Shown here piece after piece: positions 1-64,000 of a stretch of DNA of 64,000 nt; positions within the stretch are counted from its first letter, which is position 1; every line of letters begins with the position of its first letter. The notes below the pieces were generated by a model. It had not been told where the DNA came from. It saw only the letters and a list, made by a program, of their open reading frames with translations, and ran no database searches. Both the position numbers and the translations under genes were made by a program. Origin of the DNA: an uncultured Clostridia bacterium (GTDB lineage: Bacteria > Bacillota > Clostridia > Oscillospirales > Ruminococcaceae); contig CANPWL010000003.1 of the NCBI GenBank assembly GCA_947584375.1, positions 1 to 64,000 on the forward strand, read 5' to 3'.

Positions 1-162
1 TCAAGCTGCGGTCTAGCGAAAAACTCGGTAGTTTTGTTAGAGCAGATAAGAACTATAGATAAAACCCGTCTTAAAGAGAGAATGGGCGAGCTTGATACAA
101 ATTCAATGTCCGCTGTGAACAGTGCGTTGTCGATTTCCTTCGGGTTAGGCGGCAGAACTTAA
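1..162 (+). CDS. PemK/MazF-family toxin, C-terminal part (5' truncated by window)
   Basis: Frame 1 reads SSCGLAKNSVVLLEQIRTIDKTRLKERMGELDTNSMSAVNSALSISFGLGGRT*; the 'EQIRTIDKTRLKERMGEL' motif is typical of MazF/PemK proteins. Confidence 0.85.
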   Translation, partial: SSCGLAKNSVVLLEQIRTIDKTRLKERMGELDTNSMSAVNSALSISFGLGGRT

Positions 163-231
163 ATAGAATATATCATATCGCAAAATATTTTTTACTTATT
201 AAAACTTGGCATATTGTTATATATAAAATCT

Positions 232-262
232 ACCGACATCGTCAAACCGGTGTCGGTTTTTA
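232..262 (+). terminator. Rho-independent terminator after the mazF-like gene
   Basis: ACCGACA...TGTCGGT stem followed by a T-rich tract. Confidence 0.7.
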
Positions 263-370
263 TTGTTAAGTAATTTTTGTCAAAATCATAAATCGTACAT
301 AAATAATAGTTAATATGTTAAAAATATATTGGTACAATGAAAATAACTTAAATTTTCGGAGGTCAGAACA

Positions 371-1012
371 ATGAAAACAAAGATTCTAATTATGGCTGTG
401 TTAATGTCAATAATGGCGGTTATGGCAGGGTGCGGCGAAAAAGATAAAACATCATCTGATTTATCAAGCGATACCGCTCAGTTGTCAGAGAGTATTGCCG
501 ATACCAGCAGTACCGAGCGATCTGAAAGCACAACAGGCTCACAGAGTACAAAATCTGCAAACACTTCAATTTCAGAAGATGATGCAAAAAATATAGCTTT
601 AAAGGACGCAAATGTATCCGAGTCTGATGTTACAGGAATTAGAATAAAGCAGGACATTGATGACGGCATAACAGTATATGAAGTAGATTTCTATGTAAGC
701 AATAAAGAATACGAATATGAGATTTCGGCTGAGGACGGAAGTATTAGAAGCAAGGATACAGATATAGACAATGATTTCGGTTCAGCGGCGCAAAGTAAAT
801 CAGGCGTGTCTTTAGACGAAGCAAAGAAAACAGCATTGAGTAAGGTAAAAGGAGCTACCGAAAAAGATATTCGTATACATTCTGAATACGACGACGGCAG
901 ACAGATCTATGAAGGCTCGATAGTTTATAACGAAATGGAATATGATTTTGAAATTGACAGTGAAACGGGAAAGATCCTGTCGTGGGAATCAGAATCTGTT
1001 TATGATGATTAA
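371..1012 (+). CDS. PepSY-domain lipoprotein
   Basis: Lipobox-like MAVMAGCG; two PepSY-like repeats (DDAKNIALKDA..., DEAKKTALSKV...); SD cggaggt. Confidence 0.85.
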   Translation: MKTKILIMAVLMSIMAVMAGCGEKDKTSSDLSSDTAQLSESIADTSSTERSESTTGSQSTKSANTSISEDDAKNIALKDANVSESDVTGIRIKQDIDDGITVYEVDFYVSNKEYEYEISAEDGSIRSKDTDIDNDFGSAAQSKSGVSLDEAKKTALSKVKGATEKDIRIHSEYDDGRQIYEGSIVYNEMEYDFEIDSETGKILSWESESVYDD

Positions 1013-1103
1013 TGGAAGTCGGCAGAGTTAAAAGGTTTATCCGATTTGGTAAAATGTCGGAAAAAGCAGTCAATAAAAGACTTTAAATTTAAAGATATTA
1101 AAT

Positions 1104-1140
1104 AATCCCTGTTCAGTTTTAAATTGAACAGGGATTTTTG
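1104..1140. terminator. Bidirectional terminator between convergent genes
   Basis: AATCCCTGTTCA...TGAACAGGGATTTTT. Confidence 0.75.
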
Positions 1141-1168
1141 TGTGTTTTGAACTAAAACACTTTAACTT

Positions 1169-1600
1169 TTATTTTTCACTTTCTTTTTTCTTTCTCCTGA
1201 AGTCCAGATAGCTTTCAAGAATGATCGTTGCCGCTACCTGATCAATTATTCCTTTTCTCTTTTTTCCCCTCGTGTTGGTTTCATTGAGAAAGTTGTGCGC
1301 TGATACGGTAGTCGAACGCTCGTCCCACATATTTACGGGAATATCTACGATTTCATTAAGGGTGTCGGCAAACTGTCTGCATTTTTCAGCTCTCGGACCA
1401 AAACTCCCGTTCATATTAAGCGGAAGCCCTACAATAATTTCTCCTACCTCATATTCTCTTGACATATGTGCGACCTTTGTAACCAGCACATTGAAGTTCC
1501 GTTCTTCTATTGTACCTATTGGAGATGCCAGAAATTCTGTTCTGTCACATACAGCAAGACCTGTCCTTGCATCTCCGAAATCTACTGCCATGATCTTCAT
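1169..1600 (-). CDS. ruvX: Holliday junction resolvase-like protein RuvX/YqgF
   Basis: MKIMAVDFGDARTGLAVCD and IVGLPLNMNGSFGPRA motifs. Confidence 0.95.
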   Translation of the reverse strand: MKIMAVDFGDARTGLAVCDRTEFLASPIGTIEERNFNVLVTKVAHMSREYEVGEIIVGLPLNMNGSFGPRAEKCRQFADTLNEIVDIPVNMWDERSTTVSAHNFLNETNTRGKKRKGIIDQVAATIILESYLDFRRKKKESEK

Positions 1601-1621
1601 AAATATTTACTCCTAATAAAT

Positions 1622-2359
1622 TCAAACATTTATTTTACTTAGCGTTTCACCAATTTTTTCATTAATAACCAAATTTGCAATGCTGTCCATATCAGTCTTA
1701 TCTCTATTAATGAGAACGAGATATTTTCCTTTGAAATACCTGACTAAAGAAGCAGCAGGATAAACTACGAGAGATGTTCCTCCGATAATAAGCATATCTG
1801 CTCTTTCAATATGGTTTATAGCTCCAATAACGGTATTATTGTCAAGTCCTTCCTCATATAAAACAACATCAGGTTTTACTCTTCCTCCGCATTTATCGCA
1901 TACAGGAACACCGGTGCTGTTTTTTATATAAAGGGCGTCGAAAAACTTATTACATTTCTCACAATAGTTTCTGTGAACTGAGCCGTGAAGCTCATAAACA
2001 TTTTTGCTGCCTGCCGCTTGATGAAGTCCGTCTATATTTTGTGTGATAATACAGGACAGCTTACCCTTTGACTCAAGCTCAGCAAGTTTTTTATGCGCTG
2101 CATTAGGTTTTATATCAAGTGCAAGCATTTTATCTTTGTAGAATTTAAAAAACTCTTCAGGCTTATTTACATAGAAGGTGTGAGAAAGCATTTCCTCAGG
2201 GGGATAATCGTACTTCTGATTATATAAACCGTCAACACTTCTAAAATCCGGTATACCGCTTTCGGTTGATACTCCTGCTCCTCCGAAAAAAACCATTGAT
2301 TTGCTTTCATCTATCATTTTTTGCAGAAGCTTTGTCTTATTAGAATAACTGTCAGTCAC
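1622..2359 (-). CDS. cobB: Sir2-family NAD-dependent protein deacylase (GTG start)
   Basis: GAGVSTESGIPDFRS, TQNIDGLHQAAG and CxxC zinc motifs. Confidence 0.95.
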   Translation of the reverse strand: MTDSYSNKTKLLQKMIDESKSMVFFGGAGVSTESGIPDFRSVDGLYNQKYDYPPEEMLSHTFYVNKPEEFFKFYKDKMLALDIKPNAAHKKLAELESKGKLSCIITQNIDGLHQAAGSKNVYELHGSVHRNYCEKCNKFFDALYIKNSTGVPVCDKCGGRVKPDVVLYEEGLDNNTVIGAINHIERADMLIIGGTSLVVYPAASLVRYFKGKYLVLINRDKTDMDSIANLVINEKIGETLSKINV

Positions 2360-2410
2360 TTTCTATCATCTCCTTTAAAATGAACCGACCGCATCTCTTT
2401 AACATAATTG

Positions 2411-3424
2411 TTATTTATAACAATCTGTTATTTCCTTTAATCTTTTTCTTGCTTCTTTAACAATACAGTCAGGTCCTAAAATTTTGGCTTTAGTTCCGAA
2501 TGTAAACAGCCAGCCCCAAAAGGTCGGACTTATCTCTACCTCAGCCTTTATACTGAATCTGTCGTTGCATTTCTTATTTACGAGAACATTGTTCCCGAAC
2601 CTGTCAATAACAACATTGATTAGAGAATTGTCAAACTCAATCTCTACGTTTTCTCTGTCGCCGCCGTACATATCGTATGTAGCTTTAAGGCTTTTTACAA
2701 TTTCATTTTCATCAACTGTCAGCGAACGCCGTTTATCCTCGCAAATTTTAACCTCAGATATTCTGTCTACCCTATATCTGCAAAGCTTTTCGTGTTTATT
2801 GCAATAACAAATAAGATAATATTTGTCATTTTCCCATATAAGCTGATAGGGAGAAACGCTGTAAACCTCTCCGCCATGACGAAACTGCGCCCTTTTATCA
2901 ATACTGTATTCGTAATACTTAAATTCGATCTGATAGTTTGAAAATATAGCTTCATGAATAATATTAATATTGTAATAAATACGCTCATTAAAGGTTTTGG
3001 TACGGTTTGCGACATATACGTTTCTTTTAAGACCTTTTGCTTTATACTTTGAGGTAAGCGTCTGAAGCTTTTTTATAAGGTCATCAGACTTCTTTTTAGT
3101 GAGAAAAACCGATGAAGATACAGCGTCTGCAAGAACATATAGCTCTTCATCCTGAAAGGTTCTCGAAGCAACATAATATGCGTTTGCGTGTCCTCTCTTA
3201 TCTGCCAATATATCAAGACCGCTTTCCTGAAGAGACGTAATATCATCATATATGGTTTTACGCTCAGCCTTTATTCCGTATGCCTCAAGCTTTGATATTA
3301 GTTCTTTTCCTGTCAGAGAATGTGATTCGTCAGTTTCGTTAAGCATAATTTTTTCCAAAATTAAAAGTTTTAATTTCTGCCGTGAAAATCCGCCGTTTGA
3401 TATAAGATTAAAGTTTTTCTCCAT
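2411..3424 (-). CDS. WYL-domain transcriptional regulator
   Basis: N-terminal HTH with WYL-like domain (SVSPYQLIWENDKYYLICYCNKHEKLCRYRVDRI). Confidence 0.9.
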   Translation of the reverse strand: MEKNFNLISNGGFSRQKLKLLILEKIMLNETDESHSLTGKELISKLEAYGIKAERKTIYDDITSLQESGLDILADKRGHANAYYVASRTFQDEELYVLADAVSSSVFLTKKKSDDLIKKLQTLTSKYKAKGLKRNVYVANRTKTFNERIYYNINIIHEAIFSNYQIEFKYYEYSIDKRAQFRHGGEVYSVSPYQLIWENDKYYLICYCNKHEKLCRYRVDRISEVKICEDKRRSLTVDENEIVKSLKATYDMYGGDRENVEIEFDNSLINVVIDRFGNNVLVNKKCNDRFSIKAEVEISPTFWGWLFTFGTKAKILGPDCIVKEARKRLKEITDCYK

Positions 3425-3503
3425 TTTAATTACTTCCTTAAAAATCTGAATTCTTTAAACCTGTATTAAATTCTTATATTTTGAAATACTGGTTTTCAAT
3501 GTT

Positions 3504-3719
3504 TTAATTTTTATTGTGTTTCAGATCAGAGACCTTTATCTTTGTTCCGTCAGGACGCAAAAGTTCAGTATGCTCTAGCTGCTGAGTAAGATTTTTTACA
3601 TATCCTTGCCGATACTCGTCTCTCAGCCTTTTCTGTTCTTTCAATTCATCTTGCGTCAGATTTCTATGCTTTGATAATCTGTACAGCTCTGAAATTCTGT
3701 CTAACTTTTTCTTTTCCAT
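3504..3719 (-). CDS. DUF896 family protein
   Basis: RISELYRLSKHRNLTQDELKEQKRLRDEYRQGYVKNL and LRPDGTKI typical of DUF896/YnzC. Confidence 0.9.
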   Translation of the reverse strand: MEKKKLDRISELYRLSKHRNLTQDELKEQKRLRDEYRQGYVKNLTQQLEHTELLRPDGTKIKVSDLKHNKN

Positions 3720-3863
3720 TCTAAGGTTTTATTCCTTCCTGAGATCTATATAAATATTATTTTTAATATTAACATATTTTTCTCAAAAAATCAACGGCTT
3801 TTAATACAATTGTCCAAAAAAATTCCCAGAAGTTTAAATGTAAATAATTTTTTTTAAAAAGTA

Positions 3864-3895
3864 TTGACAAAGTTTAGATTTGGAAGTATTATAAA
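3864..3895 (+). promoter_or_regulatory. Predicted sigma-A promoter
   Basis: TTGACA-N17-TATTATAAAT upstream of the 3974 ORF. Confidence 0.5.
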
Positions 3896-3973
3896 TATTG
3901 TAAGAAGAACATTTGTTCTGCAAGGGGCTATAAAACTAATAATGATTGACATTTTAAGAAAGGACATTAAAGT

Positions 3974-4204
3974 ATGGAAAACTTATTCAGAGCTTATATC
4001 AAAACCGCTGATGCTTTAAAAAAGCAAATTGAATATTTAAAAATTAAAAACAAAGAAACAACTGATGTTGATGAAAAGAAAGCGATTTCAAGGCGTTCTG
4101 AAACTCTTTATTCGGAATATCTGGACGTTTTATTTAGCGCAAGAATGATTGAGAATTATTTTAAGCCTAAGCCTAAGGCAAGTATTTCACGTAAAGACGC
4201 TTAA
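3974..4204 (+). CDS. Small conserved hypothetical protein
   Basis: ORF with SD aaagga; coiled-coil-like composition. Confidence 0.6.
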   Translation: MENLFRAYIKTADALKKQIEYLKIKNKETTDVDEKKAISRRSETLYSEYLDVLFSARMIENYFKPKPKASISRKDA

Positions 4205-4241
4205 AATAAATCGTTTAATGATAAGAAAGGAAGCAAATCAA

Positions 4242-4571
4242 TTGAAGAAAAAGTATACAAATAAGAGAGTGCCTATTGATTTTCTTTATTTGGACCAACA
4301 AGTTAAAATCGGAAAATATGCTTCTACCTCTAACAAAAAAATAATTAAATTTCTTCATGAGATAATCAATGATGATTTGACAAAAACTCAGAAACAATAT
4401 ATTATTATGTATTATATGAAAAATATGAAAATACACGAAATTGCCCTTGAATGCGGAGTGAATAAATCTACTGTTTCAAGAACAATGAAACGTGCGAGAG
4501 ACAGAATTTACGAGCGGTTAAAATATACTGATTTCAGGAGCTTTATTGAAGATGAAGACGCCGATTTTTGA
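4242..4571 (+). CDS. Sigma-70 region 4-like HTH protein (probable TTG start at 4242)
   Basis: LTKTQKQYIIMYYMKNMKIHEIALECGVNKSTVSRTMKRARDRIYERL; SD agaaagg upstream of TTG; overlaps the next gene. Confidence 0.75.
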   Translation: MKKKYTNKRVPIDFLYLDQQVKIGKYASTSNKKIIKFLHEIINDDLTKTQKQYIIMYYMKNMKIHEIALECGVNKSTVSRTMKRARDRIYERLKYTDFRSFIEDEDADF

Positions 4572-5940
4572 TTTTTTAAACGAATATAAAAATAAAAACA
4601 GTATAAGGTTTCATATGCCCGGACATAAGGGTATAGGTCCTGTCGAATTAAGCGCTGTTTCAAAATATGATATAACCGAAATAACAGGAGCTGACTTTCT
4701 GTTTAGCACATCAAATGAAGGGATAATATGCGAAAGTGAAAAAAATGCAGAAAAGCTTTTTGATTCGGCTGTTACTGCTTATTCAACTGAAGGTTCTACG
4801 CTTGCAATAAAGACAATGCTTTTTCTTGCGGTCAAAGGCAGACGCCGTAAAGTGCTTGCGGCAAGAAATGTACATAAAGCTTTTATAAATGCCTGTGCAT
4901 TAATTGACATTGAAGTAGATTGGCTTTATCCTAAGGAAGCTATTAGTTCTTTGTGCTCAATGAAATTGTCAGCTTTTGATTTGGATAATGCTTTGGCTTC
5001 TTATAAAAATGAAGAACTGCCAAGCGCTGTATATGTCACTACCCCTGATTATTTGGGAAATATGCTTGATATTAAGAGCCTGTCTGAAGTTTGTAAGAGG
5101 TATAATATTCCTCTGCTTGTTGATAATGCTCATGGAGCTTATCTCAACTTTTTATCAGAAAATCTGCATCCTTTAGCAAACGGTGCAGATATGTGCTGTG
5201 ATTCAGCCCATAAAACTCTTCCGTGTCTTACGGGAGGAGCATATCTTCATATATCAAAAAATACAAGAGATGAATATAAAAGCAAAGCCAATGTAAAAGA
5301 GTCTATGCAGATTTTTGCAACGACTTCACCCTCATACTTGATTTTGGAATCCCTTGATTTGTGCAATAAGATTTTAGAAGATAAAGACTATTCAGACAGG
5401 CTTAACAAATTATGTAAAAGACTTAAAAAGCTTAAAGAAGAAATAAGATCAATAGGATTTAATGTTATTAATAATCCTTATTCAGAACCTTTAAAGATTG
5501 TTATTCTTACAAATGGGTTAGGAATAAACGGTAAAGAGCTTTTATGCTCTCTTGAAAAAATGAATATATACTGTGAATACGCAGATATATCTGCTGTGAT
5601 TCTGATGATTTCACCTGATAATAATGAAAACGATTTTAATGCTCTTTTGTCTGCATTGAAGGATATAAAAAATTCAGCTAAAGAAAAAATTTCTTCCGAT
5701 AATGCTTTTGACGATGGATTTTTAATTCATCCTGCTGAACAAAAAATGTCTATTCGTGACGCATTATTCAGTAAAGCAGAAAAAATTTCCGTTGATGATG
5801 CATTGGGAAGAATATGCACGTCTCCTGTATCAATTTGTCCGCCCTGTATTCCTTTGGCAGTAAGCGGAGAGGTTTTTGATAAAAACACTATAAATTTGCT
5901 TAAAAAGTATAGCATTTTTTCTGTTAATGTGGTACAATGA
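4552..5940 (+). CDS. Orn/Lys/Arg decarboxylase-family PLP protein
   Basis: FHMPGHKG, DITEITGADFL, DNAHGAYL and CDSAHKTLPCLTGGAYLH motifs. Confidence 0.93.
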   Translation: MKTPIFDFLNEYKNKNSIRFHMPGHKGIGPVELSAVSKYDITEITGADFLFSTSNEGIICESEKNAEKLFDSAVTAYSTEGSTLAIKTMLFLAVKGRRRKVLAARNVHKAFINACALIDIEVDWLYPKEAISSLCSMKLSAFDLDNALASYKNEELPSAVYVTTPDYLGNMLDIKSLSEVCKRYNIPLLVDNAHGAYLNFLSENLHPLANGADMCCDSAHKTLPCLTGGAYLHISKNTRDEYKSKANVKESMQIFATTSPSYLILESLDLCNKILEDKDYSDRLNKLCKRLKKLKEEIRSIGFNVINNPYSEPLKIVILTNGLGINGKELLCSLEKMNIYCEYADISAVILMISPDNNENDFNALLSALKDIKNSAKEKISSDNAFDDGFLIHPAEQKMSIRDALFSKAEKISVDDALGRICTSPVSICPPCIPLAVSGEVFDKNTINLLKKYSIFSVNVVQ

Positions 5941-6020
5941 ACTACAAGAGGCAAGTTTACAGAAGTAAAGAAAAGATGTGTTTTACCTCTAAAAGCTGAA
6001 TTTATGAAAAGGTCATTGTT

Positions 6021-7004
6021 ATGGAGAATTTTTCTTTATATGAAAATGATATTTTAAAAAATACTATACGTTCAATGATTGTAAAAGAAAGAGTTGTAAG
6101 CTCTTTGCTTATTTACGGTGAAAAAGGATTGGGCAAAAAAACCGCTGCCGATTATATTGCCGGTTCGCTTCTTTGTGAACAATTTAGCGGAACTCCCTGC
6201 GGAGAATGCAAAGCCTGTAAAATGATTTTACACAAAACCCATCCGGATGTTATCTATGCTGTTCCAAGCGGTAAAAGCGGAAATTACAAAATAGATACTC
6301 TGCGGGAGATTGTTGAGAGCGCAGCTATAATGCCTAATGAAGGCAGATTCAAAATATATATAATCGCAGATATGGATAATACTCTTGTTTCTGCACAAAA
6401 TGCTCTTTTAAAGCTTATTGAAGAACCTCCCGACAATTGTGTGATTATACTTACAGCTCAATCACGTTCATCGCTTCTGCCGACTATTATATCTAGGGTA
6501 GTATCTCTTTCTGTACACGAGGTAAGCAAAGATTCCTGTGAAAAGGCTCTTGTTCACTACGGATACAGTAAGGCGGATATTGAAAAAGCAATTGAAATAT
6601 TAGGCGGAAATATAGGAAAATGTAAAAGCTATTTAGACGGCGAGGATATAGTTGATGCTGTAACGATTACTAAAAGCATTACTGACGCTTTAATATCCGG
6701 CGATGAATACTTGATGCTTAAGGAGTTCAGTGAGCTTACTGGTGAAAAAGCTATGACATTAACAGTTTTAAAGCTATTATGCGAGGTTATTCGAGACGCA
6801 ATGTCTGTAAATGCGGGATGTGATGAAAGCGTTCTTATAAGCACATACAAAAATGGTGCCGTAAGGTTTTCAGAGTATTTATCTAAGATGAAAGCAAGAA
6901 AAATTTATACTGTAATAACTAAATATATTGAAAGAATAAATTCAAACGGGAATCTTAGTCTTGCATTAAATGCTTTATGCTCAGAAATAAAAGAGACTTT
7001 GTAA
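6021..7004 (+). CDS. holB: DNA polymerase III subunit delta'
   Basis: YGEKGLGKKTAA Walker A, Cys-rich CxxCxxC, ALLKLIEEPP, SRV motif. Confidence 0.93.
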   Translation: MENFSLYENDILKNTIRSMIVKERVVSSLLIYGEKGLGKKTAADYIAGSLLCEQFSGTPCGECKACKMILHKTHPDVIYAVPSGKSGNYKIDTLREIVESAAIMPNEGRFKIYIIADMDNTLVSAQNALLKLIEEPPDNCVIILTAQSRSSLLPTIISRVVSLSVHEVSKDSCEKALVHYGYSKADIEKAIEILGGNIGKCKSYLDGEDIVDAVTITKSITDALISGDEYLMLKEFSELTGEKAMTLTVLKLLCEVIRDAMSVNAGCDESVLISTYKNGAVRFSEYLSKMKARKIYTVITKYIERINSNGNLSLALNALCSEIKETL

Positions 7005-7038
7005 AGCTTATGTTTGAATAAAATATCGGAGGAATATT

Positions 7039-7902
7039 ATGGCTGAAATAATAGGCGTTCGTTTTAAAAGTGTTGGAAAGATATATTACTTTTCTCCTAA
7101 CGGCGCTAAAATCGATGTAGGTGAAAAGGTAATTGTTGAAACCTCACGGGGAGTTGAGTGCGGAGAGGTTGTTCTCTCTAACAGAGAGATAACAGACGAA
7201 GAGCTTACAGCTCCGCTTAAAGATATAATACGTGTTGCGACCCAAAAGGATATTGATAAAATAGAGCAGAATAAAAAGAGCGAAGCGGAAGCATTCAAAA
7301 TCTGTGAGGAAAAGATTGCAAAGCATGGGCTTAATATGAAGCTGGTTGATGTTGAATGTACCTTTGACAACAATAAACTTATGTTCTATTTTACTTCAGA
7401 AAACAGAGTTGATTTCAGAGAACTTGTAAAAGATTTAGCGTCAGTTTTCAGAACAAGAATTGAACTAAGACAAATAGGAGTCCGTGATGAGGCAAAAATG
7501 CTCGGAGGTCTTGGAATTTGCGGCAGACCTTTTTGCTGTAAATCTTTTTTAGGAGATTTTCAGCCTGTGTCTATAAAAATGGCAAAGGATCAGAGTTTGT
7601 CTTTAAATCCGGCAAAGATATCGGGTACCTGCGGAAGGCTTATGTGCTGCTTGAAATATGAGCAGGACGGTTATGAAGAGCTTATTAAAGGACTTCCTAA
7701 ACTGGGAGCTTTTGTGGAAACTCCTGACGGGAAAGGAAATGTTGTTGACATCAACACTCTAACAGGAAAAATCAGAGTTAAAAAATCTGATACAGAGGCT
7801 GTGAACACATATATGAAAGATGACATTAAGGTTATTAAAGACGGCAGTAATAAAATTGATAACGAAGAATTAAATGAACTTAAAGCGCTTGAGGATAAAT
7901 AA
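7039..7902 (+). CDS. ricT: PSP1-domain protein RicT/YaaT
   Basis: FKSVGKIYYFSP, DEAKMLGGLGICGRPFCCKSFLGDF, KISGTCGRLMCCLKYE. Confidence 0.93.
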   Translation: MAEIIGVRFKSVGKIYYFSPNGAKIDVGEKVIVETSRGVECGEVVLSNREITDEELTAPLKDIIRVATQKDIDKIEQNKKSEAEAFKICEEKIAKHGLNMKLVDVECTFDNNKLMFYFTSENRVDFRELVKDLASVFRTRIELRQIGVRDEAKMLGGLGICGRPFCCKSFLGDFQPVSIKMAKDQSLSLNPAKISGTCGRLMCCLKYEQDGYEELIKGLPKLGAFVETPDGKGNVVDINTLTGKIRVKKSDTEAVNTYMKDDIKVIKDGSNKIDNEELNELKALEDK

Positions 7903-7946
7903 ATATTATAAATAAGCACCTATTAGCCATTAGAATAAAGTTAAAT

Positions 7947-7976
7947 AAAAGCAGACACAAAAGTGTCTGCTTTTCT
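7947..7976. terminator. Bidirectional terminator
   Basis: AAAAGCAGACACaaaaGTGTCTGCTTTT. Confidence 0.75.
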
Positions 7977-7998
7977 ACTTTTACATTTTATTGGTTTG

Positions 7999-8358
7999 TT
8001 AATTAGTTTTTTTAATAAGTTCTTTTATTCCGATTATTATTATAAATACAGAAAATATTTTTGAAAGAATTTCAGAACCCAGCATACTTGCAATAAAGCT
8101 AAATAAAAGTGCTGCTATTGACCCCGTTATAATTGACGGGAGAATTCTTTTCCATATTATCAGCTTTGACTTTGTGTGAAGAATAATAGATATAACCGCA
8201 ATAGGAATAAAGAAAATAAGGTTTATTCCCTGAGCATCAAGCTGTCCCATTCCTGCGAAAATAGTAAGATATATGATAAGAACCATTCCGCCACCCAGAC
8301 CGAGTGAAGCGATAAATCCGCTTAGAAATGAGACAACGGCAATAACAAAAATACTCAT
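7999..8358 (-). CDS. TauE/SafE (TSUP) family half-size membrane protein
   Basis: 119 aa, SLGLGGGMVLIIYL motif; ATGA overlap with upstream gene. Confidence 0.85.
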   Translation of the reverse strand: MSIFVIAVVSFLSGFIASLGLGGGMVLIIYLTIFAGMGQLDAQGINLIFFIPIAVISIILHTKSKLIIWKRILPSIITGSIAALLFSFIASMLGSEILSKIFSVFIIIIGIKELIKKTN

Positions 8359-8738
8359 AGCATCAACATCCTGATTCCTGAAATGATTAGAATAGCTCCG
8401 AATATTTTTTTCAGAACCTTGTTAGAGATTTTTTTCAAAAGCCGGCTTCCTGCAATTGCTCCTAACAAACCTAAAGGTACGAATTTGAGTGCCAATGAAT
8501 AGTTGATATGTCCTTTAAGCGAATAAATAACAGTGCTGATTACAGACAGGGGCAGAGTAATTGCTATTGACGAAGCGTGAGCTTTTTTTGCTTCCATCCC
8601 GGTGCTTTCTAAAAGCGGTACGCTTAACATTCCTCCGCCCGAACCAAAAAGTCCGTTGGCAACTCCGGTTATACCGCCTACAATATAGTAGAACGCCTTA
8701 CTGTGTTTTAAATTTTTCAGTTTATTTTTTATTCTCAT
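8355..8738 (-). CDS. TauE/SafE (TSUP) family half-size membrane protein
   Basis: 127 aa, GVANGLFGSGGGMLSVPLL motif. Confidence 0.88.
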   Translation of the reverse strand: MRIKNKLKNLKHSKAFYYIVGGITGVANGLFGSGGGMLSVPLLESTGMEAKKAHASSIAITLPLSVISTVIYSLKGHINYSLALKFVPLGLLGAIAGSRLLKKISNKVLKKIFGAILIISGIRMLML

Positions 8739-8890
8739 AGTTTTATTGTTTTCAAATGGATGGATTTTATACCAATACTTTTCATAGCGGATATTTTAAT
8801 GTTATTACTTGTTTTGATTTACTATATATGATAAAATATTTATATAGACTAGTAAAATGGAAATAAAGATTGTTGAGGTCAGTGATATAT

Positions 8891-9709
8891 ATGAGTTGCA
8901 TTGAGCATATCAGCTTTTATGATAATATTATTCTTTTTCCTGAACATAAACATACATCTTGTGAGATAATGTATTTACATAAGGGTAATATAAATTTGAT
9001 TTGTGAAGGTAAAAAATATGAACTCAAAGATGGTATGTTATATATTATTCCCAGTGGGTTGAAGCATACTATATCAATTATTGATACAACATGTTATAAA
9101 CGTACGTTAGTTTTTCTTAATCCGTGGACTTATTCAAAAAAATACTATTCTGATTATATTTATAATGCTTTAATTGGATGCTCCATAAATGAGCCGATAA
9201 TTATTAAGGACGATATTGATTGCAGAGAATATTTAGATATTTTAAAAAAAGAAGTAGATTCAACTGATGTTTTATCTGAAGATATTATTATCTCTGCCGT
9301 AACGCAGTTTCTTGCAAAGCTGTTTAGATATACAGGACTTTTAAATAATCATAATATCAGAAAGACCAATAAACTGGTGAATGATATTCAAAGTTACATA
9401 CAGGAAAATTGCGGGTCACAAATTTCTATTTCTGATATTGCCGATAAGTATTTTGTAAGCAAGTTTTATTTAAGTCATATATTTAAAGAACAGACGGGTT
9501 TGTCACCTAGACAATTTTTGACCTTTACACGTCTTTCAAAGGCATATAATTTATTGCACGAACCTGACTTTTCAGTTTCAGAAGTTGCTGAAAAATGCGG
9601 GTTTACTAGTACCAGTTATATGATAAAAAAGTTTGGTGAACAATATAATATCTCACCGAATAAATTTAGAAAACAGCTTTTTTCAAAAAGCAAAAAATAT
9701 GCAAAATAA
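8891..9709 (+). CDS. AraC-family transcriptional regulator with N-terminal cupin
   Basis: C-terminal double HTH (ISIADKYFVSKFYLSHIFKEQTGLSPRQFL, VAEKCGFTSTSYMIKKFGEQYNISPNKFR). Confidence 0.93.
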   Translation: MSCIEHISFYDNIILFPEHKHTSCEIMYLHKGNINLICEGKKYELKDGMLYIIPSGLKHTISIIDTTCYKRTLVFLNPWTYSKKYYSDYIYNALIGCSINEPIIIKDDIDCREYLDILKKEVDSTDVLSEDIIISAVTQFLAKLFRYTGLLNNHNIRKTNKLVNDIQSYIQENCGSQISISDIADKYFVSKFYLSHIFKEQTGLSPRQFLTFTRLSKAYNLLHEPDFSVSEVAEKCGFTSTSYMIKKFGEQYNISPNKFRKQLFSKSKKYAK

Positions 9710-9782
9710 AGCAATTCTGTTATATTTTTTGCAAATAATAAATGATATAATAATACTATAAATTATCAGGAGGTTCCGAGCA

Positions 9783-12700
9783 ATGTTAAAAATTTCAAGA
9801 TTGATTGCCGTTATTACGTCGATTGTGTTAACATTTTCTATAATGGGGGTTATGCCTATGGCAAAGGAAAGAATTAAGGCTCAAGCAGAAAACACTTTTT
9901 CAATCAGTATAGACGGCAGTAAAATCACACAGGATTCACTCAGGTTAGGAGCAGTTTCTGCAAACAATTCGTCAAGACTTCTTATGGATTACAAGGAAAA
10001 GCATCCTGACGCTTATTGGGAGATAATGAATTATCTGTTCAACAAGGAAACAGGTATAGGACTAAGTCATATAAAGATTGAGCTTGGTTCTGACTGCGAT
10101 TCAAGTTCGGGAACAGAACCTGCAACTATGAGGTATGAAAATGAAGAAGCCAACGTCAACCGTGGAGCAGGATTCCATTTTTGTAAAGACGCACAAACTA
10201 TAAATCCTGACATATCTATTGATATGCTTCGGTGGGGTTCTCCTCAATGGACAGGTTCGGGAGATGCAACAACTGAAGAAAATATGGCTAAGAGATATAA
10301 GTGGTATAAGAATACTCTTGACGCTGCGTATGACGAATACGAATTGAAATTTGATTATGTAAGTGCTGACAGGAATGAAATAGGAGAGCCGGACGTTGAA
10401 TGGATAAAGTATCTTAGAAAGCACCTTGATGCTTCGGCTGATGATGCGGGGGCTAAGTATGATTACAGTAAAATCAAGCTTATTGCATCTGATGAGGTAG
10501 GACACTATAAAATTGCAGACGAGATGATGAATGACAAAGTGTTAAGAGACGCTGTTGACGTCCTGGGATTTCACTATTCTACATGGTCCAGTGAAAATGC
10601 TCTTACGCTTAAAAAAGAGTACGGCAAAGAGATTTGGTATTCAGAGGGTTCGGCTGTAACAATTGATCCTGAATATGCTGTTAATGCAACCAATGCCTCC
10701 GGAAAAGAACTTGACAGTATTGCTAAGGGAACAGGACTTACAGGTGTGAACGGACCTCTTGAAATAGCAGTCCGTGTTCTTAATATGTATACGCAGCAAG
10801 ATTATATTGATGAAGACAAAAACGTCCGAAAAGGCGGCGGAATGACAATGTATGAATTCCAGCCGGCGGTTGCAGCATATTATACAGGCGCACAGTATGT
10901 TCCAAAACAGCTTATACAGGCTGATACACCTTGGAACGGGTACTATAATGTTCAGGTTGGAACTTATATAATGGAGCATTTTACAAGATTCCAGACTGAT
11001 AATATGAAATACGTTGACGGCGCTTGCTATGGTGACGGAACACCTGACGGAGACGGTCACGGAATAGGAAACACAACAAACAACTATATAACTTTGGCTG
11101 ACCCTGACACAGGGGATTACACAATGGTGTTTGTAAACGATACATCTAATGAAAGAACTTATGACATTTCGGTAAGCAATTTAAGCAAGGTGGATTCACC
11201 TTTGACAGCGTGGGTCACAAAAGGTCCCGACGCAGGTCAGAATTATGATGAAAACTGGCTTAAAAATGCAGGTACAATAAGCCCTGTAAACGGAAAGTTT
11301 ACATATACGATTGCTCCGTATTCGATCGTTACACTAACGACAACCACAGGACAAAAAGGATACGCTGATGAAGAAAAGTCCAAGTATCAGAAAAGTGAAA
11401 CTAATACAAATCTTTCACTTCCGTATACGGATGATTTTAATTACTCAGATGAATTTTTAAAAGAACGTGGAGGAACTCCGCTTTATACCTGCGATGCAGG
11501 AGGAGCATTTGAAGTTGTAAAAAAATCTGACGGTTCAAAGGTACTTCAGCAAAAAATAGACAGCAACATTAAACCGCTAAACTGGGGATTGACATCTACG
11601 CCTACCACTACGTTAGGCGACACAAGCTGGGCAGATTACAGCGTTTCAATAGACGTTAAGTTAGAACCAAATAGTTCTATTGCAAACAATGCCGGCGTAG
11701 GTTTGAGGTCGATAGGAACTTGTTCGGGTGTTTCAATGGCAAACAAATCCGGATACTGGCTTAAGCTGTCGAGTAACGGAGACTATACATGTATGAAGGC
11801 AAACAGCGAAATAGGCAAGGGTACAATAAAAAACTTCAATATAAATAAATCTCATAATCTAAAAGTAAGCGCTGTCGGAAATGAAATAGTATTCTATATA
11901 AATAATGTGGCAGTGTATGGATATACTGATGATTCTTCACCTTATCTGAGCGGAAGAGCAGCAATTTACAGCAGTAATTATATTACAGAGTTTGATAATC
12001 TTAAGGTTGAAGAAGCATCGGAAAGCCTTACAGAGATTAATGCAAGCACATATGTTACAAGGATAGATTCGCTTGACAGTGATATTAAATACAGCGGAAA
12101 CTGGGAACTTAAAGTAGGTGATTCTTTTAGCCTTTATAACAGAACAAGTGTCTCAACAAGCGAGGAAAACGCTTCGTTTGAATATACATTTACAGGTACA
12201 GGGATAAATTTTGTTTCGGGTGCTGTAAGGGCAGAATCTGAAGTGAATATTGAGATTGACGGTGAATCCTATGGAAAAAATATAAGCTTGAAATCCGGCA
12301 GATTATATCGACAGAGCTTGTATTGTATAAGAGGTCTTGCAGATAAAGAGCATACTGTAAAGGTGACAGTAAACAGCGGGAACTTTGCAATAGACTGTGT
12401 AGAAGTTTTAGGAGCGTTTCATAAGACAAGAAAAGCTTCCATAAAAGAATATGCGGAGCCTGCTGTTCCTGCGGCGAAACCAACGCCTTCATCAACTGTT
12501 TTAAAGAGTACTGCTGCTACAACAAGAAGTATAAATGCAGTTAAGAAAGATAAGGCAAAAGCTAAAAGGATTGTAAAACGAGCAAAGATTGTTAAGCTAT
12601 CTGTTAAGAGTAAGGCAAAGAGAAAGATTTCAGTTTCTTGGAAGAAAGTTAAAAAAGTCAAAGGTTATCAAGTAATGATATCAAAGTCTAAGAAATTCAA

Positions 12701-12884
12701 AAAGCCTATCTTAAAGAAATTCACATCTAAGAATAAGCTTGTGCTTAAAAGCAAAAAGCTTAAAAGTAAGAAAACCTATTATGTTCGTGTAAGAGCTTTT
12801 GCAACATATAAAAATAAATACGGAAAGGCTGTTAAGGTATACGGCAAGTGGAATAAGAAACTGAGAAAAATAAAATTAAAATAG
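9783..12884 (+). CDS. Secreted GH59 (galactocerebrosidase-like) glycosidase with C-terminal Lys-rich fibronectin III-like domain
   Basis: Recalled similarity to GALC: SRLLMDY...YWEIMNYLFNKETGIGLSHIKIELGSD..GTEP; acid/base-like NE (DRNEIGEPDVEWIKYLRK) and nucleophile-like SE (KEIWYSEGSA); C-terminal KVKGYQVMISKSKKFKKP. Confidence 0.8.
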   Translation: MLKISRLIAVITSIVLTFSIMGVMPMAKERIKAQAENTFSISIDGSKITQDSLRLGAVSANNSSRLLMDYKEKHPDAYWEIMNYLFNKETGIGLSHIKIELGSDCDSSSGTEPATMRYENEEANVNRGAGFHFCKDAQTINPDISIDMLRWGSPQWTGSGDATTEENMAKRYKWYKNTLDAAYDEYELKFDYVSADRNEIGEPDVEWIKYLRKHLDASADDAGAKYDYSKIKLIASDEVGHYKIADEMMNDKVLRDAVDVLGFHYSTWSSENALTLKKEYGKEIWYSEGSAVTIDPEYAVNATNASGKELDSIAKGTGLTGVNGPLEIAVRVLNMYTQQDYIDEDKNVRKGGGMTMYEFQPAVAAYYTGAQYVPKQLIQADTPWNGYYNVQVGTYIMEHFTRFQTDNMKYVDGACYGDGTPDGDGHGIGNTTNNYITLADPDTGDYTMVFVNDTSNERTYDISVSNLSKVDSPLTAWVTKGPDAGQNYDENWLKNAGTISPVNGKFTYTIAPYSIVTLTTTTGQKGYADEEKSKYQKSETNTNLSLPYTDDFNYSDEFLKERGGTPLYTCDAGGAFEVVKKSDGSKVLQQKIDSNIKPLNWGLTSTPTTTLGDTSWADYSVSIDVKLEPNSSIANNAGVGLRSIGTCSGVSMANKSGYWLKLSSNGDYTCMKANSEIGKGTIKNFNINKSHNLKVSAVGNEIVFYINNVAVYGYTDDSSPYLSGRAAIYSSNYITEFDNLKVEEASESLTEINASTYVTRIDSLDSDIKYSGNWELKVGDSFSLYNRTSVSTSEENASFEYTFTGTGINFVSGAVRAESEVNIEIDGESYGKNISLKSGRLYRQSLYCIRGLADKEHTVKVTVNSGNFAIDCVEVLGAFHKTRKASIKEYAEPAVPAAKPTPSSTVLKSTAATTRSINAVKKDKAKAKRIVKRAKIVKLSVKSKAKRKISVSWKKVKKVKGYQVMISKSKKFKKPILKKFTSKNKLVLKSKKLKSKKTYYVRVRAFATYKNKYGKAVKVYGKWNKKLRKIKLK

Positions 12885-12911
12885 TTATATAGAGTATTTT
12901 ATTTAATAAAA

Positions 12912-12948
12912 GAAAAAACAGCAGTTGTTTAAGACTGCTGTTTTTATT
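12912..12948. terminator. Terminator
   Basis: AACAGCAGTtgtttaagACTGCTGTTTTTA. Confidence 0.7.
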
Positions 12949-12998
12949 TGGAATGTAATAATATTTAAGTTTCTATTTAATAAGCGTGAATATTTATA

Positions 12999-13766
12999 TT
13001 ACTTTAAATACTTTTCCTGAAAAAGTCCCATCCATTCTCTAAGCCAGTAGTAGGGCAAATCTATCTTTGTTGTTTTTGCATAAACAGAATATGAGTTTAT
13101 ATTTTGTTTTTCTGCAATTATTGAGGCTCTATATTCATGAAAGCCGTCTGTGACTATCGTTATATCTTTTGGCAGATTCATCTTCTCTATTATTTCATAT
13201 GAGAACTTTATGTTTTCATATGTATTTTTTGCTTTATCCTCTTTAATAATTCTGTCCGATGATATTCCCAAATCGACAAGGTAATTATACATACATTCAG
13301 CCTCAGTTATTTTTTCATCAGGACCTTGCCCTCCTGAAACTATACATTTAATGTTCTCATTTTCAGACAGATAATCATATGCTGCCTCTAATCTGTGGCG
13401 AAGCATTTTACTTGGGTGATATTTGTTTACCTTACATCCGAGGACAACAACTGTTGTTTCCTTATCGGGATAGTTTTTGTAAGCCGAAACCATTCTTAAT
13501 GATATATAAATGCACCAGACAACTGAAACCAAAATCAAAGCCGCCAGAAGAATAAGCAGAATACGTCCTCCTATATTATGCCACAGTCTGATAATAAGAC
13601 GTATAACATAATTCCAAAACAGAGTTATAATAATTAAACAAGCTGTTATAAATAGTCCTACAATATTTCCGATATTGCTTATGTGCTTGTAAAACGGAAG
13701 TATAAATATAATTAAAAAAACAATTTCAATAGAGAGTATAATAAACTTAACTATATATTGTAACAT
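12999..13766 (-). CDS. YdcF/DUF218-family membrane protein
   Basis: VVVLGCKV...MLRHRLEAAYDYL...IVSGGQGPDE..EAECMYNYLVDLGI...DKAKNTYENI. Confidence 0.9.
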   Translation of the reverse strand: MLQYIVKFIILSIEIVFLIIFILPFYKHISNIGNIVGLFITACLIIITLFWNYVIRLIIRLWHNIGGRILLILLAALILVSVVWCIYISLRMVSAYKNYPDKETTVVVLGCKVNKYHPSKMLRHRLEAAYDYLSENENIKCIVSGGQGPDEKITEAECMYNYLVDLGISSDRIIKEDKAKNTYENIKFSYEIIEKMNLPKDITIVTDGFHEYRASIIAEKQNINSYSVYAKTTKIDLPYYWLREWMGLFQEKYLK

Positions 13767-13897
13767 ATCAATTTCCCCTAAATTTTTATGATATAATTAT
13801 AATAGGAGTACAAAATAATGTCAAGTTATAAAAATTTTCGACAGATCTTATATTAAAAAAGAAAAAATATATCCCCGATTGGCAGGGGATATACTTT

Positions 13898-14176
13898 TTA
13901 ATCTCTGTCAGAGTTGCTTTTTAGTTTTTGTTCCTCATATTTATGTTTTGTAGCCATGCCGCCTCTTATATGTCTTTCGCTTTTATTGAAGTCAAGAATT
14001 TTTTTTACCTCTTTATACAACTGGGGTTTTGTCTTTTTCAGCTTTTCGCTCACATCCTTGTGTACTGTGGATTTCGAGATCCCGAATGCTTTAGCGCAAG
14101 CTCTTACTGTACATTTATTATCTGCTATGTATTGTCCCAGTATTATTGAACGATCTGTGTCTCCTGAAAAATTCAT
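13898..14176 (-). CDS. spoIIID: Sporulation transcriptional regulator SpoIIID
   Basis: RSIILGQYIADNKCTVRACAKAFGISKSTVHKDVSEKLKK...ILDFNKSERHIRGGMATKHKYE; start placed at the SD-preceded ATG (aggga-N9). Confidence 0.93.
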   Translation of the reverse strand: MNFSGDTDRSIILGQYIADNKCTVRACAKAFGISKSTVHKDVSEKLKKTKPQLYKEVKKILDFNKSERHIRGGMATKHKYEEQKLKSNSDRD

Positions 14177-14356
14177 AATACCCAACTCCCTGATGTCGTT
14201 TTTATAATATATATATGCGAGTTGATTTCCCATCATTCTAAAAATAAAAATAAATCGCACAAATTGATTTGCTGCATTGATTGACAAGTATATTCTATGT
14301 GGGTATAATTATTTTATTGATTATTTTGCATTTTCCACAAACGGAGATAGTATATA

Positions 14357-14998
14357 ATGAAAAGAAATTACAGTAAAGAGCTTGATAACATAATTAAAGA
14401 TAATTTGGGGAATAAGCCTAAATTGTTGATTCATAGCTGCTGTGCGCCATGTTCAAGCTATGTTTTGGAGTATTTGTCCCGGTATTTTGATATTACTCTT
14501 TTATTTTACAATCCGAATATCAGTCCGAAGTCTGAGTTTGAATACAGAGCGAGCGAACTTAAAAGGCTGGTTTTGGAAATGCCGCTTGACAGAGAAATTG
14601 ATATAGAAATTCCGGATTACGATAACATAGAGTTTTATGATGTAGTCAGGGGAATGGAGGATATCCCGGAGGGCGGCGAACGATGTTTTAAATGCTATGA
14701 GATCAGACTGAAAAAAGCGATAGAATATGCTAAGGAAAACGAATTTGAATATTATACTACAACTCTTTCGATAAGTCCTTATAAAAATGCCGAAAAGCTA
14801 AATGAAATCGGCGAACGGCTGGCAGAAGAGTATGGAGGAGTTAAATGGCTTCCAAGCGACTTTAAAAAGAAAAACGGATACAAGCGTTCAATTGAGCTTT
14901 CACATATATATAACCTGTATCGGCAGGATTATTGCGGGTGTGTTTATTCAAAAGCAGAGCGTGATAAAAATAAAAATACGGCAGGGACTGAAAAATAG
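14357..14998 (+). CDS. queH: Epoxyqueuosine reductase QueH
   Basis: LLIHSCCAPCSSYVLEYL, CFKCYEIRL, YCGCVYS motifs. Confidence 0.93.
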   Translation: MKRNYSKELDNIIKDNLGNKPKLLIHSCCAPCSSYVLEYLSRYFDITLLFYNPNISPKSEFEYRASELKRLVLEMPLDREIDIEIPDYDNIEFYDVVRGMEDIPEGGERCFKCYEIRLKKAIEYAKENEFEYYTTTLSISPYKNAEKLNEIGERLAEEYGGVKWLPSDFKKKNGYKRSIELSHIYNLYRQDYCGCVYSKAERDKNKNTAGTEK

Positions 14999-15036
14999 TC
15001 CTTGCCGTTTATATTTATAGAAATTATTTTAGATAT

Positions 15037-16110
15037 TTATATTCTATCAGCTACTAAATCTCCCATCTCACTGCATGAAACGCACTTCATCCCCGCAGAC
15101 ATAATGTCGCCTGTGCGGTAGCCTTCTGCCAGGACCTTGTCAACTGCGTTCTCAATGGCGTCAGCCTCTTTAGGCATATCAAATGAGTAGCGCAGCATCA
15201 TTGCAACTGACAAAATTGTAGCAAGAGGATTAGCTTTGTTTTGTCCTGCAATATCAGGAGCAGAACCGTGGATAGGTTCGTATAATCCCAGAGTGCCTTC
15301 ACCAAGCGACGCTGATGGTATCATACCGAGCGAGCCGGTTATCATTGAAGCCTCGTCTGAAAGAATATCTCCGAATAGGTTTTCGGTAACCATAACGTCA
15401 AACTGGGCAGGATTGTGAACAAGCTGCATAGCCGTGTTATCAACCAGAATGTCCTGGAACTCAACGTCTGGATATTCCTCTGCGACCTTGTGTGCAACCT
15501 CTCTCCATAAACGTGATGAATCAAGCACATTTGCCTTATCAACTGAGTGTACCTTTTTGTTTCTTTTTCTTGCCATATCAAATGCAACACGGCAGATCCT
15601 TTCAACTTCATAGTCAGCATAAGCCATTGAGTCGCTTGCGTGCTTTACTCCGTTTTCGTCAATGTGAGTATCACGCTCACCGAAATAAGCTCCCCCGATA
15701 AGCTCACGAACTATAACAAGGTCAAGACCGTTTTCAGTTATTTCTTCTTTCAGCGGACAAGCCCCTGCAAGAGCAGGTATTAATTTAGCGGGACGAATGT
15801 TTGCAAAAAGTTTCATTGCACCTCTGATGCCTAAAAGTCCTGCTTCCGGTCGAAGCTCACCGGGAAGTGTATCCCATTTCGGACCGCCTACCGCTCCGAG
15901 CAGAACGCTGTCAGACGCAAGACATGTATCGATCGTTTCCTGCGGAAGAGGAACGCCTGTTGCGTCAATAGCACATCCGCCCATTAAAACATCTGTATAT
16001 TCAAATGTATGACCGAATTTTTTCCCGATTTTGTTTAAAACCTTTTCAGCTTCGTCAACAATTTCAGGACCTATTCCGTCTCCCTTGATTACAGCAATTT
16101 TTTTATTCAT
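15037..16110 (-). CDS. leuB: 3-isopropylmalate dehydrogenase
   Basis: [15 protein letters not shown]...[11 protein letters not shown]...[46 protein letters not shown]. Confidence 0.97.
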
Positions 16111-16133
16111 TATAAAGTCTCCTTTAAATTTAT

Positions 16134-16448
16134 TTAGCTTTTGATTTTTACAGCAGTGCCGATTGCCATTATCTCAGCAGCTCCCTGCATAACAGACGAT
16201 GTAGTGTATCTTATTCCGATAATAGCGTCTGCGCCTAAGCTTTGTGCTTCATGAAGCATTCTCTGAGTGGCAATATCTCTGGATTCATTCATCATTTTAG
16301 TATAGCTTTTAAGCTCTCCGCCCACCATACTCTTGAAGCCCTGTCCCATGTCCTTGAACATGTTTTTAGACTGCACTGTACTTCCTTTTACAATACCTAA
16401 AGCTTCAATTTCCTTTCCGGGTACACTATCGATAGTCAACATAATCAT
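16134..16448 (-). CDS. YbjQ/UPF0145 family heavy-metal-binding domain protein
   Basis: [36 protein letters not shown]...[28 protein letters not shown]. Confidence 0.92.
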
Positions 16449-16465
16449 AACTAATTCCTCCTACA

Positions 16466-16954
16466 CTATCCCTTTATGGAATTTAAAAGACCGTTTTTGT
16501 TAATAATGTTTTTTATAAACTCAGGAAAAGGCTGTCCTTTATAAGTTTCACCCTTAGTTTTATTGGTAATAACCCCGCTGTCAAAATCGATTTCTACCTC
16601 ATCTCCATCGCTGATATTCTCAGCAGCTTGGGGACATTCAATAATAGGAAGTCCTATATTGATTGCATTGCGGTAGAAAATTCTGGCGAATGTTTTTGCT
16701 ATAACGCAGGATATTCCGCTTTCTTTAATAGCGATTGGTGCGTGTTCGCGTGAAGAACCGCATCCGAAATTAGCTTCGGCTACCATAATATCGCCTTTAT
16801 TGACTTTTTTTACAAAGTCAATATCAATATCCTCCATACAGTGTGAGGCAAGCTCTTTGTGGTCGGCTGTGTTTAAGTATCTTGCAGGTATAATAACATC
16901 AGTATCTACGTTGTCGCCGTATTTGTGTACTTTTCCTTGTGCTTTCATATTCAT
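16466..16954 (-). CDS. leuD: 3-isopropylmalate dehydratase small subunit
   Basis: [15 protein letters not shown]...[17 protein letters not shown]. Confidence 0.96.
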
Positions 16955-16964
16955 TTCACCCCTC

Positions 16965-18227
16965 TTACATTATCTCAGAAGGCTGAGATATCTTACCTGT
17001 TACAGCAGACGCTGCCGCAACAGCAGGTGAAGCAAGGTAAACTTCACTTTCAGGATGTCCCATTCTTCCGACGAAGTTTCTGTTTGTTGTAGCAACGGCT
17101 CTTTCACCCTTTGCGAGAATACCCATATGTCCTCCCAAACAAGGACCGCAGGTAGGCGTTGAGACCGCACATCTTGCGTCGATAAATATCTTTAAAAGCC
17201 CCTCTTCCATTGCCTGAAGATAAATCTTTTGAGTTGCAGGTATTACTATACATCTTACTCCTTTAGCAACTGTTTTTCCCTTGAGAATTTCAGCAGCAGC
17301 ACGGAGGTCTTCAATTCTTCCGTTTGTGCAGGAACCAATAACTACCTGATCTATTTTTATGTCGCCGAACTCATCGAAGGTTTTAGCGTTTTCAGGCAAA
17401 TGAGGGAAGGATACGGTAGGCTTTATTTGAGAAAGATCAATGTTATAGACCTTTTCGTATTCAGCGTCTGCGTCAGATTCATAGACCTTGAATTCCTTTG
17501 AAACCTTATCCTTGACAAAATCAAGAGTAACTTCGTCAACTGCAAAGATTCCGTTTTTAGCACCGGCTTCAATAGCCATATTAGCCATACAAAGTCTGTC
17601 CTCCATTGTGAGGTTTTTAAGTCCCTCGCCCGAGAATTCCATAGACTTATACAACGCTCCGTCTACGCCTATCATTCCGATAATGTGCAAAATAACGTCC
17701 TTGCCTGAAACCCACTTGTTCAGCTTTCCTGTAATATTAAATTTCAAAGCAGACGGAACCTTGAACCATGCTTTGCCTGTTGCCATTCCGGCAGCCATAT
17801 CAGTTGAGCCTACGCCTGTTGAGAATGCTCCCAATGCGCCGTATGTACAGGTGTGAGAATCAGCACCTATAACAAGGTCGCCGGGCGCTACAAGTCCTTT
17901 TTCTGGAAGTATAGCGTGTTCAACGCCCATATCTCCTACGTCAAAGAAGTTCTTTACTCCAAGCTCTGAGCAGAAATCTCTGCACTGCTTGCACTGAGTT
18001 GCGGCTTTTATGTCCTTATTCGGAGCAAAATGATCCATAACCATAGAGATCTTGCTTCCGTCAAAAACGCTGTCAAACCCGGCTTTGTTAAATTCGTTTA
18101 TGGCAACCGGCGAGGTAATATCATTTCCGAGTACCATATCCAGATCTGCCATAATCAGGTCGCCTGCCTTAACGCTGTCTAAACCGGCGTGTGCGGCAAG
18201 CACCTTCTGAGTCATTGTCATACCCAT
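16965..18227 (-). CDS. leuC: 3-isopropylmalate dehydratase large subunit
   Basis: [15 protein letters not shown]...[25 protein letters not shown]...[10 protein letters not shown]...[12 protein letters not shown]; start placed at the SD-preceded ATG. Confidence 0.96.
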
Positions 18228-18349
18228 AAAATAATCTCCTTTATTAATTCTTACAATATAGTATATCACATATTCTTGTATAAGTAAAATATATATTTTT
18301 GATAATTAATATAAATTGTACTTATACATCTAATCTTCTCTTATTTTCT

Positions 18350-18532
18350 CTAGTCTTTGTTTTCAATTTCAACTTTTATTTCGCCTTCGGCAGCTTCAAA
18401 TTCCTTGATACATTTTCGTATAAGATACAAAATTTGTCCGTTGGCTGAGCGACCGTTGTAATCACATACATAATGAAACTTTCTTAATAGTTCATCATCA
18501 ATTCTTAATCCAAAATGTCTTTCTTTTTTCAT
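18350..18532 (-). CDS. Small ribbon-helix-helix (Arc-like) protein
   Basis: FGLRIDDELLRKFHYVCDYNGRSANGQILYLIRKCIKEFE. Confidence 0.75.
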   Translation of the reverse strand: MKKERHFGLRIDDELLRKFHYVCDYNGRSANGQILYLIRKCIKEFEAAEGEIKVEIENKD

Positions 18533-18665
18533 AATAACTCCTAAATAAAATATTTTTAAGTTTATTATAGACTTTTTATGGAGTTACATGTATAATAAGA
18601 GTTATAATAGAGTTAAATTGACTCTTAATTTTAAAGTAAAAAGGAAACATAATAAAAAATAATAT

Positions 18666-18908
18666 CTATTTAATTTCCTGCTCTAAACTATTAAAATCAT
18701 CAGTATTGAAAAACTCTGAAAGAGTTATGCCAAGACCGTCGCAAATCATCTTTATTGTCAATAGCTTTGGATTTTGACTTTTGCCATAAAGAATGTTCTT
18801 AACAGATGACGGCGACAAAGCACATATATTAGCTAATTTGTTAATTGAAATGTTATGCTTTCCGCAAAGCTGAAAAATTCTATTTTTGACTGCTGTAATC
18901 GTATCCAT
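18666..18908 (-). CDS. XRE-family HTH regulator
   Basis: KHNISINKLANICALSPSSVKNILYGKSQNPKLLTIKMICDGLGITLSEFF. Confidence 0.9.
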   Translation of the reverse strand: MDTITAVKNRIFQLCGKHNISINKLANICALSPSSVKNILYGKSQNPKLLTIKMICDGLGITLSEFFNTDDFNSLEQEIK

Positions 18909-18962
18909 AATTAATACTCCATTCATCTTTATTATTAATTATGATATACAAAAAAACTTGCA

Positions 18963-18998
18963 ATTATAGGCTATACATGATACTATTATAGTCTACGC
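18963..18998. promoter_or_regulatory. Candidate operator: two direct repeats 22 bp apart
   Basis: ATTATAGGCTATAC (18963-18976) and ATTATAGTCTACGC (18985-18998), 11/14 identical, between divergent XRE and SLOG genes. Confidence 0.4.
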
Positions 18999-19043
18999 AT
19001 AGCTTAATTTATATTAATGATATTAATGACAGGAGAAAGAAAA

Positions 19044-19379
19044 ATGAAAGTTGCAGTAATAGGTTCAAGGAGTATAAAGGTAAAGGATTTAAAAAAGTAT
19101 ATGCCTGAAAATACTACGGAGATCGTATCGGGAGGTGCAAAGGGAGTTGATGCCTGTGCAAGGGAATACGCATATCAAAACAATCTGATACTGACGGAAT
19201 TTCTTCCTGAATACAGGAAATACGGAAGAAAAGCGCCTCTTATACGCAATAATTTGATTGTAGATTACAGCGACATAGTAATCGCTTTTTGGGACGGTAA
19301 ATCGCATGGAACAAAATATGTTATAGATTTTTGCGTGAAGAACAAAAAAAGACTGACGGTCTATGTGCCGAAAAGGTAG
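19044..19379 (+). CDS. SLOG/DUF2493-like nucleotide-binding protein
   Basis: MKVAVIGSRSI...IVSGGAKGVDACAREYA...YGRKAPLIRNNLIVDYSDIVIAFWDGKSHGTKYVIDFC. Confidence 0.85.
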   Translation: MKVAVIGSRSIKVKDLKKYMPENTTEIVSGGAKGVDACAREYAYQNNLILTEFLPEYRKYGRKAPLIRNNLIVDYSDIVIAFWDGKSHGTKYVIDFCVKNKKRLTVYVPKR

Positions 19380-19475
19380 TTCAAGGAAAACGTATTTAAT
19401 TTGACTTTAATGGCATAATATGATATTATATGCTATGTATAATTATGATTATAAATGTTCGGGAGAATTAAATAA

Positions 19476-20447
19476 ATGAAGTATTATGTTGGAATAGATC
19501 TTGGCGGAACAAATATAGCCGCCGGTGTTATAAATGAGGATTTTGAAATTATATCTAAAGCTAAAACAAAGACCAATTTGCCTCGTCCTGCGAGGGAGAT
19601 ATGCGACGATATGGTATCTGTGACCAAAGGAGCGATAGAATCGGCAGGACTTAAGACAGATGATATTGAAAGCGTCGGTATAGGAACTCCCGGTATTGCA
19701 AATTCAGACAGCGGGGTAATAGAGTATTCATGCAATCTGGGATTTGAAAATGTTCAGATGGAGAAGATGTTCAGACAGAAGTTAAATCTTCCTGTATATA
19801 TAGAAAATGACGCTAACGCCGCAGCTTACGGAGAGTATGTTGCAGGTGCGGCAAAGGACGCTAAAGACGCTGTGTGCATAACTTTGGGAACAGGAGTAGG
19901 CGGAGGAATAATTATAGACGGAAAGATATATTCGGGTTTTAACTATGCAGGAGCTGAAATAGGTCATATGGTGATCGACGTGGACGGACCTCAGTGTACG
20001 TGCGGAAGGAAGGGATGTTTCGAGGTTTTTTCCTCGGCGACGGGTCTTGTGAGAATGACCAAAGAGGCTATGGATAGAAACACTGACAGTATAATGCACA
20101 AAATGGCTGAAGAGTACGGCAAGGTAAGCGCAAGGCTTGCATTTGAGGCAATGAGAAAGGGCGATAAGACAGCACATGAGGTCGTGGATAAATATATAAA
20201 GTATCTAGCAGCCGGAATAACAAATACAATTAACATTTTTCAGCCTGATATTTTGTGTATCGGCGGAGGGGTCTGCAATGAGGGAGACCCTTTGCTTGTT
20301 CCTATGAAAGAGATCGTAAAGAGGGAAGTTTATACAAGGAACTCTTCTAAAAACACCGAGATAGTTATAGCTAAGCTTGGCAATAACGCGGGTCTTATAG
20401 GCGCAGCTTTCTTAGGTCTTGCAAAGAAAAAGCAGAAACAGATTTAA
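19476..20447 (+). CDS. ROK-family glucokinase-like protein
   Basis: YVGIDLGGTNIAAG, IENDANAAAYGEY, LGTGVGGGIIIDG, CTCGRKGCFE. Confidence 0.94.
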   Translation: MKYYVGIDLGGTNIAAGVINEDFEIISKAKTKTNLPRPAREICDDMVSVTKGAIESAGLKTDDIESVGIGTPGIANSDSGVIEYSCNLGFENVQMEKMFRQKLNLPVYIENDANAAAYGEYVAGAAKDAKDAVCITLGTGVGGGIIIDGKIYSGFNYAGAEIGHMVIDVDGPQCTCGRKGCFEVFSSATGLVRMTKEAMDRNTDSIMHKMAEEYGKVSARLAFEAMRKGDKTAHEVVDKYIKYLAAGITNTINIFQPDILCIGGGVCNEGDPLLVPMKEIVKREVYTRNSSKNTEIVIAKLGNNAGLIGAAFLGLAKKKQKQI

Positions 20448-20474
20448 GCGGAAGTATAAGGAGTAAAGACTTTT

Positions 20475-20612
20475 ATGGGGCTTTTTAACACAAAGGATAA
20501 AATTGAATCGGAAGCGGAGTTTGACAGGCTTTTTGAGGAGCTTGGACTTGAAATAGATGAAACTTCAGATGATAATGAAAAGTCGGACGGTGAAAAGTTA
20601 AAGACGCAATAG
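20475..20612 (+). CDS. Small acidic hypothetical protein, 45 aa (not in ORF track)
   Basis: SD aaggag then ATG; MGLFNTKDKIESEAEFDRLFEELGLEIDETSDDNEKSDGEKLKTQ*; lies in a tight operon. Confidence 0.6.
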   Translation: MGLFNTKDKIESEAEFDRLFEELGLEIDETSDDNEKSDGEKLKTQ

Positions 20613-20624
20613 GAGTGAAATAAA

Positions 20625-21107
20625 ATGAAAAGAACCGACTATATTTCATGGGACGAGTATTTTATGGGTATAGCTTTATTTTCGGCACAGCGTTCTAAGG
20701 ATTCAAACACTCAGGTGGGGGCGTGTATAGTGTCGAATGAAAACAAGATACTTTCGGTAGGCTATAACGGAATGCCCACAGGATGCAATGATGACGAAAT
20801 GCCTTGGTCAAGAGAGGGCGAAAGCACTCTTGATACAAAGTATCCGTTTGTGTGTCACGCAGAGTTAAATGCAATTTTAAACAGTTCTACTGGTTCGGTA
20901 AAGAATTCTAAAATATATGTCACGCTTTTTCCATGCAATGAATGTGCAAAGGCTATAATTCAGAGCGGAATAAAGGAAGTTATTTATAAAGAAGATAAGT
21001 ATTTTGATTCGGAAGAAGTTATAGCCTCAAAACGGATGTTTGATATGGCAGGCGTAAAGTATACGGAGTATTCTCCTACATCCAGAACCGTTGATATAAA
21101 GCTATAA
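20625..21107 (+). CDS. dCMP/cytidine deaminase-family protein
   Basis: [40 protein letters not shown]. Confidence 0.92.
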
Positions 21108-21139
21108 CATTTACATAATGAAAGGACTAATACATAAAA

Positions 21140-21988
21140 ATGAAACGCAAATACTGCATTTTAGGAGAGAGCTTAAAGCATACAATGTCTCCTCCAATTC
21201 ATAAAAGACTGTTTGAGCTGAGAAACCGAAAGTTCGAGTATGAAATCAAGGAGATAAGTCCTTTGGATCTAAAGGCAAATGCAGACGAGTTGAATTCCTT
21301 GGCAGGATATAATATAACTATTCCTCACAAGGTAGCGATAATTGATTGTATTGACAGGCTTGACAAGTCGGCAGAGAGGTACAATTCGGTGAACTGCGTC
21401 GATAATAAAAATGGGATTACAACAGGTTATAATACCGATTGCGACGGCTTTTTAGAAACTGTGCATTCAATGGGTGCAAAGCTTTCGGGAGAGGTTTTGC
21501 TTATCGGCTGCGGCGGAGCAGGAAGAATGATAGCGATTGAATCGGCTTTGGCAGGAGCGGCTTTGAATATTGCTGTGTTGGAATCTGATATACCGCTTGC
21601 ATTGCAGGTAGAGAAGGAGATAAAAGCAATAAAGGCTGACGCTGAAATAAATATAGTCTTGAACACTCAAATCAATACTGATAAGCGATATGATTTGCTT
21701 GTAAATGCCTGTCCGGTGGGAATGTATCCTAAAGTTGATGCTTGTCCGGTTTCCGATGAAGTTATTAAAAGATGCGACGCTGTTTTTGATATTGTATATA
21801 ATCCGGGAGAAACATTGCTTTTGAAAAAAGCAAAGGCGATGGAAAAAAAGGCAGTTGGCGGAATGGCAATGCTTGTGTGGCAGGCAGTGTCGGCTCATAA
21901 AATTTGGGATGGCGATGAGTATACAATTGACGAAGTTAATGGAATCATCGATGAAATGAATGAAATTGTAAAGAGAGATTTTAAGTAA
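21140..21988 (+). CDS. aroE: Shikimate dehydrogenase
   Basis: CILGESLKHTMSPPIHKRLF, GYNITIPHK, GYNTDCDGF, LLIGCGGAGRMIA. Confidence 0.95.
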   Translation: MKRKYCILGESLKHTMSPPIHKRLFELRNRKFEYEIKEISPLDLKANADELNSLAGYNITIPHKVAIIDCIDRLDKSAERYNSVNCVDNKNGITTGYNTDCDGFLETVHSMGAKLSGEVLLIGCGGAGRMIAIESALAGAALNIAVLESDIPLALQVEKEIKAIKADAEINIVLNTQINTDKRYDLLVNACPVGMYPKVDACPVSDEVIKRCDAVFDIVYNPGETLLLKKAKAMEKKAVGGMAMLVWQAVSAHKIWDGDEYTIDEVNGIIDEMNEIVKRDFK

Positions 21989-22006
21989 TCTTACTTTGTA
22001 AACGGC

Positions 22007-22047
22007 AGGAGGGAATGCTCCTTAATGGGAGTGAACATATAAATATG
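22007..22047 (+). promoter_or_regulatory. SD-hairpin-AUG leader of aroK
   Basis: AGGAGGG 22007-22013; TGCTCC 22016-22021 pairs GGAGTG 22028-22033 (two G-U pairs); 11 nt to ATG 22045. An in-frame ATG at 22015 also exists. Confidence 0.45.
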
Positions 22048-22578
22048 AAACCTATATTTCTCTGCGGCTTTATGGGATGCGGAAAAACTACTGTGGGCAA
22101 AAGGCTGGCTTGTGAATTAAAGTGCAGTTTTATTGATATGGATGATCATATAGAAAAACAAGAGGGAAGAAGCATAAGCGAGATATTTGAAACCGATGGA
22201 GAAGAATATTTCAGAAATCTTGAAACCGATACGATAAAGAAGTTAAAAGATACAAAAGGAGTTATAGCAACAGGCGGCGGAGCGCTTTTGCGAGATGAAA
22301 ACGGACGTGCTGCCAAAAAAATTGGAATACCGATTTTTATTGATACAAAGTTTTCAATATGTTATAATCGTATTAAGAATGATAAAAACAGGCCGCTTGC
22401 TTATAATTCAACAAAAGAAGATCTTAAAAAGCTTTTTTATACGAGGAAAAAGCTATATATCAAAAACAGTCTTATTACTGTAAGCGGAGGGAAAACTGTC
22501 CATACAGTTGTAAAGGAAATTATTAAAGAAATAAATAAATTTCAAAATAAGGAGAAAGAGAGTAATGATAAGCAATAA
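22045..22578 (+). CDS. aroK: Shikimate kinase (alternative in-frame ATG at 22015)
   Basis: [22 protein letters not shown]...[30 protein letters not shown]. Confidence 0.94.
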
Positions 22579-24232
22579 CATAAAAGAAGGAGCAAATAAC
22601 GCGCCGCACCGTGCACTGTATCACGCATTGGGACTTACTAAGGAGGAAATATCCCGTCCGTTAGTAGGTATTGTATCTTCATATAATGAGATAGTACCCG
22701 GACATATGAACATTGATAAAATCGTTGAAGCTGTAAAGCTCGGGGTTGCTATGGCAGGTGGAACGCCTATTGTTTTCCCTGCAATCGCTGTTTGCGACGG
22801 TATCGCTATGGGTCATCAGGGAATGAAGTACAGTCTGGTAACACGTGACCTTATAGCAGATTCAACTGAAGCTATGGCAATAGCTCACGCGTTTGACGCT
22901 CTTGTTATGGTGCCTAATTGCGATAAAAATGTTCCGGGACTTTTAATGGCAGCAGCAAGGGTGAATATACCGACGATATTTGTTTCTGGCGGACCTATGC
23001 TTGCAGGACACGTTGATGGAAAGATGACCAGCTTTTCAAGTATATCGGAGGCTGTCGGCGAATTTAATGCAGGAAAGATAGGCTCTGAAAAGCTTGACGA
23101 GTATGAAAGACACGGCTGTCCTACCTGCGGCTCTTGTTCGGGAATGTATACGGCTAATTCTATGAATTGTTTGACTGAGGTTCTCGGAATGGGACTTAGG
23201 GGCAACGGAACTATTCCTGCTGTGTACTCTGAAAGAATTGAGCTTGCAAAGCATGCCGGAATGCAGGTTATGGAGCTGTTAAAGAACGACATAAAGCCAA
23301 GAGATATAATGACAGAAAAAGCATTTATGAATGCACTTGCATGCGATATGGCATTGGGTTGTTCTACAAACTCAATGCTTCACCTTCCTGCTATTGCACA
23401 TGAGTGCGGAATAGAGCTTAATCTAGACATTGCTAATGAGATCAGCGACAAAACGCCTAATCTATGCCATCTTGCCCCTGCGGGAAACACCTATATGGAA
23501 CAGCTTAATGAAGCAGGCGGAGTATATGCTTTGATGAATGAACTGTCTAAGAAAAATTTGCTTAATACAGACTGTATTACCTGTACAGGAAAAACAGTTG
23601 GAGAGAATATAAAGGACTGCAAAAATAAAAACACTAATGTTATAAGGGATATTGATGATCCTTATTCCAAAACAGGCGGAATTGCTGTTTTGAGAGGAAA
23701 CTTAGCTCCCGACAGCTGTGTTGTAAAGCGTTCTGCAGTAGCGCCTGAGATGCTTTCACATTCAGGTCCTGCAAGGGTGTTCGACTGTGAAGAGGATGCA
23801 ATGAGCGCTATTTTAGGAGGAAAGATCAATCCGGGAGAAGTTGTTGTTATCAGATATGAAGGACCAAAGGGCGGTCCGGGAATGAGGGAGATGCTAAATC
23901 CTACTTCGGCAATTATGGGAATGGGACTCGGCGAGAGCGTTGCACTTATTACTGACGGAAGATTTTCAGGAGCTACAAGAGGTGCGGCAATCGGACATGT
24001 TTCTCCGGAGGCAGCGGTAGGAGGACCTATTGCACTTGTTAAAGAGGGAGATATAATTTCAATCGATATTCCTGAAAACAAAATAAATGTTGAAATAAGC
24101 AAAGAGGAAATGCAGAAAAGAAAGACTGAGTGGAAACCGAGAGAGCCGAAGATCACAACAGGTTACTTAGCAAGATATGCGTCTTTAGTTACATCCGGAA
24201 ACAGAGGAGCAATTTTAGAGATAAAAAAATAA
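22565..24232 (+). CDS. ilvD: Dihydroxy-acid dehydratase
   Basis: [63 protein letters not shown]. Confidence 0.97.
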
Positions 24233-24390
24233 TCATACTTTTCAAAGTATTACGCAAAATATAATAAAATTGTTTTGGGATATTAATATGAATTTCAGTC
24301 TGATAAAATTATTTTGTGCAAGACTGTAAATCATAGAAATAATGAATGGTTCTGTAAGAGCTTTTCATAAGAATGAAAGGTGGAATTTTA

Positions 24391-24843
24391 ATGAAAAGGA
24401 TTATCAGCGGAATTTTAGCGCTTACTATGTGTGCAGGAATACTCTGTGCTTGTGATGAAGTAGAGAGCAGTTCTGTTCAGGCTCCCATGAGCACAACTAA
24501 TGCGTCAGCATCATCTTCTGATGTTGTTTTGGGAGAAGCAGAAACAAGTTCTGCAACTGAAAAGCCGAGAGATTCACAGTCGGAAACATCAGCAAGTACT
24601 ACTGCTGAGGAAGCTTCTTATTTAAATATTACAATGAAAGACTGGGATCAGATGAATACAGATTCAAAGTATATTAATATGGAATCTATTTTAAAGTATA
24701 TCACTGACTCAGGAGTAGTAACATCGCTTGACGTAGTTGATTTGGTAACTGCACTTGACAAGTCAGGAAATACATCTAAGAAAAAGACGGCGTATGATTT
24801 AGTATTAAAGGAAATAGAGAAGAACAATAAAAAGTCATCATAA
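24391..24843 (+). CDS. Hypothetical lipoprotein
   Basis: MKRIISGILALTMCAGILCACDE lipobox; Ser/Thr-rich linker. Confidence 0.75.
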   Translation: MKRIISGILALTMCAGILCACDEVESSSVQAPMSTTNASASSSDVVLGEAETSSATEKPRDSQSETSASTTAEEASYLNITMKDWDQMNTDSKYINMESILKYITDSGVVTSLDVVDLVTALDKSGNTSKKKTAYDLVLKEIEKNNKKSS

Positions 24844-24866
24844 TATATTTAAGCGGGGGACATCTA

Positions 24867-26144
24867 TTGAAAATATTGCTTAAACGGGTTATCACCGCAT
24901 ATGAGTGTGATAAAACAAAAACGGTAGATATAGCTATTGAGAACGGAAAAATAAAAGATGTCGGAATTAATCTTGATTTCAAAGCGGACAGAACGATCGA
25001 CGGCAAAGGAAAGCTTGTTGCGTTTCCCGGTCTGTTTGATATGCATGTTCATTTCCGTGATCCGGGACTTACCTATAAAGAGGATATTTTAACAGGTGCG
25101 GAAGCTGCTAAAGCAGGAGGCTTTACCGGTGTTGCGTGTATGCCGAATACTGTTCCGCCGATTGATTCGGTCGATGTTTTAAGCTATGTAAAGGAAAAGG
25201 CAGCATTGACCGGTATAGACGTTCTTCCGATAGCCTGTGTAAGCAAGGGTATGAAAGGTAAAGAGCTTACTGATTTCAGCGAACTCAAACGCGCAGGCGC
25301 CGTTGCATTTTCTGACGACGGACGCCCTGTTGAGAACTCGGAGCTTATGCGTAAGGCTTTGGAACAGTCAAAGGAAACAGGTGTTACAGTTATATCCCAC
25401 TGCGAGGACTTAAATATTATAAACGGCGGGATAATCAATAAAGGGAAGGTTTCTAAAGCGCTTGGCGTTGCAGGAATGGACAGAGCAAGCGAGGACTATA
25501 TTACAGCGAGGGAAATTGCTCTTGCAATGAGTATGGACGCTCACGTTCATATTGCTCATGTTTCTACTGTCGGTTCCTGCAATATTATTCGTGCGGCAAA
25601 GGCTGACGGAGTAAAGGTCACCTGTGAAACGGCGCCTCACTATTTTACATTTACCGATGAAAAGCTTTATGCAAAGGACGCTGATTACCGTATGAGTCCA
25701 CCGCTGAGAACTGAAAAGGACAGGAAGGCTGTTGAAAAAGCTGTATGCGACGGTACGATCGACTGTATAATCACAGATCACGCTCCCCACAGCGAGGAGG
25801 ATAAGGCTGATTTTTATAAAGCGCCGAACGGTGTAGTAGGTCTTGAAACATCTCTTGCGGCAACTCTGACAAAGCTTTATCATACGGGACTTTTATCTTT
25901 ATATAGAATACAAAAGCTTATGAGTGAAAATCCCAGAAAAATTTTAGGGCTTGAACCTGTTTCTCTTACAAAAGGCAGTGTTGCCGATATAACGGTTTTT
26001 GATCCTGATTTGGAGTGGACTGTCGAAAAGGAAAAGCTTCATTCAAAATCAAAGAATAGTGTATTCAAAGGTGAAAAGTTAAAGGGCAAGGTATTATATA
26101 CAATTTCAAAAGGTAAAGTTGTTTTTGAAAATGATGATAAGTAA
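24867..26144 (+). CDS. pyrC: Dihydroorotase (TTG start)
   Basis: FPGLFDMHVHFRDPGLTYKEDI, GGFTGVACMPNT, DHAPHSEEDK. Confidence 0.95.
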   Translation: MKILLKRVITAYECDKTKTVDIAIENGKIKDVGINLDFKADRTIDGKGKLVAFPGLFDMHVHFRDPGLTYKEDILTGAEAAKAGGFTGVACMPNTVPPIDSVDVLSYVKEKAALTGIDVLPIACVSKGMKGKELTDFSELKRAGAVAFSDDGRPVENSELMRKALEQSKETGVTVISHCEDLNIINGGIINKGKVSKALGVAGMDRASEDYITAREIALAMSMDAHVHIAHVSTVGSCNIIRAAKADGVKVTCETAPHYFTFTDEKLYAKDADYRMSPPLRTEKDRKAVEKAVCDGTIDCIITDHAPHSEEDKADFYKAPNGVVGLETSLAATLTKLYHTGLLSLYRIQKLMSENPRKILGLEPVSLTKGSVADITVFDPDLEWTVEKEKLHSKSKNSVFKGEKLKGKVLYTISKGKVVFENDDK

Positions 26145-26230
26145 AAGCTTTTCGCTTTAATTTATTTTAAGAATTGTCTTATTAATAACTCACAAAAATT
26201 AAAAACGAATAAGTTAAGACAAAAATAAAA

Positions 26231-26270
26231 AGGAGGAAATGCTCCAAGAACGAGCATAGATGATATTATG
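26231..26270 (+). promoter_or_regulatory. SD-hairpin-AUG leader of pyrF
   Basis: AGGAGG 26231-26236; ATGCTC 26239-26244 pairs GAGCAT 26252-26257 (6 bp); exactly 10 nt to ATG 26268. Confidence 0.6.
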
Positions 26271-27200
26271 TCATTTGACAGACTTATTGAGAAAATTGTA
26301 AAGATGCAAAATCCAACTGTTGTGGGACTTGATCCAAAGCTTGATTATGTTCCTGAATTTTTAAAGAAAAAGGCGTTTAAAAAATACGGCAAAAATCTAA
26401 AGGGAGCTGCAAAGGCTTTATTGGCTTTTAACAAGGGTATAATTGATGAAATATGCGATATAGTTCCTGCAATAAAACCTCAGGCGGCTTATTATGAGAT
26501 GTACGGCTACGAGGGGGTTAAAACTCTTTATAAGACGATACGATATGCTAAAAATAAGGGTATGTTTGTTATCACCGACGGAAAGAGAAACGATATCGGT
26601 GCAACAATGCAGGCATATGCGCTGGCTCATTTGGGAGAGGTATTTGTTGACGGCGAAGCTTTTGAGCCTTTCGGGGCTGACGCTCTGACCGTAAACGGAT
26701 ATTTGGGAACAGACGGCATATCTCCGCTTTTAAGCGAGTGTGCTAAGAGAGATAAGGGTATCTTTGTTCTTGTTAAAACGTCAAATGAATCTAGCGGAGA
26801 GCTTCAGGATAAGGAATTGAAAGATGGAAATACTATATATTCTGAAATGGGAAAAATGTGCGAAGAATGGGGCAAGGATACAATGGGAAAACACGGATAT
26901 TCTTCGGTAGGAGCAGTTGTAGGTGCAACTTATCCAGAACAGCTCGCAGAAATGAGAAGGGCGCTGCCTAATACATTTTTCTTAGTTCCCGGATACGGCG
27001 CTCAGGGCGGTGGAGCCGAAGGCGTATCTCATGGCTTCGATCCCAACGGTTTAGGCGCAATTGTAAATTCCTCAAGAGGAGTTATGTGTGCTTATCAGAA
27101 AGAGGGCTGTGATGAAAAGGATTATGCAGGTGCGGCAAGAAGAGAATGTATAAGAATGAAAGAGGACATAATTTCATATCTTCCTAAAATAGCTCTTTAA
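26268..27200 (+). CDS. pyrF: Orotidine 5'-phosphate decarboxylase
   Basis: TVVGLDPKLDYVP, IKPQAAYYEMYG, FVITDGKRNDIGATMQAYA. Confidence 0.96.
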   Translation: MSFDRLIEKIVKMQNPTVVGLDPKLDYVPEFLKKKAFKKYGKNLKGAAKALLAFNKGIIDEICDIVPAIKPQAAYYEMYGYEGVKTLYKTIRYAKNKGMFVITDGKRNDIGATMQAYALAHLGEVFVDGEAFEPFGADALTVNGYLGTDGISPLLSECAKRDKGIFVLVKTSNESSGELQDKELKDGNTIYSEMGKMCEEWGKDTMGKHGYSSVGAVVGATYPEQLAEMRRALPNTFFLVPGYGAQGGGAEGVSHGFDPNGLGAIVNSSRGVMCAYQKEGCDEKDYAGAARRECIRMKEDIISYLPKIAL

Positions 27201-27218
27201 ACAAAAGGACAAATATAA

Positions 27219-27710
27219 ATGAAGTTGAATATAGTTTTAGTAGAGCCGCAGATCCCTCAAAACACGGGCAATATCTCCAGGACATGTGCGGTTACGGGCG
27301 CGGCACTGCATCTTATAAAGCCTTATGGATTTGTTATATCAGACAAGTCTTTGAAGAGGGCCGGTCTGGATTACTGGGATAAGCTGGACATATATGAATA
27401 CGAAAGCTTAGAGGAGTTTTTTGAAAAAACAGATGGTGAGTATTACTATTTCACCACAAAGGGCAGGAATGTGTACAGCAAAGTTAAGTATAAAGATAAT
27501 GTATATATACTTTTTGGGAGAGAGGATAAAGGACTTCCTGAAAAGCTGTTATATGAAAATGAAAAGCATTGCGTAAGAATACCGATGCGTCCTGATTTGA
27601 GAAGCTTAAATCTCTCAAATTCCGTTGCCGTAGCAGTATATGAAATATTAAGACAATGGGATTATCCCGATTTGACCAAAGAGGGAAAGCTTACAGAGTT
27701 TACTTGGTAA
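27219..27710 (+). CDS. trmL: tRNA (cytidine(34)-2'-O)-methyltransferase
   Basis: NIVLVEPQIPQNTGNISRTCAVTGAALHLIKPYGF; LRSLNLSNSVAVAVYEILRQ. Confidence 0.95.
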   Translation: MKLNIVLVEPQIPQNTGNISRTCAVTGAALHLIKPYGFVISDKSLKRAGLDYWDKLDIYEYESLEEFFEKTDGEYYYFTTKGRNVYSKVKYKDNVYILFGREDKGLPEKLLYENEKHCVRIPMRPDLRSLNLSNSVAVAVYEILRQWDYPDLTKEGKLTEFTW

Positions 27711-27744
27711 AACGCTTTTGATATATTTTCTGCAAATTTACAAA

Positions 27745-27781
27745 AGGAGGAGTGCTTTAAATAAGCACATTTACATCTATG
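27745..27781 (+). promoter_or_regulatory. SD-hairpin-AUG leader of degV-like gene
   Basis: AGGAGG 27745-27750; GTGCTT 27752-27757 pairs AAGCAC 27763-27768 (6 bp); exactly 10 nt to ATG 27779. Confidence 0.6.
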
Positions 27782-28675
27782 GACAGAATCAAATTTATAA
27801 CCGATTCAGCATCTGATATATCGGTTGAAAACGAGAACGAGCTCGACATTCTTGTAATGCCTTTTAAAGTCGGAATGGGTGATAAAAGCTTCACTTCAAG
27901 AATTGATTTTGACAACGAAAAGTTTTATCATATGATCGATGAGTTTGACGGTATCCCTGTTACATCGCAGATAACTGCTTTTGAATATGCGGAGGTTTTT
28001 AAAAAGTATTATGACGAGGGTTATACCGATATCATAAATGTAACTATAAATTCAAAGGGTTCGGCGACCTATAATAATGCAGTTATGGCAGCGTCAGAAT
28101 TTTTTGAAGAAAACCCTTTGGCAAAGGATAAGTTTCATATTTATAATATAGACGGAAGAGGTTATACGGGAGGATATGGCTATGCTGTTGTTCAGGGTGC
28201 AATAAAGGCAATGAAAGGTTCTCCTGCCGATGAAATAGCAGCTTATATCAAGGATTGGGTCGATAACTGTATTATTTTCTTTGCTCCGTATACTCTTAAG
28301 TACGCAAGAAAATCAGGCAGAATACCGTCTGCCGCCGCTTTTGCAGGAGAGGTTATGGGACTTCGTCCGATAATGCGAATTATGGATAATCAAATAACAA
28401 CTGAAACCAAGGTTCGGGGCGACAAGGCAATAATACCTAAAATACTGAATCTCACAGTAAAAGAAATGATACCGAAAACTCCCTACTGCATTGTTTATGG
28501 AAATGACGAAGAAGTAAGAGATGAAATGATCAAAGCTATGACTAAAGAGGTCGGTTATCCGCCTGAGGATTCATACCAGATAGGTGCAGCAGTAACGATA
28601 AATGCAGGACCTAAGGTAGTGGGAGTTATATTCAAGGGCAACGGTGACGTTGCATCCAGTGCCGCCTTTGGATAG
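27779..28675 (+). CDS. DegV-family fatty-acid-binding protein
   Basis: IKFITDSASDISVENENELDILVMPFKV...APYTLKYARKSGRIPSAAAF...NAGPKVVGVIF. Confidence 0.93.
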   Translation: MDRIKFITDSASDISVENENELDILVMPFKVGMGDKSFTSRIDFDNEKFYHMIDEFDGIPVTSQITAFEYAEVFKKYYDEGYTDIINVTINSKGSATYNNAVMAASEFFEENPLAKDKFHIYNIDGRGYTGGYGYAVVQGAIKAMKGSPADEIAAYIKDWVDNCIIFFAPYTLKYARKSGRIPSAAAFAGEVMGLRPIMRIMDNQITTETKVRGDKAIIPKILNLTVKEMIPKTPYCIVYGNDEEVRDEMIKAMTKEVGYPPEDSYQIGAAVTINAGPKVVGVIFKGNGDVASSAAFG

Positions 28676-28707
28676 TTTGTAAAAGGTTATAGTTTGCACA
28701 ACGGCGG
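28636..28707 (+). repeat. Dispersed hairpin element, copy 1 (overlaps 3' end of degV)
   Basis: GGGCAACGGTGACGTTGCATCCA-gtgcc-GCCTTTGGATAGTTTG-N21-ACGGCGG. Confidence 0.65.
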
Positions 28708-28736
28708 GCTTTACTAAGCTTAAAATGTAGTCGATA

Positions 28737-28822
28737 TAACGGTGACGTTGCACTAGCGAGCCGCTGGAGGCTCTGCGGTCTTTAGGATAGCTTGTAAAAT
28801 GTTATAGTTTGCACAACGGCGG
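28737..28822 (+). repeat. Dispersed hairpin element, copy 2 (variant centre)
   Basis: AACGGTGACGTTGCA ... CTTTAGGATAGCTTGTAAAATGTTATAGTTTGCACAACGGCGG. Confidence 0.65.
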
Positions 28823-28912
28823 ATTAGAACTTAATGCAAAAGGTAAGTTCTTGCTCTGTTCTCTTGTACACGGCAGGCTGGAATATTAGCAATTATAATG
28901 GACAGTGGATAA

Positions 28913-29125
28913 TTATTTTTCAGCGTCTTTCATAAGCATATCACATTCATCACTTAGTCTTGACGTTTCTTCCGATAAACATTCAAGTGCACATCTGAAA
29001 ACATCATTGTCAAATATATAATCGTAGACAATTACAAATATATCTGACAGTCCTGCTATCATTTTTGCTTTTAATTGTATTTTTTCAAAGTCATATAAAC
29101 TAATACCTCTGATTGGTTCACTCAT
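28913..29125 (-). CDS. Small hypothetical protein
   Basis: MSEPIRGISLYDFEKIQLKAKMIAGLSDIFVIVYDYIFDN...; SD aaaggag. Confidence 0.6.
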   Translation of the reverse strand: MSEPIRGISLYDFEKIQLKAKMIAGLSDIFVIVYDYIFDNDVFRCALECLSEETSRLSDECDMLMKDAEK

Positions 29126-29301
29126 TGATTTCACTCCTTTTGTTTGGTATATTTATATTATATTACTATTGTGCACAATAGTAAATATGTAAAATTCATA
29201 AATATTGTGTACAATATATATTTGGTTTTATACATTATAACTAGTATTTTGTTTTTTATAAATTTTGTCTCGCGATTGAGGTATGAAAGATAGGTAAAAA
29301 T

Positions 29302-29517
29302 ATGTCAGAAATAAAGAAAAGCAGATATACCCAAGCACAAAATAAAGCTACACAGAAGTATATCAAAGCAAATTATGATGAAATAAAAATAAGGCTTCCT
29401 AAAGGTAAGAAAGAAATAATTAAAAATTATGCAATAAAGCATAATGAAAGTGTTAATAGTTTTATTAAACGTATTATCGATGAAGCTATGGAAAGGGACA
29501 AGGAAAAAACAGATTAG
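29302..29517 (+). CDS. Arc/RHH-like small protein
   Basis: YIKANYDEIKIRLPKGKKEIIKNYAIKHNESVNSFIKRIIDEAMERD. Confidence 0.75.
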   Translation: MSEIKKSRYTQAQNKATQKYIKANYDEIKIRLPKGKKEIIKNYAIKHNESVNSFIKRIIDEAMERDKEKTD

Positions 29518-29695
29518 CAAGACATTAGGCAAGATGTCGGTTTTTATTATTAACTAATGGTAAAATTCTGATAAAACTATTGAATTTTATTCCCTTTTGT
29601 TATACAATAATAAAAATGACTGTTATTGATTTAACAGTGATAATATATATCAGTTAGGCTGATTAAAATATTTACAAGAGAGGATGTCGTATTAA

Positions 29696-30907
29696 ATGGC
29701 AGGTCTAAACAAGGTAACAGTTGATGACATTAATGTTAAAGGAAAGAAGGTTTTAGTCCGCTGTGACTTTAACGTTCCGCTGAAAGACGGCGTTATCACA
29801 AACGATAACAGGATCACAGCAGCATTACCTACAATTAAAAAGCTGATTTCCGACGGCGGAAAGGTTATTCTTTGCTCGCACTTGGGTAAGCCTAAGAACG
29901 GTCCTGAGGAGAAGTTCTCGCTTGCACCTGTTGCAGTAAGGCTTTCAATGCTTTTGGGCAAAGAGGTCGTTTTTGCAAATGACGACGAGGTAGTCGGTGA
30001 AAATGCAAAGGCAGCAGTTAAGGCTATGAACGACGGAGACGTTGTACTTCTTCAGAACACGAGATTCAGAAAGGAAGAGACAAAGAACCTTGAGCCGTTC
30101 AGTGAAGAGCTTGCGTCTCTTGCTGATGTTTTCGTAATGGACGCATTCGGTTCTGCTCACAGAGCACACTGTTCAACAGCAGGAGTTACAAACCACATTA
30201 AGGATACAGCGGTAGGATACCTGATGCAGAAGGAAATAAACTATCTTGGAAATGCAGTTGAAGATCCTGAAAGACCGTTTGTTGCAATTTTGGGAGGAGC
30301 AAAGGTTGCAGATAAGCTGAATGTTATTTCAAATCTTTTGGAGAAATGTGATACGCTTATAATAGGCGGAGGAATGGCATATACATTCTTAAAGGCACAG
30401 GGCAAAGAGGTAGGAACCTCTCTTGTTGACGATACAAAGATAGACTACTGCAAGGAAATGATTGAAAAGGCTGAAAAGCTTGGCAAGAAGCTTTTGCTTC
30501 CTGTTGACACAACAATAGCAGCTTCATTCCCTGACCCGATAGACGCTGAAATTGATATAGAGGTTGTTTCAAGCGATAATATTCCGTCAGATAAGATGGG
30601 ACTTGACATTGGTACAAAAACAGCAGAGCTTTATGCTGAGGCAGTTAAGTCTGCTAAGACGGTTGTTTGGAACGGACCTATGGGAGTGTTTGAGAATCCT
30701 GTTCTTGCAAAGGGAACGATTGCAGTTGCACAGTCTTTGGCAGATACAGACGCTACTACAATTATCGGCGGAGGAGATTCGGCAGCAGCAGTAATACAGC
30801 TTGGCTTTGCAGACAAGATGTCGCACATATCAACAGGCGGCGGAGCGTCTCTTGAATATCTTGAAGGTAAGGTTTTACCGGGCATCGACGTTATTGCCGA
30901 TAAGTAA
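29696..30907 (+). CDS. pgk: Phosphoglycerate kinase
   Basis: [16 protein letters not shown]...[14 protein letters not shown]...CSHLGKPK...GGGDSAAA. Confidence 0.97.
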
Positions 30908-30916
30908 ATAAAATAT

Positions 30917-30953
30917 TGAGGATTGCCTGAAATTTGGGCAGTCCTTAAATTTT
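30917..30953 (+). terminator. Terminator after pgk
   Basis: AGGATTGCC...GGGCAGTCCT followed by a T-rich tract. Confidence 0.55.
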
Positions 30954-31015
30954 GACAGGATACTTAATTTTTATAAATAGACGAAATAAATTTAACTTTT
31001 AAAGGAGTTTTTAAA

Positions 31016-31783
31016 ATGAGAAAAGATTTAAGGCAAGCGGTTATTGCCGGCAACTGGAAAATGAACAAGACAAGACCTGAGGCAAAGGCGTTGATAGAGG
31101 AGTTAAAGCCTATTGCTAAAGACAAAACCTGCGGAGTTGTAATATGTGTTCCTTTTACAAACCTTGAAACTGCACTTTCACTCACAGAGGGAACAAATAT
31201 AAAGGTGGGAGCTGAGAACTGTCACTTTGAAAAGAGCGGCGCATACACAGGTGAGATTTCAGCGGATATGCTTGCAGAAATGGGAGTTGAGTATGTTATA
31301 CTCGGTCACTCAGAGAGAAGACAGTATTTTGCTGAAACAGATGAAACGGTAAACAAGAGAACTAAAGCGGCACTTGCAGCAGGTCTTAAACCGATCGTTT
31401 GCGTAGGTGAACTTTTGTGGGAGCGTGAGTGCAATATCACAGAAGAAGTTATAGCACGTCAGATAAAGCTTGATTTTTATGATATAAGCGCTGATGATTT
31501 AAAGAAGTGCATAATAGCTTACGAGCCTGTTTGGGCAATAGGCACAGGCAAGACTGCTACTGCCGAGCAGGCACAGGAGGTTTGCAAGTTTATCCGTGAT
31601 ACGCTGGCTAAGCTTTATGACAAGGCAACTGCTGATGCGGTCACTATTCAGTACGGCGGTTCTATGAACGAGAAAAACTGTGCGGAGCTTCTTTCAAAAG
31701 AGGACGTTGACGGCGGTCTTATAGGGGGAGCTTCGCTTGTAGCTGAAAAGTTCGGAGTTTTATTAAAAGAGGCTTCAAAATAA
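31016..31783 (+). CDS. tpiA: Triosephosphate isomerase
   Basis: VIAGNWKMNKT, ILGHSERRQYF, AYEPVWAIGTGKTAT. Confidence 0.97.
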   Translation: MRKDLRQAVIAGNWKMNKTRPEAKALIEELKPIAKDKTCGVVICVPFTNLETALSLTEGTNIKVGAENCHFEKSGAYTGEISADMLAEMGVEYVILGHSERRQYFAETDETVNKRTKAALAAGLKPIVCVGELLWERECNITEEVIARQIKLDFYDISADDLKKCIIAYEPVWAIGTGKTATAEQAQEVCKFIRDTLAKLYDKATADAVTIQYGGSMNEKNCAELLSKEDVDGGLIGGASLVAEKFGVLLKEASK

Positions 31784-31813
31784 GATATAGATTATTTTTA
31801 AGGAGAAATTCAA

Positions 31814-33388
31814 ATGGCAAAAAAACCTGTTATTTTAGTAGTAATGGACGGCATTGGAAACAGTATTACAGGTCTTGGCGACGCTGTTACAGAGGCAAAC
31901 ACTCCTACTCTTGACAGACTTTTAAAGGAATGTCCGAACACATCATTAAAAGCTCACGGCGACGCTGTCGGACTTCCAACAGACGGCGATATGGGAAATA
32001 GTGAGGTAGGACATAATGCTCTTGGCTGCGGACAGATTTATTCACAGGGAGCAAAGTTGGTTAACGAGTCTATCGAAAGCGGCAAGATGTTCGCAAGTGA
32101 AACGTGGGGCGAGGTGGTTGATAACGTAAAGGCACATTCATCCACACTTCATTTTATCGGACTTCTTTCAGACGGAAATGTACACTCTAACATATCGCAT
32201 TTAAAGACAATGATTAAAAAGGCGAAGGAGCAGGGTGTTTCTAAAGTAAGATGCCACGTTCTTTTAGACGGCAGAGATGTTCCTGCCACATCGGGACTTC
32301 AGTATATCAACGAGCTTGAAACGTGTATGAGAGAGCTTAATGACAGTACATTCGACGCTAAAATAGCTTCCGGCGGCGGAAGAATGAAGATAACTATGGA
32401 CAGATACCAGGCTGACTGGGGAATGGTAGAGCTTGGCTGGAAAACCCACGTTTTAGGCGAGGGCAGGCAGTTTGATAATGCAACGATCGCCATTGAAACT
32501 TACAGAACAGAAAATGAGGGAGTAATCGACCAGGATCTGCCGCCTTTCGTTATTGCAGAAAACGGCGAGCCTGTTGGAAAGATAGTTGAAAATGACAGTG
32601 TAGTTCTGTTTAATTTCAGAGGCGACAGAGCAATAGAGCTTTCTATGGCATTTGACGACGAGGAGTTCACTTTCTTTGACAGAGGACCAAAGCTGAATGT
32701 TGTATTTGCAGGAATGTTACAGTATGACGGAGATTTGAATTTGCCGAACAAATATCTGGTAAGTCCTCCTGAGATCACCAATACGCTTTCTGAGCTGCTT
32801 GTTAAAAACGGACTGAGTTCTTATGCTGTTTCTGAAACTCAAAAGTATGGACACGTTACATACTTCTGGAACGGAAACAAGTCTGAGAAGTTCAGCGAAG
32901 AGCTGGAAACGTGGAAAGAGATACCTTCTGACAAGGTTTCATTTGACGAGAGACCTTGGATGAAGTCGGCGGAGATCACTGACGATTTGATTTCTGCTAT
33001 TAAGTCGGGAAAATATGATTTTCTGAGGTGTAACTATCCGAACGGCGATATGGTAGGTCACACAGGAAGTATGGCTGCAACTATTATCGGCGTTGAGTCG
33101 GTTGATTTAGGACTTTCAAGGCTTATCAAGGCTTGCGAGGACATTGACTGTACAATTATGATAACAGCCGATCACGGAAATGCCGATGAGATGCTCGAAA
33201 AGAATAAAAAGGGAGATATTCAGGTAAGAACGGCACACTCTCTTAACAGAGTTCCTTTCATCATTTACGATAAGAATACCGAATACACCATCAAAGACGG
33301 AAGCTATGGACTTTCAAATGTTGCTCCTACGGTAGCAAAGGTTCTGGGTATTGAAGTGCCGTCCTGTTGGGAAGACAGTATGATTTAG
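31814..33388 (+). CDS. gpmI: 2,3-bisphosphoglycerate-independent phosphoglycerate mutase
   Basis: VMDGIG, DGDMGNSEVGHNALGCG, HVLLDGRDVPATSG, TADHGNADEM. Confidence 0.97.
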   Translation: MAKKPVILVVMDGIGNSITGLGDAVTEANTPTLDRLLKECPNTSLKAHGDAVGLPTDGDMGNSEVGHNALGCGQIYSQGAKLVNESIESGKMFASETWGEVVDNVKAHSSTLHFIGLLSDGNVHSNISHLKTMIKKAKEQGVSKVRCHVLLDGRDVPATSGLQYINELETCMRELNDSTFDAKIASGGGRMKITMDRYQADWGMVELGWKTHVLGEGRQFDNATIAIETYRTENEGVIDQDLPPFVIAENGEPVGKIVENDSVVLFNFRGDRAIELSMAFDDEEFTFFDRGPKLNVVFAGMLQYDGDLNLPNKYLVSPPEITNTLSELLVKNGLSSYAVSETQKYGHVTYFWNGNKSEKFSEELETWKEIPSDKVSFDERPWMKSAEITDDLISAIKSGKYDFLRCNYPNGDMVGHTGSMAATIIGVESVDLGLSRLIKACEDIDCTIMITADHGNADEMLEKNKKGDIQVRTAHSLNRVPFIIYDKNTEYTIKDGSYGLSNVAPTVAKVLGIEVPSCWEDSMI

Positions 33389-33418
33389 CTTAATACGGTC
33401 AATAGATTTATTCATCAG

Positions 33419-33447
33419 TGCAGACAGTTTAGCTGTCTGCATTTTTA
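33419..33447 (+). terminator. Terminator after gpmI
   Basis: TGCAGACAGtttagCTGTCTGCATTTTT. Confidence 0.8.
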
Positions 33448-33462
33448 TATTTTTATTATTCT

Positions 33463-33509
33463 TTCTTAATTGACAAAGAATAGTAAAGAATATATAATAA
33501 TATTTAGAT
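33463..33509 (+). promoter_or_regulatory. Sigma-A promoter, copy A of a 47-bp perfect duplication
   Basis: TTGACA 33470-33475, 17-bp spacer, TATAAT 33493-33498; identical 47-mer at 35006-35052. Confidence 0.85.
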
Positions 33510-33552
33510 TAAATTACAGTGATTTAAAATATTTATTTAGGAGGGATTACTT

Positions 33553-34947
33553 ATGAATTTTAAAAGAATTCTGCCGCTGGTTTTGTCGGGCGTTTTGGCT
33601 TTAACAAGCTTAACAGCCTGCGGTGATAAAAAGGATTCAGAGGCGGTCGACAACGGAAAGATCCGTGATATGACATCAACTGAGCTTGTAAAGGATATGG
33701 GTCTGGGTTGGAATCTTGGCAACACGCTTGATGTCTGCAATGCAGACAGAAACGGCGATGGCGGAGTTGACGAAAGCTCCGAAAAGGTAGATGAGACTCT
33801 TTGGGGCAATCCAAAGACAAAAAAGGCTCTTTTTGAGTCTTTGAAGAAGGACGGAGTAAAATCTGTGCGTATTCCTGTTACCTGGAGAGATCATTTAGGA
33901 AAGGCTCCCGACTATAAGATCGACGAGGATTGGATGAACAGGGTTCAGGAGATTGTCGACTATGCAAGAAGCTGCGGAATGTACGTTATTATAAATCTTC
34001 ACCATGACGGAGGAGACGATTTAGAATGCGGTGCTTGGATAAAAAATGCCGACAAGGATTATGACGGCGTTATGGAAAAGTACAAAGCTGTATGGAAGCA
34101 GATCGCCGAAAGGTTTAAGGATTATTCCGATTATCTTGTGTTCGAATCGATGAACGAAGTCGGTTTTGATAATGTATCTGAGGATAAGGGATTTGAGCTT
34201 GTAAATAAAATCAATCAGGAGTTTGTTGATCTTATAAGAAGCTCGGGCGGAAACAATGAAAAGCGGCATCTTCTTATAGCCGGATATTGGACTGATATTA
34301 CAAGGTCGTGTGCAGGAATTGTAATGCCTGAAGATACTGCTGACAGATGCATCTTGTCGGTTCATTATTATACGCCTTGGCAGTTCTGCATTAACGGTAA
34401 TCCTGCAATATGGGGAAGTGAAGCAGAAGTAAACGAGCTTAACAGGCTGTTTGATATGCTTAATGATAAGTTTATAAGCAATGGAGTTCCTGTTATTCTC
34501 GGTGAGTACGGAGTAAACTCAGCGGCTGAAGATGTAAGCAGGATTTATTGGTGCGAAAGCGTTGTAAAGAAGTGTACTGACTTAGGTATCGCAACATTTT
34601 TCTGGGATAACGGCGAAGAGGTTGACAGAGAGACGTATCAATGGAGAACAGACGGTTTGCTTGACGCATTGAAGAAAGCTTCAAGCGGAGAGGATTACAC
34701 TGTTGAGCCTCCGAAAGAAAAAGAACCTGCTGATGATATAACTGATGATACAAAGATTATAGAACTTCCCGATTTTGTAGGCAGACAGATAGACGAGGTT
34801 AAAGAAAAGTACGGAGACTTTTTGGATATAAAGGTCGTTGAAGAGGAAAGCGATAATGCAAAGACAGGCGAGATCATCAAGCAGGATACTATTGAGGGTA
34901 CGTTTACAGAACGGGGAAAAACAGTAACTTTTACTGTTGCAAAATAG
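33553..34947 (+). CDS. GH5 endoglucanase lipoprotein with C-terminal PASTA domain
   Basis: Lipobox LTSLTACG; GLGWNLGNTLD, VRIPVTW, INLHHDGG, FESMNEV, GEYGV; C-terminal LPDFVGRQIDEVKEKYGDFLDIKVVEEESDNAKTGEIIKQDTIEGTFTERGKTVTFTVAK. Confidence 0.9.
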   Translation: MNFKRILPLVLSGVLALTSLTACGDKKDSEAVDNGKIRDMTSTELVKDMGLGWNLGNTLDVCNADRNGDGGVDESSEKVDETLWGNPKTKKALFESLKKDGVKSVRIPVTWRDHLGKAPDYKIDEDWMNRVQEIVDYARSCGMYVIINLHHDGGDDLECGAWIKNADKDYDGVMEKYKAVWKQIAERFKDYSDYLVFESMNEVGFDNVSEDKGFELVNKINQEFVDLIRSSGGNNEKRHLLIAGYWTDITRSCAGIVMPEDTADRCILSVHYYTPWQFCINGNPAIWGSEAEVNELNRLFDMLNDKFISNGVPVILGEYGVNSAAEDVSRIYWCESVVKKCTDLGIATFFWDNGEEVDRETYQWRTDGLLDALKKASSGEDYTVEPPKEKEPADDITDDTKIIELPDFVGRQIDEVKEKYGDFLDIKVVEEESDNAKTGEIIKQDTIEGTFTERGKTVTFTVAK

Positions 34948-34955
34948 TAAATCAA

Positions 34956-34988
34956 AATGCAGACAGTTTAAAGCTGTCTGCATTTTTT
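34956..34988 (+). terminator. Terminator after GH5
   Basis: TGCAGACAGtttaaagCTGTCTGCATTTTTT; near copy of the 33419 terminator. Confidence 0.8.
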
Positions 34989-35005
34989 GTGCTTTATATT
35001 ATTCA

Positions 35006-35052
35006 TTCTTAATTGACAAAGAATAGTAAAGAATATATAATAATATTTAGAT
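35006..35052 (+). promoter_or_regulatory. Sigma-A promoter, copy B of the 47-bp duplication
   Basis: TTGACA 35013-35018, 17-bp spacer, TATAAT 35036-35041. Confidence 0.85.
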
Positions 35053-35171
35053 AAAAAGTGTTTTGATATTTGTTCTACGTAAACATAGATGCTAATTTCG
35101 GCTGGGGCTGGCAGTTAATACTGAATTATATAACATTCAATCAGATTCAAATGTCTTGAAAGGTTAAAGCT

Positions 35172-35789
35172 ATGAACGAAAAAGAAAAAATGCTTGCAGG
35201 AAAAATTTATGACCCGAGCGATGAAACTCTTGCTGCGTTAAGGGCAAAGGCTCACAAGCTCTCACAGCAGTATAATAATACTAATGATGAAGACGACGCT
35301 CTGCGAAAGGAAATTCTTGACGAGCTTGTTCCCAATCACGGAAAAGGTCTTGCACTTCAAGGACCTATCTATTTTGATTATGGAATATTCACAACTTTCG
35401 GTAAAAACTGCTATGCAAATTTTAATTTTACAGTGCTGGATACCTGTTGTGTAAATATAGGGGATGATGTATTTTTCGGACCTAATTGTACTATTGCTAC
35501 ACCGATCCATCCGTTTAGATGGCAGGAAAGAAATATAAAATTCAAGTCGGACGGAACTGCTTATGACGATGAATACGGCAAGCCTGTTACGATAGGCTCT
35601 AACTGTTGGATAGCAAGTAACGTAGTAATTACAGGCGGTGTAACGATTGGCGAGGGATGCGTTATTGGTGCAGGAAGTGTAGTTACACGGGATATTCCGT
35701 CTAATTCCCTTGCGGTCGGAAATCCATGCAGGGTAATTCGTGAGATAACTGAAAAGGATTCGATAAAGTATAAGAAAGAATTATTTTAG
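35172..35789 (+). CDS. Sugar O-acetyltransferase (maltose/galactoside acetyltransferase family)
   Basis: MLAGKIYDPSDETL, YGIFTTFGKNCYANFNFTVLD, hexapeptide repeats. Confidence 0.95.
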   Translation: MNEKEKMLAGKIYDPSDETLAALRAKAHKLSQQYNNTNDEDDALRKEILDELVPNHGKGLALQGPIYFDYGIFTTFGKNCYANFNFTVLDTCCVNIGDDVFFGPNCTIATPIHPFRWQERNIKFKSDGTAYDDEYGKPVTIGSNCWIASNVVITGGVTIGEGCVIGAGSVVTRDIPSNSLAVGNPCRVIREITEKDSIKYKKELF

Positions 35790-35832
35790 AATAAAATACT
35801 AAGATTTGACTGTATTGTGAAAGGAAGTTAAA

Positions 35833-36267
35833 ATGAGCGAAAGCAACTACAAACCTTTTTCAAGAAAGGCATATTACTATGAAACCGACGGAATGGGAAT
35901 CGTTCATCATTCAAATTATATAAGATGGATGGAGGAAGCCAGAATTTATTGGCTTGAGTATATAGGCTATCCATATTCTAAGGTTGAGCAGTCGGGAATT
36001 ATGATCCCGGTACTGTCGGCAGAATGCGAGTATAAACATCCAGTACGCTTTGATGATGAGTTTGAGATACACACAATGTTAAAAGACTTCAACGGCGTAA
36101 GGTTTTCAGTGGAATATAGGATCACTGATCTCACAGAAGACAAGCTGTCGGCAGTCGGTAAGACGTCGCATTGCTTTGTAAATAAGGATTTCAGACCAAT
36201 AAGAACAAAAAGGGATTTTCCTGAATTATATAATGTATTCAATGATAATCTGAACGTAGAGTTTTAA
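35833..36267 (+). CDS. Acyl-CoA thioesterase (4HBT family)
   Basis: AYYYETDGMGIVHHSNYIRWMEEAR. Confidence 0.92.
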   Translation: MSESNYKPFSRKAYYYETDGMGIVHHSNYIRWMEEARIYWLEYIGYPYSKVEQSGIMIPVLSAECEYKHPVRFDDEFEIHTMLKDFNGVRFSVEYRITDLTEDKLSAVGKTSHCFVNKDFRPIRTKRDFPELYNVFNDNLNVEF

Positions 36268-36282
36268 ATTAAGGAGTAAAAA

Positions 36283-37527
36283 ATGAGTGAAATAAGAAAC
36301 GAAAGTATTTGGAAAAGCGGAAAAACGAAAATAGACTGGGTAAAAGCAAATATGCCACTATTGAACAGTATAGAAAAGGAGTTCAGTGAAAAGAAGCCCT
36401 TTAGGGGTATAAAGATTGCACTTTCTATTCATCTTGAGGCTAAAACGGCGTATCTGTGTAAGGTTCTGGCAGCAGGAGGCGCTGAAATGTATATAACAGG
36501 CAGCAATCCTCTTTCAACGCAGGACGATGTTGCCGCAGCTCTTGTTCACGACGGTCTTAATGTTTACGCTTGGTATAATGCGAGTGATGAAGAATATCAC
36601 CGTCACACAAGCGAAGTTATCAAAGCAGGACCGAACATTATTATTGACGACGGAGGAGATCTTGTAAATCTTATTCACAACGAGTATCCAGAGCTTATTG
36701 ATAATGTTATAGGCGGCTGCGAAGAAACTACTACCGGAATCATAAGGCTTATTGCTATGAACAATGATAACGCTTTGAAGTTTCCGATGGTGCTTGTCAA
36801 TAATGCTGACTGCAAGCATCTGTTTGACAACAGATACGGAACAGGTCAATCCGTATGGGACGGAATAAACAGAACGACTAATCTTATTGTCGCAGGAAAG
36901 AACGTAGTAGTAGCAGGCTATGGCTGGTGCGGCAAGGGAGTTGCTATGAGAGCTAAAGGTATGGGAGCGTCAGTTATCGTTACTGAAATAGATCCTATAA
37001 AAGCTATGGAAGCCGTTATGGACGGCTTTAAGGTCATGAAAATGGAGGAAGCGGCAAAAACGGGCGATTTCTTTATTACAGTTACAGGCTGTAAGGACGT
37101 AATAACCGATAGAGCTTTTATGAATATGAAAGACGGCGCAATTATGTGCAATGCAGGGCATTTCGACTGTGAGGTCGACGTTAAAGGACTTAAAAAACTG
37201 GCAGTTGAAACAAAGCAGTCAAGAAATAATATTATGGGATATAAACTTCCAAACGGCAACTGGCTTAATGTTATCGCAGAGGGAAGGCTTGTTAATCTCG
37301 CCGCAGGCGATGGACATCCTGCCGAGATAATGGATATGAGCTTTGCCATTCAGGCGCTTAGCGCACTGTATTTAGTTGAGAATAAGGACAAGCTGAAAGA
37401 TAAGATAATTGACGTTCCTAAAAGCGTCGATAATGAGGTTGCTAAGCGCAAAATAAAATTCTGGGGACTTGAAATAGACAGCCTGACTCCTGAGCAGGAA
37501 AAATATCTTTCAAGCTGGGAAGTTTAG
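36283..37527 (+). CDS. ahcY: Adenosylhomocysteinase
   Basis: LSIHLEAKTAYL, GGCEETTTG, DNRYGTGQSVWDGI, VVAGYGWCGKGVAMRAKGMGA. Confidence 0.93.
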   Translation: MSEIRNESIWKSGKTKIDWVKANMPLLNSIEKEFSEKKPFRGIKIALSIHLEAKTAYLCKVLAAGGAEMYITGSNPLSTQDDVAAALVHDGLNVYAWYNASDEEYHRHTSEVIKAGPNIIIDDGGDLVNLIHNEYPELIDNVIGGCEETTTGIIRLIAMNNDNALKFPMVLVNNADCKHLFDNRYGTGQSVWDGINRTTNLIVAGKNVVVAGYGWCGKGVAMRAKGMGASVIVTEIDPIKAMEAVMDGFKVMKMEEAAKTGDFFITVTGCKDVITDRAFMNMKDGAIMCNAGHFDCEVDVKGLKKLAVETKQSRNNIMGYKLPNGNWLNVIAEGRLVNLAAGDGHPAEIMDMSFAIQALSALYLVENKDKLKDKIIDVPKSVDNEVAKRKIKFWGLEIDSLTPEQEKYLSSWEV

Positions 37528-37571
37528 TTATTAATTTTTTAAACATAAGTTAATAATAAAATTTTATAGAC

Positions 37572-37608
37572 GGAGGATTGCCTTATCAGCAGGCAGAATA
37601 TAAAAATG
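37572..37608 (+). promoter_or_regulatory. SD-hairpin-AUG leader of GH5 gene
   Basis: GGAGG 37572-37576; TGCCT 37579-37583 pairs AGGCA 37591-37595 (5 bp); exactly 10 nt to ATG 37606. Confidence 0.5.
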
Positions 37609-38634
37609 GTTAAAGTTTATAAATTTAAACTGGTTTCTATAATTTTAATTATAGCGTCTCTGCTGTTTTCCTTATGCGGAACATTTGATATTGACAGTTA
37701 TGCTGCAAATGTAAAAAATCCGGTTTCGCAGCATGGACGTTTAAAGGTCAGTGGCAGTAATATTGTAGACAAAAACGGGAAAAAATTTCAGTTGGTTGGA
37801 ATGTCAACGCACGGACTTGCGTGGTATCCGGAAGCTGTGAGCGAAAAAACTCTTAAAACTCTGCGTGATGATTGGAAGTGCAATACGATCCGTCTTGCAA
37901 TGTACACAGAAGAGTACGGCGGATATTGTACGGGCGTTGAAAATAAAAAACAGATGCTTAGCCGTGTCGATAACGGTATAAAGCTTGCAAAAAAGCTTGG
38001 TATGTATGTTATTGTTGACTGGCATATTCTAAGCGATGGAGATCCACTTATTCATAAAAAGGAAGCAAAGTCTTTTTTCAAACGAATGGCAAAAAAGTAT
38101 AAAGGATATAATAATATTATTTATGAAATTTGCAATGAGCCGAATAACACGTCATGGAAGGCGAATATTAAACCTTATTGCAAGAGCATTATCAAGACCA
38201 TAAGGAAGTATGACAAAAGGTCGGTGATAATATGCGGTTCAAATACATGGAGTCAGGATATTCACGAAGTTTCTCAGGACAGAATAACCGGCTATAAGAA
38301 TGTAGCGTATTCACTTCATTTTTATGCAAATACTCATACCGACTGGCTAAGACAAAGACTTACCGACTGCCATAAGAACGGACTGTGTGTTGTTGTTACC
38401 GAGTTCGGAACATGTGACGCTTCAGGCAACGGAGGATTTAATAAAAGCGAAACTGTTAAATGGCTTAAATTGCTTAAAAAATATAAAATAGGCTGTATCA
38501 ACTGGAGCTTGTCTAATAAGGAAGAAACCGCTTCCGCTATAAAGTCCGGAACAGATATTTCAAAGTTAAAAAAGGGAAGTAAGCAGCTTACGAAAAGCGG
38601 AAAGCTTATAAGAAAATGGTTCAGAAAAATGTAG
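37606..38634 (+). CDS. Secreted GH5 endoglucanase
   Basis: Signal peptide; LVGMSTHGLAWYP, WKCNTIRLAMY, YVIVDWHILSDGDP, IIYEICNEPN, VVVTEFGT. Confidence 0.92.
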   Translation: MVKVYKFKLVSIILIIASLLFSLCGTFDIDSYAANVKNPVSQHGRLKVSGSNIVDKNGKKFQLVGMSTHGLAWYPEAVSEKTLKTLRDDWKCNTIRLAMYTEEYGGYCTGVENKKQMLSRVDNGIKLAKKLGMYVIVDWHILSDGDPLIHKKEAKSFFKRMAKKYKGYNNIIYEICNEPNNTSWKANIKPYCKSIIKTIRKYDKRSVIICGSNTWSQDIHEVSQDRITGYKNVAYSLHFYANTHTDWLRQRLTDCHKNGLCVVVTEFGTCDASGNGGFNKSETVKWLKLLKKYKIGCINWSLSNKEETASAIKSGTDISKLKKGSKQLTKSGKLIRKWFRKM

Positions 38635-38753
38635 CGGTAATGTTTTTTTACAGTGCAGTTAATTTGATTTGACTGATCTTATTTACTTTACATTCAAAAA
38701 TAAGTATGTTATAATTAAATGCGTATAGATAAATATTTCAGTGAGAAAGGAAG

Positions 38754-40994
38754 ATGGGCATAATTATGCGAAATGACAACATCAAGAATATGCCTGACGG
38801 TAGCAGAAATACTATAAAAAAACGTAATAATAGAAGAAAACAAAAACCGGCTGTTCGCATACTAAAGATAATAGGAACTATTGTTCTGTCAATGTTTTTA
38901 ATTGTAGTGATAACAGGTTCAATTCTTGCGACTGCTCTGACAATATATATTTTAAACTTTGCTGATTCATCCAATGTAATAAGTCTTGAAAATGTACAGA
39001 TGTCTTATACAACCAGACTTCTTGCTAATAATCCTGATTATGATAAGAATGATGAAGACTCTGAGAGATACGCTCTTTATTATTCTCTTTCGGCAAACGG
39101 AGAGAAACGTACTTGGGTAGATTATTCAGATATTCCTAAGCATGTGTGCGAGGCGTTTATATGCTCTGAGGACGAGCGTTTTGATATGCACGACGGCGTT
39201 GATTTTAAGAGAACCTTTGCTGCTTTTGCAAATTTGATTTTGCATTTCTATGATACTGAACAGGGAGGTTCTACAATCACTCAGCAGACTATAAAGAACT
39301 TGACCGGTGATAATGCAACAAGCGGAACAGACGGTATGGCGAGAAAAATCAGAGAGATTTTCCGTGCGATAAATGTTGAAAAGATGTATACAAAGCAGGA
39401 GATATTAGAGGCATACCTGAATATAGTACCTCTTGGTAATAATGTGGCTGGTGTACAAGCTGCTGCAAACTTCTATTTTGGAAAGGATGTTTCTGAGCTG
39501 TCAATTAAGGAGGCTGCAAGCCTTGCAGCAATAACTCCTTCGCCTGCGGATTATAATCCGTATGATAACTATGAGGAAAACGTAGGAAGAGCTAACGACT
39601 TTAACCTTAAATATATGCTCGATAACGGAGCGATTTCAACAAATGAATATGAAGAGGCTCTTGCAGAAAAGATTGTTGTAACAGGTGATAAGGATTATAC
39701 CAGTGATAATTCAGTAAGCGTAGGTAAATATCAGAATACCGGTACAACTTCCTACTATGTTGACGAAACATTGAATGAGGCAGAAAAAAGAATTGCAGAA
39801 TATGATGATATTTCGCTTGAAGAGGCTAAGCAAAAGCTTTCAGCAGGCGGCTACACGATTTATACAAATATAAATCTGAATATGCAGTCAAAATTAGAGA
39901 AGAAATTTAGAGAGGCTTCTAACTTTACTAACTATACTTTAAGCTCTGATAAGTTGCAGAGTGCATTTATTGCAATGGATTATAAAGGTCAGGTAAAAGC
40001 GATCATCGGAGGAAGGGGAAAGAAAAAAGCGTCAAGAAGCTGGAATATTGCAACTATGTCTGCACGTCAGCCCGGTTCATCTATCAAGCCTATTGCGTCT
40101 TACGCTCCTGCCCTTGATAAGGATTTAATTACTTGGTCCACAATATTTAACGATAGACCGATTACTATAACTAAGAAAGATAATTCCACCGAAAAATGGC
40201 CAATTAACTATTCTGAATACGGGGGAACAAGCAACTGGTCATATAAAAACTACTTTACCTTTGAAATGATATACAGGTCGCTTAATACTGCGCCCGCTCA
40301 GATTGTTGAAAAGCTTACCCCATCGTACAGTTATAATTTCCTGCAAAATACTCTTCACATATCTACTCTTGATATTAATAAGGATCCAAACTATTCTCCG
40401 ATGGTCGTAGGTGCTTTGACAAACGGTCTTATATTGGAGGAACTTGTTGCAGCCTATGAGATATTCGGAAACGGCGGTAAGTATTATGAACCTACTTGTA
40501 TCTCAAAAATGGTTGACAGAGAAGGAAATGTCATCTATGAGAATAAATATGAGTCTGAACAGGCAATTGATAAGTCAACAGCATATGTAATGAACCGAAT
40601 GATGCAGACTGTAATAACGAATTCAAACGGTACAGGACGTTATGCTCGTTTAAGCAATGTTGACTTGGTAGGTAAAACAGGTACATCTGACAAATGGCAT
40701 AACCTTACATTTGTAAGCTGTACGCCAACATATGTAAGCGGTATTTGGGTGGGTTATGCTAAGAAGGCTAAGCAGATATCATCAAGTGAGTATCAGAATA
40801 TAGGAGCTATCTGGAAAAATGTTTTCGGAGATATAGCAAATTCATCCTCCAAGACAGAGTTTAAAGCTCCGGACAATGTACAACAGCTTAAGTATTGCAC
40901 AAGAACAGGATTAATAGCCGGTTCAAATTGTTGGTCAACAGCAACCGGATGGTATAAGTCATCTAACATTCCGGCAGTATGTACATCCTGCTAA
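38754..40994 (+). CDS. Class A penicillin-binding protein (PBP1A-like)
   Basis: EDERFDMHDGVDFKRTFAAF, QGGSTITQQTIKNL, ARQPGSSIKPIASYAPAL, VGKTGTSDKW. Confidence 0.95.
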   Translation: MGIIMRNDNIKNMPDGSRNTIKKRNNRRKQKPAVRILKIIGTIVLSMFLIVVITGSILATALTIYILNFADSSNVISLENVQMSYTTRLLANNPDYDKNDEDSERYALYYSLSANGEKRTWVDYSDIPKHVCEAFICSEDERFDMHDGVDFKRTFAAFANLILHFYDTEQGGSTITQQTIKNLTGDNATSGTDGMARKIREIFRAINVEKMYTKQEILEAYLNIVPLGNNVAGVQAAANFYFGKDVSELSIKEAASLAAITPSPADYNPYDNYEENVGRANDFNLKYMLDNGAISTNEYEEALAEKIVVTGDKDYTSDNSVSVGKYQNTGTTSYYVDETLNEAEKRIAEYDDISLEEAKQKLSAGGYTIYTNINLNMQSKLEKKFREASNFTNYTLSSDKLQSAFIAMDYKGQVKAIIGGRGKKKASRSWNIATMSARQPGSSIKPIASYAPALDKDLITWSTIFNDRPITITKKDNSTEKWPINYSEYGGTSNWSYKNYFTFEMIYRSLNTAPAQIVEKLTPSYSYNFLQNTLHISTLDINKDPNYSPMVVGALTNGLILEELVAAYEIFGNGGKYYEPTCISKMVDREGNVIYENKYESEQAIDKSTAYVMNRMMQTVITNSNGTGRYARLSNVDLVGKTGTSDKWHNLTFVSCTPTYVSGIWVGYAKKAKQISSSEYQNIGAIWKNVFGDIANSSSKTEFKAPDNVQQLKYCTRTGLIAGSNCWSTATGWYKSSNIPAVCTSC

Positions 40995-41003
40995 AATTGA
41001 TAA

Positions 41004-41055
41004 AGGAGAATGGCTATCTACCGCAATTGCAGTGGATAGCCATTATAATAAAATG
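41004..41055 (+). promoter_or_regulatory. SD-hairpin-AUG leader of rlmL-like gene
   Basis: AGGAG 41004-41008; ATGGCTATC 41010-41018 pairs GATAGCCAT 41035-41043 (9 bp, extendable); 8-10 nt to ATG 41053. Confidence 0.6.
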
Positions 41056-42168
41056 AATAAGATAAGATTAAACTGTCCATGCTTGTTTGGACTTGAAAGT
41101 ATATTATCGTATGAAATAAAGAAAATAGGCGGAGAGAATTTAAAAGTAACTGACGGTAAGATCTCGTTTGACGGTGATTTTAATACATTGGCAAAGGCAA
41201 ACCTATGGATTTCAACAGCTGAACGAGTGTTGATTGAGATGGGTTCGTTTGAAGCTAAAAGCTTTGAAGAGCTTTTTCAGGGAGTAAAGCGTATTTCATT
41301 TGAAAATTTTATAGATAAAGATGATGCTTTTCCTGTAAAGGGGTTTTCTCTTAATTCAGCTTTGCATAGTGTTCCCGACTGTCAATCAATAATAAAAAAG
41401 GCGATAGTTGAACGTCTTAAAAGTGTTTACGGGATAAACTGGTTTGAAGAGAGCGGACCGGTACATCAGGTGCAGTTTTCAATTCATAAGGATGTTGTAA
41501 CGGTATTTCTTGATACGTCAGGAGCAGGTCTTCACAAAAGGGGTTATAGGAGAAATTCAAATGAAGCGCCTATAAAGGAAACCTTAGCTGCTGGAATCGT
41601 TGATTTAGCAAGAGTACGTTCAGACAGCATAGTTGCTGATCCTATGTGCGGCTCAGGAACTTTTTTGATAGAATCCGCATATAAGGCGCTGAATATAGCT
41701 CCTGGTCTTAGAAGAAATTTTGCAGCACAAAGCTGGAGTCAAATTCCTAAAACGGTGTGGAATGATGCAAGGGCAGAAGCACTTGATTCCATTGACAGAC
41801 AAGGTGAGTTTAAGGCATTTGGATATGATATTGATGATTTTGCCGTAGATTTAACTCAGTCAAACGCCAGAAAAGCAGGGGTTGGTTCTAAAATGATAAT
41901 AAAGCAGTCTGATATATCAAGATTTAAACAGCTTGATAACTCAATAACCTTTTGCAATCCTCCTTACGGGGAAAGAATGCTTGAAATAAAAGACGCAGAA
42001 AAGCTTTACATAAAGCTCGGAGAGAGATTAAGCCCGTGCAGAGAGCGTACTTGTTATATTATTTCTCCTCATGAGGAATTTGAAAAATTCTTTGGTAAGA
42101 AAGCAGACAAACGCAGAAAGCTTTATAACGGAATGATAAAATGTCAGCTTTATATGTATTTTAAATAA
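41053..42168 (+). CDS. THUMP-domain class I SAM-dependent RNA methyltransferase (RlmL-like)
   Basis: MNKIRLNCPCLFGLESILSYEIKKIG; VADPMCGSGTFLIESA; TFCNPPYGERM. Confidence 0.93.
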   Translation: MNKIRLNCPCLFGLESILSYEIKKIGGENLKVTDGKISFDGDFNTLAKANLWISTAERVLIEMGSFEAKSFEELFQGVKRISFENFIDKDDAFPVKGFSLNSALHSVPDCQSIIKKAIVERLKSVYGINWFEESGPVHQVQFSIHKDVVTVFLDTSGAGLHKRGYRRNSNEAPIKETLAAGIVDLARVRSDSIVADPMCGSGTFLIESAYKALNIAPGLRRNFAAQSWSQIPKTVWNDARAEALDSIDRQGEFKAFGYDIDDFAVDLTQSNARKAGVGSKMIIKQSDISRFKQLDNSITFCNPPYGERMLEIKDAEKLYIKLGERLSPCRERTCYIISPHEEFEKFFGKKADKRRKLYNGMIKCQLYMYFK

Positions 42169-42210
42169 TGTTAAGCTATTTAAAATCAATATATTGTGAT
42201 CAATTTCTAT

Positions 42211-42243
42211 AAAAAAATCCCCCACTATTTGGGGGATTTTTTC
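42211..42243. terminator. Bidirectional terminator
   Basis: AAAAAAATCCCCCactatttGGGGGATTTTTT. Confidence 0.85.
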
Positions 42244-42319
42244 ACTTATATATAACCTTCCGTTTTGTAGGCTTTACATTATACCTACCCGCCAAAGGCA
42301 GAGATTTTTATTCAGCTCT

Positions 42320-44152
42320 CTATTGTTTAACAAAGTAAACATTGTACCAAATCAAAAATGTGAAAACAGTCCAGATTTTTCTTGAGTAATCATATTTTCC
42401 TAAACGGTGATCATCAAGAAGACTTACAAGTAAATCTGTGTCAAAATACTTTTTGGCTATGTCGCTGGTAAAGGCTTTTTTTACTATATCGTAGTATTCG
42501 TCCTCTTTAAGCCATACTCTTATTGGAACAGGAAAACCAAGCTTCTTTTTGTTTGCAGTTTGAGGAGGACAAGCTTTAAGTGCTGCGATCCTCATGGCAT
42601 ATTTTGTATTTTCCTTTGTGACCCTGTATTTCGTTGGGATTTTTTCTGCAAGGTTCATAACTTTTTTATCTAAGAACGGAACTCTAAGTTCAAGAGAATG
42701 TGCCATTGACATCTTATCGGCTTTAAGCAGAATATCTCCTGTCATCCAGAGGTTAAGGTCGAGATACTGCATTTGGGTAACATCATCCTTGTTTTTGTAT
42801 TTATCATAGAATGGCTTTGTGATCTCAACAGCATCTGGAGCGTCAGTCTTAATTTTCAGGATAGCTTTTCTTTCTTTTTCGCTGAAAATATATGCATTTC
42901 CGATAAACCTCTCCTGTAAATCCTTTGATCGACGGATAAGGAAGTTTACCCCTCTCTTTGCAGGAAGCTTAGAGGCAATAGCTCCTATACCTTTTCTTAT
43001 AGGCTTTGGAATCTTGTTGTAAAAATCCATATCATGCGGTTCTTTATATATATTGTAACCGCCGAAAATTTCATCTGCGCCTTCTCCGCTTAATACGACC
43101 TTTACCTTTTCAGAAGCTATTTGGCACACAAAGAACAAAGCAACAGCAGCAGGGTCAGCCAAAGGCTCATCCATATGATATTGTATCCTTTCAAGATTAT
43201 TCCAGTATTCTTCCGGCTTGATAACCTTTGAGGTATTAGCTTTTCCAATATATTTTGAAAATTCTTTTGCATATCCGATTTCGTTATATTTTTCATCTTC
43301 ACCGAATCCTACTGTAAATGTTTTGTCAACATTTGCAACAGCGGCTACGTAGCTTGAATCAACTCCGCTTGAAAGAAAGCTTCCTACTTCAACATCAGCA
43401 ATCTTATGAGCTTTTACTGAATCCTTAAAGGTATCGGAAATTTTATCGACCCAATCTTTAAGCTTTGGTCCCTCATTAGGAACAAAGTCTATATCCCAAT
43501 ATCTCTTTACATCAAGCTTACCGTTCCTGTATATAAAATAGTGTGCTGCCGGCAGCTTATACACATTCTTAAAGAAAGTTTCGGCAGTAGGGGAGTACTG
43601 AAAGGTAAGATAGTTTTCAAGCGCAGTTTCGTTAAGTACCTTTTTAAAAGACGGATGATCCAAAAAACCTTTTATTTCAGAACCCCACATGAATGTGTCG
43701 CCGAACATTCCGTAATACATAGGCTTAATTCCGAAAAAGTCTCTAGCACCGAAAATCTGTTTTTTATTTTTATCCCAAATAATAAAACTGAACATTCCTC
43801 TAAGTTTATTAAGTAAATCTGTACCCCACTCCTCATATCCGTGGATCAACACTTCAGAGTCAGTTTTAGAAGAAAATTCATAACCCTTATTACAAAGGTC
43901 TTGTCTCAAATCCTGATAATTGTAAATTTCCCCGTTGAATGTTAAAACAATAGATTTATCTTTATTATAAAGCGGCTGGTCGCCTTCTTTTGACAGGTCA
44001 ATGATGGAAAGTCTGCGAAATCCCATTGCGACATTTTCATCAATGTATTTTCCCTCCGAATCCGGTCCGCGGTGTTTAATTCTATCCATCATTTTATCAA
44101 TAACAGAAGAAGCATCATTAATCTTATTTGTAAAACCAACAAATCCACACAT
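42320..44152 (-). CDS. asnB: Glutamine-hydrolysing asparagine synthetase
   Basis: MCGFVGF N-terminal Cys nucleophile; RHRGPDSEG; SSGVDSSYVAA; LSGEGADEIFGGY. Confidence 0.96.
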   Translation of the reverse strand: MCGFVGFTNKINDASSVIDKMMDRIKHRGPDSEGKYIDENVAMGFRRLSIIDLSKEGDQPLYNKDKSIVLTFNGEIYNYQDLRQDLCNKGYEFSSKTDSEVLIHGYEEWGTDLLNKLRGMFSFIIWDKNKKQIFGARDFFGIKPMYYGMFGDTFMWGSEIKGFLDHPSFKKVLNETALENYLTFQYSPTAETFFKNVYKLPAAHYFIYRNGKLDVKRYWDIDFVPNEGPKLKDWVDKISDTFKDSVKAHKIADVEVGSFLSSGVDSSYVAAVANVDKTFTVGFGEDEKYNEIGYAKEFSKYIGKANTSKVIKPEEYWNNLERIQYHMDEPLADPAAVALFFVCQIASEKVKVVLSGEGADEIFGGYNIYKEPHDMDFYNKIPKPIRKGIGAIASKLPAKRGVNFLIRRSKDLQERFIGNAYIFSEKERKAILKIKTDAPDAVEITKPFYDKYKNKDDVTQMQYLDLNLWMTGDILLKADKMSMAHSLELRVPFLDKKVMNLAEKIPTKYRVTKENTKYAMRIAALKACPPQTANKKKLGFPVPIRVWLKEDEYYDIVKKAFTSDIAKKYFDTDLLVSLLDDHRLGKYDYSRKIWTVFTFLIWYNVYFVKQ

Positions 44153-44464
44153 ACAAAAAAGCCTCATTTCGTTTTGCAATTGCGATATAACGCATAATTA
44201 TTGTAAGAGCAATGCTATAATGCTCAAGGCATAAGTCCAAAATAATTATATAAAGATTATATCATACTTATGCTTTGTAATCAAGTAAAAAAGATATACG
44301 TTAAATAATAGAAAATATATTAACGGCAAAGATAAAGAATTATTATATATTATAAACCTATTGAAAAATAAAAAAAAAGAATATATAATAATTACATAAA
44401 ACGTATAAATTTAAGCGGCAGATCACTATAACGCAAACTGAATAGAATTTTAAAGGAGATTATT

Positions 44465-44614
44465 ATGAATAGAAACATTCAAGTTACACATAATGAAAAG
44501 AAGAGAAAACTAAAATTAAGGTATAAAGTTTTGGCAATAATAATTATAGCAATACTTGTAATTTCATTTATAATATACATGCTTCAGACATCGGTTAATG
44601 ACATCATAAAGTGA
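44465..44614 (+). CDS. Single-TM small protein, 49 aa (not in ORF track)
   Basis: SD aaaggag; MNRNIQVTHNEKKRKLKLRYKVLAIIIIAILVISFIIYMLQTSVNDIIK*. Confidence 0.55.
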   Translation: MNRNIQVTHNEKKRKLKLRYKVLAIIIIAILVISFIIYMLQTSVNDIIK

Positions 44615-44669
44615 TGAAATAACATTTATAAAGTAAATAATTTTTTTATAAAAAACAACACTTTTCGAC

Positions 44670-44702
44670 ATACCCTGATTAGCGAAATCAGGGTAATTTT
44701 TT
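44670..44702 (+). terminator. Terminator
   Basis: TACCCTGATTagcgAAATCAGGGTAATTTTTT. Confidence 0.8.
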
Positions 44703-44991
44703 ACTGATTTTTCTTGTTTTTTTAGTTAACGAAATAACAATTAATTAGAAAATATATTTCAGAAAAAAATGAAGATTTAATAAATTAGAAATAAATTAGA
44801 ATGGAAAACAGGGATTTTAAAATAGTGAATAGTAAATTTACTTTACAAAATTCAAAAATAACAAATGTGTAAAGGTAAAAACCAGTTTTGGTATAAAAAG
44901 TAAAAAATATTTGTGAAAATAAATAACTATAAGGCTCAAAAACTGTGCAATTTGCACAAAAAATGAGTAGTTTTTTTTACGCAGTAAGGGC

Positions 44992-45020
44992 TTGACTTTT
45001 CAAAAATAATACTATATACT
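44992..45020 (+). promoter_or_regulatory. Strong sigma-A promoter of candidate ncRNA
   Basis: TTGACT 44992-44997, 17-bp spacer, TATACT 45015-45020. Confidence 0.7.
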
Positions 45021-45026
45021 TGTGAT

Positions 45027-45560
45027 AGTGAAGGACATGGCACAAGATATTGTGTATAACCTCACAAACCCCATAGAATTGGGCTTTGACTACATCGGAT
45101 ATGGGGAAATTTTATATAAAATAAAGAAAAAAACAGGACGACAAAACGTAAATTTGCCCATAAAAATTAGCTGATTTTGGTTGTTTCTTGACTGTTTTCA
45201 GCATTTTGCTGAATTCAATTTGGAAATTATAAAACAGATATTAATTCTTTTTGGGTAAGCTCAGACAAAGTTTGAATAGCCTTTATGCTTTCAAAAGTTG
45301 TCTGAAAGTCTTAGCTTAAATGATGCATGTTGAAGTTGTGGTTGGCTTTTACAATGCATCTTTAAGATACTTATTTGAAGAAAAATTATTTCGGGTTATT
45401 TTTCTTCAAAGCTTAGTTCCGGGTAGAAACTTTGGAGAGGGTTTCAATCGGTTCATTTTCAGTTAAGGTCGGGCTTATTTATGATTTGTACTGTTATAAG
45501 GAGAGGATTAGTAAAGCCCGATTTCTTAACTGGATGAAATTCTTTGGAGGCAATTTATTA
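45027..45560 (+). ncRNA. Candidate large structured RNA (ROOL/GOLLD/OLE size class; family unassigned)
   Basis: Non-coding, many nested helices: 45069-45075/45100-45106; 45197-45203/45207-45213; 45256-45268/45298-45318; 45322-45328/45354-45360; 45374-45386/45398-45410; 45452-45476/45514-45538. Confidence 0.65.
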
Positions 45561-45596
45561 CTTTTATTTATGTCTTTTTGAAGGAGGTCATTGGTT

Positions 45597-45728
45597 ATGG
45601 CTAAATTGTTAAATATGTTATCTGAAAGATTGCATATTGCTACTCAAGAACTTCTTGATATGTTTGCAATAAATGTTGATGCAAATGATTCTCAAACTGC
45701 GTCTGATATTAATGATACTGATGATTAA
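45597..45728 (+). CDS. 43-aa peptide downstream of the structured RNA
   Basis: SD gaaggagg 9-10 nt upstream of ATG; MAKLLNMLSERLHIATQELLDMFAINVDANDSQTASDINDTDD*. Confidence 0.6.
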   Translation: MAKLLNMLSERLHIATQELLDMFAINVDANDSQTASDINDTDD

Positions 45729-45812
45729 TTTGATGTATATTAATATATAAAGTATCTTAATCATAATTGGAATCAGCTTATAAGTTTTACATAACACATA
45801 ACACACGAATTT

Positions 45813-45837
45813 AAGGCAGGATATATCCTGTCTTTTA
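45813..45837 (+). terminator. Terminator of the ncRNA/peptide transcript
   Basis: GGCAGGATATATCCTGTCTTTT. Confidence 0.65.
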
Positions 45838-46022
45838 TTCGTTTATGGAACTGACTAAGCGGACATTTTTAAATTTATACAATTAACATAATGTGTATAC
45901 AAATGAGTTTAAGAATATGCAGCACCGGCAAATATAAAAGCGAATTGTTACATGATTTCTGATATATATTCTAAAAAATAAGAGTCAGCAGAAATTTCAA
46001 ATCGTATAATATCGTATAATAA

Positions 46023-46053
46023 AAAAGCACCGCCTCAAAATAGGGCGGTGCTA
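46023..46053 (-). terminator. Terminator (minus-strand T-run)
   Basis: GCACCGCC...GGGCGGTGC with A-run at the left. Confidence 0.75.
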
Positions 46054-46108
46054 TGCTATTGGAAAGAGGTATCAAAAAAGATGTATCACTAACGCGAGAT
46101 ATAAAAAA

Positions 46109-46137
46109 TTCACGTTCCACAAAATGTGAAACGTGAA
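46109..46137 (-). terminator. Terminator immediately after tRNA-Tyr
   Basis: TTCACGTTcCACAaaaTGTGaAACGTGAA with minus-strand T-run. Confidence 0.75.
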
Positions 46138-46158
46138 CAGGATCCGGCGGCTCGCCGG

Positions 46159-46243
46159 TGGTGGAAGAGGGTGGATTCGAACCACCGAAGCGTAAAGCAA
46201 CAGATTTACAGTCTGCCCCCTTTGGCCACTCGGGAACTCTTCC
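46159..46243 (-). tRNA. tRNA-Tyr (GTA), CCA encoded
   Basis: Acceptor GGAAGAG/CTCTTCC-A-CCA, anticodon loop ctGTAaa, long variable arm. Confidence 0.93.
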
Positions 46244-46263
46244 GTATTAAATTAAGCATAAAA

Positions 46264-46339
46264 TGGAGCTGGTGGACGGACTCGAACCCCCGACCTGCTG
46301 ATTACAAATCAGCTGCTCTACCAACTGAGCTACACCAGC
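46264..46339 (-). tRNA. tRNA-Thr (TGT), CCA encoded
   Basis: Acceptor GCTGGTG, D-loop TAGCTCAGTTGGTAGAG, anticodon loop tTGTaa. Confidence 0.93.
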
Positions 46340-46502
46340 TTAAACAATGCAAAAATAATTATATCACAGTTTAGTCAAGTTGTCAAGATGTTTAAACCTC
46401 TTTTTTTACTATTAGCAATTAATTAATAAAAGTTGGAATTTGCGAAATAAAAGTCTTGCATTAAACAAAAACTAAAAGCTAACAGCTAGCGACAACAGCC
46501 AC

Positions 46503-46579
46503 TGGTCGGGATGACAGGACTTGAACCTGCGGCATCTTGGTCCCAAACCAAGCACTCTACCAAACTGAGTTACATCCCG
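46503..46579 (-). tRNA. tRNA-Pro (TGG), CCA encoded
   Basis: Acceptor CGGGATG, anticodon loop tTGGga, T-loop GGTTCAAGTCC. Confidence 0.93.
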
Positions 46580-46928
46580 ATTATTTAAAGCCAAACAATG
46601 TTAAATCTAACATATCATTTGACAGCTATATAATTATAAAGTATAAAATACGCTTTGTCAAGACCTTTTTAGAAAAATTTAAGGAATTTATGCGTACTGA
46701 ATTGCAATATCAGATAGGACAGTCTAAAAAAGTTCAGAAGTTGAGTTATAATTGAAGATTTTTTAATAATGATAATTAATCCGATACTCAATGACGGCAA
46801 TAGTTATTAAAGATATAGTCAAAACTGTTAATTTTATATTATATTTTAAATTATAGAAAAACACTGATCTTAATTGCTTTTTAAGTATAAATGTGATAAA
46901 ATTAGTGTTAGATGGTGAGGTGGATTGA

Positions 46929-47468
46929 TTGTCATTTAAGGCGCTTAGGCATTTTATCACAATAACAAAGCACCGTCATAAGGTTATAAGAAACTGTGCA
47001 AGAGCAGGTATTCTTTGGCAAGGGCTTTTTCATGACTTATCAAAGTATTCTCCTACTGAATTTTTATCAGGTATTAAGTTCTATCAGGGAGATAAAAGCC
47101 CAAACGAGGGTGAACGTGAAGCTTTTGGCTATTCAAAAGCGTGGATGCATCATAAGGGAAGAAATAAACATCATTTTGAATACTGGACAGATTACAGCAA
47201 AACTGAAAGACGTGTAATGCCTGTTAAAATGCCGATGAAATACGTTATTGAAATGTTTTGCGATAGGGTGGCGGCAAGTAAGGTTTATCAGGGAAAGAAT
47301 TATAATGATAACCATCCATTGGAATACTTTTTAAAAGGAAAGCCCAGACGAATGATAAACCCTGATACTTCAGACCTTTTAGAATTTCTTTTAGTTATGC
47401 TCTCTCAAAAGGGGGAGGACGAAACATTCAGATATATTAAAAGCTTGGATAAAAATTCGGATTACTGA
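46929..47468 (+). CDS. DUF5662 family protein
   Basis: Conserved His/Asp-rich HRHKVIRNC..GLFHDLSKYSPTEF..AWMHHKGRNKHHFEYW. Confidence 0.85.
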   Translation: MSFKALRHFITITKHRHKVIRNCARAGILWQGLFHDLSKYSPTEFLSGIKFYQGDKSPNEGEREAFGYSKAWMHHKGRNKHHFEYWTDYSKTERRVMPVKMPMKYVIEMFCDRVAASKVYQGKNYNDNHPLEYFLKGKPRRMINPDTSDLLEFLLVMLSQKGEDETFRYIKSLDKNSDY

Positions 47469-47531
47469 TATCATGGTTAAACGCTGAAGCTATCTTGGTT
47501 ATTGCTTTTGATTTTTTTACTTGTATGCAGC

Positions 47532-48491
47532 TTATCGTTGCTTGTATTTTGATGTAATACCCAGATATTCTTCAAGGCATTTGCCTGATTTAGTTACCTT
47601 TTTTGCCAGACTTTTACCTAGATATCTGATATGCCACGATTCATATTTGTATCCTGTAATTTTCTCTTTTGACTTTTGATATCTTATTATAAATCCATAC
47701 TTTGTACAGTTTTTTGCAAGCCATTTTGCCTCTTTTGTGTTATCAAACGAACTGCTCGGGTCGTTAATGTCAAACGCAAGCCCTGTCTGGTGTTCTGAAT
47801 GTCCGGCACGTGCGGAATATGTATCTGCCTTTTCTTTTCCATCTCTTGCTTTATAACTGTTGTATAAGTATTTTTGATAAGAGTATGATCTATAACCCGA
47901 CGCGATAAAAAGATTTAGTCCGTCCTTATATGCGGCAGACTGCATCTTTTTAAACGCTTTGTAGGCTTTGCTGTTTGTTCCCGGATTATAGGTCTTTGGC
48001 AGCTTATATGTTTTATTTGCAATTAAAATTCCATTTATGTAAGTCACTCCGTGTACCTTTGATTTTCGTTTGTACACGGTCTTTTTTATTGTGTTTGAAT
48101 AAATATGATTGATGCCTTTCCCGAATTTTGTAACTGACTTTATTCTGTAATAGTATGTTTTTCGTTCACCCTTATAATCCTTGTCGGAGAAGCTTAGAGT
48201 GTCTGATGTTACCTCAGCGATTTTTTTATATTTTCCGTTTTTCTTATTTGAACGGTATATTTTATATTCGTCTGCGTTTTCAACCTTTGTCCACGATAAC
48301 TTTAGACCGGTTTTTGTAAGTTTTGCTGTAAGCAGAGGTTTTGTTAAAGATGTTTCAGAAGTTTCTGCGGAAACTTCACCGCAATTTGCTGTAAAAAGAT
48401 CATTGCTAAAGGAAGTAGTACCTGACATTAAAATTATTGCCCCCAGAGTAAAAATTGTGACAATTAGAGTCTTTATTTTAATATGTCTCAT
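47532..48491 (-). CDS. Secreted D-Ala-D-Ala carboxypeptidase (M15/VanY) with N-terminal fibronectin III-like domain
   Basis: FIASGYRSYSYQKYLYNSY...ARAGHSEHQTGLAFDI...ESWHIRYLG; Fn3-like LKLSWTKVENADEYKIYRS. Confidence 0.92.
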   Translation of the reverse strand: MRHIKIKTLIVTIFTLGAIILMSGTTSFSNDLFTANCGEVSAETSETSLTKPLLTAKLTKTGLKLSWTKVENADEYKIYRSNKKNGKYKKIAEVTSDTLSFSDKDYKGERKTYYYRIKSVTKFGKGINHIYSNTIKKTVYKRKSKVHGVTYINGILIANKTYKLPKTYNPGTNSKAYKAFKKMQSAAYKDGLNLFIASGYRSYSYQKYLYNSYKARDGKEKADTYSARAGHSEHQTGLAFDINDPSSSFDNTKEAKWLAKNCTKYGFIIRYQKSKEKITGYKYESWHIRYLGKSLAKKVTKSGKCLEEYLGITSKYKQR

Positions 48492-48543
48492 TTTATCACT
48501 TCCTACATATATATTCAAAAATCTTCAGTTTAGAAGCAAGAAA

Positions 48544-48601
48544 CAAGAGGCAAGACATATCCTTACTGCAATGTTTTGATAATAACATCTTGCCTCTTGC
48601 C
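48544..48601. repeat. Long imperfect inverted repeat downstream of leuA
   Basis: caagaggcaaga ... tcttgcctcttg, 12-bp stem; shares acaagaggcaag with 5943-5955. Confidence 0.5.
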
Positions 48602-48630
48602 TCTAAAATATCTTACCTCTAAGTACTAGT

Positions 48631-48701
48631 CTGCCGTTTATCAAAGTTAAACATTAATCAAATTATCCAAAGGCAGAGTGGATGCAACGTCACCGTTGCC
48701 C
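48631..48701 (-). repeat. Dispersed hairpin element, copy 3 (just downstream of leuA stop)
   Basis: Reverse complement GGGCAACGGTGACGTTGCATCCA-ctct-GCCTTTGGATAATTTG-N21-ACGGCAG. Confidence 0.65.
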
Positions 48702-48714
48702 GGCTCGGCAGTTG

Positions 48715-50379
48715 CTATATAATCTTATTAATTGCCGAAACCAATGCAAGAATAGATGAGTTAATAATATCAGTATCTCGTCCTGCACCCCAGAAGGTTT
48801 TTCCGTTATGTTTTATTTCTACATATGAAACGGCTTGCGATTTTGAGGTCTTTTCAAGTGAGTGTTCATTGTAGTCCTCAATTGTGAAGTCTATTTTCAG
48901 AGCCTCTTTTAATGCGTTTGAAACAGCGTCAAGACGTCCGTTCCCGTCTGCTTTGTATGTTCCGACCTTATCTCTGCCCTTTATATCGGCGGTTACAAAA
49001 GCTGTGATTTTGCCGTCAGGCTGCTGTACATAATGAGATTCAATAACATTAACAGGAGTATTGATATTCATATACTTTTCACAGAAAATATCATAAACTT
49101 CGTTAGGCATAAGCTCTTTATGTTTATGATCTGAAACGGATTTTACAGCATATCCGAAGTCCTCTCTCATTTTTTTAGGGAGATCATATCCGTATTGCTG
49201 CTGGAGAAGATATCCTATTCCGCCTTTTCCCGACTGGGAATTGATTCTTATAACATCTCCGTCATACTCTCTGCCTATATCCTTAGGATCAATTGGAAGA
49301 TACGGTACTGACCACTGATTTAAGTTCTTAGTTTCACGCCAAGTCATACCCTTTGCGATAGCATCCTGATGCGAACCTGAAAATGCTGCAAATACCAATG
49401 CACCGGAATAAGGCATACGCTCGTAGACTTTCATTCTGGTAACTCGTTCATAAACCTCAATAATTTCAGGAAGATTTTCAAAGTTGAGCTTTGGATCAAC
49501 ACCGTGTGTATACATATTCATAGCCAGAGTAATAATATCAACATTTCCTGTTCTTTCGCCGTTCCCGAATAAAGTACCCTCTATTCTGTCCGCACCTGCA
49601 AGCAAGCCCAGTTCAGAATCAGCAACTCCGCATCCTCTGTCGTTGTGAGGGTGAAGTGAAATGATAACATTTTCTCTATATTTCATATTGCTGCACATAT
49701 ACTCGATTTGCGAAGCATAAACGTGAGGCAATGACATCTCTACCGTTACAGGCAGATTGATAATGACCTTTCTGTCAGGTGTAGGCTGCCATACGTCCAA
49801 AACAGCGTTGCATACCTCCAGAGCATACTCCGGCTCTGTTCCTGTAAAGCTTTCAGGCGAATACTCGAAAATGAAGTTGCCTTTTGTTTTTTGGCGGTAC
49901 TCTTCACAGATTTTTGCTCCGCTTACCGCAATTTCCTTGATCTCGTCCTTGTTTTTGCGGAAGACCTGTTCTCTTTGTGCAACGGACGTTGAATTGTACA
50001 GATGTACTACTGCGTTTTTACAACCCTCAAGAGCCTCGAAGGTTTTCTTTATAATATGTTCTCTTGACTGTGTAAGCACTTGAATTCTGACGTCGTCGGG
50101 AATCAGGTCTTTCTCAATCAGGGTACGGCAGAACTCGTATTCGGTTTCAGATGCGGCAGGAAAGCCTATTTCAATTTCCTTAAAGCCTACCTTAATAAGT
50201 ACGTCCCAGAATTCGAGTTTTTCCTCTAAGCTCATCGGAATTATAAGCGCTTGATTTCCGTCCCTCAAATCCACAGAGCACCACATAGGAGCGTGATCTA
50301 TGTATTCTTTCTTAGTCCAGTTAAGACACTCACTTGGCGGCATATAGTAGCCTCTTTGGTATTTTTGTACGTTTTTCAT
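48715..50379 (-). CDS. leuA: 2-isopropylmalate synthase (long form)
   Basis: MWCSVDLRDGNQALIIPMSLEEKLEFWDVLIKVGFKEIEIGFPAAS; SLHPHNDRGCGVADSELGLLAGADRIEGTLFGNGERTGNVD. Confidence 0.96.
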   Translation of the reverse strand: MKNVQKYQRGYYMPPSECLNWTKKEYIDHAPMWCSVDLRDGNQALIIPMSLEEKLEFWDVLIKVGFKEIEIGFPAASETEYEFCRTLIEKDLIPDDVRIQVLTQSREHIIKKTFEALEGCKNAVVHLYNSTSVAQREQVFRKNKDEIKEIAVSGAKICEEYRQKTKGNFIFEYSPESFTGTEPEYALEVCNAVLDVWQPTPDRKVIINLPVTVEMSLPHVYASQIEYMCSNMKYRENVIISLHPHNDRGCGVADSELGLLAGADRIEGTLFGNGERTGNVDIITLAMNMYTHGVDPKLNFENLPEIIEVYERVTRMKVYERMPYSGALVFAAFSGSHQDAIAKGMTWRETKNLNQWSVPYLPIDPKDIGREYDGDVIRINSQSGKGGIGYLLQQQYGYDLPKKMREDFGYAVKSVSDHKHKELMPNEVYDIFCEKYMNINTPVNVIESHYVQQPDGKITAFVTADIKGRDKVGTYKADGNGRLDAVSNALKEALKIDFTIEDYNEHSLEKTSKSQAVSYVEIKHNGKTFWGAGRDTDIINSSILALVSAINKII

Positions 50380-50450
50380 AATTATCCTCCTTAACTTATA
50401 AAATCATATACGCAGGTGTCTCCTGCCTGTCAAATTTGGTTTACTAACTA

Positions 50451-50700
50451 AAAACGCCCGTCTCCGATAAAACCAGAGACGAGCGAAATACCCGTGTTAC
50501 CACTCTCATTTATGTATAGTTCACACTATACACCTCAGCCACATCTATCAATGTGTTACTCTGTAACGGGAGTTCCCGTGTGAAGCTACTTAAATTCACC
50601 ACACCTGCTCAAGGACGAGTTATAACCTTTCTCTAACGCTGACTCGCACCGACCGTCAGCTCTCTTTGCATAGAAGTAAAAGCCTTTGTTTCCTGTCAAA
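50451..50700 (-). promoter_or_regulatory. T-box leader of leuA
   Basis: Minus strand: AGAGAGctgacggtcGGTGcgagtcagc distal stem I, T-box GAGAGTGGTAACACGGG, terminator gtctctggttttatcggagac + T-run; promoter TTGACA-N17-TATACT upstream. Confidence 0.88.
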
Positions 50701-50989
50701 GCATTTTTAATATAGAAATTAAGTATAGTATATTATATATTTTATGGTTTGTCAAGCGTTTTGTCACAATTTTTTTCAAAAGATTTTTAGGGTTTATTGT
50801 AAAATGAATAGGACATAAAGAAATTACAAATCTAACGTGACATATTTGAAACGCTGAAAATAAAAAAGGCAGGAGATTTAAAATTTTTTAAAAGAATCAT
50901 ACCGTAAATCAGAAAAAATCAATGCGTATTACAAATTTTTAAAAAATACTTGACAGGATAATAATCGTATGTTATAATATGCCTTGCAT

Positions 50990-51110
50990 TCGTATCTAAA
51001 GACAGCAGGTGGCGTGTAATGCCGTAAATCCTGCCGAGGAAAGAATAGCAAAGTTTAATATGATAACTTTGTTCCTCTTTTGTCTTTTGATAAAAGAGGA
51101 TTTTTATTTA
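50990..51110 (+). promoter_or_regulatory. Ribosomal protein L10 leader
   Basis: GCAGGtggcgtgtaatgccgtaaatCCTGCcgagg followed by a cctcttttg...caaaagagg-like terminator stem, directly upstream of rplJ. Confidence 0.8.
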
Positions 51111-51156
51111 CCCTTTTATTTGATACGGAAATATATTAAAAGAGGTGAAATCTATT

Positions 51157-51669
51157 ATGCCAAGCGAAAAAGTATTGCTCCAAAAGCAAGAAAAGGTTAA
51201 CGCTCTTACTGAACTTCTTAAAAATGCTGTTTCCGGTGTTATTGTTGATTACAGAGGCATCACGGTTGAAGAAGATACTAAACTTAGAAAAGAGCTTAGA
51301 GAAGCAGGCGTTACCTATTCCGTAGAAAAGAACACAATGCTTCGTTTCGCAATGAAAAACTGCGGAATGGATGAGCTTACAAATGTTCTTGAAGGTACAA
51401 CTGCTATTGCTGTTTCAAACGATGACCAGACAGCTCCTGCAAGAGTACTCGGAAAATTTGCAAGCGAACACGACGACAAGTTCAACCTTAAAGCAGGATT
51501 TATCGGCGAAGAAATTTACGATGAAGCGGGAGTTATGGCTTTGTCAAAAATTCCGCCGAGAGATACATTGCTTGCACAGCTTGTTGGTTCTCTGCAAGGA
51601 CCTATTCAAGGACTTGCTGCAATTCTCAAAGCTGTTGTTGACAGTAAAAATGACGGCGACGCAGCATAA
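51157..51669 (+). CDS. rplJ: 50S ribosomal protein L10
   Basis: MPSEKVLLQKQEKVNALTELLKNAVSGVIVDYRGITVEEDTKLRKELREAGVTYSVEKNTM. Confidence 0.96.
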   Translation: MPSEKVLLQKQEKVNALTELLKNAVSGVIVDYRGITVEEDTKLRKELREAGVTYSVEKNTMLRFAMKNCGMDELTNVLEGTTAIAVSNDDQTAPARVLGKFASEHDDKFNLKAGFIGEEIYDEAGVMALSKIPPRDTLLAQLVGSLQGPIQGLAAILKAVVDSKNDGDAA

Positions 51670-51745
51670 TCTGCATTATTGAAAATCAAAAGACAAGGGG
51701 ATAGATCCCTAAGACAAAAATTAATTAATAAAGGAGAAAATTATC

Positions 51746-52117
51746 ATGGCTTCAGAGAAAATTTTAAAATTTGTAGAAGATATTAAAGAACTTTCTGTTC
51801 TTGAGCTTTCAGAGCTTGTAGACGCAATCCAAGAGGAATTTGGCGTAACTGCTGCTGTTGCAGCTGCTGCTCCTGCAGCAGGCGGTGCTGCTGCTGCGGA
51901 AGAAAAGACAGAATTTGACGTTGTTTTGGCTTCATTCGGCGACGCTAAAATGGCTGTTATCAAGGCTGTTAAAGAAATCACAGGTCTTGGACTTAAAGAG
52001 TCTAAGGAGCTTGTTGAGTCTGCTCCTAAGGCTATTAAGGAAGGCATTGCTAAGGCAGAAGCTGAAGAGATCAAGACTAAGCTTGAGGATGCAGGAGCTA
52101 CTGTTGAGCTTAAGTAG
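51746..52117 (+). CDS. rplL: 50S ribosomal protein L7/L12
   Basis: Ala-rich hinge; [48 protein letters not shown]. Confidence 0.98.
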
Positions 52118-52248
52118 TTTGAAACAGTTATCATAATACTTTGCAATAATTAAAGCAATGTTAAAATACCGGGCAGTTTTACTGTCCGGTATTCTTTATA
52201 TAAAACATCCCGGCTGACTGTAAATGTCTGTCGGGATTATTTATATTA

Positions 52249-53568
52249 TTATACATCTTTGTTTTTAAAAATGGCGTGACGTATTTTTGAAGTGATTTTC
52301 TTAGTCAGAGGTCTATTTGCATATGCAAGCCTCTTATTAGCTTCAGCCAGTTTCTTATTTGCTTCTTCAAGCCTGACTTTCAGATTATTTATTTTCATAT
52401 CATTGTCTTCGTTTATAAACCGAATCATTTTCCCGCAGATCAGAACCAGCTCCTGTGCTGAATATTGAACAGGAGTATCCGTTCTTTTTTCAATTTTGTC
52501 TTTAAAAAGAATACCGTTTTCTCTGTTCATATATTCTCTTGCAACTAACTCATTGCTCTCTTTATATTTTTCCAAAAACGCTATCTGTCTGTCATAAGTA
52601 AAATATTCGCCGTTCGGTACTTTGTAATCTTGTTCCGATTCTTGCTGTACCATTCTCAGATATTTGACCGGCCAGCCGGGAGTACGAAAATACGGCATTA
52701 TGTTGAGTAATCTTTTTGTTTCGAGAAAGCTTCCGTGAAGACTTGTGTTAGCTACAATATCTGCTGATACATATCTTTCGTCCAATTCAAGTCCCAGCGT
52801 ATTCAGAAAATCTGAAATAAGAGTATTTCCGTTTCCCTCAAACTGCTGCTTCTCATATACTCGTACAATTATATTTTCCTTTCCTATTATCTTTGAAATA
52901 TCCTCAAGCTGTTTATAATAATCCAGTTTAAAAAAGTTGCATTTTCCGGAATCAACATAATATTTAAAGCTCATATGTAGTTTATACTTAACTCTTTGGA
53001 TCCAATATGATTCTATTGCCAAGTCCTGTCTTCTTAGATATACAATCACCTTTAATTCTATTTTGCGTTCATCGAGGGCGTTTTTCAAAACTGACCAGAA
53101 ATTTTCCCTTTGCCAGTATGCGTTCCAGATGTTTTCATCGGAAAGAATAATATTAGGATAAGTATTCGTAAGTTCTTTTATCTTATCCAGTCCTTCAACA
53201 AAACGCTCGTCCTCTGACCTTTTCGCTTCAGTTTCATCTTCTAGACTGCCACCACTGCTGTGATGAACCAGAAAATGTCCGTTACGGTATTTTCCAACCC
53301 CTTGATAGCGATAGCCGAAATCAGGAAAACAAAATCCCTGTTCTTCCAACAAGCTTTTGTTTAAAGGCAAAAAATTCTGAATTGCAGTTGTACCTGTTTT
53401 GGGAGTACCTATATGCAGATATAATCTGGGCTTTTTATTATTCTCCATAGTCGGAGCTTTTGTAAAGCTTTCATCAGAGTTTTGCTTTTCCTGCCTAAGT
53501 TCTAATGACCCGACGCCATTATTCGCTTGTTGATTAGAGGGTTTATTTACCTCATTCAAAGTTGCCAT
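52249..53568 (-). CDS. P-loop sulfotransferase-like protein
   Basis: LYLHIGTPKTGTTAIQNFL 5'-PSB-like motif. Confidence 0.7.
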   Translation of the reverse strand: MATLNEVNKPSNQQANNGVGSLELRQEKQNSDESFTKAPTMENNKKPRLYLHIGTPKTGTTAIQNFLPLNKSLLEEQGFCFPDFGYRYQGVGKYRNGHFLVHHSSGGSLEDETEAKRSEDERFVEGLDKIKELTNTYPNIILSDENIWNAYWQRENFWSVLKNALDERKIELKVIVYLRRQDLAIESYWIQRVKYKLHMSFKYYVDSGKCNFFKLDYYKQLEDISKIIGKENIIVRVYEKQQFEGNGNTLISDFLNTLGLELDERYVSADIVANTSLHGSFLETKRLLNIMPYFRTPGWPVKYLRMVQQESEQDYKVPNGEYFTYDRQIAFLEKYKESNELVAREYMNRENGILFKDKIEKRTDTPVQYSAQELVLICGKMIRFINEDNDMKINNLKVRLEEANKKLAEANKRLAYANRPLTKKITSKIRHAIFKNKDV

Positions 53569-53858
53569 ATTATTTCTCCTTTGTTTTTAATATCTTACTG
53601 CCTTGAAAATCAAACAGCAAAGTTTTTCTTTTGTTCTATTGTATTTCTATTATATTTTAATTTAATACGCTATCTGTGAAGTAAAAGTGAAGTATATAAA
53701 CTTTTTAAACAAAAAGTGCAGTAAGCAAAAAAGCGTACTGCACTATAACTACATATTCATAAAAAGATACTAAATACAAAAATATATTATTTATGCATAT
53801 ATTTATTCTTTTACCTTTGGCTTTTTATTATGTTTAGTGTCCAAAGATTCAGTATAAG

Positions 53859-55502
<1,644 letters not shown>

Positions 55503-55676
55503 TTTTGCAATTTTTTATTTTTACTAAATGGTTTTAATCCGGCAAGTATTAAAACAATAAAACAACTAAATACTTGCATAAAAACACACCATAATACTTA
55601 ATTAACATTCTAACAAATTTCGAGTTAAATTGCAAGTGTGAAATATATTTAAAAAGCTTCAAATTTAATAAAAAAG

Positions 55677-55722
55677 CAAAAAGCTGATAAAAAGAAATCA
55701 ACTCTTTATCAGCTTTCCGTTT
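55677..55722. terminator. Putative bidirectional terminator
   Basis: AAAAAGCTGATAAA...TTTATCAGCTTT. Confidence 0.55.
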
Positions 55723-55937
55723 ACCCACTATAATTTTTAAGTGTTTCACTAAGGCTCCTTACACATATTTAGCGTATCAAACGGTTAAAAGTCTCATATT
55801 TTTTATGATTTTGTAAAGATGCACAAAACACACGCAGGTTTTATGTAGATATTGACAATAAAATCATACTTTATTGAAGATCAAAAAAAATTATGATAAA
55901 ATATATCTTAGCAATAAATTAAATTTACATATGGGAG

Positions 55938-56726
55938 TTGAAAGGAATGAGCGTTTTCTTTTGCTATCTGGCTGTATATTTTATTATTTTTATTTTCGGC
56001 GCTTGTATAGGAAGCTTTTTAAACGTGTGTATATTGCGTTTGCCGTCTGATGAATCTCTTATAAAGGGCGCTTCACATTGTATGACCTGCGGTGAAAAGA
56101 TAAAAAAGCGTGATTTGATACCAATACTAAGCTGGTGTATTCTAAAGGGTAAATGCCGAAACTGTAAGGCTGACATCAGTCCAAGATACACTGTGATCGA
56201 AGTTCTTAACGCAATACTTTATGTTTTAATATTTGCGATCTTCGGCTTTATGAAGCAGCCTTTTCTTCCGGCAATTATATGTCTGCTGTTCAGTTGTCTT
56301 ATTGTTGTTTTCTTTATGGATCTTGATACTAATACCATAAATACGGGAATATTAATAGTTATTGCTCTTCTTGGTGTTGCAAGATATTTTTTAGTGGGTG
56401 ATTTGACATGGCAGAGTCAACTTATCGGTGCATTTTGCATATCTATACCGTTTCTGATAATTGTTATAGTCTCCCGTGAAAGAGCAATGGGAATGGGAGA
56501 CGCATTACTTATGTTTTCGGCAGGATTGGTTTTAGGAGTTAAAGCTATAATCATAGCGACATTTATAGGGCTTGTCTTAGGTTCGGTTGCGGGACTTATC
56601 CAAAAGCGTCATACGGGAAATAATAAATTTGCGTTTGGACCGTGGCTTTCAATAGGAATTGCCGTCGGTGCGATATGGGGAACTCAGTTGGCTGACCTTT
56701 ATCTTAAGCTTTCAGGGCTCAGTTAA
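55938..56726 (+). CDS. Prepilin peptidase (A24)
   Basis: FGACIGSFLNVCILRLP, CMTCGEKIKKRDLIPILSWCILKGKCRNCKADISPRY. Confidence 0.95.
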   Translation: MKGMSVFFCYLAVYFIIFIFGACIGSFLNVCILRLPSDESLIKGASHCMTCGEKIKKRDLIPILSWCILKGKCRNCKADISPRYTVIEVLNAILYVLIFAIFGFMKQPFLPAIICLLFSCLIVVFFMDLDTNTINTGILIVIALLGVARYFLVGDLTWQSQLIGAFCISIPFLIIVIVSRERAMGMGDALLMFSAGLVLGVKAIIIATFIGLVLGSVAGLIQKRHTGNNKFAFGPWLSIGIAVGAIWGTQLADLYLKLSGLS

Positions 56727-56745
56727 AAGAATATTTGAGTATGAA

Positions 56746-56777
56746 AAGACCTTGTACGAAGTATCATACAAGGTCTT
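56746..56777. terminator. Bidirectional terminator between convergent genes
   Basis: AAGACCTTGTA...TACAAGGTCTT. Confidence 0.75.
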
Positions 56778-56781
56778 ATTT

Positions 56782-58050
56782 TTATTCTCTTATCTGACCG
56801 TCGCCGTTGATAAGAAACTTGGTCGTAGTAAGCTCGCTTAGTCCCATAGGACCTCTTGCGTGGAGCTTTTGTGTTGAAATCCCTATCTCAGCACCCAGAC
56901 CAAATTCCTCTCCGTCGGTAAACCTGGTAGAGCAGTTTACATATACTGCGGCGGCGTCGATCTGTCTTTGGAACTCTTCAGCCGAGAAAAGGCTTTCCGT
57001 TACGATACACTCTGAATGTCCTGTTGAATACTTTTCAATATGCTCAATTGCCTGCGCAAGGTCATCTACAACACGAATAGCAATAATATAATCGAGAAAT
57101 TCCTTTGCATAATCGTCTTCGTTAACAGGTACAACATCGGCTCCGAGTATCATTCTGGTAATATGACATCCTCTTATTTCTACGTTTTTTTCATCTAAAC
57201 GTCTTTTCAAAAGCGGAAGAAATTCTTCAGCTATATCTCTGTGAACAAGGCAGGTTTCAATTGCATTGCAAACGCTGGGACGTGAGCATTTACCGTTATA
57301 AACAATATCTGCTGCCATTCTTAGATCTGCTGAGTTATCCACATAAACATGACAATTTCCTACTCCTGTCTGAATTACGGGAACGGTCGCGTTCTCGACA
57401 ACAGCTTTAATAAGTCCGCCGCCGCCTCTTGGAACTAAAACGTCGATATATTCATTAAGCTTCATCATTTCCATAACTACTTCACGGGAAGTATCCGAAA
57501 CTATCTGAATAATATCCTCGTCAAGCCCTGCTTTTGAAACAGCCTCACGCATAATGCTGGCAAGTATCCTGTTTGAATGTATAGCTTCCTTTCCTCCTCG
57601 CAGAATAACTGCATTACCGCTTTTAAGACAGAGTGCAGCAGCGTCAACCGTAACATTAGGACGCGACTCATAAATTATTCCGACAACGCCCAGAGGAACA
57701 CTTATTTTCTGAATCTTCATCCCATTAGGGCGTACCGAACCGCTTTTTATTATCCCGACAGGATCCTCTAAATTAGTCAATGTTACGCATGCCTTTGCAA
57801 TATTGTGGATCCTGCTCTCATTTAGCGTCAGTCTGTCTATCATAGCTTCTGACATTCCGTTTCCTCTGGCTCTTTGAATATCAATTGCATTTTCTTCGAT
57901 TATTCTTTCAACTGATGATTCTAAAGCGTATGAAATTTCGAGCAAAGCGTCATTTTTCTGACCGGTAGTTGCGACGGAAATACTTTTTTTAGCCGCTTTT
58001 GCTTTTTTGCCGAGCTTTTCTATATAACTGTCAAACTCAATAAAATCCAT
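56782..58050 (-). CDS. proA: Glutamate-5-semialdehyde dehydrogenase
   Basis: PLGVVGIIYESRPNVTVDAAALCLKSGNAVILRGGKEA; VPRGGGGLI. Confidence 0.96.
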   Translation of the reverse strand: MDFIEFDSYIEKLGKKAKAAKKSISVATTGQKNDALLEISYALESSVERIIEENAIDIQRARGNGMSEAMIDRLTLNESRIHNIAKACVTLTNLEDPVGIIKSGSVRPNGMKIQKISVPLGVVGIIYESRPNVTVDAAALCLKSGNAVILRGGKEAIHSNRILASIMREAVSKAGLDEDIIQIVSDTSREVVMEMMKLNEYIDVLVPRGGGGLIKAVVENATVPVIQTGVGNCHVYVDNSADLRMAADIVYNGKCSRPSVCNAIETCLVHRDIAEEFLPLLKRRLDEKNVEIRGCHITRMILGADVVPVNEDDYAKEFLDYIIAIRVVDDLAQAIEHIEKYSTGHSECIVTESLFSAEEFQRQIDAAAVYVNCSTRFTDGEEFGLGAEIGISTQKLHARGPMGLSELTTTKFLINGDGQIRE

Positions 58051-58084
58051 TATTAATCCTCCTAATATCAATTATTTTCAAAAC

Positions 58085-58876
58085 TTACTTTTCCGAAACA
58101 AACCGTGTTCCAATTTGCTTTCCCTCAAATAAGTCATATAATTTTTCGGGAGATCTTCCGTTCATTATAACAGTATCAATGCCTGCCGCAGACGCAATTT
58201 CAGCCGCTTTGATTTTAGTTATCATGCCTCCTGTTCCAAGCCTTGAACCCGACCCTTTAGCAACAGACTTTATATTGTTATCAATATCCTTGACAACAGA
58301 TATAAGTCTTGCTTCCTCATTTCTTTTAGGGTCATCGTCGAACAGACCGTCAATATCAGAAAGTATGACCAAAGCATCGGCTTTTGCAACTGCGGCTATT
58401 GTTGCCGCCAGCGAATCGTTTTCACCCATTTCAAGCTCTAATTCATCGATTGCAACTGTATCATTTTCATTTACAATAGGAATAACGCCCTGCTCTAAAA
58501 GCTTATTTACTGCATTTTCCACATTAGATTTTCTTTCTTCCAGCAAAATATATTTAGTAAGCAGAAGCTGTGCAACAACAATGTTATATTCCCCGAACAT
58601 CTTATCATACATATACATCAGCTCGCATTGTCCCACTGCGGCAAGCGCCTGCTTAGAAGGCGTATCGGTCGGCTTTTTAACATATCCGAGCTTGCCCATT
58701 CCAAGACCCATTGCACCGCTTGACACTAAAATAATCTCCCTGCCTGAATTTGATAGATCAGCAAGGATCTTGACAAGTCTTTCTACCCGTCTGATATTAA
58801 GCTTTCCTGTTTTGTGTGCAAGGGTTGATGTTCCTACCTTTACAACAATTCTTTTATTGTCTTTAAAATTCTTCAT
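58085..58876 (-). CDS. proB: Glutamate 5-kinase
   Basis: RIVVKVGTSTLAHKTG, LVSSGAMGLGMGKLG, IPIVNENDTVAIDEL. Confidence 0.96.
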   Translation of the reverse strand: MKNFKDNKRIVVKVGTSTLAHKTGKLNIRRVERLVKILADLSNSGREIILVSSGAMGLGMGKLGYVKKPTDTPSKQALAAVGQCELMYMYDKMFGEYNIVVAQLLLTKYILLEERKSNVENAVNKLLEQGVIPIVNENDTVAIDELELEMGENDSLAATIAAVAKADALVILSDIDGLFDDDPKRNEEARLISVVKDIDNNIKSVAKGSGSRLGTGGMITKIKAAEIASAAGIDTVIMNGRSPEKLYDLFEGKQIGTRFVSEK

Positions 58877-58948
58877 TTTTTTGTTCCTTAATATTATGAC
58901 GTATAATCAAGCTGTTAAAGTACTTATCTAAGCTCAATATACCAAATT

Positions 58949-59929
58949 TTAATTAACCTTATTTATCGGACTGCCTTCAATATAAGCTTTCAGATTTTGT
59001 GCAACTGCCTTTAACAGACGTTCTCTTGTCTGTTTGGGCGCCCATGCTATATGCGGAGTGATTGTTATATTTTTTGCCCTTCGTAAAGGACAATCCTCTC
59101 TCATAGGCTCATATGTTATAACGTCAACGCTTGCGTGTGCGATAACGCCGTCATTAAGTGCGTCTGCCAGATCCTGTTCGTTTATAACTCCGCCTCTTGA
59201 AGTATTTATAAGCAAAGCTGATTTTTTCATAAGCTTAAGCGTTTCTTTATTTATAAGTTGGTTTGTCTTATCTGTCAAAGGACAGTGAAGAGTTACAATA
59301 TCCGATTCTGATAAAAGCTCATCCAAACCGCAGCACTTTATCTTATCACCGGCATTATTCGCCTTTTTAAAAGCGTCGACCTTTGAATATGTTCTTGTAT
59401 ACACGGACACCTTCATACCAAATGCCAGACTTAATTTAGCAACCTGCTGTCCTATATCGCCGAAACCGATAATGCCTATTCTCATATCCTTTATTTCAAA
59501 AATTGGCAAGTAAAAATACGAAAAAAGTTTATAGTTTACCCAATCGCCGTTTTTTACAGTTTGAGAATAATCCGAAACACGGTTGAAATAGTCAAGAATA
59601 AAAGCGAACGTATGCTGTGCAACCGAATGAGTAGAATATGACGGAACATTGCATACAACCGCACCATGCTGTGCCGCCGCTTTTATGTCAACATTATTGT
59701 ATCCCGTTGCAAAAAGACCTACATATTTTAAATTCGGACACGCTTCAAAAACTTCTCTTGATATAATACACTTGTTGCAGATAACTCCATCACTGTCGCC
59801 TATACGTTCAGCAACTTTATCCGGCGTTGTGGAACCGTAAACAGTAGTATCTGCAAGTGATTTGATTTCTTCGAGTGAAATATCGTTTTTAGAAACTGTT
59901 TCTGAGTCAAGTATACATAATTTCATCAA
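58949..59929 (-). CDS. D-2-hydroxyacid dehydrogenase
   Basis: IGIIGFGDIGQQVAKLSLAFGMKVSVYTR; INTSRGGVINEQDLADAL; ITPHIAWAP. Confidence 0.94.
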   Translation of the reverse strand: MMKLCILDSETVSKNDISLEEIKSLADTTVYGSTTPDKVAERIGDSDGVICNKCIISREVFEACPNLKYVGLFATGYNNVDIKAAAQHGAVVCNVPSYSTHSVAQHTFAFILDYFNRVSDYSQTVKNGDWVNYKLFSYFYLPIFEIKDMRIGIIGFGDIGQQVAKLSLAFGMKVSVYTRTYSKVDAFKKANNAGDKIKCCGLDELLSESDIVTLHCPLTDKTNQLINKETLKLMKKSALLINTSRGGVINEQDLADALNDGVIAHASVDVITYEPMREDCPLRRAKNITITPHIAWAPKQTRERLLKAVAQNLKAYIEGSPINKVN

Positions 59930-59953
59930 GGATACTCCTAATTAATAAACAGT

Positions 59954-60382
59954 CTAGTTTTCGCTGTCATCTAGATCATTCAAATCGCTGTCAAACGCTT
60001 TTTCTAAAACATCTGCGTCGGACACGATTTCTTTTCTTTCACGCTCTTTTTGCCGGCTTTCCAGCAAACTTTCCTGATTTCTTTCGTCACGCGTCTGCTT
60101 TCTTTTTTTCAAATATGCAATTATAATATCAACTATACATCCTGCCACCAAAACTAATTCAACTATCTCAAGTGCAAAAATAACTCTTCTGCTGTCAAAT
60201 GCAAAATGAGTTATCAGTGTAGAATCAATAGCCAAAGTTGCCAGTAAATAACATATTCTTTTTTTTCTGAAAAGCTGAATTATCAATACTATTGTTGCAA
60301 ACACACTGAATAATAAGTGAATTTTAAAAGGTAGTGGCGTGTATACATTTTGAAGTCCTACCTGTTCTGCAAGTTCTATCAT
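59954..60382 (-). CDS. Hypothetical membrane protein
   Basis: Several hydrophobic helices and a charged C-terminus. Confidence 0.55.
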   Translation of the reverse strand: MIELAEQVGLQNVYTPLPFKIHLLFSVFATIVLIIQLFRKKRICYLLATLAIDSTLITHFAFDSRRVIFALEIVELVLVAGCIVDIIIAYLKKRKQTRDERNQESLLESRQKERERKEIVSDADVLEKAFDSDLNDLDDSEN

Positions 60383-60571
60383 AATAATTATTCCTTTCCT
60401 TTATAAATTAGTCTGTTTTTCTTTTAAAGGCAAATTATACTATTAACAATTATACTCTATTTAATTACTAAAGGCAAGAGAAAACAAAAAGATTTTTACA
60501 TATTTTTTTAGCCGAGTGACTTTCTGAAATGAAAATCTCTCGGCTATATAAAAATAATTATTTCTTATGAA

Positions 60572-60952
60572 CTATCTTATCGCTTTTTTATTTTTCTTAA
60601 TGTCTGTTAATTCAAAACTCATATCAAGCAGCCATTTTATTTTCTCGTCACTTGTACTGCCGTCTAAAGCAATAGTTATCCAGTTTGTTTTATTCATATG
60701 GTATGCAGGGAAAATGCCGCTTTCTTGTCTGAGTGAACCAATCAATAATGGATCGCACTTGACATTAAGTATATCTGTCATCTCAGTCCCTGTCAGCCCA
60801 AGCTTGCATTTTTGAACGTCCATAATAAGTGCAAACCACTTTTTGTTATTGAAGTGTCTGAATACAGTGTGTCTGGGGTATTTTGCCCAGGGATGTTCTT
60901 CGTCCGTGCCATACTGTTCCGATATGAATTGAATAAGCTGTTCTCTATTCAT
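60572..60952 (-). CDS. MmcQ/YjbR family DNA-binding protein
   Basis: YGTDEEHPWAKYPRHTVFRHFNNKKWFALIMDV...NVKCDPLLIGSLRQ...GIFPAYHMNKTNWITIALDGS. Confidence 0.92.
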   Translation of the reverse strand: MNREQLIQFISEQYGTDEEHPWAKYPRHTVFRHFNNKKWFALIMDVQKCKLGLTGTEMTDILNVKCDPLLIGSLRQESGIFPAYHMNKTNWITIALDGSTSDEKIKWLLDMSFELTDIKKNKKAIR

Positions 60953-61043
60953 AAGAATGTCCTCTTCAAGTTAAATGTTACACTTATTATACTCCTTAGA
61001 CATTATTTTTTCAATAATAATGCGCGATAACATAAATCGTATT

Positions 61044-63011
61044 TTAATAAAGTCCGAATAATCTGAGCAGCTTTTGCCAGAATGTAAGCTTTTCTTTTGT
61101 ATCAGATTTCTCTGATTTTTCTTCCTTCACTTCGATTTTATCTGTTTTTATCACAAACTGTACAGAAGAAACATTTGTGTTTTTCTCAGAAACAAACGAA
61201 TCGGTTTTGCTGTCAGACCCGCTGATCGACTCAATTATATCGTCTATCTTGTTATTGATTTTTTTATCCATTCCGGATGTTTTGGATTTTATTTTATCCG
61301 TACCTTCATAAAGCTCTCCCGCACCGTCATACAGTTTTGAAATACCGCTGTATAAGCTTGAGATACCTCCGTTAAAATCTTTTGTTCCGTCAACCAATGA
61401 GTTACTTCCTTCAGCAAGGTCAGAAGCTCCGCTTTTGATCTTAGAATATCCCTTTACAATTTTTTTAACACCGCCGGTGTAGGATCTTATTCCGCCGTCC
61501 AGCGTTTTATATTGTTTTACTAATGTATCAATCCCATCGGATAATTTAGAAATGTTTACAAGCATAGTGCTTAAGCTGTTTGCAAGTTTATTTATAGATT
61601 TGTCAAATTCAACGTATTTTGTTTCAAGCTGTTCTAACCCTGAGTAAAGCTCAGAAACTCCGCCGGATAAACCGTTAAGGTATTGTTCAACGCCTGTTAT
61701 CATACCGTTGCTTCCTGTCAGTAAAGCTACAATATCCGTAAGCTGAGAAATCTGCGCCTGCAATTCTTCAGCCTGTTCTTTATACATTTCGTTTCCTTGG
61801 ATTTTTTCCAGCGTTTCTTTTAACTGTGAAATCTGTGCAGTTAGACTTTCAATTGCCTGAGAGTTTCCAAAAGAAAGCTTATCGATATCAAGTCCGTTAG
61901 CAGACATTGCCGCTTTATATTGTGCATATCCAAGATTACTTTTCAGCTTTGACGCACCGCTTTTAAGATTTTTAATTGCAGTTTTAATTTGTCCGGAAGC
62001 AGACGTCAGTTTTTTAATATCTTCTTTGTCAGCAGAAACTGAGTCAAGAGAAGTTTGAATTTTCTTCAATGCACTTTTTATCTGTGCAGAGCCGCCGGTA
62101 AGATTTTTTGATTGTGTATTAAGTTTATCAAGTCCGATTTGAAGTGTGTTTATACCGGATGCCAGGTCATCAACTCCATTATCAAGACTCTTTGTTCCCC
62201 CATATAAATTTGAGGAGCTTTTTTTTAGAGTATTTCCTCCATTCTTCAAATCAGTAGAACCATTGTAAACCTGCTTTGCACCGTTATCGATTTTATCTAT
62301 TCCATTATTGAGGGTACTTATTTTGTCTGTAATTTCACTGCTGTCGACATCTAGGTCAAGATTCATTTTTATTCCGTTAATTGAAACCGCAGACATTTCA
62401 AAGTTTTTGACCTTTGCAGTTATCGTTGTATCAATTCCCTTATTAGGAAGGATCGTGTATGTAAGCTGTTTACTGCTTCCTACATTTGCAATAGTTGCGT
62501 CATCAGCGGTGATTTTTGAACATAGCTTGGTGTCAAGAGTGAATGATGCCTGCAATGCATAACTGTTGAAAAAATCTGCTTTACAGTTTTCGTTTTTCTC
62601 TACTGAAAACTTTATTTCCAGATCTCCGCTTTTACCTGCTATCTCATCAGCAGTCATTTCAGTTCCGTCAAGAAAATATCTAATAGATATTTTCCATGGG
62701 ATCTCAACATCGGTCATAGTACCTTGCATATACGCCTTTTCGGAATCCGTAGAAAATGTTATTTTATCGCCGTCAGCGCTTATTTTATCGCTTGTGTTAA
62801 GCAATTTAACATTGTTATATTCTCCGTAGTCGGTAATATTTCCTCTGTTAAAAATGCTGACTGCGTAAACCCCGTCAACCGAACCGTCAGCTTTCGTCAT
62901 AATATAAATAACTTCTTCTTTTGCTGAAGATTCCGCTGATACCGGCAATGCAACAGACATAAAAATCAGCACTGAAAGCGTTAAAGAAATTATTTTGTTT
63001 AAAAGCTTCAT
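61044..63011 (-). CDS. Secreted heptad-repeat (YhgE/Pip-like) protein with C-terminal TM
   Basis: Signal peptide; repeated (xxG)xxxLxxG heptads (LYSGISKLYDGAGELYEGTDKIKS). Confidence 0.8.
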   Translation of the reverse strand: MKLLNKIISLTLSVLIFMSVALPVSAESSAKEEVIYIMTKADGSVDGVYAVSIFNRGNITDYGEYNNVKLLNTSDKISADGDKITFSTDSEKAYMQGTMTDVEIPWKISIRYFLDGTEMTADEIAGKSGDLEIKFSVEKNENCKADFFNSYALQASFTLDTKLCSKITADDATIANVGSSKQLTYTILPNKGIDTTITAKVKNFEMSAVSINGIKMNLDLDVDSSEITDKISTLNNGIDKIDNGAKQVYNGSTDLKNGGNTLKKSSSNLYGGTKSLDNGVDDLASGINTLQIGLDKLNTQSKNLTGGSAQIKSALKKIQTSLDSVSADKEDIKKLTSASGQIKTAIKNLKSGASKLKSNLGYAQYKAAMSANGLDIDKLSFGNSQAIESLTAQISQLKETLEKIQGNEMYKEQAEELQAQISQLTDIVALLTGSNGMITGVEQYLNGLSGGVSELYSGLEQLETKYVEFDKSINKLANSLSTMLVNISKLSDGIDTLVKQYKTLDGGIRSYTGGVKKIVKGYSKIKSGASDLAEGSNSLVDGTKDFNGGISSLYSGISKLYDGAGELYEGTDKIKSKTSGMDKKINNKIDDIIESISGSDSKTDSFVSEKNTNVSSVQFVIKTDKIEVKEEKSEKSDTKEKLTFWQKLLRLFGLY

Positions 63012-63024
63012 CACAATCACCTCG

Positions 63025-64000
63025 TCAATTATTATAAAAATCAATATTTTTTGTAGTTTTTCTGATGACTCCGTCTAAAAGGAAAAGAAGTCCGGGCAAT
63101 ACAAACATTACTATTGCCAATGAAAACAGCGTTCCTCTGCCTATGAAAAATCCAAGCTGGGCAAGCAGTCCGTGAGTTGAGAAACGCCCCAGGAGAAAGC
63201 CTACAACCGTAAGTACGCTTCCCGATGTTAGAACTGAAAGTGTGCATGAGGAAATCACGCTGACAATTGCTTGTTTTTTAGGCATTTTTTGGCGGAATTC
63301 CATATACCTGTCTGTCATAAGGATTGCATAATCTACTGTTGCGCCAAGCTGGATAGAGCTGATTATCAAGTAAGCAATATAGAAAATTGTACTACCGTTA
63401 AAATAAGGAATCGATAAATTCAGCCATATAGCTGTTTCAATGCCTATAACAAGGATAATCGGAAGAGTAACTGATTTCATAGTAAACAGAAGCACTATGA
63501 AAACCGCCGCAATTGCTATCAGATTGACTTTCATCATATCGCTTGTAACCGTATTCATCAAATCAAATGTACTTACTCCGTTTCCTGCAAGATAATATTC
63601 GTCTTGATAGAAGCTTTCAGCAGTGCTTCTTATTTTCTCCACGAGTTCAAACGTATCTTCACCCTCATAATCAGTATCAAGACTTATGACCATACGGCTG
63701 AAATTGTCTGAAACAAGCATCGACAGAGTATCGTCATCAATATATTCTTCAGGGATCTCCTCGCCTACTGTATCAACATATGAGAGAATGTTAGTTACCT
63801 GCGGAAGCTTTTTGAGTTCATACGAAAGCTCTTTTATTTTTGCATTATCACCGTTAGGAACCATTAATACGTATGTATCGCTTTTTCCGAAAACGTTTTC
63901 TATCAATGCGGTGTCTGCACCCAGCTTAGTTTTCTCGTTAAAAATGTGTGCAGAGCCGTAATAGTAATCGTTAGAATTAGAAGCCAGAAAAGAAGGAACA
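63025..64000 (-). CDS. MMPL/RND-family transporter, 5' end beyond window
   Basis: Frame stays open to 64000 (...SNDYYYGSAHIFNEKTKLGADTALIENVFGKSDTYVLMVPNGDN); GATVDYAILMTDRYMEFR motif. Confidence 0.9.
   Translation of the reverse strand, partial: VPSFLASNSNDYYYGSAHIFNEKTKLGADTALIENVFGKSDTYVLMVPNGDNAKIKELSYELKKLPQVTNILSYVDTVGEEIPEEYIDDDTLSMLVSDNFSRMVISLDTDYEGEDTFELVEKIRSTAESFYQDEYYLAGNGVSTFDLMNTVTSDMMKVNLIAIAAVFIVLLFTMKSVTLPIILVIGIETAIWLNLSIPYFNGSTIFYIAYLIISSIQLGATVDYAILMTDRYMEFRQKMPKKQAIVSVISSCTLSVLTSGSVLTVVGFLLGRFSTHGLLAQLGFFIGRGTLFSLAIVMFVLPGLLFLLDGVIRKTTKNIDFYNN

Follow-up and report, generated by a model that had tools for sequence, protein, structure and literature searches.

A candidate dual-function RNA behind an NrdR-type promoter lies in the place of nrdD-nrdG in one clade of uncultured Clostridia

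RNAIII of Staphylococcus aureus, a structured RNA of several hundred nucleotides, encodes a small haemolysin peptide and blocks the ribosome-binding sites of its targets by antisense pairing. It is listed as a dual-function RNA, and VcdRP, described in the same literature, carries a protein of 29 aa (PMC8672173). Large size and dense structure are also known from ROOL and GOLLD, which are phage or prophage RNAs that often lie near tRNA islands (PMC12286853). NrdR, in turn, is an ATP/dATP-sensing repressor of RNR operon promoters (PMC4009431, PMC12051234) with the published box consensus acaCwAtATaTwGtg (PMC4009431), a common box spacing of 15-16 bp and ATP/dATP-dependent DNA binding (PMC12051234). 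The literature that we searched yielded no NrdR-controlled regulatory RNA, which is not proof of absence.

Our findings on a locus in a 64,000-nucleotide stretch of DNA (the window) from an uncultured Clostridia bacterium suggest an architecture that, by analogy, appears closest to RNAIII and other dual-function RNAs. Judged from its sequence, the locus is rather more probably than otherwise an NrdR-controlled RNA of this type, made up of a structured 5' part, a 43-aa helical protein and a 3' antisense region directed at a gene that we call Y and at coaD-X. Its promoter would be a kept sensor of DNA precursors, and since this comes together with structure, a 43-residue ORF and a complementary stretch, we are probably dealing with a new regulatory RNA. 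The original prediction of a large structured RNA with its own promoter, its own terminator and a 43-aa companion ORF is borne out as far as these parts can be read from the DNA: a sigma-A type promoter (TTGACT-N17-TATACT; plus strand, 44992-45020) matches at 10/12 positions, and an intrinsic terminator (AAGGCAGG..CCTGTCTT-TTATTCGTTT; plus strand, 45813..45842), whose stem (45813-45834) is followed by a T-run, is conserved in the alignment. Promoter and terminator together span 44992-45842 of the window and predict a transcript of ~815 nt.

Two NrdR-type boxes can be read at the promoter. Box 2 (GCACAAGATATTGTGT; plus strand, 45040..45055) agrees with ACACWATATATWGTGT at 14/16 positions and is retained in homologues, and the degenerate box 1 (ATACTATATACTTGTG; plus strand, 45009..45024), which overlaps the -10, scores 8/9 in its left half, has its right half shifted by 1 nt and reaches 10/16 as a 16-mer. 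The two NrdR-type boxes are 15 bp apart, and an nrdR-type gene is found in all 15 genomes of the genus. Conserved blocks, seen when nine RNA-bearing loci are aligned, extend upstream of the promoter (plus strand, 44868..44991) and include a palindrome, TGTGCA-ATT-TGCACA (44944-44958), similar to one that precedes nrdD in sister species (TTTGTGCATATTGCACAA); judging by sequence it is a possible operator for some regulator. Further upstream, between asnB and the RNA promoter, lies a 49-aa predicted membrane ORF (44465-44614), a longer relative of which occupies the same place in the sisters.

A search of the genus with the promoter motif placed it at the RNA locus of nine RNA bearers and, in the five genomes without the RNA, ahead of nrdD; in the tenth RNA-bearing genome (G006) the motif at the RNA locus has diverged. 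The same -10 and NrdR sequence thus fronts nrdD in five sister genomes, whose NrdD proteins (771-791 aa) are 84-100% identical to the query. That NrdD is absent from all ten RNA-bearing genomes, in which the one NrdD left is a distant second protein (27-29% identity). Genome comparison shows strict mutual exclusion of the RNA and the promoter-linked nrdD, with 10 genomes against 5. The distant NrdD is also present in the five sisters, and G009 has further, weaker relatives; no large subunit of a class I/II RNR was found in any of the 15 genomes. As for gene order, read in four of the five sisters (G001, G002, G007, G014), reverse-oriented asnB is followed by a small ORF, the promoter and nrdD-nrdG, and in the RNA bearers by the promoter and the RNA. 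Since the same promoter at the same position next to asnB drives nrdD-nrdG in the sisters, and RNA bearers lack that nrdD, the RNA occupies the place of an RNR operon. In the asnB tree (14 genomes) a fully supported branch (100/100) sets all RNA bearers apart. By our reading of these sequences the swap would go back to one replacement event, and nrdDG is likely ancestral at this place, as judged within the genus.

We also considered an origin of the RNA in nrdDG, or in the leader that precedes nrdD in the sisters, and rejected this, because BLASTN of the window region against the sister loci matches well essentially only over the promoter (45008-45055). Nor does nrdD2 appear to be a direct antisense partner, its leader showing no convincing complementarity when read by eye. 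In G000 this second system is arranged as nrdD2-nrdG2-dut with a divergent Crp/Fnr gene (L161, 2893-6066 and 6438-7091), and the operon region carries GTTGCATTTGCAAC-type palindromes plus a single NrdR-like box.

The structured RNA or leader of ~570 nt (plus strand, 45027..45596) has no conserved long ORF, as anticipated from the lack of a credible CDS, and is supported by fold z, alignment and covariation. Segment 45027-45600 folds at -160.5 kcal/mol as compared with -125.5 +/- 6.0 for dinucleotide shuffles (z -5.85), and the full transcript (45027-45844) gives z -10.25, a value based on 20 shuffles only. RNAalifold applied to ten sequences returns a consensus of 86 pairs, 12 of which keep pairing through changes on both sides. 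Scored on the best-conserved 234 columns, 96.6% of cells pair (30-62% in slid-structure controls), and the 13 both-sided compensatory cells exceed those of shuffled data (5.9 +/- 2.2), with 0/500 shuffles reaching that number. Because slid structures themselves give 8-9 such cells, covariation support is real but modest. Conservation is best in a core (45313-45538, plus strand) that includes a near-invariant hairpin, GAAACTTT-GGAG-AGGGTTTC (plus strand, 45426..45445; helix 4 of the covariation analysis).

This hairpin, with 8 bp, is what the proposed GAAAC/GTTTC helix turns out to be. Two more of the helices proposed from the single sequence, the coaxial TTCAT-CAGTTAAG-TCGGGCTT / AAGCCCGA..CTTAACTG..ATGAA and GATGCAT/ATGCATC, lie within the conserved consensus fold; the one drawn with 13 bp (TTTGAAGAAAAAT) is kept in a shorter form of ~8 bp, and CCCCATA/TATGGGG is not general, its 3' arm being unconserved. 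We see no obvious expression-platform switch (SD or terminator) in the RNAalifold consensus, where only weak GGCUUU/GAGGUC pairing occurs.

Downstream of this domain, a Shine-Dalgarno sequence (AAGGAGGTC; plus strand, 45581-45589) precedes the 43-aa ORF (MAKLLNMLSERLHIATQELLDMFAINVDANDSQTASDINDTDD; plus strand, 45597..45728), which has this very length in 10/10 RNA-bearing genomes. Fourteen positions are invariant (M1, A2, S9, L12, Q17, E18, L19, L20, F23, A24, I25, N26, D40 and D42), median dN is 0.22 against a median dS of 0.98, and differences, which number 431/274/812 over the three codon positions, concentrate at third positions. From these sequences it follows that the ORF is under coding constraint; its SD is strong, and its translation is predicted. 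AlphaFold models a single helix over residues 2-37 (mean pLDDT 73, with lower confidence toward the C-terminus), and searches of Pfam, NCBIfam and PHROGs assigned the protein to no family.

Between ORF and terminator lies the putative 3' antisense element (TTTTACATAACACATAACACACGAATT; plus strand, 45785..45811), which is mostly unpaired in the predicted full-length fold. In the 3' UTR TTTTACATAACACATAACACAC is invariant in the ten RNA-bearing genomes, as is the 22-nt core of the element (10/10), and the five sisters have no such element. A 20-mer from it (TTTACATAACACATAACACA) occurs at exactly two perfect loci in each RNA-bearing genome (10/10) and at none in the sisters; in G013 the RNA-locus copy appears twice, owing to a contig break at that point. 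The other locus lies between coaD and a 156-aa gene, X, for which no family match above cut-off was obtained, and its orientation is opposite, so the coaD-X transcript would carry the complement. There the complement sits in the loop of a hairpin (AGCATTTT...AAAATGCT) whose stem covaries (AGTATTTT...AAAATACT and mixed forms, with C-G, U-A and U-G pairs); in the sisters, ~20 nt separate coaD from X, and no such hairpin is present. Predicted duplexes at X, computed for the real sequences alone, range from -29.6 to -40.9 kcal/mol. In the coaD-X loop of G010 (L208), a GTGTTAT repeat has grown to three units and is still complementary to the RNA element.

Gene Y is a third locus, at which seven genomes differ from the 20-mer by two or three mismatches; its secreted product has Big_2 and fn3 domains and may be a wall hydrolase. 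The Y leader reads, for example, TGTGTAATGTGTTATGTAAGGAGAGAATATG, so that the complement extends into the Shine-Dalgarno. We find TGTTATGTRAGGAG at the Y SD in 10/10 RNA-bearing genomes, and the string is present in 0/5 sisters; when SD sites were searched with the pattern TGTTATGTN{0,4}GGAG, Y was the one target that came up with TGTTATGTRAGGAG throughout the RNA clade. Sister Y leaders (G007, G008, G014; G001, G002) contain no such complement, which is weak evidence because the homologues are only 40-44% identical. Predicted Y duplexes (-21.8 to -30.2 kcal/mol) are more stable than the means for shuffled leaders (-8.4 to -11.6); of the 30 shuffles made for G010, however, one gave a duplex a little more stable (-26.9) than that of the natural leader (-26.0), and in the genome of the window the Y pairing is broken by two mismatches.

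By DNA search, homologues of the RNA are confined to 10/15 genomes of the genus and to one clade, nine of them being 70-75% identical. With stricter filters, a covariance model of the core, run on 299 genomes that represent 126 genera of the family, found matches in three genomes, all of this genus. Exact-pattern scanning of genome contigs matched nine, each bearing the record title of an uncultured Clostridia 'Lapin' MAG (we read 'Lapin' as rabbit gut), and every RNA-bearing genome named in that scan is a metagenome assembly. An exact-pattern scan of viral contigs and searches of plasmids and phages found no copy. Rfam gave no family at threshold for the locus, in agreement with the earlier failure to place it in a known RNA family, and sub-threshold matches look like chance. 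ROOL (RF03087) matched the window neither at gathering nor at E<=10, nor any of the 15 genomes of the genus, in a run that gave no positive-control match. The analogy to ROOL and GOLLD drawn in the original prediction finds no support, given the Rfam result, the lack of phage, plasmid and viral copies and the housekeeping neighbours; ROOL membership in particular was rejected for want of a score above threshold and on an asnB neighbourhood without phage context. tRNA genes do lie near the locus, as had been pointed out, but they are on the opposite strand and differ between species: tRNA-Tyr/Thr/Pro (46159-46579, minus strand) in the window, tRNA-Leu(GAG) instead near most other RNA-bearing loci. 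Two leaders elsewhere in the window score above Rfam gathering, namely an L10 leader (50978-51114) and a T-box (50472-50708, minus strand) that precedes a gene of 554 aa.

How else might these features be read? The RNA could chiefly serve in cis, as a long leader that controls the 43-aa protein in a riboswitch-like or translational manner; the protein, perhaps acting on NrdD2 or replication, would then be the important product and the 3' element secondary. Such a leader would account for the strong SD and the coding constraint on the ORF as well as for leader and ORF being co-conserved on one predicted transcript. Its consensus fold, however, has no evident conserved anti-SD helix or terminator switch, and two complementary sites that are found in RNA-bearing genomes only would go unexplained, so we regard this as unlikely, if the most serious of the alternatives. 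We are more doubtful still that the repeated element arose by inverted duplication or serves as a DNA operator through which a single transcription factor acts on all these loci. The exact sharing of a 20-mer by two loci, a related copy at a third and the direct-repeat character would suit such an origin, and some of the repetition could go back to a common DNA-binding site or to such a duplication. Nevertheless, the positions taken by the element (behind the ORF and by the terminator of the RNA locus, in the covarying hairpin loop of coaD-X and at the Y SD) fit RNA better than promoter control, and the complementary orientation at both targets also argues against an operator.

That the locus makes an ornate RNA which stands alone and, like ROOL, GOLLD or OLE, builds assemblies of RNA only is an idea to which we attach very little probability. 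Similar size, dense structure and a tRNA gene nearby in most species speak for it; against it are the constrained ORF and the antisense element that the predicted transcript also carries, the missing Rfam match at useful score and the missing phage, plasmid or viral copies. That we are looking at a decaying, transcribed and functionless remnant of nrdDG is hardly credible: its place in the nrdDG slot behind the nrdDG promoter would be as expected, but there is no similarity to nrdDG beyond that promoter, and invariant blocks and coding constraint across ten species contradict decay.

We therefore return to the dual-function RNA as our preferred reading. We infer that the locus is transcribed and that NrdR binds its promoter: one ~815-nt transcript would start from the old nrdDG promoter, probably repressed by NrdR at high dATP, and NrdR would let go at low dATP, when DNA-synthesis demand is high. 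This transcript would consist of the ~570-nt structured 5' part, a translated 43-aa helical protein and an exposed 3' element before the terminator. As to pairing in the cell and the direction of regulation, we infer from complementarity that the 3' element may pair in trans with the ribosome-binding site of Y and block its translation, occlusion being suggested by where the complement is positioned. Over ~25-30 nt it may also pair with the coaD-X hairpin loop, which could change stability or expression, alter the coupling of coaD to X or provide a decoy for the RNA. Because the trans sites are conserved, this mechanism is directly testable. The fuller scenario, in which a class III RNR operon was lost, its dNTP-sensing promoter was kept and a new ornate dual-function RNA arose under it to control a secreted protein and a coenzyme-A-linked transcript by antisense, is one we put forward tentatively and at somewhat less than even confidence. 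If true, it would be the first NrdR-controlled regulatory RNA and would mean that a sensor of DNA building blocks acts on a regulatory RNA instead of on the reductase. Promoter capture, here a swap of operon and RNA under a promoter that was kept, with a single genus still showing both arrangements, may then be a route to new large RNAs.

With regard to known systems, the small ORF expected of a dual-function RNA is conserved at 43 aa in 10/10 genomes with dN well below dS, and conserved trans complementary sites with predicted pairing are present at coaD-X and the Y SD (10/10). Likeness to RNAIII lies in the combination, predicted here from sequence, of a structured RNA, a small helical protein and antisense pairing at a ribosome-binding site. 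Unlike RNAIII, to which the locus has no Rfam match, the ORF lies toward the 3' end and is followed by the antisense element, and control would be NrdR-type rather than by Agr, with different predicted targets. SgrS/SgrT, SR1/SR1P and VcdRP similarly combine a base-pairing RNA and a small protein on one transcript (PMC8672173); what sets our locus apart is the 570-nt structured domain before the ORF, the RNR-type promoter and the restriction to one clade. ROOL, GOLLD and OLE resemble it in size and dense structure, and ROOL and GOLLD in tRNA proximity too, but the locus lacks an Rfam match, was not found on phages, codes for protein and has a 3' antisense element. Finally, the RNA promoter resembles those of the NrdR regulon (nrdAB, nrdHIEF and nrdDG promoters) in the consensus match of box 2 and in the 15-bp spacing to a degenerate box 1; known examples drive RNR genes, whereas here the predicted output is an RNA in the slot of nrdDG.
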